64,000 nt of DNA from Carallia brachiata. Lineage: Eukaryota; Streptophyta; Magnoliopsida; Malpighiales; Rhizophoraceae. The notes beneath the pieces are model-generated. The model made no database searches. It was not told where the DNA came from and saw nothing but the letters and a program-made list of their open reading frames with translations. Location of the stretch: positions 3,574,449 through 3,638,448 of the forward strand of contig JADCRB010000005.1 in assembly GCA_021464245.1 (NCBI GenBank), read 5' to 3'. Of this stretch, positions 1 through 64,000 are shown in pieces. The first letter of the stretch is position 1, and the number at the start of each line of letters is the position of its first letter. A program made the position numbers and the translations under genes.

Positions 1-745
1 GATGACATGCTGCACAAGATTGTAGAATGTTATGTTGATGACTTAGTTGTAAAGACTAAGAAGCGCAAAGACCACCTCGAGGATCTCAAGACAGTGTTCG
101 AAAGACTTCGGAGGCATCAGCTCAAAATGAACCCTCTCAAGTGCGCATTCGGTGTCACATCAGGAAAGTTTCTTGGGTTCGTGGTGCGCCATCGTGGAAT
201 CGAAGTTGATCAGTCAAAGGTTGAGGCAATTCAAAAGATGCCTGAACCTAAAAACCTGCACGAGCTGCGAAGTCTACAAGGAAAGCTGGCCTACATTCGC
301 CGTTTCATCTCCAATTTAGCTGGGAGATGTCAACCTTTCCATCGGTTGATGAAGAAGGATGTCAACTTCGAGTGGGACGAAGCTTGCAGCAAAGCCTTTG
401 AGCATAAAGAAGTACCTTTCCAATCCACCGGTCCTAGGTGCTCCAATTCAAGGAAAGTCGTTGATTCTCTACATTGCAGCGCAGGAAAGATCTTTGGGAG
501 CCTTGCTTGCACAGGAAAACGAGCAGGGAAAGGAAGTTGCCTGTACTACTTGAGCAGAACACTAAACGGTCCGGAGCTGAGTTATTCGCCCATTGAAAAG
601 ACATGTCTAGCACTGTTCTTTGCCATTGACAAGCTGAGGCACTACATGCAGCTCACACGGTACGTCTCATTGCCAGAGCTGATCCTGTCAAATATATCTT
701 ATCCAGACCAATCTTGTCAGGACGACTTGCCAAGTGGGCAGTAAT
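1..745 (+). pseudogene. Gypsy pol: RT C-terminus and RNase H (frameshifted)
   Basis: The segment enters inside reverse transcriptase. The catalytic box reads CYVDDLVV near nt 25-50, followed by RT thumb and connection sequence (FLGFVV, LAYIRRFISNLAGR). The RNase H part changes frame near nt 402 and returns near nt 541. It includes GALLAQENEQG in the middle frame and YYLSRTLNGPELSYSPIEK in the first frame. A further shift near nt 660-700 leads into the next domain. At least three frame changes in 750 bp make this a dead copy. Family assignment rests on the ungapped similarity pattern of plant Tat-type RT/RNase H. Confidence 0.9.
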
Positions 746-1415
746 CCTACAAAGCTACGACATTGTCTACGTGCCTCAAAAAGCAGTCAAAGGACAAGCT
801 CTAGCAGACTTCCTTGCAGATCACCCTGTTCCGTCAGATTGGGAGTTCACAGATGATCTTCCAGATGAAGAGGTCTTTTACATTGAGACACTGCCACCAT
901 GGACGATGTTCTTTGATGGTGCAGCAAGGCGTGATGGTGCTGGTGCCGGCATAGTGTTTGTCACTCCTCAACGACAAATACTACCATATGCTATCATTCT
1001 CGGTGAGTTATGTTCAAATAATGTTGCTGAATACCAGGCTTTGATCATTGGTCTTCAAATGGCTGTCGATATGAAGATTCCAACTATAGAAGTCCATGGA
1101 GATTCCCAGCTCGTCATCAACCAACTTACAGGATTGTATGACGTGAAGAAAGAGGACCTTGCGCCTTACCATCAACGTGCTCGACAGCTAATGGATGAAT
1201 TTGAAAGCATCACCTTGGAGCATGTGCCTCGACGAGAAAACACTCAGGCAGACGCGTTGGCTAACCTGGCACTTCTCTTGCAAAGTCAGAAATCCAGGCT
1301 ACAGTTGTTGCGTATGTCAGAAATGGATAGTGCCACAAAGGATGATGAAGAAACTACAGCAGCCAACGCTGTATATACGTCTCGCGGAGGAGGATTGGCG
1401 CCAACCAATCATTGA
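714..1415 (+). pseudogene. Gypsy pol: second (additional) RNase H domain
   Basis: This open stretch of about 230 codons contains an RNase HI-like fold. The motifs are MFFDGAARRDGAGAG (first Asp), NVAEYQALIIGLQMA (Glu), HGDSQLVINQL (second Asp) and RENTQADALANLA (last Asp). The catalytic D-E-D-D residues are all visible. This is the archaeal/plant-like extra RNase H of Tat/Ogre elements, lying after the pol RNase H. A frameshift near 1375 separates it from the integrase zinc-binding part that follows. In a live element it would be part of the Gag-Pol polyprotein and would help remove RNA from the RNA:DNA hybrid. Confidence 0.88.
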
Positions 1416-2638
1416 CTACCTACAGCACGGGAAGCTGCCCGAAGATCGTCGTCATAAGACAGAAATTCAACGACGAGCTCCCCGCTTCATATATCTCAAG
1501 GATGCTCTGTATCGAAGGTCTTTTGATGGAGTTCTACTTCGCTGCCTAGCCAATGAAGAGGCAAAACAGGCTCTCACTGAAGCACATTCTGGTGTTTGTG
1601 GCGGACATCAATCGGGCCTAAGTTGCACTTCCAACTCAGAAGGATGGGATACTACTGGCCAACCATGGTACGTGATTCAATTGAGTTTGCTAAAACTGTC
1701 AAGCTTGTCAATTTCATGCGAATTACATACATCAACCACCGGAGCCACTGCATCCAACTGTCTCATCCTGGCCCTTTGAAGCTTGGGGTCTCGACTTAGT
1801 GGGGCCCTTGCCAAAGTCATCCCTGGGTCACCTGTACATCCTCGCAGCAACCGACTACTTCTCAAAATGGGCTGAAGCCATTCCACTTAGAGAGGTAAAG
1901 AAGGAGCATGTTGCCAATTTCATCCGGACTCAGCTGATCTATCGCTATGGAGTCCCTCGATTCATCATCACTGATAATGGCAAGCATCTCTACAACAGCT
2001 TAATCGACAAGCTCTGCGAGAAGTTCAAGTTCAAGCAGTACAAGTCATCCATGTACAATGCCCCAGCAAATGGCTTGGCCGAAGCATTCAACAAGACCTT
2101 ATGCAACCTGTTGCGGAAGGTAGTCTCTAAATCCAAAAGAGATTGGCATGACAGAATTCCGGAGGCATTATGGGCGTATCGTACAACTTACCGGACTCCA
2201 ACACAGGCGACGCCATACTCACTTGTCTACGGTGTCGAAGCAATACTGCCGTTGGAAACACAGATTCCATCCCTGCGCATGGCTGTTCTGGAAGGACTCA
2301 CACAGGAGGAGAATGCTCGCCTACGTCTGGATGAGTTAGAAGCCCTCGATGAAAGGAGGCTCGAAGCACAACAGCAACTTGAGTGCTACCAAGCCCGGCT
2401 CACCAACACATTCAACCGCAGGGTCCGCCCTCGATCTTTTCAAGTTGGAGACCTTGTTCTTGCAGTGCGACGGCCCATCAACATGAAGCATCGGCCTGGT
2501 GACAAGCTTACTTCCAAATGGGACGGGCCATACTTAGTGCAGGAGGCCTACACTCACAACGCTTACATGCTGTCAGACCAAGAAGGCGTCCGAATCGGCC
2601 CAATCAATGGTAAATTTCTGAAACATATTATGTGTAAA

Positions 2639-2640
<2 letters not shown>
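1376..2640 (+). pseudogene. Gypsy pol: integrase (frameshifted)
   Basis: The N-terminal part (DWRQPIIDYL, ALYRRSFDG, EAHSGVCGGH) is the HHCC zinc-binding region. It breaks frame near 1620, and the expected CxxC pair near 1690-1710 is not intact. From 1799 the core is open. It shows DYFSKWAEAIP (first Asp), FIITDNGKHL (second Asp) and ANGLAEAFNKTL (Glu), the DDE triad. A GPY/F-type C-terminal module follows (KWDGPYLVQEAY, near 2516-2551). The frame runs into an A-tract at about 2641. Nucleotides 1799-1801 are not an ATG, so this is an internal piece of pol, not an independent gene. Confidence 0.9.
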
Positions 2641-2682
<42 letters not shown>

Positions 2683-3090
2683 AAAAAAAAAAAAAAAAAA
2701 AAAAATCAAAAAAATCAAAAAAAAAATCAAAAAAAAAAAAAAAAAAGTTGCGAAGTCCCGATCTGAAAACCAAGCGAAAATCCAAACCCAAACACTTGAG
2801 CCCAATTCAGAGTCCAACTCAAAAGCCTGAAAAACAAATCCAAAAATCCAAGTCTAGAAGCCCAAACACTCGACCCAAAACCAATCCAAAGCCCAAAACC
2901 CAAAAAAATTTCAAGTTCCAGACACAATCCAAACCCAAGTTCAAAATCCAATCCAACTCCTGGCCCGCATGAGTATAAACTGTGAACGGCCCAAAAATAT
3001 AAAAGACGGAGGGTTTGATTCTGAAACTCAGCATCAGTCTCAACCGATCTTCACCACATACCAAGACCTTTGCTCCTTGCCGCAAGAAAG
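2641..3090 (+). other. A-tract and low-complexity spacer of the Gypsy element
   Basis: About 105 bp of almost pure A (2641-2747) follows the integrase. Then 2750-2960 is a CCAAAA/CCCAAA-rich low-complexity stretch that would translate as Lys/Pro/Gln-rich sequence in any frame. No protein domain is visible. The long internal A-tract directly 5' of the homeobox ORF could be a slippage expansion or a trace of reverse transcription. The sequence alone does not decide. Confidence 0.6.
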
Positions 3091-3716
3091 ATGGAACCAG
3101 TTGCAGAACCTCAAGACAAGGGAGAAGAAAGGTCACCTCGCACAAGGTGGCAACCGACCATGGCACAACTGCAAATTTTGGAGGAAGTCTTCTACAACGA
3201 TGGAGGTATTGTCCCTAACTCTACACAGATTCTCCAACTTGTCTCACGACTTCGCCCGCTAGGGGCAGTCGAAGGAAAAAATGTATATTTTTGGTTCCAG
3301 AATCGGAGACATAGGGAAACAGTGGCGCTGAGAGATGGTATTTCCAAAGCACAGCCTGTTGTTCCTATAGTAGATCTCACCAGTACAGCTTCACCCTCAA
3401 ATGAAGCCGGCCCAAGTTCTACCACTGCAATGGTCTCTCCACGGTACGTTCATCAAAGCCGTAGCCTATGGGAGCATACATACTGGTCTGGTGGTTTCAC
3501 GGAGTCAGCCAAGGGTTCATCCCTCCTAGATACTTAAGTCTAGGAGGAATTTTTCTAGCACACAGGAGTCATTCCGGCGAAATTTTGCCTCTCTTTCCAG
3601 AATATTCCGGCAGCATCAACCAGCCGGAAAGCGACGTCAACATCATCGGCCCACCAGACGAGGTCGAGCTTGACTTGGAGCTGCCTCGGGCCCCGCTAGG
3701 ACGGCCGACAAGATAA
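3091..3716 (+). pseudogene. WUSCHEL/WOX-like homeobox ORF carried by the Gypsy element
   Basis: From the ATG at 3091 a frame open to 3537 encodes a homeodomain at residues about 17-77 (nt 3139-3321). The helix-1 start is TRWQPT, and the recognition helix is GKNVYFWFQNRRHRE. The GKNV-WFQN form and the spacing fit plant WOX proteins of the WUS clade and differ from HD-Zip or KNOX. A second frame then carries ILPLFPE (nt 3582-3602), matching the WUS-box pattern, and ELDLELP (nt 3666-3686), an EAR-type LxLxL repressor motif. So the order homeodomain, WUS-box, EAR is kept, but with a frame change between 3430 and 3579. A 9-bp inverted repeat (3522-3530/3539-3547) sits in that interval. No intron interrupts the homeobox. 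In WUS proteins these parts bind DNA and recruit TOPLESS-type corepressors; whether this copy is translated is unknown. It lies in the same orientation as pol, between integrase and the polypurine tract. Confidence 0.85.
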
Positions 3717-3720
3717 GGTG

Positions 3721-3830
3721 CAACGACTTCTGCAACGACTTCTGCCAGCACGCGGCAACGACTTCCGCAGCACACGGCAACGACTTCTGCCACACACGGT
3801 AACGACTTTCGTGACACGCGTCAGCCGCTG
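3721..3830 (+). repeat. 22-23 bp minisatellite in the Gypsy 3' region
   Basis: The core AACGACTTCYGC recurs at 3721, 3733, 3756, 3778 and 3800. After a first 12-bp partial unit the periods are 23, 22 and 22 bp, with CAGCACGCGG-like spacers. About four and a half units lie immediately after the EAR-like motif of the homeobox ORF. Confidence 0.8.
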
Positions 3831-4649
3831 CCTCTTTTGTCTCTTATGCAGGAAAGGGACGTGGATGACCCTACCCGATTCTGCATACCTTTTTTGACTT
3901 TTCAAAAAAAAAAAAAAAAAAAAAACTCTTTATTATTTGTATATATATCCTGCATGCCCGAGTTGTAATATTCACCCCTCAGCTCTTCTTTCTCAAAAGA
4001 AAATGGCTAGTCTCTGCACTTGTCTCAGGAAGTTCTTCGATCAAGAAGTTGGAGGCGCACGAGCTAAGAAAAGAAGGAGTAGTCTTCTTCGAGGGATCCC
4101 TAAAAGCCCTCGAAACTCAGTCTCCAACGCCATCGGTTGTCATGGAGTTCCAACTCTCCTTAGTTCACATCTACCACAGAGGGATGAGAAGCTGCAATTA
4201 TCCTAATCTTTCTTTGGATGCAGCGACGTACAGGGAAGTTCCAACTACTCTCCTTACGTCGAAGCAGACTTGGAAATCATCACTACAGTCAGTCTCTCTG
4301 TGAGCCGGTCTTGAAGTTCCAAGGTCCTGAGCCTTTCTTGGGGAGGTTGAAGTTCTTTGCCTACTGGATCATCCTCACCAGAGCTCTGGAACTTTAAGAG
4401 ATATAAAAAATCCTTTGCGGGCTATGGAAGCTCGAATGCACCTGGAGCCAAGACTTTAATTTCTATATTGGCTGGGCTGCTAACTTCTTCAAGATCATAT
4501 CGGTTTCCTATTGCGATCCAACAACAGCGGAGATGGTCAAAGATAGAAGACTCCAAGATTCAATGTTCATCAGGACTTTCCAAATTTCAAACTGGACTTC
4601 AAGACTCGGTTCGAATTATCTCTGTAAAAATCTTTCTTACCGACCCTTG
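3831..4649 (+). other. Gypsy 3' region with unrecognised short ORFs
   Basis: After a short A-tract (3904-3924) there is a TATATATAT at about 3940, a pyrimidine-rich leader and an ATG in good context (AAAATGGC, ATG at 4003). That ORF runs to 4206 and is rich in Ser, Arg and Lys. An overlapping frame from 4049 to 4303 has VVFFEGSLKALE and MEFQLSLVHIYHRG. I recognise no family. The arrangement of TATA, leader and ATG could be an internal promoter and a second captured gene piece, or chance. It ends at the polypurine tract. Confidence 0.35.
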
Positions 4650-4662
4650 AAGTGGGGGCATT
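4650..4662 (+). promoter_or_regulatory. Polypurine tract (plus-strand primer)
   Basis: The purine-rich AAGTGGGGGCATT lies directly before the TG that opens the LTR. A G-rich tract at this position is the usual plus-strand priming site of LTR retrotransposons. Confidence 0.85.
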
Positions 4663-5377
4663 TGTAAACAAATAACTTTTTTTTTTAAAAAAAATAAATA
4701 AATAAAAAAAAAAAAAAAAAAAGTCATTGGCCGCCAACCTTGAAGTCAAGGTTGGCAGCCAACCTTTAAAAGCCACCAACCAATTGGTTGGTGGCAGGCA
4801 GGTGGGGGAGGCCTATAAATGGCCTCCCCCCAAATCAATTGAAGCAGAGAAGAAAAAGGAAAAAAAAAAAGAAAGAAGAAAAGAAGGCAGCCAGCAGCAG
4901 GCGAAAAAAAAAAAAAAAAAAGCAAGCGGAAGAAAAAAGAAAAAAAGAAAAAAAAAAAGAAGAGAGAGATAGTATAAAAAAAAAAAAAAAATCAAAATAC
5001 CACAAATCCGGCTGAGATTAAGCCTCATACGGCCCTCAGCAAAATCCAGGCAACTCATCCGAGAACAAGTCTCTTCGACTCTCGGTGAAATTAAGTCAGA
5101 TCGGCTCAGATCAGCTCTCTGTGGTTCGTAAACGTAGTCAAAAATATCCAAATCAGATACAGTTTCAGTCTATCCAGTTCAAGAAAAAGCGGTGGAAATT
5201 ATTTCTGTCCAGATCAAGCTCATGCAGCCCTTGACGGAGTCAAAAAAAGGAACACTAATCGGAGGATCTACGGAGATCGACCCCACGTAAATTTTCTTTT
5301 CTTTTACAATTTTTATTTGTAATTTATTTTTGTATTTTTGAGTTTAATTGTTTTAGGCTCGAAATTTACGCTTTACA
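4663..5377 (+). repeat. 3' LTR of the Gypsy element (715 bp)
   Basis: It starts TGTAAAC after the polypurine tract and ends GCTTTACA, so TGTAAA and TTTACA form a perfect 6-bp terminal inverted repeat. The 3' boundary is confirmed by an inverted copy at 56103-56224, which also stops exactly at the reverse complement of GCTTTACA. The LTR holds an A-tract, a stack of inverted repeats with the TATA box (4733-4830), A-rich transcribed sequence and a T-rich tail. Confidence 0.88.
4733..4830 (+). promoter_or_regulatory. U3 promoter with three stacked inverted repeats and TATA box
   Basis: There are three perfect inverted repeats in about 100 bp. The first is 4733-4756, with 11-bp arms and 2-bp spacer AG. 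The second is 4772-4795, a 24-bp spacer-less palindrome centred on CCAATTGG. The third is 4804-4830, with arms GGGGGAGGCC and GGCCTCCCCC around the 7-base loop TATAAAT. The TATA box at 4814-4820 is therefore the loop of the last hairpin. Transcription would start roughly 30 bp downstream, near 4845. Confidence 0.8.
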
Positions 5378-5475
5378 CCACGTAAATTTTATTTTATTTT
5401 AAAATTTTTATCTATAATTTATAATTTGTATTTTTGAATCTAACTATTACAAGTTTGAGATTTACGTCCGTTACA
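5378..5475 (+). repeat. Diverged duplicate of the LTR 3' terminus
   Basis: These 98 bp resemble the last 95 bp of the LTR (5283-5377). Both start CCACGTAAATTTT, both have T-rich middles, and both end with a ...TTTACG...TTACA pattern. Either the element inserted into a related older LTR with CCACG as a 5-bp target duplication, or the LTR end was tandemly duplicated. The 5' flank needed to decide is outside the window. Confidence 0.7.
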
Positions 5476-6927
5476 AAGATAACATAAATTGATCAACGAT
5501 AAACCGCCAACCATCAAACAAGAAACACGGGCTTACGACAAGGAGGGAAATTTATTATTCTAATCAATACAACACGGCAATTATTATTCTAACCAAAGAC
5601 AATTTGTTTTGGTCTTGCCAAAGCCTTCCGTCCTCGACTTTGCTTCCAATTGTGTGGCCATCAAGCACTCTACTTTCGCCATTGATATTATTGTATTGCT
5701 TACCTGCAATAATGGTTAATATTTATCACCAAAACTAAGTGAAATTCTAGAATAATAGTTAAATGGCACCTAAATCTTATATTTGCTGGAATTCATTTAC
5801 CGTACGAAATGGTTACGATTCATATATGTGCAGTGGCACAAAAGTTTATATCATTTGATAAAAGTCCCCTAATTTTTTTCTTCTAACAGCAAATTAGCTC
5901 GTCACCATTCGCATGGTAGCTAGAGTAGACAGAGCCAAAATCTTAATTTTAATAACCAAAATTCAAATTGAGACACCGATTCATAGCACCTCCTCAGACA
6001 AAGGGCCCCAAAAGTTATATACAATTAAGCCTCTAACACAGGATCTGTGGGGCTATATGAACCGCTAATCGTGTGACTAAAAATCCCACATATACAATCA
6101 AGAAAAGGACCCCAATTTAATTAGTGGAACACCGTTTAATTCATCATCCGCAATATTCAATTAAAAGTATGTTTCATTTTCTGCATTATGGAATTGAACT
6201 TATTTGTAAAGAGAAGACATAATTTTTTTAATGAATAGACGACTTAAATATGCAAATGCAGGTTCTTATTTTTATTTAGATAAGCCATATGTAAGTTGAT
6301 TTATCACGAACTATTGTATTAGTGTGCTGAATTATTTACCAACTTAAGAAAACCAATCATAACTCTCAATAAATTCTTGTTGTTAAGAATACTTTTTTTT
6401 TTTGGCAGTAATCTTGCGTTTGCCTAAAAATCTTAGGTAATAAATATAAATGTTTATTTTCTCAAAACTATGTAGCCAAACCTCTATGGTGGTCATTGCC
6501 ACTACCAGCACACTTTGAAGTGCTTGCAGATACGCCGCCATAACTACATCCGACGATTGCCTTCACTGTGTTAAAAACATAATAATAATAAATTGACTTA
6601 CTCTCCTTTTTCCTTTTTTCTTTAATAGTTTATTAGTTAATTGTTAGAGCGAGCAAGCCACTCTGTGTAACCAATACACAATTGCGAGCACCCTCCAAAT
6701 TAAACGGGAGTGCGAGCCCCCCCCCCCCCCCCCACCCCCAAGGGAAAGGTTCCTTGCCAACATGGCAAAACCGAGTTGGCCATCTACCCTCGTTTATTTG
6801 AATCACTATTTTACCAATTCACAAACAAGAACATATATTTTCGTGTTTACCTTCATCTGAATCTTTTTCTGCGATAATGATTAATTCCACTTGCATAACT
6901 TGTAGAAGTAGAAGTAGAAGAAAATTT
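5476..6927. other. Intergenic, AT-rich, one possible exon remnant and a poly-C run
   Basis: No clear gene is present. On the minus strand, 5565-5705 has a TTATTGCAG acceptor-like site followed by an open frame (fragments RVLDGHTIGSKVEDG and LWQDQNKLSLV) ending in TGA. It could be a terminal exon remnant of an unknown gene. A run of 17 C (6717-6733), followed by A and five more C, stands out against the AT-rich surroundings. Confidence 0.4.
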
Positions 6928-6949
6928 AAACGACGTAGAGATGGCAACA

Positions 6950-6973
6950 GGGAGGGGTGGGGCGGGGGTGGGG
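6950..6973 (+). other. G-quadruplex-type motif in the hAT subterminal region
   Basis: Five runs of 3-5 G are separated by single bases (GGG A GGGG T GGGG C GGGGG T GGGG). The other end of the element has the matching C-rich arrangement (about 9280-9297). This fits a shared subterminal repeat. Confidence 0.7.
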
Positions 6974-7788
6974 ATGGCATCCCCGATCCCCGTCCCCACT
7001 TTTGAACTCAATCCTTGTCCTTGTCTCCGTCCTCGGTGATTCCCCATCCCCGCCGGGGATCAGGGATCCCCGTCCCCACCTCGTCTCTGCCTTTAATTTA
7101 AACTAGTGGATATATACCTTAAAGATCCTATTAGTAAAAATATGAGCACATTGTTTTTATTCTACAACACCATTGAATAAATATGCAAAAAATACACAAG
7201 CACCTCAAGGCCAACATGCCCACAACATACTGAACCAAAAGAGGACACAAATGGATTAGATTGGAATCTAAATTTGGAAGTAATTAGAAGCACCAGATGT
7301 TGAAATATTGGACCAACTAGTAACTACACCACTATTCTACTTAAGAATGAATATAAAAAATTAATGGCTGATTCAATTTTAGTTGGTTGGTTAAGTGAAG
7401 TTGAAATTGAACCCTTATTATTTTCTGCTTCTTAGGAATTAGTTGGATATCACAGAAAAAATTCTTAGGAATTAGTTGTAATTTTCTGCAGTAGGAGGTT
7501 TATCTAGCAACAAGTTAGATTTAAGGAAAATTACAAAAAGAAAAAAAAAAGGAAAAAGGCTTCGATGATCAAGATTCAAAGGCTATCAAAAACAAAACAT
7601 AACCTAAAGGATTGGTAATTTTGGGTAGATAATTTTTGGCCTAAAATTTTCATTTAACTCAAATCATTAGCATTTTCAAGCCACAATGTCACACAATCTA
7701 ACCCAAAATTAAAGTATCTTCTAAAAAGAGAGAAGAATTAAAAACACCAGAATGAAAAAAAAAAAAACAGAAAGATTACCCTAATTAC

Positions 7789-8073
7789 CTAAAGATAAAT
7801 GCAGTTGCCATGATTGTCCACCAAACTATCCTCCAGTCCAGCAGTCAGACGAGTTAGACATAAGCATCCAACCATAGCAAAAGGCCTTATCATAACCATT
7901 CGAGGCTCTGAATAGTGAACTCTACCCAACCTTTCCAGCATGTTATCAATATCATGCATCAAACTAAAGATCCTCGCTTTTAAAAATACCGGCATCACTA
8001 TAAACTTTTTCACTACTTCCTCTCTTGGCAACTTTAGCTCGCAGTTAGAAATTGCCTTTATGATCCACAACAA
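7789..8073 (-). other. Unrecognised ORF inside the hAT-like element
   Basis: This 94-codon ORF contains REEVVKKFIVMPVFLKARI and IDNMLERLGRVHYSEP. Amphipathic-looking composition and an ATG start make it better than random, but I know no family for it and there is no hAT dimerisation or zinc-finger motif. It may be a fragment of a captured host gene or of an old coding region of the element. Confidence 0.25.
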
Positions 8074-9439
8074 ATATGAGCATTTTCCAAGTGGAAAATC
8101 ATGTCAGCCAATTGATGCACACGATCAAAGACGCTTATCACTACATTAAGTTCTTTCATCAAGAAAGGTTAGACAAATTCATAGTATCAAATTCTAGAAA
8201 ATATTGTTAGATCCATCAATAAGTCATGCACAAGAGATGATGTGACTTGTTCCAAGAAAGTACTATGTAGAGCATTCGGATCATGCTCTACCCACACAAA
8301 AAACACAAACTAAATCATTGTTCATTTCAACTAAAACAATTTGCTAATGTACTTCAATCAAGTAACTATAATAAACAAGCATGAAAAAGCCCCCATTTTT
8401 GCTTCAAAACGAATAGATCTCTGCGAAAACAGTTTTGAAACAAGTAATCGAATAATCAACTTTTCGTAAAAAGCATACTAAATAAAGAAGCAAATTCAGG
8501 TCTGATTTTATGTCTACGCCCAAAACATTAAATTAGCAAGACGACATTGATGGAATTTGTTTTAGAAGAAAACTTTTACCGAGAAAAGACAAACTTTCCC
8601 TCAGGAAAATTCAATTCTATATTTGAATACGACCAAAATATTGTAACAATAACAAAAAATAATAATAAGCTCAATTCCAAAGCAATATTCGATTAAATAC
8701 ACAATCCCACTAAAAACAATCCATATATAATGTAGGCTCTTCGATTCACAAAAATTGACATAATTTTTACCACCCATTTCCCAGAAAACAAAGGGAATCC
8801 AATTTTGAAAACCCATTGGAAAGAGCAAAAATTAAATTTAAAAAAAAACAAAAATGAGGAATCCAATTCTAAAAAACCTGAGAATTTGAAGATCTTGAAG
8901 GTTACGAGGAAGCCTGAGGAAAATCTCTTGCTCGAGTTGATTGAATGGGAATGTGATAAGCGAGATGTGAATGGGATAAGGGAGCAGCAACTTCATGCAG
9001 TGAGGAATGGGAGCGAGATGTGATCGTCGAGGAATAGAGCTGCTTGCTTGTAGGAGCAACTACAAGCAATCCTGAAGTGAATGAGAAATTTTGAGGAAGA
9101 ATAGAGGCGCACTCGGGCATGCTTGAGATGAAGAAAGGAAATTACAAGATTGATTTAGGTTTTGGTATCAAGTTACTAAATTATCCCTATAAATTTTTAT
9201 CTAAATATTATATAAAGGATAAAAAAGTAAATTACATTACGGGTGGGGAACGGAGACGGATACGGGCGGGGATAGTCTATCCGTCCCCGTCCCCGTGCAC
9301 GTTAAAAAATCCAGGGAATGGGGATCCCCTCCCCATTTCTTAGTCAAACAAAGTTGACCCCATCCCCATTGAGGCATGTACAGGTATTCCTCGACGGGTA
9401 CGGGTGAAATTGTCTTCCCTAAAACGAGGCAAAATATAC

Positions 9440-10912
9440 GTCGTACTCTAAAATAGGTAGGTATGAGCTAAGTTTTTGTAGTAGTGACGACGCCGTTGAG
9501 AAGACAATCAGAAGATCACAAAGAATGGCCAAAAGAAACTCTTGATTCCCATTTGTTTTAGTTGCATATGGTCAGTGTGGGGATGATACCATATGTTTAT
9601 GAAGGATTCGATCCTAATGCATATAGGCTCTTTACTAAAGTGGGCTATGACTTCTCAAACCCCAAATACAATGGGTACGCTTCCAACTGAGTACATGCAG
9701 GGCGTTCAATCATCGAAGTTCTGACCCGGCTTAGGCTATCAAGAGAAGTCACCTGTACAGATCACGCGCTGAAAAGCCGTAACCAAGTAGTTGATACACG
9801 TGTCATCAACGTCATCACTAAGCAAGAGAGGTCCGTCCAGTCAAATGAAGATGAGAAAATCAAAGCCTCTACATTCCATGTCACGGTTAGTGAAGAGTCT
9901 AAATTTGACTCATTAGACGGTTGAAGTAAAAAGGCTCTTCAGAACTCAAAGATGGTAGACAAGCCACCGTTGATGAACTCAAGGAAGTCAATCTCCATTC
10001 TCTAGAAGATCCTCGACCTACATTTGTGAGTGCCTTACTCACGCCTGAAGAAGAACAGGAATATGTCTGAGTATTAAGTCAATACAGGGACGTATTCGTA
10101 AGGAACTACAAAGAAATGCTTGGACACGATCCAAAGATCGCGGTCCACCACCTAGCAGTAAGAAGAGTATCCATCCAATTAAGCACCATAATGACAGTTT
10201 CGCCTTGAGCTTATTCCACAAATTGAGGAAGATATCAACAAGCTTATCAATGCTGACTTCATCTGAGAGGTCACCTATCCAACCTGGAGAGCAAATATAG
10301 TCCCAGTGAAAAGAAGAATGGGCAGCTAAAAGTTTGTGTCGACTTCAGGACCTTAATCAGACCTGCCCAAAAGATGACTTTCTGTTGCCCATAATGAAAA
10401 TCATGGCCAACGTGACTACTGACAATGAAGCGTTATCCTTTATGGATGGCTCTTTAGTTTATAATCAAATCAGAATGACAACAGAAGATGAGGAATTGAT
10501 GGCATTCTTGACTCCAAAAGAATATACTGCTACAAAGTTGTGCCATGCAAAAGATTTTTTACAACATGTCTACAAGATCATAGAATGCTATGTTGACTTG
10601 GTGGTAAAGACTAAGGAGCGCAAAGATCATCTGGAGGATCTCAAGACTGTGTTTGAAAGACTTTGCAGGCATCAGCTCAAGATAAACTCTAACAAGTGCA
10701 CATTCGGTGTCGCATCAAGGTTCCTTAGATTTGTGATTCGTCATCGTGGTATTTAAGTTAACTAATCAAACGTTGAGGCAATTAAAAAAAATGCTTGAAC
10801 CTAAAAAATCTCTATGAGCCGAAAAGTCTACAAGGGAAGCTGGCCTACATTCATCGTTTCATTTCTAACTTAGTTAGGAGGTGTTAACCTTTCTATCGGT
10901 TGATGAAGAAGG
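9440..10912 (+). pseudogene. Decayed Ty3/Gypsy (Tat-like) pol fragment
   Basis: The 10561-10900 part parallels nt 1-350 of the first element, with the same order of CYVD-LVVKTK, KDHLEDLKTVFERL and FGVAS. One Asp codon of the YVDD box is lost (reads CYVDLVV). Upstream at 10334-10560 there is more RT (PKDDFLLP, NQIRM), and before that pre-RT polyprotein remnants near 9570-9690 (FDPNAYRLFTKVGYDFS). Several stops and frame changes make it dead. It begins within about 20 bp of the hAT right end and stops near the isolated N at 10913. Confidence 0.85.
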
Positions 10913-11167
10913 NTAGATAAATTATTTTTTTTTTTTTTGAAAGAACTGCATTGGTATGTATTAGAATTTACATGTAGTTTTATTGTTTTACTCGTATAAA
11001 AATACAACCGAAACGAGGGGTGGACCGCCAGCTTCATGTGCAGCTTGCGGATGATTGCGTGACCCAGTTTCGTTCGGCCTAGTTTCATTTGGCCTCTTGC
11101 GAGATTTAATTCACCTTATCCTTCTAAGTCCGTATGAAAAGATTTGACTTTAGATGATAATTCAGCA
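10913..11167. other. Short intergenic stretch between Gypsy fragment and foldback element
   Basis: There is one undetermined base at 10913, then a T-tract and unassigned sequence. No gene is seen. Confidence 0.5.
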
Positions 11168-11177
11168 TATATTTTAT

Positions 11178-12980
11178 GGGAGAAGTATATTTTAGTCCTA
11201 TACGTTTGTCTTTTTTTTACGCAACTCCATAACGTTAGAGCCGTTTTATTTAAATCCTACACGTTAGCGAGTCATTTTAATCAAGTCCAGATTTGGACGG
11301 AGGGTTATTTGACTGTTAAAATCAGCGTTGACCTCAATTAAAATATTATAAAAAAATAAAAATACGTGATTTAACGTATTAAAATGAAAAAAAATAAAAA
11401 TACACTATTTTCAATAGATATACATAAATATAATTTTAAAAAAATTCAATAAATTTAAAAATAAAAAATAAAAAGTTAAAGAAATTTAGTTGAAAACCTA
11501 GTTACCGTTAAATACTGTTTTAACTACGTTAAAATATTATAAAAAATAGAAATACGTCATTTTAATGTATTAAAGTGAAAAAATAGAAATATGTCATTTT
11601 CACTAAATATACGTAAATATAATTATAAAAAAATTAAAATTTTAATAAACTTAAAAAAAAAAGAAAAAAATTAAAGAAATTCAGATAAAGACCTGATTGA
11701 CTGTTAAATACTGCTTTGACTACATTAAAATATTATAAAAAATAAAAATATATTATTTTAACTTATTAAAATGAATGAAGAAATAAAAATATGTCATTTT
11801 GATTAAATATACGTAAAAATAATTGTAAAAAAATTAAAAAATTAAAATTTCAATAAATTTAAAAACAAAAAAATTTAAAAAAAACCCAAAAGTAATAAAA
11901 GAAAATTATTAATTTTTTAGAAAATATTTTTAAAATTATTAAAAATTAAAAAAATTAAATAAAATATAAAAAAATTAATTTCTCCCATTCTTTCCTCCTT
12001 TCTCTCTCCTCCCTCCTCTCTTTCTCTCTCATCACCTCTCTCTGCTCTCTCGTCCCACTTTCTCCTCCCTCCTCTCTTTCTCTCTCATCACCTCTCTCTA
12101 CTCTCTCGTCCCTCTTTCTCCTCCCTCCTCTCTTTCTCTCTCATCACCTCTCTCTGCTCTCTCCTCGTCTCTCTCTCCTCCATCTCTGTCTTCTCCCTCC
12201 TCCCCCTCTTTTCCTTCCTCCCTTTCTCTCTCCTTGTCATATAAGATCCAATTTTGTGTTCATACGAAGGGGAGAGAGGCGAGGAGAGAGAAAGAGAGGA
12301 GGGAGGAGAGAGAAAGGAATGGAGAAGAGAGAATGAATTTTTTTATTTTTCTTTTATTTTTTTAATTGTTGATAATTTTAAAAATATTTTTAAAAATTAA
12401 TATTTTGTATAAACCAAAATTTATATTTATATTTTTTATTTTTTTTAAATTTAGTGAAATTTTAATTTTTTTTTACAATTTTATTTATGATATTTAATCA
12501 AAATGACATATTTTTATTTTTTTATTCACTTTAATAAGTTAAAATGACATATTTTATTTTTTATTCACTTTAATACATTAAAATGACGTATTTTGATTTT
12601 TTCATAATATTTCACGTAGTCAAAGCAGTAGTAGTATTTAACAGTCAACCAGGTCTCCAACTAATTTTTTTATTTTTTAATTTTTGTTTTTAAATTTATT
12701 GAAATTTTTTTATTTTTTATAATTATATTTACGTATATTTATTCAAAATAGCGTATTTTTATTTTTTATTCACTTTAATACGTTAAAATCAAGTATTTCT
12801 ATTTTTTTATAATATTTTAATACGGTCAATGTTGTATTTAACGGTCAACCAAACGTCCGTCCAAAATTGGACTCGATTAAAATGACTTATTAACGTGTAG
12901 GACTTAAATAAAACGGCTCTAACGTTATGGAGTTGCGTAAAAAAAGGACAAACGTATAGGACTAAAAATATGCTTATCCC
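11178..12980. mobile_element. Mutator-like foldback element, 1.8 kb, with long terminal inverted repeats
   Basis: The ends are GGGAGAAGTATATTTTAG on the left and, in reverse complement, GGGATAAGCATATTTTTAG on the right. The identical 10-bp TATATTTTAT flanks both sides (11168-11177 and 12981-12990); 9-10 bp direct repeats are typical of Mutator-like elements. The inverted arms stay very similar for at least 150 bp (both carry ACGCAACTCCATAACGTTAG) and remain alignable for several hundred more. Each arm has internal AT-rich subrepeats of about 190 bp beginning TTAAAATATTATAAAA (left copies near 11338, 11530 and 11727). The centre is pyrimidine-rich and partly inverted. No transposase frame is present, so it is non-autonomous. 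Confidence 0.85.
12007..12174 (+). repeat. 56-bp pyrimidine-rich tandem repeat, three copies
   Basis: Units start at 12007, 12063 and 12119, each with TCCTCCCTCCTCTC. The period is exactly 56 bp with few substitutions. An inverse purine-rich relative lies at 12270-12335. This is the core of the foldback element. Confidence 0.85.
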
Positions 12981-12990
12981 TATATTTTAT

Positions 12991-15743
12991 ATAGTTGATT
13001 TAAATTTAAATTTAAATTTTTATTTTAATATTCATTTTAATAAATAAGTTTTAACAAATAAAATTAAGTGTCCTTGCTCTGTAACGAGCTTGAAGGATTT
13101 AGTTGAAGTATAGGATGTCGGGCTCACGATTCGACGATCACTAAACGAATAGTAACGGAGCTACACTCAAACTCTACTAGTTTTTAGTAATAAGACTACC
13201 TTATGAGAATAATTAAATGAGAACGTGAATGATTTATAAGCTAGTTAAGGCTTATAAATGCTATAATCAATAGTCTTGTAAGTACTTCTTTTATGTGATA
13301 AAAAGAAAAAATCAAAAGATTTGCATTCGATTAATTATCTTTTGGTATTTTTTTTTGATCATCGAACTTACCATTACTGAACAAATACTTCATCTAATTT
13401 CAATTTGTAGCAATCATTAGAAACAATATTAAAAAGAGCACAATATTGCGATACATAAAAAAAACAACATGAGAGCAAAGAGAGAGTAGTACAATAATTT
13501 TCTTATTCTCAATTTTATTTATTTATAAGATTAAATAAAATGTAATTAGTATACGTTTTTTATTAGTACTATGTGATTCTTTGAATATTGCCCTCCAATT
13601 TTTCTCTATTAAAAATAATATTGAAAGGTAAAGAAAAAACCATTGGTAGTCCCGTTCTCAAAAAATTTGAATAACAAATTTATAAATTTTAGCCTCATTC
13701 TTGTAGCTAAATATTATAAAAATGAAAAAAAAAAGTGAATTAAATTAAAATTTTCTTTAAAAAACATAATTGACGTTAATAAATACGCAAGAACTGTTAA
13801 CACCACCCTCATAAATACTTTATTGATACTTGTGATCACGATAAATGTTGGGTAAAAATATTTTGAAAAAAGTTACATTATTTGAAAAAAAATTTACTTG
13901 AAATACTGTCTGAATGTTACTAGTTGTATTTGATGTGCGATCAGCTAGATTTCATGTACAAAGAAATGACAGTAATTTTTTTTATTCGTTTTAGTTACAC
14001 TTAAAATTTAAATAATTATAAACTAAATATAGTCAGTTATATTTAGATAGCATTTCAAATAATTTTTTATTTGAAAATATAACGGAGCTCAAATATTTTT
14101 GCACCGCAACCCACAATCGTTGATTCGTTTCATTCTTTGATTAATTTCAATTTGTGGCAATTACACCACTCGACTCTTATACTTGTTGGTAATGCCTAAC
14201 ACGAAAATCTAATATTAGAAAGGTCAAGGCATATAAACTGAGAAAAAGATAAACTGAGAGATAAACTTAATTATTAATTATACATATTTTTCATAAGTTT
14301 GTTGTGTTATAAATTTTTGAAAAAAAACTTATAAAACTTATAATTAAAGTTGATATATTACAAACTTATAAAATGATATATATAACACTTTCAATTCATT
14401 GTTAATTCATCCCCAACAGTCCATTAAACTTTTCTCTATCAGAAATGGTTATCACGTAGTTGTTGGTGATGCGGCAAGTAACATGGCACGGTTAGTGTAG
14501 TCTGTAGCGTCAAGAAAAGAAAAAAGGTACGTACATTGAGCATTTAGACGTAGTTCACATCGTAGATAACTCATGTTATCTATGTTCAAAAAATTATTTA
14601 TTGTGAATTTTTAGTTCTGCAAGTGAGAATACGATAACTAATTTTTTTGACGTTAAATTTAAATTTTCTAAATTCATCCCCGTCTTGAATGTGAATATTA
14701 TATGATGGGTTTGTGGTATTTTAGCAAATTGAAAATTGATATTGTGTTTTTACATTAGTAATAATTTTGATGGTAAAAATTATTTTATCAAATTATCTTT
14801 TCATAGCTTAATTTTACAATAGAATTTTTGCAATGAAGCAATCAATTGCAAAGTGGGTCAGTTCCAGTGGTAAAGTTTACAAGAAGTGATGCCGTAATAT
14901 AATTGATAATCAATAATAAATTAAATATAATTGATTGGTGAAGAGCATGACGTGGAAGTTGAGAGAACAACAACACCTTATAGAGTGGTTAAATGCTACC
15001 CAACACTGCAAAGTAAAATAAGCTTGCAAGGTGAAGTATCGGTTATTAGCTTAGCCATAGCCATCCAACGCACTTTCGAATCTACGCGTTGAGGGTGTTC
15101 ATCAAATGTGAGCAAGTGGTCAACATCCACATATATTCCTATATACATAATTACACATCTTGTTTTAGGCTTTTAGCAATTTTTTTTTTTAATCCTCCTA
15201 AAAACTTAAAGGGTCAAATTCAAGTGTAGATAAGAAGATACATTAATCTTTGATTTCATGTTAAATAAAATCTTTGAATTTCGAATCTTCTTAAAAACTA
15301 AAGTCAAAAAAAGAGAAGTGTAAGAGTATTACAAATCATAATAAATATTTATTTTTTATTAATATATAATTTTATACCCTTTAATAGAATCAAATTGACG
15401 TATTTCAAACGTCAATCTATATTATATTATCACAATTAATTGTGATAGAAAAAACACTAAAAATTATGTAACTAATCTGCAAATGATATGCAGATGTAAC
15501 TTTTTTTATTTTCTTAACACACATTCTTAATTTTGCCTAATAGTATCTCTGATGCAACGGATAGATTTTAAGTTGTGTCATGTTGTCAGAAACAACCTAG
15601 GCAAAGATATTAGTGTAGTTAATTGAAGCACGATCCACAACTCTCCTTCCTACTCCTCGTACCAAGAAATGGGTCCGGTCCATGTCGTCCGACCCACGTA
15701 ACAGAATAAACGGACATTCAAAACCAAAACTTCCCACCAAGCA
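12991..15743. other. Intergenic, AT-rich; includes the PPR gene's upstream region
   Basis: No gene or clear repeat is recognised. The base composition is strongly AT with many homopolymers. The last few hundred bases, more mixed in composition from about 15600, should include the PPR promoter. No sharp TATA box can be assigned. Confidence 0.5.
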
Positions 15744-17833
15744 ATGAGATCAAAACTCAAGCTTCGGCAAGCCATTGACTCGCTGTGCGCGCGCGGCCCC
15801 GCGACTCATGAATCCTACACTCGCCTTGTGCTCGAGTGCTTTCGGGCCAACGACCTCGATCAAGCCAAGAGATTACAGTCCCACATGGAGCATTACTTGT
15901 ATCAACCCAACGACACTTTCCTTCAAAATCGCCTCCTCCATTTGTATGCAAAATCTGGGAAAGTCTCCCTTGCTCGGGACTTGTTCGACAAAATGCCCCC
16001 TTAGAGACATTTTCTCGTGGAACGCCATGCTCTCTTTGTATTCCAAATCTGAGTTAATTGAAGATTTGGGAGCTGTTTTTAACAGCATGCCTTTTCGGGA
16101 TTCGGTGTCCTATAATACAGTGATTTCTGGTTATGCAGGGACTGGGTGTGCAAGTAAGGCATTGGAGACCTTTTTGGGAATGCAAAAGGAAGGACTTGAG
16201 CCTACAGAGTATACACTTGTGAGTGTTTTAAATGCTTGTACACAGTTGTTGGACATAAGGGAGAGGAAAGCAGATTCATGGGAGGATTGTTGCTGGAAGG
16301 CTGGGAGTTAATGCGTATATTTGGAATGCTTTAATTGATATGTATGCCAAGTGCGGTGAAATTGATCGGGCTAGATGGTTGTTTGATAGAATGTCAAATA
16401 AGAATGTGGTATCCTGGAATTCATTGATTTCCGGTTACTTGAAAAATGGGCAACCCAAGAAATGCATTGTCCTGTTTCGAGAGATGCAGGTATCTGGTTT
16501 GAAGACTGACCAGGTTACAGTAGCAAATGTACTTGGCGCATATTTTCAAATTGGATATATTGACGAAGCAAGAAAGCTCTTTGATGAGATCAGAGGCAAG
16601 GATAAGGTTTGTTGGACAACGATGATTGTTGGTTGTGCACAGAATGAGATGGAAGAAGACGCTTTGATGTTGTTTGGCAAGATGTTATTAGAGAATGTTA
16701 GACCAGACAGTTATACTATCTCAAGTGTGGTTAGTTCCTGTGCTAAATTAGCTTGTCTGTATCATGGCCAGGCAGTTCATGGGAAAGCTCTTCTACTGGG
16801 AGCTGATGATGATTTACTTGTGTCCAGTGCTCTTGTTGATATGTATTGCAAATGTGGAATCACCGGGGATGCTGTGGCTTTATTCAATATGATGCCTACT
16901 CAGAATGTTGTTTCTTGGAATGCCATGATTGGGGGTTATGCTCAAAATGGGCAGGATTCTGCAGCCTTGTCCCTTTTTGAAAAGATGTTGGAAGAAGATC
17001 TGAAACCAGATGATGTTACCTTCATGGCTGTGCTATCTGCTTGTGCACATTCGGGGTTGGTTGAAGAAGGGAAGAGGTATTTTGACTCAATAGCTGAACA
17101 GCACGGATTGACACCTACTTTGGATCACTATGCATGCATGATCAATCTTCTTGGACGGTCAGGACGTATGGATGAAGCGATTGGCTTACTTACTAGATTG
17201 TCTCAGAAGCCAAATACCATGATATGGTCTACGATTCTCTCTGTTTGTGCAATGAAGGGTGACATCATACATGGGGAGATTGCAGCCAGGCATCTATTTA
17301 CCTTGGATCCACTCAGTGCAGGGCCTTACATCATGCTATCCAACATGTATGCAGCTTGTGGAAGATGGAATGATGTAGCATCTATAAGATCTCTAATGAA
17401 GACTAAGAATGTCAAAAAGTTTGCTGCTTACAGTTGGATTGAGATTGATGGTGAGGTCCACAAATTTGTGGCAGACGATCGAACTCATCCTTGTACCAAA
17501 ATAATTTATGAAGAACTTCACAACTTGATAAGGAAACTGCAGGAAGCTGGCTTTAGTCCTAACACAAATTTAGTTCTACACGATGTTGGGGAGGAGGAGA
17601 AACTTGAATCTATTTGTTACCATAGTGAAAAGCTTGCTCTTGCATTTGCGTTGATTAAAAAGCGTCATCAAGCAGCACCCATAAGGATTATAAAAAACAT
17701 TCGTGTTTGTAAAGACTGTCATATGTTTATGAAACTCGTTTCCAAAATGATTGGAAGGACTGTCATCTTGAGGGATTCAAATAGGTTTCATCATTTTGCT
17801 GGGGGTCAGTGCTCCTGTAGTGACTACTGGTAA
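15744..17833 (+). CDS. PLS-class PPR protein with E and DYW domains (two 1-bp insertions)
   Basis: An organelle RNA-editing factor of the PLS-DYW type, expected in mitochondria or plastids. Tandem PPR motifs run through the protein (for example NALIDMYAKCGEIDRAR, VVSWNSLISGYLKNGQ and VTFMAVLSACAHSGLVEEG). The E region follows and then a complete DYW deaminase domain. The zinc-binding and catalytic HxE motif is HSEKLALAF, the next motif is CKDCH, and the protein ends in CSCSDYW. The ATG at 15744 opens the first segment. The reading frame is broken by an extra C in a C5 run near 15996-16000 and by an extra G near 16260. Removing the two bases leaves 2088 bp, an exact 695-codon frame plus stop. 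No intron is needed, as usual for this family. These are either assembly errors or recent inactivation; the high conservation elsewhere favours the former. Confidence 0.9.
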
Positions 17834-18737
17834 TGTAAAATCATGAGCCTGGGACGGTTTTTTGTTACTTTTTATGGATCTGGACATTTTGATTTCTTAT
17901 AGTCAAGGAAAAGCAGAATCTTCCCAGTATAGGGAAATAATGAAAATACGCTTCATTTAGGCATTGGAAGCCCCACACCCACAGGCATTGTTTCGGCGGC
18001 AAGATTTAATTTAGGACTTGTGTGCAGTGACAGGCAAGGAATTATTTGTACAGAAGTGCAGTCAGAGTACACAGTAAGACAATCCTGGCCATGTTCGGGA
18101 ATGTGAGAAGCTGAATGCTGAGATTTCGATTTGGAGTTCCAGATTATGCTTGGAGCAGCCGCTAAATGTTGTTATGTTGTTAGGTTAGAGTTACAAATTT
18201 TGTTTTTTCGTTGATTATACTAACAGTTATGTCCCTTGATTCAGCAAATACAGCACCTTTCACATGTCAGATTATGGATCCTTGTTCTAGCATTCCAGGG
18301 ACATGTTCTAATTGTCATGACCAGGGATGATCCAAAAAGGGTCAAAAAAGGAAGTTGCCATAGCCTACCGATCTTTTGGTCTTATCGAGACCTGTTGTAA
18401 ACCTTTTCTCTTTTGCCTGTGAGCAGAAGAAATTAATCTTCTCTAAATCTCATTATCTCATCATAAGCATCTCCCTCAATGTGTAAATCCATGAATTTTT
18501 CAGATCAGTCTAAAGTTGCACCCTCAAAAAGTCTCCATAAATCGCATCACATTCTATGGTGCTTTTGTAGTAGAAATTGGAGAGAATAAACTTTGTGCAT
18601 TGAACTGGAGGAAAGGCTACACCAATTTATACAAAAAGAGATGCGCAAAATAGGGTAAGAAAATAAAGGGAAATTGGTGAAGAAATTGATGTAATATTCA
18701 CTGAATAATATAAATGGAGATTTATTGAGATTCACCG
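17834..18737 (+). other. PPR 3' flank, no gene seen
   Basis: This should contain the PPR 3' UTR. Mixed composition continues to about 18450 and then becomes AT-rich. No open frame of interest. The tandem array begins directly after it. Confidence 0.5.
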
Positions 18738-21514
18738 AATAATTTTATTATTATGAAGTATTTGAAATTATCTGTATAAGGAATCTCTATTTATAAATCT
18801 CATCTTCCCTTTCTAAGATTAGAACTTGAGACTTGTACTTTAACAATTGGAGTATTCATGAAGAATCTCCTGCTGTATTTAAAGGTGACCGTTGTTGTTC
18901 ATCCAGCAATAGATATTTCAAGTTTGAGCCCAAAACCACAATTTTATCGCTTGGTTGAGCTATTTCTGCTTGAAAATATTCATTACTGGGGACTTGAGAC
19001 TTGGGAGCAATAAAAGCTCATTGTCTCATGCCACTGTATTCATCACCACCCCAGGTCATGTACAATTGCTTCTGTACTACATACTTAATGCCCTATTATT
19101 GTGTATAGGTGCTCCTATTTATTTCCCTGAACAACTATGGTATGCTTGCTGATTACTGATTAGCACTGGTGAATTAGCTGTAGCCGTGAATCGGACGTAA
19201 GGATTTTAATGCTCGCCCAATAAATCAGCCTCCATTGTTAGGTACACGCTTCCAATTTATGGAATCCACTAGTGATCTCAGCAATACGCCGTTATGCAGA
19301 CTTAAAAATTTATGTTTGGTCCATAAATTGTGACCAGCTAGGTAGTGAGCTTATAGGCATAAATAGCTTAGTGTAATTGAACTCGAGTAGAGGCCTTCTT
19401 TTACAAGTTCGTTTAAAGATCTTAAAATGTTTTTCTTTGGGCTGATATTTTGCTACAATCTTTCACATTTTTGGACATGTGTTGTTATGTTGACTCTATG
19501 GAGAGGTGCTTATTCGAATCAACAACTAAAAATATGAGTAAGACTGCGTATCTTTCCCAAACCCCACATTGAATGGCTCGTTGGACGCCTATGTCTGCTT
19601 TAACTGGAAGGCCGAATTGCCCAAGAATGAACTGAATTTACTACTTGCTGGAACAATGTACTAATAATTTTATTATTATGAAGTATTTGAAATTATCTGT
19701 ATAAGGAATCTCTATTTATAAATCTCATCTTCCCTTTCTAAGATTAGAACTTGAGACTTGTACTTTAACAATTGGAGTATTCATGAAGAATCTCCTGCTG
19801 TATTTAAAGGTGACCGTTGTTGTTCATCCAGCAATAGATATTTCAAGTTTGAGCCCAAAACCACAATTTTATCGCTTGGTTGAGCTATTTCTGCTTGAAA
19901 ATATTCATTACTGGGGACTTGAGACTTGGGAGCAATAAAAGCTCATTGTCTCATGCCACTGTATTCATCACCACCCCAGGTCATGTACAATTGCTTCTGT
20001 ACTACATACTTAATGCCCTATTATTGTGTATAGGTGCTCCTATTTATTTCCCTGAACAACTATGGTATGCTTGCTGATTACTGATTAGCACTGGTGAATT
20101 AGCTGTAGCCGTGAATCGGACGTAAGGATTTTTAATGCTCGCCCAATAAATCAGCCTCCATTGTTAGGTACACGCTTCCAATTTATGGAATCCACTAGTG
20201 ATCTCAGCAATACGCCGTTATGCAGACTTAAAAATTTATGTTTGGTCCATAAATTGTGACCAGCTAGGTAGTGAGCTTATAGGCATAAATAGCTTAGTGT
20301 AATTGAACTCGAGTAGAGGCCTTCTTTTACAAGTTCGTTTAAAGATCTTAAAATGTTTTTCTTTGGGCTGATATTTTGCTACAATCTTTCACATTTTTGG
20401 ACATGTGTTGTTATGTTGACTCTATGGAGAGGTGCTTATTCGAATCAACAACTAAAAATATGAGTAAGACTGCGTATCTTTCCCAAACCCCACATTGAAT
20501 GGCTCGTTGGACGCCTATGTCTGCTTTAACTGGAAGGCCGAATTGCCCAAGAATGAACTGAATTTACTACTTGCTGGAACAATGTACTAATAATTTTATT
20601 ATTATGAAGTATTTGAAATTATCTGTATAAGGAATCTCTATTTATAAATCTCATCTTCCCTTTCTAAGATTAGAACTTGAGACTTGTACTTTAACAATTG
20701 GAGTATTCATGAAGAATCTCCTGCTGTATTTAAAGGTGACCGTTGTTGTTCATCCAGCAATAGATATTTCAAGTTTGAGCCCAAAACCACAATTTTATCG
20801 CTTGGTTGAGCTATTTCTGCTTGAAAATATTCATTACTGGGGACTTGAGACTTGGGAGCAATAAAAGCTCATTGTCTCATGCCACTGTATTCATCACCAC
20901 CCCAGGTCATGTACAATTGCTTCTGTACTACATACTTAATGCCCTATTATTGTGTATAGGTGCTCCTATTTATTTCCCTGAACAACTATGGTATGCTTGC
21001 TGATTACTGATTAGCACTGGTGAATTAGCTGTAGCCGTGAATCGGACGTAAGGATTTTTAATGCTCGCCCAATAAATCAGCCTCCATTGTTAGGTACACG
21101 CTTCCAATTTATGGAATCCACTAGTGATCTCAGCAATACGCCGTTATGCAGACTTAAAAATTTATGTTTGGTCCATAAATTGTGACCAGCTAGGTAGTGA
21201 GCTTATAGGCATAAATAGCTTAGTGTAATTGAACTCGAGTAGAGGCCTTCTTTTACAAGTTCGTTTAAAGATCTTAAAATGTTTTTCTTTGGGCTGATAT
21301 TTTGCTACAATCTTTCACATTTTTGGACATGTGTTGTTATGTTGACTCTATGGAGAGGTGCTTATTCGAATCAACAACTAAAAATATGAGTAAGACTGCG
21401 TATCTTTCCCAAACCCCACATTGAATGGCTCGTTGGACGCCTATGTCTGCTTTAACTGGAAGGCCGAATTGCCCAAGAATGAACTGAATTTACTACTTGC
21501 TGGAACAATGTACT
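18738..21514 (+). repeat. Three tandem copies of a 925/926-bp unit
   Basis: Units are 18738-19662, 19663-20588 and 20589-21514, each opening AATAATTTTATTATTATG and closing GGAACAATGTACT. They appear identical by eye except for one T in a T-run (GGATTTTAATG in copy 1, GGATTTTTAATG in copies 2 and 3). Each unit repeats the same 65-codon open frame lacking an ATG start, so no gene is implied. This is either a very recent tandem triplication or an assembly artefact. Confidence 0.92.
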
Positions 21515-24155
21515 AAACTAGCTTTTATATGCCTAAAAAGTTGCTCGCTTTATTGCACGTTCCAAGTTGTGCTTTACCTCCCAGTAGAAAGTTTATTGGG
21601 CCACTGTTCGGGCGTGCAGATGTTTGGGCTTTGGGCTACGAGACCTGCCCTAAACCAAAACGATAATTTACAGGCAAGGGTATACGTACCCTATGTAACT
21701 ACCGGGGACTTTTTTGGTTTTTTTTTTTAATTATTCTCAAAAGCATGAGTTAAGCCGCTAAGCTTATAATTTATTTAAAATGCTCTAAGTTGAAAACTAT
21801 AAATTTGAATTTCAGTAAAAAGTCAATTAATTGAAAAAGATGTCCCATGATAATCGCAGAGACTAACTAACATGGACACAAGTGTTAGATAACGTGCTCG
21901 GTATCAATTAAGAATAAATTTTAATATAATAAGAATTGATTTCACGTCATAATTTAATTGATGTGCTATAGTTTAGACAATAATTGGTATGGGGTTCTCT
22001 GCAACTCAAGTGCTTTGCCCCTGTTATTGTCCATGAATTGCCGACACAATGATACAAATTGTTGTAAATGAAGTCCACTTCATAGCATATGACCCTCTGA
22101 CATTTTCTGAAATTGATAATTTTAACAATTTGGTGCGAATATTTATTTTGTACATAACTATACGGACAAGATGCATATATACATTTTTATGGACATATAT
22201 ATTAATGTATAAAATAACCCTACCCACACTTAGAAATCTAAAGAGGGGAAAGGCCAAAGCACACTATTATCGAACAGCATCTAAAACAAGTGGAGGAATC
22301 AATTCAAAACCAAAACTCCAAGCATAATATCCAAGCAAGAAAATAACGTAATATCCCTTTCCAAGCTCGGCAACAGGCTGCAACCCCACCTTGAACATGA
22401 AGATCACAACCCTTTTTACATTACATGCTTGTAAAATACAATTTGACACACTTAAAATACGAGTTAAATTAATTTAATTTTAAATACGAGTGAAAAAAAT
22501 TTCAATAAGATCTAGTTAAAATAAAAAAAAAAAGAGAATTTATATATTATAAGATTATATATATACTATACTCTTAAAAAAAGTGAATAATGATAATAGC
22601 TAACTTTCGTCTCCAGCGAAAAAGGAAGGAATAAACCAAGGCTCCCAAAAAATATTCACACGTGTGGTTGGTGCAAGAACACACGTGCAAAAAGCCATCG
22701 CATTCCGCCGAGAATATTTGTCGGGAATTCTGTAGACGCTGCAAATCCGCAGAGGCCCCGCCAACCCCAGCCCTAGCTGGCCCTTTAGACGCCGCCCCAC
22801 TTTTCGCTGCCTCACATTTCTTTCTTCCTCCTCCACAGTACAGTCAAAATTTGTCCCTATACATCATTAGAAACAGCTCAGATGCCCGACGGACGGCCAC
22901 GTTTTCAATGTTGTTCCGATCCATTGATTTGATGATCTTTCACGTACCGTCGGGATTCTGAGATCTCATTTATGTCGGCACGTTGCAGGAGCCAGGGGGT
23001 GGCATCTTGGGGGACCTACCGACGCGTCATTTTGACCTCATCTTTGAGGTTTTTGGCCTTTTGTGTCGACAGTCAACAGTCGACAGTCGACGCTCCATGG
23101 TTGGTAGGTGAGACGTTCCGCTCACAAATTAAAAAATGTAGAATTAAAACAAAAAAGACAGAAAAAGTAGCACAGACCAGAACTGTTATGAAGCTAATAA
23201 ACAATCTAATCATGTTGGAAACTCAAATCTGTGACGATTTTGATGAATCTTCTTTTAAAAAAATAAGTTTTGTTTTTCTTTCTTTTTTTTTAAATTTTTT
23301 TAAAAAATTAAAACTTAAATTTAAATGATAAAAATATTATTATTTTATTAAATTTGTGTATTTTTTTGTGTACAAATTTTTGTATATTTATCATTTTTAA
23401 ACTTTATTTTTGTTATTCGCGGAAAAGAAGTAAAGAACAAGTTGAAAATCATACATTTCGTAGTTGTACTTGACATCGGTATCAGAGTTGTTGCAATTTA
23501 AAAGTGGTATCAGAATTAAGAATGAATTGTTTGTTAACAAGAGTTAGTATTTGATCCAAAAATTGCATAGAGAGAAACAGCCATCCGCCGCGTCAAATAT
23601 AATTCTATATAATTGATGTAAGGGCTGTCACACCCTAACACAAAAGAAAACGGAGCACAATATTCTTTGGAGTTTGAACGATCTTTTTCGTCGAAGCAAA
23701 TAACCATTGAAAATGATACGGAATGTTAGCGGACTAAAGTTGTAATTTAGACATAGAGAAGTACCTCTACAACTTCCTTTTCCTTTACATTTTACTTTTT
23801 TTTTTCTAAATAATAACTTAGATTTCTATTTTAGATGTCTCAATTTTAATTTAAAAAAATGAGTATAAGATTTATTAAAATTAAAAGAATTATTCTCTTT
23901 TATAACTTATGGTTAGATAGGTTTTTTTTTTTTTAAAAAGATGCAAGTACCCACCTTTTCCACATTTAAAAAAAATAAAAAATTTCCTACAACAGAAATT
24001 GTCCTTTGCTCGCCACGCTCCCTCGTGCTAAACGGATCATACTAAAATAAGTTCCTAAAATATAATTTTTCTCACAAAATATGTATTCTTTTTTTTCTTG
24101 GTAAGTAAAATGAAAAAGTGGAGGCGGTGCCCCAACTTGTTTTACTATGGAGTAT
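21515..24155. other. Intergenic; G-box-like sites, degenerate primer-site-like repeats
   Basis: No recognisable gene. Two ACACGTG sites lie close together at 22655-22687 in a GC-richer stretch (22600-22960), which could be an orphan promoter-like region. Near 23478-23515, GGTATCAGAG and GGTATCAGAA occur 33 bp apart and resemble the retrotransposon primer site TGGTATCAGAG, perhaps a Copia remnant. The rest is AT-rich. Confidence 0.4.
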
Positions 24156-24330
24156 TGCGTCAGAATTCAGAGTGAATGCGAATAATCTGGATAATTACAT
24201 TATAACTTATATCAGATTTCAATGTAAGTTTAGCTCTACTGATTGTTCCGACAAGCGCTCGAACCCAAGAACTGACCTGATAATGTTCGGTACCTTTACC
24301 GTTAAATCACAACTTTCGGTGGTAAATTTG
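24156..24330 (-). mobile_element. Possible tRNA-derived SINE (minus strand)
   Basis: On the minus strand GTGATTTAACGGTAAAGG (about 24293-24310) resembles a Pol III A-box region, and about 30 bp further GGGTTCGAGCG (24256-24266) resembles a B-box. The spacing suits a tRNA-derived SINE head. The body and tail are not defined. Confidence 0.35.
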
Positions 24331-24799
24331 TATTCTTTTTTATGTTTTTTATATCAAGCGTGCTTTTTTTTTTGTTTTCATAAACTTTAGGAAGATTACT
24401 AATCATTACAATTTTTTTTAATTTTTTAATTTTAGTGGTTAATTAAATAAAAAAATAAGACCCCGACATCGCTGTGTAATAGTGCACTAGTAATTAGACG
24501 AGCTATTTATGATCCGGCAGGCTGGCAAACGCAAATTCAATGTTGGAGAGTGCTAATTGGAAATGCATAGACAAAAACTAGTGAGGCCTTTTGTAAACCA
24601 AATCCAATCCGAAAAGTTGCGAATCATAAGGGCCTAAGGGGCAAAGACAAAGGTTGGCCCCTAAGTCATAACTGGGCCCCAGAGCAGCTGTTGCCGCGGC
24701 TTCCACTGGCCATGCTCGTTCACTCTCGCTCACACTGAAAAGTGTAAACGCAAAGAAACGTCGACGTGGCGACTTCAACGCAACCGCCACGTGCAGTGA

Positions 24800-25252
24800 C
24801 CTGAGCATCCCGACAATCGCTTTCAGAGACCAGCCTTTCCGCCATACTATAACGGAAATAATTCAGCTCATTTAGAGAAAATTACGAAGAAAAAAATAAA
24901 TAGTAATTTATGAGAAAAAATAAAAAATAATTATTTAAATTGATAGAAAATAAATAAAAAAATAAATAAAAAATTTTAAAATTTTCTTTTTCTTTCTTTT
25001 TTCGTGAAAAATTTCCAATCAAGGTGTTAATGTCCAATACTTCTAAAATAATCAATATTTTTATTAGACAGGACAGTCATTACATATAATATTAAATATT
25101 AAAATATGTGCATAGCAAAAATATAAAAATAAAAAAAAAAATCCAGAGTGTAGGATACGTTTAATTCTATTATCGGATAGATTTAATACATATGTCCTGA
25201 GCATCCCGACAGTCGCTGTTCAGTGGTCAGCCTTTTCACTGTACCGTAACCC
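24800..25252 (+). repeat. Diverged direct duplication, about 55 bp, around an AT-rich insert
   Basis: CCTGAGCATCCCGACA at about 24799 recurs at 25196. Similarity continues through a GTCGCT/ATCGCT...CAGCCTTT...CATACTATAACGG or ...GTACCGTAAC stretch. The 340 bp between them is very AT-rich. This could be an old insertion with a long duplication, or a segmental repeat. Confidence 0.5.
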
Positions 25253-28200
25253 ATCGGCCACTCTGCGCTTTGCTGGAACCGACGGTGAGTCGGTCGGTCA
25301 AGTCCACTTACCCGCAACACGGTTTTACGCCCCATTCATGATTTTACAGACCAAGTGCCCCTCACGTGCACAATTTCCAACCAATAGTAAAAACTTGACG
25401 CCTAAAAAATTGGCTGGCACTGGCTCTACAATTGTTTTGTTTTTCTCCTCTTTATTCTGTATACAAAGTCAAAGGAAAATTTCTTTTTATTTTTATTTTT
25501 TTTAACTCAATTACTCATTCTTACGTACCAGATAAATTGTGTGTTTTTTTTCCCACTATAAATGCAGATTTTTTTTTTGAGCATATTAACCATTCTCATT
25601 TTCATCAAATTTTCTCTTCAGCCGACCTGATTTGGTAAAATCTCTTGGTATTATTTTCAGAGACTTGGGATGTAGTCCATGACTTATTAATCATACTTCG
25701 ACTAACCAAATAAGTAAATTCTTCTTTAATTATTGGGAAAAAGAAAAGCTTGATCTAAGAGGGAGGGTCATAATTTATAGTGTATATAGGGAAGGGTCAT
25801 AATTTATAATATATATAGGGGAGGACTGATTGACGCCTCTTTTGTGGACACAAAACTTATGACCACTGCTCTAAAATCTATGTCAAAAAAAAAAAAAAAA
25901 CTCCGCTATTGCAAGGTGAGGCGTAATTCGATTTTATATTTATTAAATAGTTTCTATTCTTTCTTAAAACGCTAAGATGGGGAAACAACAAAAAATAGGA
26001 AGGTGCACAAACTAGAAAAGAAAGAAATCCTTATGAGAAAGGTGAGTCAACCATTGACGTTCATGAACTTTATTTTTTAAAATTAATAAGAAAATAACAA
26101 AGGAAAACGACATGAATTCATTATGATGGTACTTTTGCGCTTGTAATAACGTGTTATAATGAAACCTTTAGCCAAATGGGCCATTTTAGTTTAGAGCTTT
26201 CTTATCGTGCAACGCGTTGGCTGCTGTACCACTTTACAAATAAATCTTTATTAATCTCTTGTAAATTAATCTAATTAAAGCGATACAGAATGGTTTCACT
26301 GTAATGGTACTTAAAAAGAGTTTGGACGACTGTTTAAAGAAATAAAGATTTTAATTGCAAGATTGTGTCGCTTTAGATCCCTTTGATGGACCCTCTAAAT
26401 TTCCTTAGCAAATGTAAGGCAAAAGCAGTGTCCAGGCTCAATCTTCTTTTTGTTCTTTCAAACTTGGATAAATTTAGCCAAGTTTTCTACAGAATCTCTC
26501 CTCTACTCCCTCTGGTGAAACTTGTAGAATTCTTAAATAGTGTTAATCGCAAGCAGTAATTGTCGTATGAAGTCTACCATGTATGTATGATGACCGCGGT
26601 TGACTAAATTCCCCTGTGCATGGAATTCACCTTAAAATATTGGAACCTTTTGCTTGACTTTTCGCTTGTTAGGGGACAAATAAATAGGCCAATTGACGTC
26701 ATCAGTGGAAGATTAATCATGGTTTTCACAGTTATAGCCTAGTGCTTGAAAGGGAGAAGAGAGCTGCCTCCAATTACTCCGGTTTAATGATTATAAAATT
26801 TTGTTTGTATTATAAAATTATAAATTTAAATTTTTATTAAAGTGTTGGGTATGATTGAATGTATGCATATTTAATTTTTTACAATTATATAAAAAAATTA
26901 GTGATTTTTATTAAATATTTTAGAATTTATTTATTTATAAATTTGATGTAGAAGTTTAATTTACTATATGATAGGACCGGTGCAATTTCTTTTTTTTTTT
27001 AACAAAACTGCAGGTGCAGCCTTTATTTTTTTATTTATGTTAATCCAAAAAAAAAGAGAGAAGGGGAGACGGCCTAATTGAAGCCAAAAACCACTCGATC
27101 GTGGCTAGCTAACGTAACAGCTGTTAATCCACAAATGCCTAGTAATTGGAGGCGTCGTACTAATAAAACAACGATCCAGAGAGTGCGTTGCAGTAATAGC
27201 TCTTTTTAAGGGAAAAGAGGGAAAAAGTGATCTTTGTTGTCCGCATCATCACCTGACTGAATATATGCATATAAATGCTTTGATGTATGTAAAGCACAAA
27301 CTCTTCCCACAAGATGGTAGCTCGGACGATGTTTAGATGTGTTTTTCTGAATTTATCACAGATAATAAGTTTTAAATTTATTAATATTAAAATTAAATGT
27401 AAGAAAAATTTATTCAAGTTATTATAATTTAGGTGATAAATTTTTTTTATAAAATTAGTTAAATAAGGGATATGATAGTATTTACACTGATCTCAATTTA
27501 TAAATTTTATGATTAATATATTTATGAATACATATTTTTTTGCTAAAAGAAAGTAAGTGAAATAGAGTTGACCAGTCCATTGCTGCTTATGTGATCTTAT
27601 TCGGATCGGTCTGATTTAATCAACTTTCGAGTTGGATGTCGAACGATCCTAGACCAAAAAAAAAAGGTCAACCAGTCCATCCGGTACTATATATATAAAA
27701 TCCCATGATGAATAACGTTTTTATTGAGAATAAATGTGGTCATGACACGTTAGGTCATCAGTGATATGATATACGTGAGGGTTAATTTCGAATAAATACA
27801 ACTATTAATCAACTAAATAATAATATATAACACGAAATTTTTTTTTTTCAATATTTTATGAATTATTTTTTTTGTTAATGTGGAAAGGGGTGTTTAGTAA
27901 TTTTATTTTTTTTTAAAACTAAATTCTATATAAATTTAATATTACTATAAATTTTAGATCATTAACTTAACTGCTATTTGTAAAATTTTGTATAAAAATT
28001 TTCGTGCACTTTATCATTATTGTTAATCGACCCCATTCAATATTTATTGAAACTGACAGCAAATACTAAAAGCGAAGGACGAAAATGTTGGAACCTCTAC
28101 TAAGAAAAGGACTCCCAACTCCTCGAATAATAAATTAGGTCGAGATTTCAACTAAATGTCAATTTTTGAACCGTCCTAAATTTTATCAATTATTGCATCT

Positions 28201-31200
28201 CAATTCTTCGGGACAACGTGGAAGAATTGAAATGGCAAGAAACAATACACATTACGCTAACCCCACTTAATCCAATTATTGATATCAAACTCACTAGCTA
28301 GCTAGTTGAATGTGATTTGTGATATATAAACTGCTCCTGAGAGGCCCTGTAGCCAAATCGAACACCGTCAAAGGTAGATGTTGCGGAATTGCCATCAATT
28401 AGTAAAGGCGGAAGTTGAATTTATAATTTACTGCTTGTCGTAAAGAATATTGTAATTATTAGGTTGTTTTGTATATTTAGACACAAAATTGTAATATTTT
28501 GTAGTAGAACTGTGAGATATGACATTTATTTTTTTATTTATTTAAAAAGAAAAAAAGGTGGAGTGCCAGCTGGGTTTTCAATTCCTATTATTTTCCCACC
28601 TTTCAGCGGTTCTGTTACCACCCCTCTCTGTTTAGGTCGATTCTCCATGCCGCGTCCTTTTTTTATTGGCTTTTGATAAATAAATAAATCGTCAATTATT
28701 TTACTATAGCAAGTAACGGGACATGGTCAGGGTACAGGGGCTACGATTATACAGTAGCACGTTGCAATCAAATCCCTTTCATTAGTTTATAGTTCTGCTA
28801 AGGAAAGACTGGGTGTTGAGCATGAATCACGATGAACACTTAAATAATGAATGTGCAGTTATCATATCAGTAAGTCTACATTGGTCATATGGTGATTAAA
28901 TCAACAAGGAGGAATGATTGAATGATTGATTACATTCCAAATCATTACAATCAGAAGGACCAATGTTTACTTTGATATCATATCGAATTAGAGGTCTTTG
29001 TTGGAGTTGCAATTTTATATAGTAAGAAATTATTTTGCCAATGTATTATGTAGTCCATGAATAGCTAATCCATAGCTTATAACTTGTAACTCAAAATGTC
29101 ATAATAAGTATTGCCTGTAGATTGTCGTCATGTGGTGAATTGCAGGCTCAATGGATAGTGTGAAATGTGGAGTAATTCCCACCTAGGCACTCTTGGGATG
29201 TGAGAAATTATCTTGTGATAAGTGATCCATTATGTTGATTATGAGGCATTGGGGTTCTCAGGATTTTTTTTTCCCTTTCTTAAAAAAGTACTATTAACTA
29301 ACTTATTCTTAAAAAAATATAAGTAAATATACAATCAATTTAACAATATTTAACAGTTTATCTATTTTTTTGATATTTTTTTTCTTTTCTTAATAAAATA
29401 TAAATGAATATACAATCTATTTAATAATATTTAACGATTTATTTTTTTTTTATAGAATTCAATAGTCTATATTAATACATATTTTATGTTCTTTAATAAA
29501 TTAAATAGTGATTTAATAAAATTATGTTCCCTAAGATTGGTATTCTTAAAAAACATATAACAGGCTCTTTGCCGGGAGTATGTGGAAAGCACCATTACCA
29601 AAAACATGTAAAATATTTTAAGATTGGGACTTTCGAGTAAATTCGATTTGTAATTAGGGGTCAACTCTTGAATTAAAGGCGCACGTGTAACTGATTACAA
29701 GACAAGTTACAAAGGACAATTTAAAAGGCCTTTGTAGATGTAAGTGAGTCAAATTCCCTCATTCCTCGGGGTAGGTTAATTCAGATAAGACCCATTAATG
29801 AAAGAATCTAAATTTTCACAAAAGAAAAGTAAGAGCTTATTGATAATTGTTCCACTAGAGCTTATTGTGTCCTGCACTCAGTTAATTTGGGCTGCATGCA
29901 GATATTGCTATAATAGATTACAGTCGTCTCAATTTCCAACCACATGAAATATTATTTTATATAGGCAAAATAACAATGATTGTAGGCTAAAATATCATCA
30001 ATAAGAAGACAAAGGTCCAATTAACGCAATGTACTGGGGTCCTTGATTTTCTTAGCTCTCATGTCTTTACAGCCATGCAATGGGGGCACCAATGGGGGTC
30101 AAACAAAGTTTGCTTTCGTGCAGCTGTGTGCTAGCTAATATATTACCAGACTTGAAAAGAAAATTATACTCAGTTTTTGAAAATAATTATATATATGTCA
30201 TTTTTTCAGTAAATATTTATATTTCACAAGTATAATTTTTAAAGTATCACTAAGTAATTGTAACTCTGTTTAAGAAATATAAAAATATTTAATAATTTAT
30301 CTATTTTTTTAAAATTTTTTTAATTCATTTATCCGATGAGTTATGTCATTTTAAAAAGTCAATCGAAACTCTTTAGATTTTTTTAATTTTTTTATTTAAA
30401 GCTTGCAAGAGGCAGAATTAGACGCGTAAAGTGACTCGTGTTGACAGCAGAATTTTATTGTTTACAATTCAATTGTTTCGTGTAGTGTCTTAAAAATACG
30501 ATCTATTTATATTGATTCTGTCCTGTTCAACCCAAATATATTTGTTCTGTCCTGTTCAAACCCAATATTTAAGTTAGACGACCATTTTACATGCCTAGCT
30601 AGAATCCACAAAAGGTGGGTTTTGGACTTTGTTGTGTTTGTTCTTTGTTGTACCCGAGCCTAGCCATAAACCGCGAACCCTAGGTCGTGTGTGCATAATA
30701 TGGGGGTTGGTAGTAAGAAATAAATAAAAATTTATAAGGACCATCCAAAATCCTCTGCGATAGAGTTTTAGAGCATGTTTGGATTAGTGGAAAATTCCAA
30801 ACACGCTATTAGGGATGGCCAAGCCAAGCGATGTGAACTAATAAAAGTGGTGCAGTAGATGGATGGGGTAACATGGGATTTGTATTGATCTGCAAATGGT
30901 CAAAGAAATTTCGGGGCACCAGATGCCATATTATGTAGTGTCAATTTCAGTTGAAGTGTCATTTTTTTTTAATATCAAAAGTCCATTAAATTATGAACTA
31001 TAAAATGAGATAACTCTCTTTAACAAACACCATCTTTAATGTTAAACCATCAATTATATTTCCAGTGAGCTATCAGCTAGCACCAAGAAGGACAGTGAAA
31101 GGATTCAATTAAACTAATTTAAGGCACTTGCATTTACGTAAATAAATATATTGGCATTATTGGGAGGGGTGTTCTATGTTGAATGATACCTCATACATGG

Positions 31201-33496
31201 TCTTGGTTAATTTAGATCATAGTTCCTGTTCAACGCAGCAATAGGAGTAGTGAGATTAGGCCTCGAAATAGGATCGTACAGGTTGAATTTGGCAAATCAG
31301 TCAGATCTTTTGGTTGGATTATTTTTTCTTTGACAAAAAAAAAAAGGATCCGTTACGAGTACGTCGATCATCGGATTTGTGGGATGAGTTGAGAGTTACA
31401 TGTTTTATACTCATTCAACCACATCCATAGAAGAGAACTTACCTTTCGAATACTGTTGGATGCACGTGACTCCTTCAAGCCGACCAAGTATTGCGAATCG
31501 TAAATTAGAGTGCGTGCACACAAGACATTGCTAGGCTTCTTCTAGGAGGGCAAAGGCCTTAAGTGCAGCTTGCAGCTTGTGGAATTCGAATTAAAATCGC
31601 GAGTAAGAGAAGCACGTCACTTGAACAATCAGACTATCATTTTCAATAATTTTTAATTGGATTATTGATTGCAAATTTTTGCCTGATTTCATTTTAAATC
31701 ATTGTCACACATAATCCCATTTAAAAAATTGGTTGCTGTATTCTGCCATTAAGATTGAGTTGGTTATTTTATATCTGCAAATTGAGAGGCTGATGCAATC
31801 ATTTGCATGCATAAAAAATTCTCTGTTATTTTTTCTATAGCATTATACTAACTCAATATAATAAACACAAGAGTATGATTTAATGAGTGTAGATTAAAAA
31901 AATACATATAAACACATAATTTATCTTATAATATTTAATAATTTATATATTTTTATTTTTTAAATTTAATTATTTAATAATACATATTATTTTAATTTCA
32001 CGTAATTTTAATTCGGCTAAAATTTTCCTAAACAGAATGATGTACAAGTACACATCTGTAAGGACACAATTTATGGTAGGACTACGGTCGTTGAGACTCA
32101 ATTATCACGAGAATTAGGAGCCCGGAAATGACAGAAAGCTAACACTTTGTAAATTCTCTACGTGGAAGGCCTTCTTTCTTTGACTAATTTATTTTATTTT
32201 ATTTTTTGGGCAGCATATATAGGACTTCAACTGTACTGATGATGCTGCCTGCCAACCGGATCTATACAAGAGTAGAGACAAAACAGTTTCCAAGCTGAAG
32301 CAAAACTAGCTTCGACCTGGTTTGAAAACAAGGGAAGATTGCATAACAGTGAAGAGTACAGCTGTAGAAATATTGTACCTTTCTGAAACACAGAAAAACA
32401 AACACACAATAATAAGCGCCAAAAGTGCTAAAAACATCGTAATTCATACATGTTGTTGTTCAATAATTTCTCGATTGTAAGAAAAATAGAAAGGCCTTGC
32501 TTGCCAAACTGAGACCCCTCAAAATAAACACGTTTGCTCTTCTGAATATTGGTTTCAAAAGGCAAGGCACCCAATAAAGACACCAGGAAACTTGGAACTG
32601 CGAGGTGAAATAAATTATTAAATTAAATTGTGTTGTTATTTTAATATTAATTTGACGAAACTATACAGTGGCGTTAAATAAATTAAACAGGCCTAATTTT
32701 GACTTCTACACATCCGGTGTGTAATGAGAGAAACTTATATGAGCCAAACAAATGGAAACATTCTTTTCACCTGAAGATCTTTTGCCCATTTTTAAGTGTC
32801 CTTCTCAACTATGTATCATAACTCGGATAGAAGCAAATGCCTGCAACGCTGCAGACTGAAAAAAGGACTAGCCCAGTTTTTTTTGACGGTGGAGGAAAAT
32901 GAGAATCACAGAGTTCCAAAAGAAAAAAAAAACCCCGAAAGAAGAAAAAAAACAAAGCTGTTTAACGCGTATTGATAGTAAGAAAAGTACTGTACGGTCA
33001 TAGAGAAAAATTGCAGCAGGTTCACTTGCAACTAATATTTAGAGAAATCCCAACATTTGCGGTGGGCACATGGTGGGCAATGCTAACCCTTTGTTAAAAA
33101 TAAAAATAAATAAATATCACATTTTTTTATGAATTTAAATAATTAATTTTTATTTTTTTCTTATAAATTATTATTTATTTTTTCTCATAATTTTTGATAA
33201 TTTTTTTCATAATTTTTTATCAATTATAATATTATCATTACTGTATAATTTTTTATTTATTTTATTACTTATTACTGTTTAACAATCTAAACATATTATA
33301 AATGAAATATACAGTAAATATATTGAAATAAAAAAAATTAGTCGTGTAAAATTGTTAGGTAAACTTTATTCTTTTTTTTTTTGTATATCTGTTCTTATAT
33401 GTTTACATGTAAATTACGTAGTCAAACACACCTCTACAACCCCAAGAAAGTGAAAAAGGAGAGAGAGACCGAGGGCCAAAAAAGTCACACAAAAGG
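25253..33496. other. Long intergenic region, no gene recognised
   Basis: About 8 kb without a supportable coding region. A TATAAATG-like site at about 25558 follows GC-richer sequence but leads to no ORF. A T-rich stretch at 29270-29450 holds an approximate duplication of a 90-bp unit (AAATATACAATC...ATTTAACAG/ATTTAACGA). Short AT-rich blocks with AATATTTAATAATTTAT recur at 29400, 30285 and 31930 and elsewhere (36760), perhaps a dispersed MITE family. The last bases before 33497 should include the ERF 3' UTR. Confidence 0.4.
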
Positions 33497-34347
33497 CTAA
33501 TAATGTCCCCATAAAGTACCAAAACCATTAGTGCTCACACTTTCTGGCAGAATTATTGATAGCTGATCACTTAAATACCCACCGCTGCCACCGCCACCGC
33601 CCCCATCGACGTCATACCAAGGCGGACTATAGAGCCATGAGTCGCCAAACACGAACTCGTCCCTAAACTCCGGAGACTCCTCCTCGAAACACGTTCCAAG
33701 ACTCGGCAACTCCACTATCTCGCTCAGGTCTTCCGGCGTCGCCGCGTCGCCGGACCAAGACGTCACTTCCGCAGTCGACGACGAGAAAACTGATGACTGC
33801 GTCAACGTTGACGGCGATGCCGCATTGTTGGTATTGTTATTGTCAGTCTGGCTGTCCTTGTTGTTGTTGGTGGTGGTAGTAGTGGTGGTGTTGCTGTTAA
33901 TGTTGACGTCGATTGCAGCGGCTTTAGCGGCGGCGGCTTGGACGTCTCGGGGGGAGTTGGAGGCGGGCCGGGGCAGAAGCCCGGCGAGTTCAGGGAAGTT
34001 GAGGATGGCGGAGATCCCTTTAATGCTCATGGCCGCCACGTCATGGGCACGTGCCGCCATTTCCGGGGTGGAGAAAGTGCCCAGCCAGATCCGGCTCTTC
34101 TTCCGGGGCTCCCTGATCTCCGAAACCCATTTGCCCCACGCCCGCATTCGGACCCCTCTATACACCGGATGCTTGCTGGCTGTCTCTACTCCTCTTGTTT
34201 TCTCGGGTTCTGCAGCTCCGGCTCGGGGCTTGCAGTCGGGTTTGGGGACAACCCGGATGAGGATGGCGAAGCCGGAGTCAGTGAAAAATTAAAACTTGAA
34301 ACTTCTTCAGAGACCGAGTTGGCGTTTAAGCTTGGTGTCTCATTCAT
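33497..34347 (-). CDS. AP2/ERF transcription factor, DREB A-4 (TINY)-like, with a 1-bp deletion
   Basis: A single AP2 domain ([50 protein letters not shown]) is followed by [20 protein letters not shown] and an acidic region, and the protein ends LWGHY. The [19 protein letters not shown] form and the LW-Y C-terminus suit the TINY/DREB A-4 group, which binds DRE/GCC-type elements in the nucleus. The ATG at 34347 begins a Ser/Pro/Asn-rich N-terminus. The frame shifts near 34187-34193, just before the AP2 domain. One missing base restores 852 bp, 283 codons plus stop. The gene lacks introns, which is usual for this group. A TATA box (34491-34499, minus) stands about 145 bp upstream of the ATG. 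His- and Gly-rich spacers and an Asn/Thr repeat interrupt the C-terminal half. Confidence 0.9.
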
Positions 34348-34490
34348 GGTATCGGTATGGAGTAGTACTATGCAAGCGATGTCGTTTTTATTTTTATTTT
34401 TTTCTCAGGATATATATAAAAACAATAGTGATATGTGATATGGAGGCTACAGCAGAAAATGCACAAAGAAAAGTGAGCCTTTTGGGAAGG

Positions 34491-34499
34491 CTATATATA
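34491..34499 (-). promoter_or_regulatory. TATA box of the ERF gene
   Basis: CTATATATAG reads the same on both strands, about 145 bp upstream of the ERF ATG. It is the only strong TATA in the preceding few hundred bases. Confidence 0.55.
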
Positions 34500-35904
34500 G
34501 AGACGAGAGAGATCAAAGAATGGCAGAGTGGAGAGTGAGAGAGAGACAGAGGAGCAGACAGCCAAAAAATGTGAACAAAAACGTGGAAGTTAAAAAGCTT
34601 ATAAGCTAACCATTAAACGTTTGTGCAAGAGTACAATCTTTGCACACCGTTGGGAGAATGATTATGTTTTTGCACAATTGTGAAAGTGACATAGTAATTT
34701 TGACTAAATTATAAGGGTATATTTTTTTAATAATTTAGTGTAGCGGGTCTTTATTTAACGTATAACTATTGTACGCGGTAAGACAATGGCTAAAGCATTA
34801 TTTTGAGGAGTTTGCCACCTCTATTTTTGGTATTTATAAGAGACAAAAAAAATTTAAAAAAAGAAGAACGTTAAACTCACCTTCTATATATAGTCTGTTT
34901 AATTTGATCAGACACAGGAAATCCACACATAGGTCAAGAATAATTAATCTTATTAATAATTGATTATTAATTATTTATTATTATGTATGAAAATAAAAAA
35001 ACTACAGTTAATTATTATCATAATTATTTATTTATGAATCCATACTTTCTAAATGCCAGTTTTTTATACTTACATAACATTTTATTATTACTAAAACCGG
35101 TTAGTTTTAATCAAGCCAAAATTCATATTATGCGACTATGAGTAGGCATTCTTAATAGTGAATGATGGACCAAGGTAAAAAAGAAGGCATTTCAATACAC
35201 AAGATTATCATATTTAATCAGTCTGTAAAAGGTTCATGTACAAAATTGATGCGAACCACATCAAAAATCTTCCATTTGTTTTAACAAAAGCTTGTTTTTA
35301 AAATTGGAATCCATAACTATCAGGTCACATGTTGAACTTAAATTTATTCCTTACATATAATACATTTGTGGGGTCATATATATTAAGAGATTCATAGCAA
35401 GTACGTCTATGAATAATGAATTATCGGGAAAATGATGGTAGACAGAAAAATTATATTAGAGAAAAATTAGAGTGAAGTAACTCACCGAAATAAAGAATTA
35501 GTCTGTTTTCTTTTTGTGTGAAAGTTTAAAATTAAAAAATATAATATTTTTTAACATGAGAAAATTATGTACTAATTCATTTTTGACTGTATTCCGGCTT
35601 ATTTTCTTTGCCTATAAAACCTCCAAATTATTGATTTCCCCTTTTCTTCAACGAGAAAGAGGAGATAAGAAAGAAGTGAGGTGGCGGAGATACGTAGGTG
35701 TTGGTGTTACAGGATTCGCCCTAGGATGTGAGGGTAATACTTGAAGAAAGAGAGGGTCACACTCACAGCTGCCGCAGCCGTCTGAGGAACTGGTATTTTC
35801 TTTTATTGTAGAATGGGTTAGACAGGCTTCACCCCTAGTCTACTTACTTGTTAGTTAATACTTATTTTTCCTTTTACTTGCTATATATGTAGGGTACACA
35901 ATTA
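34500..35904. other. Intergenic upstream of the ERF gene
   Basis: AT-rich, with a GAGAGA-rich leader-like stretch at 34500-34560. No gene is recognised. Confidence 0.45.
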
Positions 35905-36528
35905 TGAAGTACAGATATAGATACATTGATATAGATACGGTACAACATAGATACAACGATACATTAATTTTAAAAATATTAAGGTACGGATACGGTTTGA
36001 ACACGACTATATATATAGAAAAAAATTAAATTTATAAAATTTTTGTGTATTATATATATATTTTTAAATAATTTTATAAATTTTATTCACCTAAAAATAT
36101 ATTTATATAACTATTATAAGTTTTATAAATTTTTTATTCAAATAATATACCGTAAGAGTTTTCATTCTTTATTGTGAAGTACTAAAATAGAGATATAAGA
36201 TTTTGTAATCAATTTAATTTTTCTGTTAAAATTAAAAACAAATTGAAATTTAAGCGTTTTAATAGTCATGGACAATTGATAGTATTAAATTATAATTATT
36301 AAGAATTTTTCCTTTTTTTTATTTTTTAAAAATAATTATAAAAATATTCAGGCGTGTTCCGTAGCGTATCAGACACTTGTATTTCTCGTGTCCGAATTTA
36401 AAAAAAAAAATTTTCGGCAGACATTTTTAGCCGTGTCGGACACGTGTCTGCCGTGTGTCCATCTCCTATCCGTGTATCCGGCGTGTTCGACACGCAGTAC
36501 GTTCATTTTTTAAAATGTCCGTACTTCA
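35905..36528. mobile_element. MITE-like element with TGAAGTAC termini (624 bp)
   Basis: The left end TGAAGTACAGATA and the right end in reverse complement TGAAGTACGGACA match at 11 of 13. Subterminal sequence is rich in GATACGG and GTGTCGGACACG repeats on both sides, and the interior is AT-rich. No convincing target duplication was found, so the exact ends are uncertain. Confidence 0.5.
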
Positions 36529-37809
36529 CAGGCACACAACAATATGCTGCAATTAATAGCTCATTTTCAGTCAGAAAAAACAAAAATTAATAGCTCAATT
36601 TTGCTGCCATTGCAATCATATAATACCAAACAAAATTAACAACTCCTTTTTTTAAAAAAAAAAATTATTACGTAGCTTTATCTTAAATTGTAACAAAATA
36701 GTCACATAATTAATCTAATAATATCAAAAAATTTATTTATTTTTCTTATTTTTTTAAAAAATTTAATAATTTAATAATTTATATCAATTTATTATTACGT
36801 AAATTGTATCACATAATTTTTTTTTTTTTTGGTCACAAGTATTTTCCTTTTTTTAGACATAACAACTCCTTGCATATTAATTTGTGCCAAATTAAATTGT
36901 CATGAGCTTCGGGCCGTCTATTAACTGTTGGTCTAGAGAGAGAGAAACAAAAGTGTAGTCTTGCTTCTATTTGAGGTGTAAACTTAGAGGTAAGCTGGTG
37001 CATAGCCACACATTTAGCTAGAGTTCCAATCCACATGCAATATCAACATCTTTGTTTTTGTTTTTTTTTTTCTCTTATAGAAAAAAATGGTTGAAATTGG
37101 GTCAGTGTTAGAGAATTATGTAAATTATGAAGATTTAAATGTGATCAAGTAAAGATATTAACAATCAATTAATTATAAAGATTTATATATTTAGATGTAA
37201 TTAATTTAATCAACATCAATTTAGAATCTTAATATTATTACAATATAATTATTTTATATATAAGATAGTTTCTACTATATATTAGAATTTCTACACTATA
37301 TAAAACACATCATTCAATAAAAAAGATATAATTTTTTTGAGTCCTTAGATCATAGATGTAGATTTTTACAATTAAATTACATATCTCTGTGTTTTTCCCT
37401 CTTTTTTTTTTTTTTTTTTTAACTTTCACATATAATTTTTCTTTATTTTAACAGTGAGAATCAATTAATTCATTATCGTCTGTGTCTTAGGCAAGGGGTC
37501 GACGGTAAGAGTTATTAGTATGCAAACAAGGAGTATTTCTTACAATAAAAGATTAATCAGGACGTCAGCAATCACTCACAGTTTGAGGTCACGGCATGAT
37601 GACTCATACGACCTTTATATTCATTTTTCTTCTTTTTTCCTTTAATAAAAAGTGTAAGCTTGTCCCCTGGACTCTCTTTTTGGGTTCTTGATTTATTATC
37701 CTGTATCCGACAGGTGAACTGTGGATAGGTGGCCGTGCATTGGAAATATGAAATTAGATTAAAATGAGTTGCCGTGCACTTTGGAGATGGAGTGGACTGC
37801 CGACTACAT
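36529..37809. other. Intergenic, AT-rich, no gene recognised
   Basis: Homopolymer-rich sequence between two elements. Nothing coding is supported. Confidence 0.45.
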
Positions 37810-39170
37810 CATTCGTAAATTAAATTAAAAAATTTTAATATAAAAAAATCATTAATTTTACTTTAAATAATAAATTAATATAAATTTTTAAAAATAATAA
37901 ATTTAATATAATTAAATTATTTTATAATAATTTTGATATATCGTTAATTTAATTTAATAAAATATATTAGGATATACATGTAATATATATATTTATAAAA
38001 ATTAATTATATGGCACACTACGTGCACTTTAATTTAGAATTAATAAAAAATACAATTAAACACAAGAATGCAAAAAAATAAAAAAAAATGTCTCCTCTTT
38101 TTCCCTTCTCTCTCTTCCCCCACACTTCTCTCCCCTCTGTCCTTCGCTCTTTCTCACTGATTTTCCCAACGTTATCTCTACTTTCTCGTCTGCCAAACAT
38201 ATCGGAAACCCCAAATTCTTTTTTTTTTGGTTAATGCAACCCCAAATTCTCAATATTTGAATTCTCATCCAAAAATCACCAATAGTCATATCAATAGCCC
38301 ACGATTCATATAACAAAACCAAAGCCCATTTAAAAGGAATTAAACCCAAAATCCAGAATTTCGTTTCCCAATCGAAAAAAAAAAAAAATCAGATCTTGAG
38401 TGTAGGGTCATTGCCTGTTATTAGTGTTTTTCCAAACCAAAAAAAAAAAAAAAAACAAAGTCCAGTAAATATAATGATAGGCCAATAAAAACATCAAATA
38501 AATACCCAAAGATAATTTTTTAAAAAATAACAGAGGGCTTTACGGTTGTTTTTTGAGGATCTCCTTTTCCAGGGCATTTTAACTCTTGGGTGTTGCTTGT
38601 TATTGCTTGTAATTAATCATGCCTTATCTTACTGGGAGCTAAATCATTGGGGCAATACAGAGGCGATCAACAGTTCTGGATGAATTGTGAGAGATTCTAA
38701 TCCTACGGCGCCGGATGGTGGGTTGCGTCGGTATCATTGTTCTAAACACCCCAAATTTGGGGTTCAAGATTTGTTTGGCGGGCGAGAAAGTGGAAGTAAA
38801 TGACGGGAAAATAGTACAAAAAAGAGAGAATGAGAGAGGAGAGAGAAAGAATGGTGGAAGAGGAAAGAGAAGGAAACAGGAGAGCGATGGGAGATTTTTT
38901 GCATTTTTTTTAAGATCTCAAAATTTTTCGTTAATTGTCATTTTTTTATTAATTATAAATTAAATGACACCTGTCGTGTTTTGTGATAAATTATTTACAC
39001 GTATATGTATTACGTATGTATATTAATAAATTTTATTAAATTAAATTAACTATATGTTAGATTTATTATAAAATAATTTAATTATATTAAATTTATTATT
39101 TTTTAAAATTATGTTAAGTTTTTATTTAATATAAATTAATAATCTTTTTGTTATTAATCTAATTGAAAAA
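37810..39170. mobile_element. Second foldback element with about 400-bp inverted arms
   Basis: The left arm (about 37810-38215) and right arm (about 38745-39170) are inverted copies. For example, AAACATATCGGAAACCCCAAATTC on the left mirrors CCCCAAATTTGGGGTTCAAGATTTG on the right (shown here as partial landmarks CCCAAATT and GGGTTCAAG). Both then run through a GAGAGA/TCTCTC-rich block and long AT-rich tails. Read outward, both arms can encode a similar short peptide (ICLADEKVE and ICLAGEKVE). About 500 bp of unrelated sequence separates the arms. The outermost ends diverge and no target duplication was found. Confidence 0.7.
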
Positions 39171-39199
39171 CATGACATAGGCATTAGATAATGATGGAA

Positions 39200-39356
39200 C
39201 CGGAAATGAGAAACATCATTTATGCCATGCGTTACGTACTATTATGAAAGTCTTTTGAGAGACATCATGCTCGTTACTTGTGTACATTGACCGGAAACGA
39301 GAAACATCATTTATGCCCGCGTTACGGAACATTACGAAAGTCACCTGAGAGACGAT
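39200..39356 (+). repeat. 91-bp direct repeat, two copies, with a third partial copy
   Basis: CCGGAAATGAGAAACATCAT at 39200 recurs as CCGGAAACGAGAAACATCAT at 39291. Both continue TTATGCC...GCGTTACG...ATTA-GAAAGTC. Related pieces reappear at 39521-39592 beyond an AT-rich insert. Confidence 0.7.
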
Positions 39357-39801
39357 AATTTTTATTTTAATTTTTTTAAAATAAGTATAACTAATTTATA
39401 ATTATATATTATATAATAAGTAAAATTTATTTGAATAAAAAAATTAAAATTGATATTTAAATAGTATTAAATTATGAATTAATTTTATTTATTAAAAATA
39501 AGAATAAAATTAACAAATATATTAAGAGATATCATGCTAGTTACTTATGTACATTGCATACTAACATAATGGAATCGGAAATGAGAAACAGAAAAACTAG
39601 ATTTGTTGTAGTTAAACTTTTAATTTAGAGCATGTGGCAACAAAATCGTTAAATATAATATTTCTGAAAGTCTTATTATTATTTTTTTTTGGGTGCAACA
39701 GATGCAGGAAAAAGTACAAAAAAAGAAGGAAGAAAGAAAATACAAAAGCTCAACTATAATCTTGGATGCATAACACCAGAGTTATCTGCATCAAGTAACG
39801 T

Positions 39802-40471
39802 TTACATCCCAATTGGTGGTGTTTGTAAGAAGAATTCACCACTTGCACTTGACGCTCCCATTTTAGCAAGATAGTCTGCACAGGCATTTTTCTCTCTCAA
39901 AACGGGTTGGAGCTTAACTTCCCATTGTCGTTGCCTCAAGGCTTGGATATCTCTTACAAGTACTTGAGATGGATGGGCCGACCCCAGTTTCTTGTCGATC
40001 AATCAGAGGGCTTTTAATGAATCAGATTCGACAATTATAACTCGAAAGCCTTTATCCCATGTCTCTTCTTATCGCCAGTAATTCGGCCACCATGTTAGTT
40101 GTCATGCTTACTGACATGGACAAGCTACCCTGCCACCTTCCTATAAAGTCTCTGAAAATCCCCCCACATCTAGCACGGCCTGGGTTTCCCATTGAGCTGC
40201 CATCCAAGTTCAGCTTGATCCATCCATGTTGAGGTGACATCCAGGACACAAGCTTAACAAGAGACCTGAAACCCACCTCTTTTATCAGGAAGCTCATATT
40301 GCAGTCCATGGCTAGTTCACAAATCTTACGTATTTGAAAAAACTTGTTAGGAATATTTCCAGTGATAACTTCATCATTTCGAGCCCGCCACATGGTCCAA
40401 CAAGCACATAGGAAGAGCAAGCCTAGGGCACGCAACCTTGCAGGGGTGTCGAAACTTTTTAGAAACATCAT
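39802..40471 (-). pseudogene. LINE C-terminal RNase H domain
   Basis: WIKLNLDGSSMGNPGRA carries the first Asp of an RNase H fold. VAELLAIRRDMG supplies the Glu, and REKNACADYLAKMGA the terminal Asp region. A frameshift near 40040 splits the domain. An RNase H at the C-terminus is typical of many plant L1-type LINEs. Confidence 0.8.
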
Positions 40472-40474
40472 AAT

Positions 40475-41317
40475 CTAGCCATGTATATCCTCCCTATAGA
40501 ATGAATGTGGAGCTCCTGTAAGGAATAACAGCTCCCACACACTTCGGGCATGAGCACAGTCTCTCAAAACATGGATAATTGACTTTTCCTCTATAAGATG
40601 GTGGCCACACAAAGGGGAGGTATAGAACCCACGACGAAATCTTTCCAAATTGGTCAGCATGTGACCTCTCAAAATTTGCCACAAGAACATTTTCAGTTTT
40701 TGAGGAACTTTCAATTTCCATAACCACCTCTATATGGGGTCAAGTGATCTAGTCGAAGATCCATTAACTAACCAAACATATTCGGTTCTAGCTGAATAGG
40801 TACCATCCTAGTTGCCTAACCAAGCTACCGAATCTTCACAAACTACATATTTGGGCAATGGAACAGATTCGATCATTCGCTTAACAGCTAATGAGATTAT
40901 TGTGGAAAGGAATTCAAAGTCCCATCTCCCATTGCAGATAATATAATTGACCTTAGCATATAGCTATACTAGTTCAATCATTGGCACCATCTCGGCAAGA
41001 CACTTTCCCAACAGCCACCTGTCATGCCACAAAGAAATGCTATTACCTTTGCTCACTCGGAATCCAAACCCAGCTTCCAGATTATCAAAACAATGAGTAA
41101 TTGATTTCCAGGTTGTTGACGCATAAGAATTACACGGGGCCGTAGCTCGGGAGGAATCATAGTATTTATCGCGAAGCATTGAAACCCAGATTTTGTTTTT
41201 ATTGCACAGTATATCCCAACATAATTTGCCCAACATAATAATATTATTCCAACGTGCTTGTCTCAGTCCATGACCACCTTCGGATTTCGGGCGAGTTATC
41301 ACTTCCCAACTAACCAA
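40475..41317 (-). pseudogene. LINE connection and zf-RVT region
   Basis: GGHGLRQARWNNIIMLGKLCW followed by ISLWHDRWLLGKCL is the region between RT and RNase H. A frame-broken zf-RVT-like part follows, with CGHHLIEEKSIIHVLRDCAHARSVW. There are multiple stops between 40720 and 40960. Confidence 0.75.
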
Positions 41318-41830
41318 GTGAACTCATTTTTTTTCCTGATCTGATGACCAAATAAATCTGCTCGTTATCCGATCCAGCTCATCACAAATAAAAGTTGGCA
41401 GCCAGACTGTTTGCATTGTATATATGGGAATTGATGCAAGACAATTTTGAGTTAGAGTTACTTTCCTTGCTAAATTCAAAAGCTTAGATTTCCACTTACT
41501 GAGCTTCTGACGCACCTTATCCAATATGTAGGCATAAGTGGCTCTACCTCTTTGGTTCTGAGACAACAAAATTCCCAGATATGATCCCATGTTAGTAGTA
41601 AAGGAAAACTTGCTTATACGCTTGATGCCTCTAATGACCTCCCTGGGTACAAAATTATAAATTATGGCCCTGGACTTTGCATCATTAACTTTGAACCCTG
41701 AAGCCTGACAAAAATTATTTAGAGTAGATCTGATGGCTCCTGCTTGTTCCATCATTGCTTGAGCAAAAATCATTAAGTCATTAACAAATAGTAGGTGGGA
41801 GATGTGAGGACCCCCCTACTACATCTGATT
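41318..41830 (-). pseudogene. LINE reverse transcriptase C-terminus
   Basis: Starting from the truncated end, GGPHISHLLFVNDLMIFAQA is visible. The usual FADD catalytic box reads FVND, so the first catalytic Asp is lost. The thumb and downstream L1 sequence follow (ASGFKVNDAKS, YLGILLSQNQRGRATY, KVRQKLSKWKSKLLNLARK). A break near 41320 separates it from the next piece. Confidence 0.85.
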
Positions 41831-42056
41831 GGCTTCTATACCCCTGAAAGTCTTAATTTAGGTACAGCTAATTATAAAGTAACCTAATTAAAAAAAAAAA
41901 AAAAGGAATTGATTCATTCATGCTCACTGGTTGAAATTGAAGAATTTTTTAGGATTTCTTATACAGTAGAATTAGAGTTCGTATTTTGTAAAAATTTGAG
42001 AGATTGATATTCAAACTCTCAAACTTACCTGCAGAGTTTTGTTTTTGTGATTTACC

Positions 42057-42286
42057 CAATTAACTCTATTTCAAGCCTCAAATTTGCTGTTGGCTTTCTA
42101 CTCGTCGTCCACCCATGTGCCATAACAAATTACACAGTTTAGGTAGTTCTTTTCTTCTTAATTCTAAGTTTCAATTAACTCTATTTCAAGCCTCAAATTT
42201 GCTGTTGGCTTTCTCGTCGTCCACCCATGTGCCCTAAAAAATTACACAATTTAGGCAATTCTTTTCCTCTTAATTCTAAGTTTCCA
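42057..42286 (+). repeat. 115-bp tandem duplication
   Basis: CAATTAACTCTATTTCAAGC occurs at 42057 and again at 42172. The copies run through GTCGTCCACCCATGTGCC to CTTAATTCTAAGTTTC. Small differences include loss of three bases (CTACTCGTCG to CTCGTCG). Confidence 0.85.
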
Positions 42287-43773
42287 TTTAGTGAAAAAAA
42301 GTATACATAAATAAGACCAATGAAGCTTACAAAGAAGTCTTTGGAATGTCCATCTCCTCCGCCCTCCACCCATCTGACGTCGCTTTCCTTCCGTCCAGTG
42401 TCGCCCTCTGGCAATCCACTGCCATTGCCACTACCACTGCCACCCTGCTCCGGCGACCCGGTGCTGCTCCGATGGTTTATGCTGCATGACCTGGTGCTAC
42501 TGCTGTCCAACAGCCTTTTTGTTTGTTTTGGAACTAATTGAGAAGAAGATTATCATATGGTTATGTGTTTGGTGATCTGTGATGCTGGTGTATGTGTTAC
42601 TGTTTGTAGTTTAGCCGTCTTAGATTTCGTTGTTTGGAATCCCGAGTTGAATTTAGTCATTAGTCTGCCATTGTTCGGTAAGTGTTGCAGTATGCAGCTT
42701 GATCCGGCTGAATTATGTCTAGTTAACTTTTCAGGGTTAGTTAAGTCTAATTACAGTTTGGTTTGTTTCTTCGGGTTACGTACCCGATTTGTTAATGATC
42801 AGTGAGACCATTTGATTTGTAGGCCGTTAGTACCAATGTATTCTCTTGCTTCATGTAGATATTCTCGACGCTTTAGCATCCATCTCGTGTACGAATTCAA
42901 CGGATTTTAATGCAACGATTTCGATTTCGGTCAAAGAAAAAAAAAAAAAGTCATTGGAACGGACTACTGTATTGTGCGAGCATGTATGCGCCAACGGCTT
43001 TCCAACCGATTCCAATTTGACATCCCGTTTTTACGTCTCTGGCGAAATTTTTGGTATTTGACAACAAAATTATTAACTAATTAAGCCCTGCAATATCCAA
43101 AAGCCAAAAAATCGAAATCCGTTCCCTGCATTTGAATATTAAGAAATGATAGTTTTGTTTCAGCCACGATACAATTTATATGTGTTAGAGTTTAATTATA
43201 TCCTCAAAATTGAGATATATTGAAACTGTAACAAACACAACTCAACCATTTAAATTATATTTAAACACTGACTTTTAGTCTATAATGAATTTGGATTAAT
43301 TTCAACAACCTGCAGGGTGTGAAAATTATTCTTACTTCCAAACGAGATATTTTATCTTAGTCACAGAGAAATAAATACGTATCAACAAGAAACCACCTCA
43401 ATTGATACTCCGTCTGCCTATTATTAGATGCTCTTTTGATCAAAACTTTGCTAAAAGCTAATCAACTTAGAATCCAAATTTCACTTACATATCCGTTCAT
43501 TTTTTCTTCCAAAAATTGGATGTACTTGATAATAGAGCAAAGACACACAAGAGCAAAAATCGGAAATTAAAATATTCTCTCTTTATCTATAGGCTTTAAG
43601 CCTTCCTATATAACCCAAAAAAAAAATAAAAAATATTCTCCCTTCAAAAAACCTACCTGGTAAAGTAATTAAAAAAAAAACTAAATTACAAATAATTCAA
43701 TTGAGGTGCCGAGAAACTTTCGACAAGGAAAAATAAAAAACCCAGATAAGGGAGACTTCCTGAAGTTGGATAT
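42287..43773. other. Intergenic; GC-richer block at 42340-42520
   Basis: 42340-42520 is locally GC-rich and open in two opposite frames (Pro/Leu-rich on plus, Gly/Ser-rich on minus). I see no known domain and cannot choose a strand. The remainder is AT-rich without a gene. Confidence 0.35.
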
Positions 43774-44013
43774 TCAAGGTAATTTGCGTTCTACCGGCGA
43801 AGAATTTCCGGAAGAAGTGGCCGCTAACAAAGTTCTAAGTAGGGCAATAAAATCATACTTGTCGGGGAAAATAAGAGCCATCTCACAGAAGAGGTCGTGC
43901 CTGCTGATGTGCCCTTCCTTGTACTGTTGCAAGAAACTTTCATCCATATTGAGATCTCGAAGCAGTTCGCTAACCTTGTTCTGAAAACTTGTACTGGTCG
44001 ATTGTTGTTTCAT
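43774..44013 (-). CDS. Small unrecognised protein (79 aa) with its own TATA box
   Basis: A compact ORF with an in-frame upstream stop (TGA six codons before), so the ATG at 44013 is the only start. The sequence is mixed and helix-prone: SFQNKVSELLRDLNMDESFL, then QQYKEGHISRHDLFCEMALI, then FPDKYDFIALLRTLL. The spacing of hydrophobics is loosely like a single paired amphipathic helix (Sin3-type) module, but this is only a guess. TATAAAATAA on the minus strand (44141-44150) stands about 130 bp upstream, a sensible distance. It could be a short gene, a surviving first exon, or a fragment of a larger gene. Confidence 0.4.
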   Translation of the reverse strand: MKQQSTSTSFQNKVSELLRDLNMDESFLQQYKEGHISRHDLFCEMALIFPDKYDFIALLRTLLAATSSGNSSPVERKLP

Positions 44014-45480
44014 TCTTGCGGCTGGAAATCAATCAAGCGGGTCGAACCCTCCGATCTCGTGTCCTGCAAAACTAGATTTGTTAGAGTGGAGCGGAAGTTG
44101 TCTTCTGTGTTTCTTGGGCATTACGTAGGGGGTTCCTTGGTTATTTTATAGCGTGTCCTACTAAAACAAGTCATTCTTAATCAGAATCGGAATCGGAATT
44201 GGAGTCCTTGCCTACCACGGATACAAAACAAAAATTGGGCGGTGTTTCAAAATCTTTTAGGTTTATTATTTCAAAATCACAAGAGGAATCCGTGCCTATT
44301 ATGGAGACAAACACTGGTCATAAATAAAGTAATAATGTTTGATTCAGAGGTACCAAAGTGAAGTAAGTCTATTTGGGCCTAGTAAACCTTATTGTCTCAA
44401 ATCAGATCCATTTAATGGGCTTGATACATAACAATAGTCATGGGCCCTCAAAAGTCTGTGGATATGAGGAATCAGCGCCCACAGCTTTCGGCATGGCAGC
44501 ACTGGCCTGCAAGCCTTGTCCCCATTGACAAATTTGTTTGCCAAATTATTAGTTTGGGAGGGGACCATACACGACCCGGATGGATTGTAGACATTTGATG
44601 ATCTACAGTGCAGATACTTGCCTTCAACGACTAAAATACACTAAATCCTGTTGGTTTAAGTAGTAAGAAGTTTGATTTTTCTTAAATAAGGTTTCGAATT
44701 TTGGATTCAAATATTATTTGTTTTGGATTCGAATTTTGTGTGTGGAGAAAATGAGCGTTGAGAGAACTTTGCCCCTACTAATGGTCCACTTGGCTCAAAT
44801 TGAATTAGTTAGGATCCAATGAATTTCTGGATACTGGGATTTCAGACAAAAAAAAAAAAAAAAACTAAAATACTTACCAACAAACTTGAATGCAGATTCC
44901 TGATGATAAAACCTTTATAGACTCTTCTACGACTCAGTTTGCATCAAGGATCGCAACGCACAGATACAAAGACGGCTCCAACTGAGTGCTGTCCCTGTTA
45001 AAATTCATTGCCGCGGGAAAGATGGTTGGCCTCCTAGGCATTTGGTTCAATTAATTGTGCAAATTGTGACTAAATTTGTACTCACTTCGTGTAAGGTTAA
45101 TCTTTACATTCGAGATATAATCTAACAACCGCCAAACATAAAGTTTGAAGTGAGATTAAGAGTTCCAACCATAAAACTGCAACAAACAAACTGCTTTCGT
45201 TCAATCATGAAACCTTATCCCTTGCAAAGAGAACAAAAATCTCTGGCAAATAAAGCAGCTCAATGCAATGCCCCAATGAAGGCTCTGTAACAAAGAAATG
45301 CTGCAAGAAGATACGTACAGGATAATATACAGAGATGACACAACATATGTGCCTTTACAGGTTGACAAAGAAAGATGTATGGTTGCTTCTTCATAAATAC
45401 ATTGTCTTGTTATTTCTGTGCAACCATTTTCATTCCTGCTTCTCTGCCTTACTTCTTCGTTGTTTGCTCGATGACAAGCT
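44014..45480. other. Intergenic, includes a SINE-like head near 44640
   Basis: No further gene. On the plus strand, GTTGGTTTAAGTAGTAAGAAG (44650-44670 region) and GGTTTCGAATT (44690-44700) resemble A- and B-boxes of a tRNA-derived SINE. The end nearest 45480 should contain the GT47 gene's 3' UTR. Confidence 0.35.
44141..44150 (-). promoter_or_regulatory. TATA box upstream of the small ORF
   Basis: TATAAAATAA in minus orientation, 128 bp before the ATG at 44013. Confidence 0.45.
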
Positions 45481-48400
45481 TCATCGGGGTTTTATCTGAT
45501 AAACCCTATTGTGCCAAATAGAATGAAGTATCATGTTAAAAAGATCGTACTTTACTGGTTTGGCATGCCAAAGAAAATGCCGTTGAACCTTTTTGACGCC
45601 AAGTTGCAACTCAAGATACTTCTCTTTTGGTATTGATAGCAATATCTCTCTCAGTTTGGGAATGTCTCTCTCTGGAAGAATCACTGAAAATGCCTGCCAG
45701 TCCAAGATCTCGAAAAAGGGTGGGACAAAATTATCAGATATTATCACGGTACACACTCATAGAAGATGGATTCAACAACCCTTGGACTGTTGACCTCGTA
45801 ACCCCTGGGGCAGATACAGTACTTGCTGCTCTTCATGTGCTGGATGTAATTCATTTTGCTTGCAACACCTGGAGGCATTGGACCAAATATCTTCATATCG
45901 GGGTCTTTGTCTTTCCAGTGCTGCAACAAGATTGGACGCAGATAGCCATGCATACCTCCAGCATAGAATGCAAGAATATGCCTCTGAGAAGCTGGTTTTC
46001 CTCCAAGATCTCTAAGAGGATTCCTGGCCGACCGAACATATGTTTCGGGAAGAGAAACATCCCTGCCTATTTTGAAGCCTACAGTGACGTCAGCATTGCA
46101 GAGGGCCTTGATGCAGTGTTCCATATGGTGTCTGGTTTCATATGGAGCCTGTTAAGAGCTCAACCATCACATGACACATGACAGTTAGAAGAGAACAAAG
46201 CAAAGAAAGATGCAAAACACATGCACATGTATATGGATATGCAACTGACCACTGTTTTTTCAGTTTACACAGAAAATAAAAGCATGAGTGCAGGAATCAG
46301 CTACAAGGAACATTCCAAAGCATATTGCTGCTTTGGTTTCCTAAATAGACAAGGTGTGAGGGATTCATTTAAATGAAAATATCAATGTAAGTTAAAAATC
46401 ACGACATCTCATTCCCATGACATATTATGGTTGTCTTATTGCACTTGCGAAGGTGGAGGTTGCTGAAACTGGCAACTTGCTAAATTCCATCATAGTAGGT
46501 CTCTTAGTTGCAAATGGTCCTCGCTAACTACACCCAGCCACCTCATACATTTTTGTTAATCTCTCAGCAAAGCAACATGTTTCACAAAAACTACAGCACA
46601 AAATGGAATATGCAGGAATATCATACCCAGTCATGGCAGGCTACAAGAAAATGATCTGCTCCGCCAGTCCTGTTCCAGTAACGATATTTAGCAGCAATTT
46701 TTTCTGCATAATCCTTCAAATATAGCCGCAGGTTAGTCCTATTATGAGAATTGCGCACATAAACAGTGTACTCTAGCATTCGCGAACTGAATGGCATATA
46801 AAAGAGGTGAGCCCTTCGTGGGTCCTTTACGACAAAGTGTTTGTTTCCCTGCATCAGCTTCATAAACCATCCCTCTGAAGCATATAGTCCCTTCATTATT
46901 GGTACATGAAAAACTGGTCTTTTCCCTTCTTTATATACATAGATTTTGAGAACACGTTCCATGAGTTCATAGCTCCTGAAAATGTAACAAAACACAAGTT
47001 TGAGGTTACTCCTCGTTAGAAAGGTATATCGGGAGTTATTAAATTTCATTCCCAGGTTGCTCAGAAAAATATTAAAGCATTTGGATGAAAGATAAATCAC
47101 ACTGGTCAACAGGGAGTCTAATGTCAGAGCTGCACTAGAAACAGGTTCTAGACCACACCAAACACATATAAGGTTATTGGCATAGAAAAGAGTAGAACCT
47201 GCACTTGTCGAACTCCAATTGTCAACTACCATGACCTAATGTTTAGAATCATTAGCACAAATTTTGCATCCAGGGTTAACTCAACTAACCTAACTAACAG
47301 CCACGTTGTACTCTGTGAACTTCTACAGTCATTTTATACCAACATATGAATAATACCCATGAAATATTTGATTCAAAGCAAAAGCAAGCACTGACTTTGC
47401 ATTATTCTGAGACCCATAAGTTTGTTGTCAAAGTTTGACAGAACTTAGATGCGAATGCAATCTGTGCATTGGAAAGGACTCAACTAATGTTATCTGTGGC
47501 AAACGTGGCATTGGAGTGGGCATTAACTTTGAGGGCAGGCTATTCTAGTAAAAGGCCTTCAAACATTCAGTTATACATTCATTAGATTATTTATACCTCT
47601 TAAACTTGGAAACATTTCGAAAGAGAGGAGCATAAAGATCTCGATCATTCACCAGAATAGGGGCATTTTCAATCTCTGACCTTGCAGTCAAAATCTCCTG
47701 GTCACGTGGAGAGGACCATCTTGGTCTCTACAAGCAAAATAACAGAAGTTAAAATTCCCTGTATGATATGAAGTACTAAATGAAAGATGTTTGTTATATT
47801 AACGAAAGAACACACCATTGATCTCGAAGACCGACGGTGTCGCAAAAGTATTCGGTCCATCTCCTCAATAGATGTTATCGAGTTTGGTGGCATCTCGCAT
47901 CTCATCTTTTTTCTTCCAGGATTGGTCTCCATTGAGGATTTATTTTTCAAATCTGCTACATGACGCTCTTGAACAGTATCAGCAACCGTAGAATTTCCAT
48001 TTTGATTCAGATACGTGATGTTACTAACTGAATTGATGGCTTCAGATCCCACCCGAAGGGATTTAAATGTGGTATTTGCACGCTGTAATGCTTGATGTGC
48101 TATGGTCAAATTTTCTATGTTTGTTCCCACATTCTGCTCAAAGGGCAGATCATGCTGTGCTTCACTCACCAGCGCCAGGCCAACATCACTTCCTTGAGTT
48201 TCGATACTTTCCAATACCACTCTCTCTTCTTCGTCTATTGCCAGAGTGTCATCTTCATCTATTACATCATTATCTAGATTTCTATCCAATACAAGCTCAG
48301 CAGACTCGTCCAGGTCCCTTCCGTCCAATACAATACCATTCTCTGTGGCTTCAATTTTTTCCTTTTGTCCTCTATCTTTGCCAATATCCCATTGCCACTT

Positions 48401-48690
48401 GAAAATTCAGTATCTTTATTCCTTCCTACCTCACCAAGGATAGAATAATTTTTCAAGCCTGATGAATCAACTGCGAGCGGGTTGCGAACTATTGCAGAAT
48501 TGGCCAAAGATCGTCCAACTGGGGAGCTGTTCTTAGCATACGTCGAATCGCCACTGTTGGGTAACAAAGATCGAAGAGCATTTCCGTAGGGAAGCAACAG
48601 AAATTGGAACGAAATGTGAGTTATAGCCACAAGACCCAGCACAAGAAGCCATCTTGAGGTCTTCTTCTGGAGTTGAAAGCTAAAATCCAT
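45481..48690 (-). CDS. Exostosin-family (GT47) glycosyltransferase, four exons, two 1-bp deletions
   Basis: A type II Golgi membrane enzyme of the plant GT47 exostosin family (At5g03795-like group), likely acting in cell-wall or glycan synthesis. Exons on the minus strand are 48690-47816, 47727-47597, 46975-46627 and 46148-45481, all with GT-AG borders. A membrane anchor (RWLLVLGLVAITHISFQF, about residues 14-33) follows a short cytoplasmic tail. An acidic stem follows, and then the exostosin domain: LKIYVYKEGKRPVFH, YASEGWFMKLM, DPRRAHLFYMPFSS, DHFLVACHDW, RHILAFYAGGMHGYLRP, KYCICPRGYEV, RVVESIFYECVP and DNFVPPFFEILDW. One base is missing in the A6 run of exon 1 (48355-48360), and one near 45746-45751 in the last exon. 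Correcting both gives exons of 876, 131, 349 and 669 bp, exactly 674 codons plus stop, with phases that agree. So the gene is probably intact in the plant and the assembly is wrong. Confidence 0.88.
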
Positions 48691-50274
48691 TCCACAAATA
48701 CCCACTTGCAATGCACGCAGTAACAATATCTCTCAAATTACCTAGCCATTAAAACACTAGCTGAAAAGAAGTCAACTTACAATCCCTTGCTTGAAAGCTG
48801 CAAATTTGACCAAATTTGGCCAAAAATCAAACCCCAGTTGACAAAACTTCACAGAAAATCAAAACTTTCAGATTAATTAAAACAAATGCAGAGACAGACA
48901 ATCAAAACCAAGCAAGCATACAGTTAAAAAGGCAAGAGAAAAGGAAAGGGTTTTGCAGAATACCGACCTAGAAGTTTCTGTTTCTCATAATTTTTCCCCA
49001 GTGGGGGTTGCTTCCTTCTTCCTGAACAATCGCAGTGGCAGCACAGCTTCTGTTTTGACAGAGTAGATGCAGATAAGTTTCCAGTTCCTGTTGGGTTTTG
49101 CTTGAACTTTCTACATTTACTGTCCATGTCTTCTTTCTGTCGGTGGGCCGGTAATTTTCATGATGAACGGTTAATTTTAGTTCGAGTTTTCTCCATGAGA
49201 TGAAGTGCATATCATCATATGGCAGCGAGGAAAAGGGCGTCCCTTTGTTACTCGCTATCCACCAAAAAAGCTATAAGATTGGTAAGCTATACATTATTGA
49301 TGTGATGAAATTTAATAAAAAATTTGTTAATTTTTGAACTCTTATTTAATTTTTTTGTCGGTGTTTTTTTATTTTAATTTTATTGAATTCAATCATAATT
49401 TTTTACTTCTTAAAATTCAATCATACAATTATTTATGTTATTTTAATATTATTTTTTAGTGATTAAAAAAATATACGACAAAAAAAAAGACTTAAAATTA
49501 ATAGATTATAATTCATTATTTTTTTATAACAAAATACTTTTTTTTGACAAAAAAAATAAATTTTTTTTTATCTATTTTTAAGTAGAAAAGCATCTGATGA
49601 AAAAAATTATCGTAATATGTTTATATAATTAGACTTTTCAGTGCAACTTAAAGGATGCTACCACAACTTCCCTACCTTTTTTTTTCCAAAAAGGGTAACA
49701 GGTGAAGTGAACCGGACTGTGCTTATCGCGTTATTATGTAATCCAGTCTTTCCAATTATCAATTTGTCAGTTTGATCTCTGACACAGTTACACCGTAGTA
49801 ATTAGCATTTGCTTGTTCGTTTTTTCAACTTTTTCCAAATCTGACATGTTTGGTGTACCGTTGTTAGACCTTGGATTGGAATGAATATAAAAGTTGGGAA
49901 AAAGTTGGTAGTCAAATAAATTTTTTTTATTTTATTTATATGTATTTTTTTTTGTAATTATTATTATTTTTTATGCAACTAAAACAATAAAAAGTGATAT
50001 AAAAAATATTATTATTTTTTCGTTTCACATTTATTTCTTATGGTTGCACAAAACATACTCGTAGTTGCACAAAAAAAACTCATGTAGACGTAGAAAAAAT
50101 TCATTTGCTTATGTAATGAAACTATAAAAGTTTTCGTTTTTTAACTCAAAAATTTGGTAACGCATACTGTAGCTTGACTTTACTGTTCTCGTACTTGTTA
50201 CAGTTTGCTCATAGTCATTGACTTCAGAAAGAGTTTCCCAGCTCCAATCGGATAAAAGTGGGACATCAGAAATT
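48691..50274. other. GT47 5' leader and upstream intergenic sequence
   Basis: 48691-49250 is GC-richer and should contain the GT47 leader and promoter, possibly with a 5' UTR intron. From 49250 it is AT-rich with long A/T runs and no gene. Confidence 0.4.
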
Positions 50275-50437
50275 TTTATCTGAATATTTTATCTGAATGA
50301 TAATAATTTTATTATTTTTTATGATAATTCTTGTACTTTTTATAGTTAAAAAATTTATATTTTTTTTATTACAAAAAATAAAAATATTGTCAAAAAAATA
50401 ATAAAATTGTTATGATTTGAATAAAAAAATCGAAAAA
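50275..50437. mobile_element. Small foldback MITE-like repeat
   Basis: The left half TTTTATCTGAATGATAATAA and the right half in reverse complement TTTTATTCAAATCATAACAA are inverted and similar. Both then run into TTTTATTATTTTTT-like sequence with a 60-bp middle. Ends and target duplication are unclear. Confidence 0.45.
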
Positions 50438-50659
50438 AATTTTAAAAGTGTAATGACGAGTTTCCCAATTTCAAAAAGCGTTGACCACTTAGTTACGGTC
50501 ACTCCTCGCCAGCCTGGCAGATGTTACATACAAAATCCCCGGGATTTTTGACAACCAAACGATGCCGTTTGGATTCTTCGATGTTTTTTTTCCCTGTAAT
50601 GACTGAACACAGTACGGCCGAACCCGTCATCAGCCATGGCGCTAAAATTGTTTCCGATA

Positions 50660-51443
50660 CCATTTCCACCTCAGTGCCGGCGCTTCGTCGCCCCCATCAC
50701 CGGCCACTCACGGAGGTCCACTTCTCCAGGTGGAACAACGCTAATGCGGAGAAATTCGAACTGCGTCGACGCGCTCAGGAGGTAATTGAAGCCGATATCC
50801 GCCGCCGCCGCCGCCGCTTTGACACCGTCAGCAACATTGTAGATAAGTTTAATTCTTCCGCGGTGACCGTCAGCGCCGAAACTTTTAAATCCATTGGCAC
50901 ACACTCCGCTCCTTCGAGATCCTCAATTCCGGGCAGGAAATCCAGATACTCCAAACCCGATACCCGAGTCTCCGACCATGCAAGAATTACTAAACTCCCC
51001 CAGCCGAAAGATAACGAGAGAGCAAATCATCATCGAAAGAAAGGCGGAGATCAAGATCAGTGAAGACGGCCTCTCCTACGTCGTTGACGGCGCGCCGTTC
51101 AAGTTCAAGTACAGCTACACGGAGACGGCGAAGGCGTAGCCCCTGAAATTGCCGGAGGGCCCGTTCGGGCCCACGCGCCGCCCATGGACTGAGCGGGCCC
51201 CGCTTCCATCAGGGCAAGAAGGAGTTAGGAGAGTCAGTTTGATTCTTTCGTAATTGCCGCCACCAAATAACAAAGAGGGGTGAAGCCGGTTCAATCTCCG
51301 GGTCCATTTCATCCCGGGTCGGGTCCTAGGCATGGGAAAACGAGGGATGAAATTCTCGGGGAGCCGTTAACGGTGGAAGAGGTTAAGGAGTTAGTCAATG
51401 GGTGCTTGAAGCCAACGGCAACGCGGCAGTTGAATATGGGTAC
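50660..51443 (+). pseudogene. CRS2-associated factor (CAF)-like pseudogene, exon 1 only
   Basis: Plant CAF proteins are plastid group II intron splicing cofactors. Landmarks in order are FSRWNNANAEKF, EVIEADIRRRRRRFD, SAPSRSSIPGRKSRYS, TREQIIIERKAEIKI, GLSYVVDGAPFKFKYSYTET, RPWTERAPLP, ILGEPLTVEEVKELVNGC and RQLNMG. Several breaks separate them: a frame change near 51005, a TAG where Lys is expected at about 51138, and further shifts through 51350. The exon-end donor GTAAGT (51444-51449) survives, but no later exon was found in the next 2 kb. This is a truncated, decayed copy, and a functional paralogue should be elsewhere. Confidence 0.8.
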
Positions 51444-51449
51444 GTAAGT

Positions 51450-52430
51450 TTTATTTTTGGTAATTTTGTTTATTGGGAATTTAGATGGCCAGAAATTAAT
51501 AGTTAAATTGTATCTAAATGTAATTTAGTTTATGTAATAATAAATATATTTTATATAATTATAATTAAAAAATATAAAAATTAAAAAAAAGTAATATTTT
51601 TTATTATTATTGTTATATAAAATATGTATTTTATTACATAAAATATAAATTTAAAAATTATATAGCGACCAAATTGTACGGATGTACAACTTTTCCTTTT
51701 CGCTTATAGGGATTTTCTTTTTTTTTTTTGGTTTTCGGTTTTTCTTGGGTGTCTGCAAAAAATTTGAATTTACAAGAGGCTATGGGAGGTTGCGATTCGA
51801 TCAGCTTTGATTGTGAAATGTAAAATGCTGCGTTGCTTGTTTCTCATGGCCCATGAGTCATGGGTGTTAAAAGTCAGGTTGAATCAACTTATAAACAGTT
51901 GGATGTGACGTGGGCTTGTTTATAAAAACATAATATAAAATACGGAAATGATACAGGGATTCCGTCAGCCAGCAGTTAAAAATATTTCTCTTTAATTTTT
52001 AATTAATTTTTATAATAATATTAAATATATTTAAAATTAAATAAAATATGTTTAAAATTTAATTTTTTTAAAAAATAAACATTGTTTAGCATTTTATTTG
52101 ATGACGTGCCTTGCGTGGGTACTGTATGACCTGGGACATGTGTCTTAGTAAGGATACTCTATAAGGTTTTATTACATGAGTATATAAATTTTATTTAAAC
52201 TCTTTTTTTTTCTTTCTTTTTTTTGGCACAAAATTAAATTATAAGTGTATTTTATATTACTTTAAATATAATTAATATTATTTTAAATTTTCATTTTAAA
52301 AAAAATTCAATTTCTTTATTCTTTGGGCTAACTCAGTGTGGTCGTTGGACGCTTTGTACGCATGAACTTTTTTTTTAATGGGAAATCAGCTAAAGATTTT
52401 TTTTGATCAAAAAAATGATTTAGTTACAGA
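51450..52430. other. Intergenic, AT-rich, no gene recognised
   Basis: Long A/T runs. No CRM-domain exon matching the upstream CAF pseudogene was seen. Confidence 0.45.
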
Positions 52431-52735
52431 TGCGTTGATCTCCAGATCTCTGTGTCGAATTCGAGAGAAATTCTCGTTTGAACAGTCAATTTAACAACTC
52501 TCAAAGAAATCAAACTCATTATGCGAATACCAACAAAGTCAATGAGATTTTATCACTGGTGTCTTGATAGGTAAGTTTAATTGTAAATAGGACTTACAGA
52601 CTTTCGCTACTTTTGGAGTCACCTCGCGCATTGATAAAGGGAAGACATACCGCCCCGGGACTTAAACCCGGGATGTCAAGTGTGAAGATACGTTAACTTA
52701 CGACTGAATCACCGACTCGCATGATAAATCAGTTA
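52431..52735 (-). mobile_element. Possible tRNA-derived SINE (minus strand)
   Basis: On the minus strand GGTGATTCAGTCGTAAGTT (about 52694-52712) resembles a Pol III A-box, and CGGGTTTAAGTCCCG (52656-52670) a B-box. The spacing suits a tRNA-derived head. A non-tRNA body of about 200 bp continues leftward. Not a functional tRNA gene: no acceptor stem or anticodon loop can be closed. Confidence 0.4.
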
Positions 52736-53389
52736 AAGATGATTTAATACTCTTCTTGTCGAGGGTGATTTATAGCGAGAACAAGGGTGTGCAGTTGGGG
52801 CTATCGTGCGCACTTGTTGACTAACGTGGGCCAAGAGCTAATCGTTATCCTGCTGTTGACGATCATATGTTAATCATTCGAAGTTAAATTTCCATCTCTT
52901 CATTTGTCTGAGGATCTCTCTCTCCTGTAAGCTGATGTTGGTGTATGATTAATCATACTTGGAACCATTTGAAGATAACAAATTGTATTGGCAAGCCAAG
53001 TGGGGCAACAAGAAAATTAATCGTTTGGAGGGTTTCTAGCAGCTTTCAAGTTTCACCCACATACTGCTAAAGTTATTGCATGCCATCCACCTTAAAAGGT
53101 ACAATCTGCTAATTTTCTGATTGGAATTGTTTTGATATAATGTCAAGAAACTAGTCATCTCAAAAGCCAAAAGTTTGGAAAAATTGAAAAATGAAATACA
53201 TATTTAACTCTAGCACGAAAATAAAAAAACTGGAAACTTCATTTAAAAATATGTCAACAAGGATCCCTATTTTTGTTAGTATTTCCTATAGTTGAATCAT
53301 AGCAATGCAATTAAAATACATGCTTTGATGAGTTTTCGTGACACATTTTGCTATGTTGTCATTTGTGACCTGTTTCTTCTGCAAAAACA
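52736..53389. other. Intergenic upstream of the exon-like ORF
   Basis: No coding sequence is recognised. The last 25 bp form a pyrimidine-rich acceptor-like stretch ending CAG at 53390. Confidence 0.4.
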
Positions 53390-53593
53390 GAAAATTTCAC
53401 CGAAAAGCCAAGGCTGCCTGCTTCTCCTCGCGTAAGACTAACACTCAGCAGATACTCATTTCAAACATATCCTCCCTCTAAGTCTCAAGTTTTCACGAAC
53501 AGAAGGATGCAATCTCTCGCATCAGCTAAAAAGAGCAACCAAATGCAAAAGACTACCACATTTGCGGGGTCCGGAAAAGAGTCTGTGTATTGA
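53390..53593 (+). CDS. Orphan terminal-exon-like ORF, unknown protein
   Basis: A TTTCTTCTGCAAAAACAG acceptor-like site is followed by 67 open codons ending in TGA at 53591-53593. The peptide is basic and Ser/Pro-rich (KPRLPASPRVRLTLSRYSF, VFTNRRMQSLASAKKSN, TFAGSGKESVY). That bias towards Arg, Ser and Lys looks like a real C-terminal tail rather than random AT-rich sequence. No upstream exon or start codon was found. It could be the last exon of a gene lost by rearrangement, and I do not recognise its family. Confidence 0.35.
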   Translation, partial: ENFTEKPRLPASPRVRLTLSRYSFQTYPPSKSQVFTNRRMQSLASAKKSNQMQKTTTFAGSGKESVY

Positions 53594-54949
53594 AAACTTT
53601 TCTCCCCAAGTGCTTCCAGTAAAGATCAAATCGTTGTGGACAAAAGATGTGCTCCTCTCCTTACTATTTTGGCCAACTTCACTGGTATCCTCTCTCCGTT
53701 TCGAAACGAAGAGTATAGCTGAAAATGTGCATCTCAGGGTCATGCATGACATTTCTTGAATATAGACTGTAATGCCTGTAGCCAAATTTGGATTCAAACT
53801 TGTGAATGTAAAGGGAATTACATCTAACATTCAATGGGCTGCTTCGATTTTCTTGGCTATCTCTTGCAAATAACATTGACTTTTTGTTGCAGTAACCATG
53901 ACATAACGTTAATCTCTCTCTCTCAAGTTATCTTTAAAACCATGAAGACATCAGAATATACATATAATAAATAATAAAATCCACCAATCTCATTAAATAT
54001 TTACTTTGAATGAGACAAAAATATGATCAGAAAACTGTAAGTTGTTCAAAACTGAAACATGCCACCAGCATGCAATAAACAATATCAATATATGACATTA
54101 ATTGTAAGCAGCATGAAATTTTGTTATTCTAACGATAACAATAAACTATTGGCTGCGTCACGATCTTTCAAAACCTACCCCCTTTTTTTTTTTTTTTAGC
54201 AGTTAGGCACGTGGTGGACACGGTATGATTGTTGGATCGAGAAATGTCAAATAATGTGAATGGGCTCAAATGTTACTAGAACTCAAGCTAGCTAATAGAA
54301 AATTTATAATCATTATAAGTTAAATTATAAATTTTATTTTTATTAATATAAGATATTATATTTTTTAATATATTCTTTTAATAAGTATTAGACCTGATTA
54401 GTACGTGACAAAAAAAAACTTTACTAAAATGAGACAAATCCATATCAATGAATAATTTAACGAGTGCAGATTAAAAGAGTATACTAATTTCTGATATTAT
54501 GTCAAATAATATCTATAAGATATAGAAATTATTTGAAAAGAAATATGAATTTAATTGAAAAAAAAATTAATAAATTATTAAATGGTGTTTGATATATCTT
54601 GTACTTTTTGCGTACCCTAAAATGCGTGTGAACATAATGAAACCCATTATAGTATTCTCTACCTTGCCATCGCCACCAAAATTTCTAAGCCTAGAATCTT
54701 ACAATATATGATAGAAAAATAGTCAGTAAAAGCAAGGATGGAAGAGAATAGCGTCAGAATAAAGCTAAATAAACACCCAAACCGGAAAGCAACCATTTTG
54801 GTGGGGTTAGATACACATTAAATGGCCCTGATTGCTTCGATCCCACTTCAACCCTGAAGCATTTGTCCAAAAATAGGACAGAATTTCTAGCAAAATGCTT
54901 GCTGCCAAGGATTAAACTTCTGTGCAAATTTCAAATTGTCTGCTATCCC
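53594..54949. other. Intergenic; ATL upstream region
   Basis: No gene. The promoter of the ATL gene should lie in 54300-54949. No decisive TATA can be assigned. Confidence 0.4.
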
Positions 54950-56060
54950 ATGAATCCGTTAAGATTGCTCTTGCTCATTATACATCCCTTTTTCATGTTC
55001 TTCCATTCTTTGGCTCAGTCTACCTTAGCTCATGGTACAGCAAATTCCCAGGACGCTATCTCAAATTCTCAGCCAAGTCTTGCTGTAATCATAGGGGTTC
55101 TCTGCACGATTTTTTCAGCTACTTTTATCCTCTTATTCTATGCAAAATTCTGCTGCAGTGGATCTTCTGTTCATGGCGATTCACTAAATCGTCCTGGAAT
55201 AGTTCAATCAGCATCGAGGTTCTCTGGAATTGATAAGACAGTGATAGAATTACTCCCTTTATTCAGATTCTCTTCTCTTAAAGGGTCAAGGGAAGGGCTG
55301 GAGTGCGCAGTCTGCTTATCAAAATTCGAAGACACAGAGATTCTGAGGTTGCTGCCTAAATGCAAACATGCCCTTCACATTAACTGTGTGGATCAATGGC
55401 TTGAGAGACACTCTAGCTGCCCTCTTTGCAGGTGCAAGGTGAGCCCTGACGACCCAGCAATCTTCACGTACTCGAACAGTATGCGATCGTTGCAGAATCC
55501 ATCCGAGCTCAGACAGGACTCAGACATAGAGCTATTTGTGAAGAGGGAGGAAACCCATCAAGGCTCTTCAAGATTTAGCGTAGGTGGCAGCTTTCGGAAA
55601 CTTGAAAAGCGTAGCAAGGAAGAAGAATCGTTAATCCGAGAATAAGAAGTTGACTGCAGCAGTGAAAATGGGAAAATCTTAAATAAGTTCAATCACAAGA
55701 TCATTGCCTCCGATGTTGTCTTCAAGAATAGATGGAGCAATGTTAGTTCTGACTTGATGTTCTTGAATTACGAGATGCTTAATGAACTTTCAAGCAACAG
55801 ATTCTCTTCGTTGGATTTGAACAATGGGCAATTCGCCAACGCAAGAGTCATAGAAGATGACCAAATGATGCAAGATCGAGGAAGAAGTGGAGATAAACAG
55901 ATTGTTTGAAAGTAAAAATAGTACAATCATTAGAAATTCTCTAACTTCAGTTCCCAGTCTTCCTTCTACATCAGATTCAAAAGAGAATTCAATTCGTGAC
56001 ATGCTAAAGATTATAAATTCAGCCGAAAGAAGGTCAGTATCTGAAATTGCAGCTTTCTGA
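54950..56060 (+). pseudogene. ATL-type RING-H2 E3 ubiquitin ligase, in-frame stop and 1-bp insertion
   Basis: Membrane-anchored ubiquitin ligase of the ATL family (ATL42/43-like). From the ATG at 54950 there is a signal-like hydrophobic N-terminus (residues 4-22), a transmembrane segment (about 44-66), the GLD-type motif GIDKTVIELLPLF (93-105) and a RING-H2 finger at residues 119-160. All eight ligands are present: C119, C122, C138, H140, H143, C146, C157 and C160, with PKCKHALHINC and DQWL between. At codon 232 (55643-55645) an in-frame TAA appears. Coding-like sequence continues in the same frame (DVVFKNRWSNV, SSNRFSSLDL), then one extra base at about 55871 shifts it, and it ends ERRSVSEIAAF, TGA at 56058-56060. 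Total length is 369 codons once one base is removed. The RING domain precedes both lesions, so a truncated but RING-bearing protein remains possible. Confidence 0.85.
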
Positions 56061-56102
56061 AGATTTAAAAGCCTTGGAATCAGCAGCAAAATCAGAGAGC
56101 CT

Positions 56103-56224
56103 TGTAAAGCGTAAATTTCGAGTTTAAAACAATTAAACTCGAAAATACAAAAATAACTTACAAATAAAAATTGTAAAGTAAAAGAAAATTTACGTGGGGT
56201 CGATCTCCGTAGATCCTCCGATTA
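56103..56224 (-). repeat. Gypsy LTR end, inverted, cut by the assembly gap
   Basis: 122 bp that match, in reverse complement, the last part of the LTR at 5261-5377, through CGGAGGATCTACGGAGATCG and ending at GCTTTACA. It lies 43 bp after the ATL stop. The rest of the LTR or element is hidden in the N run. The candidate target duplication on the left is AGCCT (56098-56102). Confidence 0.9.
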
Positions 56225-57127
56225 NNNNNNNNNNNNNNNNNNNNNNNNNNNNNNNNNNNNNNNNNNNNNNNNNNNNNNNNNNNNNNNNNNNNNNNNNNNN
56301 NNNNNNNNNNNNNNNNNNNNNNNNNNNNNNNNNNNNNNNNNNNNNNNNNNNNNNNNNNNNNNNNNNNNNNNNNNNNNNNNNNNNNNNNNNNNNNNNNNNN
56401 NNNNNNNNNNNNNNNNNNNNNNNNNNNNNNNNNNNNNNNNNNNNNNNNNNNNNNNNNNNNNNNNNNNNNNNNNNNNNNNNNNNNNNNNNNNNNNNNNNNN
56501 NNNNNNNNNNNNNNNNNNNNNNNNNNNNNNNNNNNNNNNNNNNNNNNNNNNNNNNNNNNNNNNNNNNNNNNNNNNNNNNNNNNNNNNNNNNNNNNNNNNN
56601 NNNNNNNNNNNNNNNNNNNNNNNNNNNNNNNNNNNNNNNNNNNNNNNNNNNNNNNNNNNNNNNNNNNNNNNNNNNNNNNNNNNNNNNNNNNNNNNNNNNN
56701 NNNNNNNNNNNNNNNNNNNNNNNNNNNNNNNNNNNNNNNNNNNNNNNNNNNNNNNNNNNNNNNNNNNNNNNNNNNNNNNNNNNNNNNNNNNNNNNNNNNN
56801 NNNNNNNNNNNNNNNNNNNNNNNNNNNNNNNNNNNNNNNNNNNNNNNNNNNNNNNNNNNNNNNNNNNNNNNNNNNNNNNNNNNNNNNNNNNNNNNNNNNN
56901 NNNNNNNNNNNNNNNNNNNNNNNNNNNNNNNNNNNNNNNNNNNNNNNNNNNNNNNNNNNNNNNNNNNNNNNNNNNNNNNNNNNNNNNNNNNNNNNNNNNN
57001 NNNNNNNNNNNNNNNNNNNNNNNNNNNNNNNNNNNNNNNNNNNNNNNNNNNNNNNNNNNNNNNNNNNNNNNNNNNNNNNNNNNNNNNNNNNNNNNNNNNN
57101 NNNNNNNNNNNNNNNNNNNNNNNNNNN
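56225..57127. other. Assembly gap, 903 N
   Basis: Undetermined bases. It begins inside an LTR, so an unresolved repeat is the probable cause. Confidence 0.98.
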
Positions 57128-58396
57128 ATCGGAGTTCGTAAACCTTAGCTGTTTCTTTGTATAGTCGAAAGCCTACCAGTGCATAAAAAAAAGAATTCCG
57201 CTTCCATTTAGGGAAAATGACGCAATATTTCTATTCAATTTGTTGATTTGCATTGCCCTCTCTAATTCTGGAAGCCAGGTACATTCAATTATTCATCAGG
57301 TCTAAGCACGTAAGCATCTGATGCATTGATGTACTCTTTGACACCAAATTTGCTTCTCGAACAGAATCGAGTCTATTGATTCCCGAATGAAACGATTTGC
57401 GTGATTAATTGCACTAACAGAACTGTAAGCGGATATTGTTGGCTCCTGCAAAAAAGTATAAGATTTTTCTTTGAGCAACTAAAAAAAACTAATATTGTAA
57501 GTCTGTAAGTTATCGCACTTGTGGGTTATGACCGAGGCTACTTGTTGATATCCTCATTCAACCTGTCCTATAGAGAGGATACACTAATAAAATATTATTG
57601 AGTTCGAGTAGGTCTCATCCACATCCGACTGCAATATTAAAAATTTTAGAACCCAACAACGTACTCTCATTTTAAATCTCATTTTATTTGGCCGTAGATA
57701 ACAACAAAGAAACTCAAAACCTGGTTAATATGATAGAAGTATACTAAATTACTGCTAAACTACTACCTAAAGTAGTGTATTAGCAAATTTTATTTTCACG
57801 TTATGTAATAACTTTCGTGCATTGGTACATCATATTCATGTTTTATAATTTATTCATTTTTTAGCATTACATTCCTCACAAGCATGCCATAGAGACATAG
57901 TTTGACTCAATAGAGATTAGTTATTGTTAAATTTAATTAGCTAGCAACTTTGTGGAGTGTCTCTCTGAGATTTGATGTTCTTAACCTAAAGTGTCTCTTC
58001 CTCTTTTTGTAAAACAAGGAATAGCCCAACAATCAATGTTATTGTTAAACATATAAAATAGGCTAAGACTACGTAAATATGTTTAGTGTGATATGTAGAA
58101 AGAATACAATTAATTTAATGATTTATTTTTTTAATTTAATATATTTTTTATGATTTAATAGTTCAGATATCGAATACTAACTTTATGACTATTATATATT
58201 TTTTTTTCTATTTGATATTCCCTAATCATGCTAACATACAATCGGTAACTTAAAAAAAAGAAAAAAGTGAAGCAGATTTTAAGTCAGCATATTGTAGGGG
58301 TATCGCTGCGCCGTTAGACCTCAGTCTTAGTTTTTTTTATTAGGTCCTGTGGCCTTTCTTCTCGACCAAAAGAAAAAAGAAACAAAGTCTTACACC
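57128..58396. other. Intergenic, AT-rich, no gene recognised
   Basis: No ORF or repeat of confidence. The sequence right of the gap does not start with an LTR edge. Bases 58392-58396 (ACACC) would be the left target duplication of the Copia element. Confidence 0.4.
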
Positions 58397-58851
58397 TGTT
58401 AGGAAAGAGTGTTAAATTATCTTTATGGTGGCCCACATGTTAAAAGATAAGGAAAGAGATAAATAAGAATTATTTATTTCTTAAGGTGATAATTATAAAT
58501 AAATAAAGGACAACTACCCACTTATCACGATTGCGTAAGGATAGCTAGTTAGAGTTCAAACCAGTTACAACCCACTATCCTTGATGGGAGGAAGTGGGGT
58601 AAGGATTGGTAACTGACAGGGTCCCTAACCTAGCCTATATAAGGAGAAGCCTATTAACCATCACTGTACGCTTCTAAAAGCATCGGGTCATAGGCTAGAA
58701 GACACTGTCGCTAAAATAAAAATATATCAGTTTTCATATTCCTATTGAGTGATCGTCCCTGCTTGTGGTTTATAAATTGTTGATCAATATGGCTGAAGGT
58801 ATATCTTCCGCTCAATTTATTTAGGCTCAAATTTGATTTAAAATTTTTACA
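58397..58851 (+). repeat. 5' LTR of the Copia element (455 bp)
   Basis: It starts TGTTAGG and ends TTTTACA, giving TGT...ACA termini, two bases before the primer binding site. A TATATAA (58636-58642) is its core promoter. The 3' LTR lies outside the window. Confidence 0.85.
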
Positions 58852-58853
58852 TG

Positions 58854-58865
58854 TGGTATCAGAGC
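58854..58865 (+). promoter_or_regulatory. Primer binding site for initiator Met-tRNA
   Basis: TGGTATCAGAGC is the complement of the 3' end of plant initiator methionyl-tRNA, the standard Copia primer. It sits 2 bp after the LTR. Confidence 0.92.
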
Positions 58866-60320
58866 CTGCCTTTAGTTGTATTGATTACAATTTCAAATAG
58901 ATGTATACAGATTGATCTTATGTATTTCCGTTTATTGATGAATATTCACAGACTAAAGTTTTTTTTCGTTCATGTTGCAATTTAATTTGCCACGGTGATT
59001 GGATTGATATTCATCACAAGCACATACATACACATACACGGCACCTGTTGTCTATTTGATTTGTGATGATAAATTAATAAATAATGTTATTCATCGGCAA
59101 AACTTGTCAAGCATATATGTAAGATCAATAAATTGACCACATATGAATGGTACACGGCATATATGCATATTCTGTTGACTGAGTTTAATGTTATGTTAGT
59201 ATAATTGTATAATTGTATCTATTCCATGTTTGTTTTCACGTCCAAGTTTCGGACTTCCCACTGGACTGATTACTTGTAGTAGTTTTATGGATATATATAC
59301 AATTGGTTTTCCACTGATGTTATGGCATGTTTGGCATCCACCGGCATATCATCTTCATTATACATACATGAGATAATCATCATGATGATGATGCTAGATG
59401 CTATGTGTTTGATGGGTTCAATTGAAAATCAAGTGGGTACTGTTTATAGTCTTTAGCTCGGTCAATTAATTTATCACAAGCCTATTTTGTCTTTAGTGCC
59501 ATATAATATGCATATACGTATCATGTATGCAAGACGTTTGATGATGATGTTTTAATATATATAAACGTGATGCATCATATGTCTAACAGTGATAAATAAA
59601 TGAAGGAGAATTATAATGGTACATGAGAATTTTGAAGTCTTTTGATTTTATGACGACATCCCATTTGTACCATGTATGTGATAATAAAAAAATAACGCAC
59701 TGCATCATTTGAAAACACTTTGTTTTGTGCTTAATGGCCCTAAGTCTAAATAAATGCATGACAACCGTGATGCATGACCAATAGACATAAACAAAGTGTG
59801 TATTATCATGTACCGACATTCTTCATGATACTTTTAGGATTCAGTATTGATGTTGTGATGTATTATAAACAGTACATGCTATGCTTCTGTTTAGGTCCAT
59901 GAAAACTGGTTTATAAATTTCTGATATTTCTATCATTAAAATGGTTAAGTAATGATTTGAAACAATTTTATAAATAAATCTTATGAATGTCATTTAAGGA
60001 ATATCATGATAATTTAAGAGTAGCCACAGCATCTTAATTAATTATGATATTAGTGATTTAATCACATAAAGATATGGTCGTTGGACTATAAATGACATAT
60101 AAGAATTGTAATTAATTCTTTGAAATAATTACTTGACCCCACAGGGAGGTATTTATTTTATTGAATTAATTGGAATAAGATTTTGAATTAGATGTTAAAG
60201 TTTGATTTTTCCTATGCCCACAGGTATGGAAATTTTTGAGTTTTAATGTTTGATTCATTAGTCTTATTATAAAGTATATATAAATTCAATGCGTGTAGCA
60301 ACCTCTACCCACAGGAAGGT
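58866..60320 (+). other. Long untranslated leader of the Copia element
   Basis: About 1.46 kb separate the primer site from the first long open frame, with many short AT-rich stretches and no ORF above 80 codons on the sense strand. A TTTCTTGGTTAATGCAG acceptor-like site lies at about 60371-60387, just inside the gag frame. This leaves room for a spliced leader. Confidence 0.6.
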
Positions 60321-62000
60321 TTGAATTTATATTTTGTGATGGTTATTCTCATGGCATTAATGTATGTATATTTCTTGGTTAATGCAGTTATTCCTACTAC
60401 TTTTTATGATCCTTCTCGTATTCCAATGTTGTCGGGTGATAATTTTGTGGACTGGAAAGAAAAGGTCCTTTTGGCTTTAGGGTGCATGGATATGGATTTG
60501 GCCTTCCGTGTGGATGAACCACCTGTTCCCACGGAAACAAGTACGCCAAATGAGAGAGCTGCTTTTGAAAAGTGGGAGCGATCTAATCGCCTGAGTTTGA
60601 TACTCATTAAGTCCCACATCAGCAAAAGCATCAGGGGCTCTATTCCAGATAAAGAAAAGGCCAAAGATTTCATGAAAGCTATTGAAGAACAGTTTGTGAA
60701 ATCTGATAAGGCATTGGCCAGCACCCTTATGAAGAAACTTTCAGGAAAGAACTTTGACAGTTCTAAAAGTGTGTGTGAGCACATTATGGAAATGAGGGAC
60801 ATTGCTTCTCAACTCAAGTCCCTTGAGGTTGATATATCTGATACCTTTCTGGTTCATTTTATCCTGAATTCTCTTCCTCCTGCATATACGCCTTTTAAGA
60901 TATCATATAACACACATAAGGATAAATGGTCAATCAATGAACTTCTGACCATGTGTGTTCAAGAGGAGAAAGGAATGAAGCACGAGAATCTGGAAAGTGC
61001 TCATCTCGTGATTAAAGAGAAGACGAAGGACAAAAAGGGTAAAGGTGCTCCATACTGGAAGAAAGATGCAAATGTGCCAATGAAGAAATATGGCAATAAG
61101 GTAGCATGCTTCTTCTGCAGGAAATGTGGACACATGAAGAAAGATTGCCTTAAATATAAGGTATGGCTGGAAAAGAAAGGTATTCTTATATCTTTAGTGT
61201 GTTATCAATCTCTTTTAGTTGATGCTCCAAATAATACATGGTGGATTGATTCTGGTTCTACAATCCACATTGCCAATACTATGCAGGGCTTTCTGGAGCT
61301 AAGGAAGCCAAAGGAAAGTGAGCAAGGCATCTATTCAGGAAATCAGATGCGTTCTCATGTTGAAGCTGTGGGGATTTATCGTTTAATTTTAAAGACTGGA
61401 TTTGTTTTGGATTTGCAAAATACTTTTTATATTCCTTCGTTCTCTAGGAATTTAGTTTCAATTTCTAGGTTAGGTCAGTTTAATTATCAGTTTGTTTTTG
61501 AGAACAAAAGTTTTAATATTTTGCATAATAAAATTAATGTTGGTTCTGGTCATTTGGTTGATGGTTTATACAAATTCGATTTAGACCCCACTCAGGAATG
61601 CAATGTTACATTGCATGACAGTATTGGCACAAAGAGATGTGTTATTAATGAGCAATCTTCTCAATTATGGCACAAAAGATTATGGCACATCTCTCTTGAG
61701 AGAATAAAGAGGCTTGAGAATGATGAAGTTTTAACAACTCTTGACTTTACAGATTTTGGTACTTGTGTGGATTGCATAAAGGGTAAGCAAACTAACAAGA
61801 ATACTAAAGGTGCTAAAAGAAGTTCAGAAATTCTTGAGATTGTACACACAGATATATGTGGACCATTTCCCACTCCCTGTTTCAATGGTCAGAGATATTT
61901 TATCTCATTCATTGATGACCATACAAGATTCATGTATCTCTACTTATTGTTTGAAAAAGCTGAAGACTTGATGCTTTTAAAACATATAAGGTTGAAGTAG
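60321..62000 (+). CDS. Copia gag-protease-integrase (5' part of polyprotein)
   Basis: An open frame of 559 codons. It starts with gag (DPSRIPMLSGDNFVDWKEKV, LIKSHISKSIRGSI, FVKSDKALASTLMKKLSGKN). The zinc knuckle is CFFCRKCGHMKKDC (C-x2-C-x4-H-x4-C). The protease motif is WWIDSGSTIHIA, with its active-site Asp. A GAG-pre-integrase segment follows with LWHKRLWHISLERI and CVDCIKGKQ, the H-H-C-C zinc site. The integrase core begins VHTDICGPFP. The first 30 codons are hydrophobic and may not be translated; the ATG at 60426 (MLSGDNF) is another possible start. A one-base shift at about 61968 ends the frame. In a live element the product would assemble particles, mature the polyprotein and insert cDNA. 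Confidence 0.9.
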   Translation: MNLYFVMVILMALMYVYFLVNAVIPTTFYDPSRIPMLSGDNFVDWKEKVLLALGCMDMDLAFRVDEPPVPTETSTPNERAAFEKWERSNRLSLILIKSHISKSIRGSIPDKEKAKDFMKAIEEQFVKSDKALASTLMKKLSGKNFDSSKSVCEHIMEMRDIASQLKSLEVDISDTFLVHFILNSLPPAYTPFKISYNTHKDKWSINELLTMCVQEEKGMKHENLESAHLVIKEKTKDKKGKGAPYWKKDANVPMKKYGNKVACFFCRKCGHMKKDCLKYKVWLEKKGILISLVCYQSLLVDAPNNTWWIDSGSTIHIANTMQGFLELRKPKESEQGIYSGNQMRSHVEAVGIYRLILKTGFVLDLQNTFYIPSFSRNLVSISRLGQFNYQFVFENKSFNILHNKINVGSGHLVDGLYKFDLDPTQECNVTLHDSIGTKRCVINEQSSQLWHKRLWHISLERIKRLENDEVLTTLDFTDFGTCVDCIKGKQTNKNTKGAKRSSEILEIVHTDICGPFPTPCFNGQRYFISFIDDHTRFMYLYLLFEKAEDLMLLKHIRLK

Positions 62001-62730
62001 AGAAACAAAAGGATAAAAGGATCAAAATTGTAAGATCTGACAGGGGTGGAGAATATTATAGAAGGTACACAGAAATGGGACAAATGAAAGGTCCATTTGC
62101 TAAGTTCCTTGAAGAGAGGGTATTATTGCACAGTATACCACTCCGGGTACACCTCAACAAAATGGTGTTGCAGAAAGAAGGAACCGGACACTTATGGACA
62201 TGGTGAGGAGCATAATCAGTAATTCTAGTCTCCCATTAAGTTTATAGAGTGAAGCCTTGAAAACTGCAGTCTATGTCTTAAATAGAGTTCCATCGAAGGC
62301 TGTTCCTAAAACTCCTTTTGAGTTGTGGAATATATGGAAACCCAGTCTAAGACATATGCATGTATGGGGTTGTCCTGCTGAAGTGAGGGTTTATAATCCT
62401 CAATTAAAGAAATTAGATTCAAGGACAACTAGTGGGTTTTTCATAGGCTATGCAGTAAACTCCAAGGGATACAGATTTTATTGTCCTTCAAGCACGCCTA
62501 GAATTGTTGAAGCAAGGAATGCAAAGTTTATTGAGGATCACGAGTTTAGTAGGAGTGGATTTCCTCGATATGTGCAATTTGAGGAAAATAAGGACTCCAC
62601 TGAAAGTTCCTTAAACTCAAGAGGGTTGATTGTTGTTCAAGAACGTTCACACAGTGATATTAATGAACAACAAATTCAAGATCAAGAGCCCAATGCAGTG
62701 CAAGCTAAACGTGGAACCAGTGGCACATGA
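62001..62730 (+). pseudogene. Copia integrase C-terminal part, frameshifted
   Basis: After the shift, the second integrase Asp is in KIVRSDRGGEYY and the Glu in PQQNGVAERRNRTL. A further frame change occurs near 62118. An in-frame TAG (62245-62247) occupies the place of a conserved Trp, between LPLSL and SEALKTAVYVLN. The C-terminal region then reads through HVWGCPAEVRVYNPQ, GFFIGYAVNSKGYRFYCPS and NAKFIEDHEFS to 62730. Confidence 0.85.
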
Positions 62731-64000
62731 ACCACATAATGAAAATCCACAAAATGAAGGGCTAAGGAGATCCTCAAGAGTAAGAAAATCTGCAATTCCT
62801 GATGACTATCTTGTATACTTGCAAGAGACTGATATTGGTCATAAAGATGATCCTTGCACATTTTCACAAGCCATAGAAAATGAAAAATCAGAATTATGGT
62901 ACAATGCCATGAAGAAAGAGATGGAATCTATGGCCAACAATCAAGTTTGGGACCTTGTTGAATTACCAGAAGGAGTCGTAGCCATTGGCTGCAAATGAGT
63001 TTATAAAACCAAAAGAGACTCGTCTGGTAATATTGAGAGATACAAGGCTAGACTTGTAGCCAAAGGTTTTACTCAGAAAGAGGGCATTGACTATTATGAA
63101 ACCTTCTCTCCAGTTTCTAAGAAGGATTCATTCAGGATTATCATGGCTTTAGTAGCTCATTTTGATTTAGAGCTACATCAGATGGATGTGAAAACTGCCT
63201 TCCTGAATGGGGATCTTGAGGAAGAGGTATACATGAGTCAGCCTGAAGGTTTCACTGTTGATGAAAATCACTTGGTATGCAAGCTTAAGAAATCCATATA
63301 TGGGCTCAAGCAAGCCTCCCGACAGTGGTATATAAAATTTCACAATATTATAGTCTCACATGGCTTTAAGGAAAATATTGTGGATCAGTGTATATACCTT
63401 AAGGTTAGTGGGAGCAAGTACATCATTTTAGTCCTATATGTGGATGATATTTTACTTGCATGTAACGATTTGGGGTTGCTACATGAGACAAAGAAATTTC
63501 TCTCTCAGAACTTTGAAATGAAGGATATGGGTGAAGCTTCTTATGTCGTTGGCATAGAAATTCACAGAGATAGATCTCAGCAAGTTTTGGGATTATCTCA
63601 GAAGGCCTACATTGAAAGAGTTTTAGAGAGATTCAGAATGGAAGACTGCTCTTCCACTGTAGCACCTATTGTCAAAGGGGACAAATTCAGTCTTGCACAA
63701 TGTCCTCAAAACAACTTGGAACGGGAAGAGATGAAGCGGATACCATATGCATCAGCAGTTGGTAGCATTATGTATGCACAGGTCTGCACTAGACCTGACA
63801 TTGCATTTGCAGTAGGAATGTTGGGAAGATACCAAAGTAATCCTGGGCTAGAGCACTGGAAAGCTGCTAAGAAGGTTATGAGGTATCTGCAAGGAACCAA
63901 GGACTACAGGCTTACATACAGACACACTGACTGTTTGGAAGTGGTCGGGTATTCGGATGCGGATTTCGCTGGTTGTGTAGACACTAGAAAGTCTACTACT
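62731..64000 (+). pseudogene. Copia reverse transcriptase and RNase H start
   Basis: RT begins LWYNAMKKEMESM and continues [46 protein letters not shown] and the catalytic [11 protein letters not shown]. The connection and RNase H follow, ending at [17 protein letters not shown] at the window edge. A TGA (62996-62998) replaces the Trp codon before VYKTKRD; after it the frame stays open to nt 64000. A frame change near 62700 separates this part from the integrase. Confidence 0.88.

Follow-up and report, generated by a model that had tools for sequence, protein, structure and literature searches.

The left end of the window (the whole 64,000-nucleotide stretch of DNA analysed here) is occupied by a plus-strand Ty3/gypsy retrotransposon of the Tat clade (Ogre/Retand type) that carries a WUSCHEL (WUS)-type gene; WUS maintains the stem cells of plants. 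The element consists, in order, of reverse transcriptase (RT), RNase H (RH), a second, archaeal-type RNase H (aRH), integrase (INT), the WUS-type gene, a polypurine tract and the 3' LTR. A sequence-only reading of the same DNA had proposed that a Gypsy element contains a WUS-type WOX sequence, located between integrase and polypurine tract and including the string GKNVYFWFQN. Pfam, phmmer and an extra homeodomain residue characteristic of WUS bear out the identification, the position is confirmed, and the string is present in the open reading frame (ORF) at 3091–3537. The history that we favour, if with modest confidence, is that a Tat-clade family took up a WUS-type host gene as an extra ORF and kept it under protein selection while it diverged, and that the copy in the window was then inserted and decayed.

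Anatomy and state of the carrier element

The end of the reverse transcriptase and the RNase H form a first part of pol (1–744; Pfam RVT_1, 9.2e-11; RT_RNaseH, 5e-9) that runs off the left edge of the window; gag, protease, PBS and the 5' LTR lie beyond that edge. The aRH (912–1271; RVT_3, 2.2e-25) sits within an ORF at 714–1415, in a frame that differs from that of the first part of pol, and the integrase ORF (1799–2683; rve, 3.3e-8, residues 10–87) occupies the third frame. There is no chromodomain among the Pfam matches up to E = 1 in 1799–2683. The order RT-RH-INT is that of Gypsy elements, and, according to parts of PMC6317226, the Tat elements of angiosperms (Ogre, Retand) are marked by an aRH between RH and INT. 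Since the RVT_3 domain lies between RT/RNaseH and rve, we place the element in the Tat clade. The pol domains are spread over all three frames; pol is therefore broken and this copy is dead, so that the earlier suggestion of a mobile copy does not hold for the one in the window.

An A-rich spacer of 400 bases separates integrase from the ORF of interest. About 85 bases 5' of the ATG is a TATA-like sequence, TATAAAAG (2998–3005), which, as read from the sequence, may be a core promoter, though on weak evidence. The WUS-type gene itself (3091–3716) is followed by a 3' region of ~930 bases that leads to the polypurine tract, GAAGTGGGGG, recognized in the sequence at 4649–4658. The 3' LTR (4663–5377; 715 bp; TGTAAAC...CTTTACA) presumably begins at the TG adjoining the polypurine tract, while its right end is set by another insertion from this family: an LTR end on the minus strand (56103–56224) that is 95% identical over 122 bp and ends at the same base. 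The window holds no second copy of the ORF below E = 5 by tblastn.

Two further features were seen along the element. Firstly, a short array of tandem CAACGACTTCTGC-like units, found by eye, lies directly 3' of the captured gene (3717–3830). Secondly, the final ~95 bases of the LTR recur in diverged form directly 3' of the 3' LTR (5378–5475), this second copy ending in TTACA; it is either a tandem duplication of the LTR end or the mark of an insertion into an older relative.

Feedback of the encoded protein on its own LTR was considered and rejected: the LTR shows no excess of TGAA (five observed, 10.3 expected), TAAT, TTAATGG, G-box, TGAATGAA, TGATTGA-like or paired TGAA sites, TTAATGG and TGATTGA being motifs that we take to be WUS-type sites. 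Across the LTR, 3' region and spacer, no WUS-type motif was found in excess (21 counts, lowest P 0.22).

A WUS-type homeodomain

The plus-strand ORF at 3091–3537 (148 aa) encodes a homeodomain at 3136–3333 (Pfam PF00046; 38.1 bits, cutoff 22.9; 1.4e-9). In a phmmer search of the PDB, the top match of the ORF is Arabidopsis WUS (62.9 bits, 3.1e-16), followed by Medicago STENOFOLIA (55.6 bits, 5.8e-14); these are the only matches below 0.1, the sole other match listed standing at 0.26. The ORF aligns with WUS without gaps, while the alignment with STENOFOLIA takes one gap, because the ORF has an extra residue that is present in WUS and absent from other WOX homeodomains (as described in a portion of PMC5471313). 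The ORF shares this residue, which belongs to a homeodomain of 66 aa, with 90 of the 119 homeodomains that were fetched; the residue is lacking in the other 29 and in all eight non-WUS homeodomains that were added to the comparison. At the gap column the ORF has F beside Y, where WUS has YY.

Structure prediction agrees with the sequence matches. With a 41-row alignment as input, AlphaFold2 predicts a three-helix domain confidently (residues 21–70, block pLDDT 93–96), and the top Foldseek matches of this model are crystal structures of the WUS homeodomain: the 11 matches at E ≤ 0.001 comprise nine WUS chains and two of STENOFOLIA, a likeness that is partly built in, as the alignment includes WUS proteins. 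Folded as a single sequence, the ORF gives a poor model (mean pLDDT 44). Pfam, PDB sequence and Foldseek matches thus all identify a homeodomain of the WOX type.

The residue pattern resembles that of Arabidopsis WUS (PDB 6ry3, 6ryd) in its 66-residue homeodomain and base-reading residues, and in the WUS-box and EAR motif discussed below. According to sections of PMC7203112, R38, Q89, N90 and R94 of WUS read bases, W39 docks and Y54 forms a pi-bulge; all six are kept by the ORF. Differences from WUS are extensive, with 30 of 66 homeodomain positions identical and, in the recognition helix, the changes F85Y, Y86F, H91R, K92R and A93H. Eight positions conserved in the WUS clade are lost, and because five of the eight sit in the recognition helix, the DNA targets may have changed. 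The helix reads NRRHR rather than NHKAR; NRR is found in canonical homeodomains and in WOX11/WOX13.

The recognition helix is one reason to ask whether the homeodomain belongs to another class and resembles WUS through chance motifs, and a tree drawn without non-WOX rows leaves room for that reading. We nonetheless give it hardly any credence, in view of the extra WUS residue, the EGKNV string, a WUS-box and EAR motif in the right order, and the fact that only WUS and STENOFOLIA appear below 0.1 in the PDB search and at E ≤ 0.001 in Foldseek. The tree in question (29 rows, all WOX homeodomains and eight of them added to the fetched ones, so that placement outside WOX is impossible) puts the ORF on the WUS-clade side with support of 89/79, under the 95 mark for ultrafast bootstrap. 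Its nearest rows by path are WUS, and no supported node unites it with WUS. The tree proposed in the sequence-only reading is hence answered in part: placement on the WUS-clade side within WOX was obtained, while the question of a position outside WOX is not one that WOX rows can address. Because the tree held WOX rows alone, the WOX identity of the ORF rests on phmmer and Foldseek.

Relatives of the ORF were also sought more widely. As a lone query it returned 15 candidates, limited to ~0.55–1.75 times its length, with none at E ≤ 0.001. In viral contigs, two pattern stretches for the ORF and 17 from alignment A2 yielded no confirmed relative, and no stretch was obtained for the integrase; the second RNase H has two distant loci there (L001, 37%; L002, 32%).

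WUS-box and EAR motif in a second frame

A second plus-strand frame (3468–3716), open between stops at 3462 and 3714, contains a WUS-box, EILPLFP (3579–3599), and, in the same frame, an EAR motif, LDLEL (3669–3683). The arrangement is that of the WUS clade, with a TL-LFP-type WUS-box C-terminal of the homeodomain (albeit in the other frame) and an LxLxL motif near the C-terminal end. The box matches ETLPLFP at six of seven positions (T to I); ETLPLFP is the commonest form among 98 fetched WOX proteins of at least 180 aa (44 of 98, the pattern being unmatched in seven). A match of this quality arose in four of 20,000 first-order Markov sequences of 3326–3716, and EILPLFP is the sole six-of-seven match across all six frames of the window. 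Of the 98 proteins, 89 have LxLxL among their final 40 residues. The Pfam EAR model gives a sub-threshold match (12.8 bits, cutoff 28.9) at a position other than LDLEL.

The presence of both motifs in WUS order, as claimed from the letters, therefore stands; their place in one open frame with the homeodomain does not, since the homeodomain frame stops at 3535 and the motifs lie in a different one. Judging by the sequence, the two frames could be joined (i) by an intron or (ii) by one frameshift within their overlap (3465–3534). A candidate phase-2 GT-AG intron of 122 bp, GTACGT...CACACAG, lies at 3444–3565. Its donor has seven of nine letters, GT counted, of the plant splice-donor consensus, a score equalled by 2.5% of the 3088 GTs in the window. 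Since 29 GT-AG pairs, this one among them, restore an open frame, no intron is demonstrated, and one frameshift explains the switch of frame equally well, because frame breaks also occur in the pol of this copy. Joining via 3444–3565 would give 167 residues, with 52 (by hand count) from homeodomain to box, near the low end of the range in fetched WOX proteins (44–238, median 143.5), and 38 (likewise counted by hand) from box to end (range 21–161). Ogre elements splice an intron that is located elsewhere in the element (PMC6317226, in part), and the positions of introns in WUS genes were not found in the available portions of PMC5471313, PMC6482515, PMC4938654 and PMC3913392. The suggestion of the sequence-only reading that an uninterrupted homeobox points to capture through RNA is not supported: it depends on where the introns of the donor gene lie, and an intron may be present 3' of the homeodomain.

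Divergence with conserved positions spared

The gene is strongly diverged. Local identity is at most 49% to each of the best 120 of 3483 WOX proteins, and the ORF's terminal branch in the tree measures 7.45, against 0–0.11 for the 16 WUS rows. The changes are not spread evenly. Among the 20 positions that are constant in at least 99% of rows (119 fetched and eight added), 17 are kept; the other three show the changes I to L, F to Y and Y to F. Conserved positions are kept more often than variable ones in the fetched rows (21 of 32 versus 9 of 34, p = 0.0027), in the 90 WUS rows (23 of 38 versus 7 of 28, p = 0.0059) and with five further rows added (20 of 28 versus 10 of 38, p = 0.0004).

Neutral decay of WUS to the same identity was simulated with random codons and no indels, and hence roughly. 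The sequence stayed free of stops in 8.7% of runs and kept at least 20 of 32 conserved positions in 0.7%; both outcomes coincided in one run of 3000. Because conserved sites were spared, and because neutral decay matched this pattern only once in 3000, much of the divergence appears to have accumulated under protein constraint. The pattern, which comes from one ORF copy, thus points to protein-level selection on the homeodomain, either after capture, within the element, or before it, in an unusual gene of the host.

The second of these settings is the basis of a simpler account, passive transduplication, in which a diverged host WOX gene is a mere passenger and the constraint reflects the host gene's own past. 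It is quite possible, if on balance rather unlikely. WOX genes amplified between identical LTRs in Vigna provide a precedent (a section of PMC10714607), and the broken frame of the window copy and the LTR's lack of enrichment for WUS sites are both in keeping with a passenger. Set against it are the identity and branch length given above: because none of the best 120 of 3483 WOX proteins exceeds 49% and the branch is long, this account requires a donor gene that is unusual and unlisted among these matches.

A processed WUS pseudogene is an improbable third account. Here a LINE-made retrocopy would have come to lie in the element, having been inserted before or after it, and would have no role in its life cycle. 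An A tract of 22 bases (3904–3925, plus strand), ~190 bases past the stop, may be a relic of a poly(A) tail; A tracts are, however, frequent elsewhere in the element, and 3921–3950 and 2740–3090 have no 8–14-base word in common, as a target duplication would leave. In a copy that had drifted neutrally this far, one would also expect a broken frame or further losses among the core residues, as the simulation above indicates.

The sequence-only reading had further raised the production of small RNAs against host WUS. Transposable elements do feed small-RNA pathways, and this general point is the sole one in favour of the ORF as a silencing source. The longest amino-acid run that it has in common with the 119 fetched homeodomains (of WUS/WOX5 type) or with 120 fetched proteins is five residues, so that 21-nt complementarity to a host WUS gene is not expected; we regard this role as very improbable.

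The surrounding window

A neighbouring host gene is a PPR gene, whose ORF at 16340–17833 is closest to proteins of Erythroxylum, Durio and Dovyalis (77% at best), with legumes at no more than 68% (best 120 of 6089 matches). Because this neighbour is nearer to non-legume proteins, the host is probably a rosid outside the legumes, and the element is probably not one of those of Vigna. The PPR gene is split into two ORFs (15775–16311 and 16340–17833), and may be a pseudogene or contain a sequence error.

Other mobile sequences are present. A related reverse transcriptase fragment (RVT_1; 10334–10912), 81% identical to pol over 347 columns, is the remains of another element, and a Ty1/copia element (gag_2, pre-integrase, RVT_2) at 60321–64000 runs off the right edge. 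The second LTR end lies ~460 bases past a RING-H2 ORF (54863–55645; zf-RING_2) and adjoins a run of 903 N (56225–57127). An AT-rich, imperfect inverted repeat occupies 11190–12967, its longest arms measuring 166 bases and being 84% complementary.

Comparison with described elements

The capture of host genes by Tat-type Gypsy elements is already known, and WOX genes have a precedent in Vigna; the finding is therefore not wholly new in kind. The sole description of WOX inside LTR elements that we found, a meeting report section by Naito (PMC10714607), concerns Vigna marina and V. riukiuensis, where many WOX copies, more than 1000 of them in V. riukiuensis, lie mostly between identical LTRs with target duplications; preprints and supplements, in which a further description may exist, were outside the scope of this search. 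The window element likewise has a WOX gene that is flanked by LTRs in the genome of a plant, and differs, by description only, in that its gene is strongly diverged; the Vigna section gives neither element lineage nor WOX clade. In contrast to a freshly captured gene, the ORF looks shaped by protein-level selection.

Several other elements are comparable in part. With the Ogre/Retand elements described in parts of PMC6317226, the window element has in common the RH-aRH-INT order, an extra ORF and expanded non-coding tracts. The extra-ORF domains named there are the plant mobile domain (57% of Ogre), Transposase_28 (23% of Retand) and Athila ORF-1 (16% of Athila), whereas the window element bears a homeodomain. 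By position its ORF corresponds to the eORF-3'F type of that survey, though it is shorter than the cutoff of 250 codons at which ORFs were counted. A second survey, covering 121 angiosperm genomes (PMC9289625, seen in its main text), reports that plant LTR elements carry 15 additional domains, among which it names plant mobile domain, G-patch, AIR1, DUF1409, YgdH, L26, B3, ArgoL2 and 2-ODD demethylase, the main text dealing with domains in at least five consensuses per species. Among these, a Phalaenopsis Gypsy element with an ALKBH-like RNA demethylase is like the present one in carrying a host-type regulatory gene as a separate ORF; the protein is a different one, and its activity was measured in vitro, where our case is made from sequence. 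The Gypsy elements of Citrus and Populus (the latter only without a copy filter) that carry YgdH, a LONELY GUY-type domain from a cytokinin-regulating family, are likewise similar, although YgdH is an enzyme domain and not a transcription factor.

The term "homeo" is absent from the main texts of PMC6317226 and PMC9289625 (their supplementary domain lists being outside the scope of the search), and "homeo", "WUS" and "WOX" are absent from the text seen of a review of additional ORFs (PMC7264820). The thresholds of the two surveys (at least 250 codons and at least five consensuses, respectively, as given in the parts seen) may have caused a WOX-type ORF to be missed.

Possible role and implications

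Under the favoured history, a Tat-clade Ty3/gypsy family would have acquired a WUS-type host gene as an extra sense ORF 3' of pol, encoding a protein on the WUS plan: a DNA-binding homeodomain followed by WUS-box and EAR corepressor motifs. The captured sequence would have diverged strongly while under protein-level selection, with insertion and decay of the window copy coming later. In an active member, the ORF may have been translated from a transcript that was spliced or that began internally, and its product would have acted as a WUS-like repressor in the cells that transcribe the element. The benefit to the element may have been that cells of the shoot meristem, the forerunners of the germ line, were held in a stem-cell or otherwise permissive state. 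The DNA-reading residues, the corepressor motifs and the TATA-like box at 2998 are compatible with this mechanism; the single copy in hand, and a homeodomain that is out of frame with the WUS-box and EAR motif, count against it. The case comes from a single copy: no other family member, ORF-bearing or ORF-less, came to light, so that the ORF is a feature of this copy and only perhaps of its family.

A stronger version, that a WUSCHEL-derived repressor has long been an accessory gene of a retrotransposon lineage, which uses it to hold shoot stem cells so that its insertions reach the germ line, is one we put forward tentatively, as a doubtful but conceivable extension. The parallel that might then be drawn with the use of captured growth genes by retroviruses is equally tentative.

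To our knowledge, plants set aside no early germ line, so that by acting on shoot stem cells an element would act on inheritance. If the favoured history is true, a WUS-like repressor maintained under constraint by a retrotransposon would offer a direct example of how a mobile element exploits a host stem-cell switch, and its importance would grow should further copies of the family show the ORF under selection. The stronger version, taken with the WOX elements of Vigna and the LONELY GUY-type elements of Citrus and Populus, would mean that captures by Gypsy elements have been directed at the stem-cell niche more than once.
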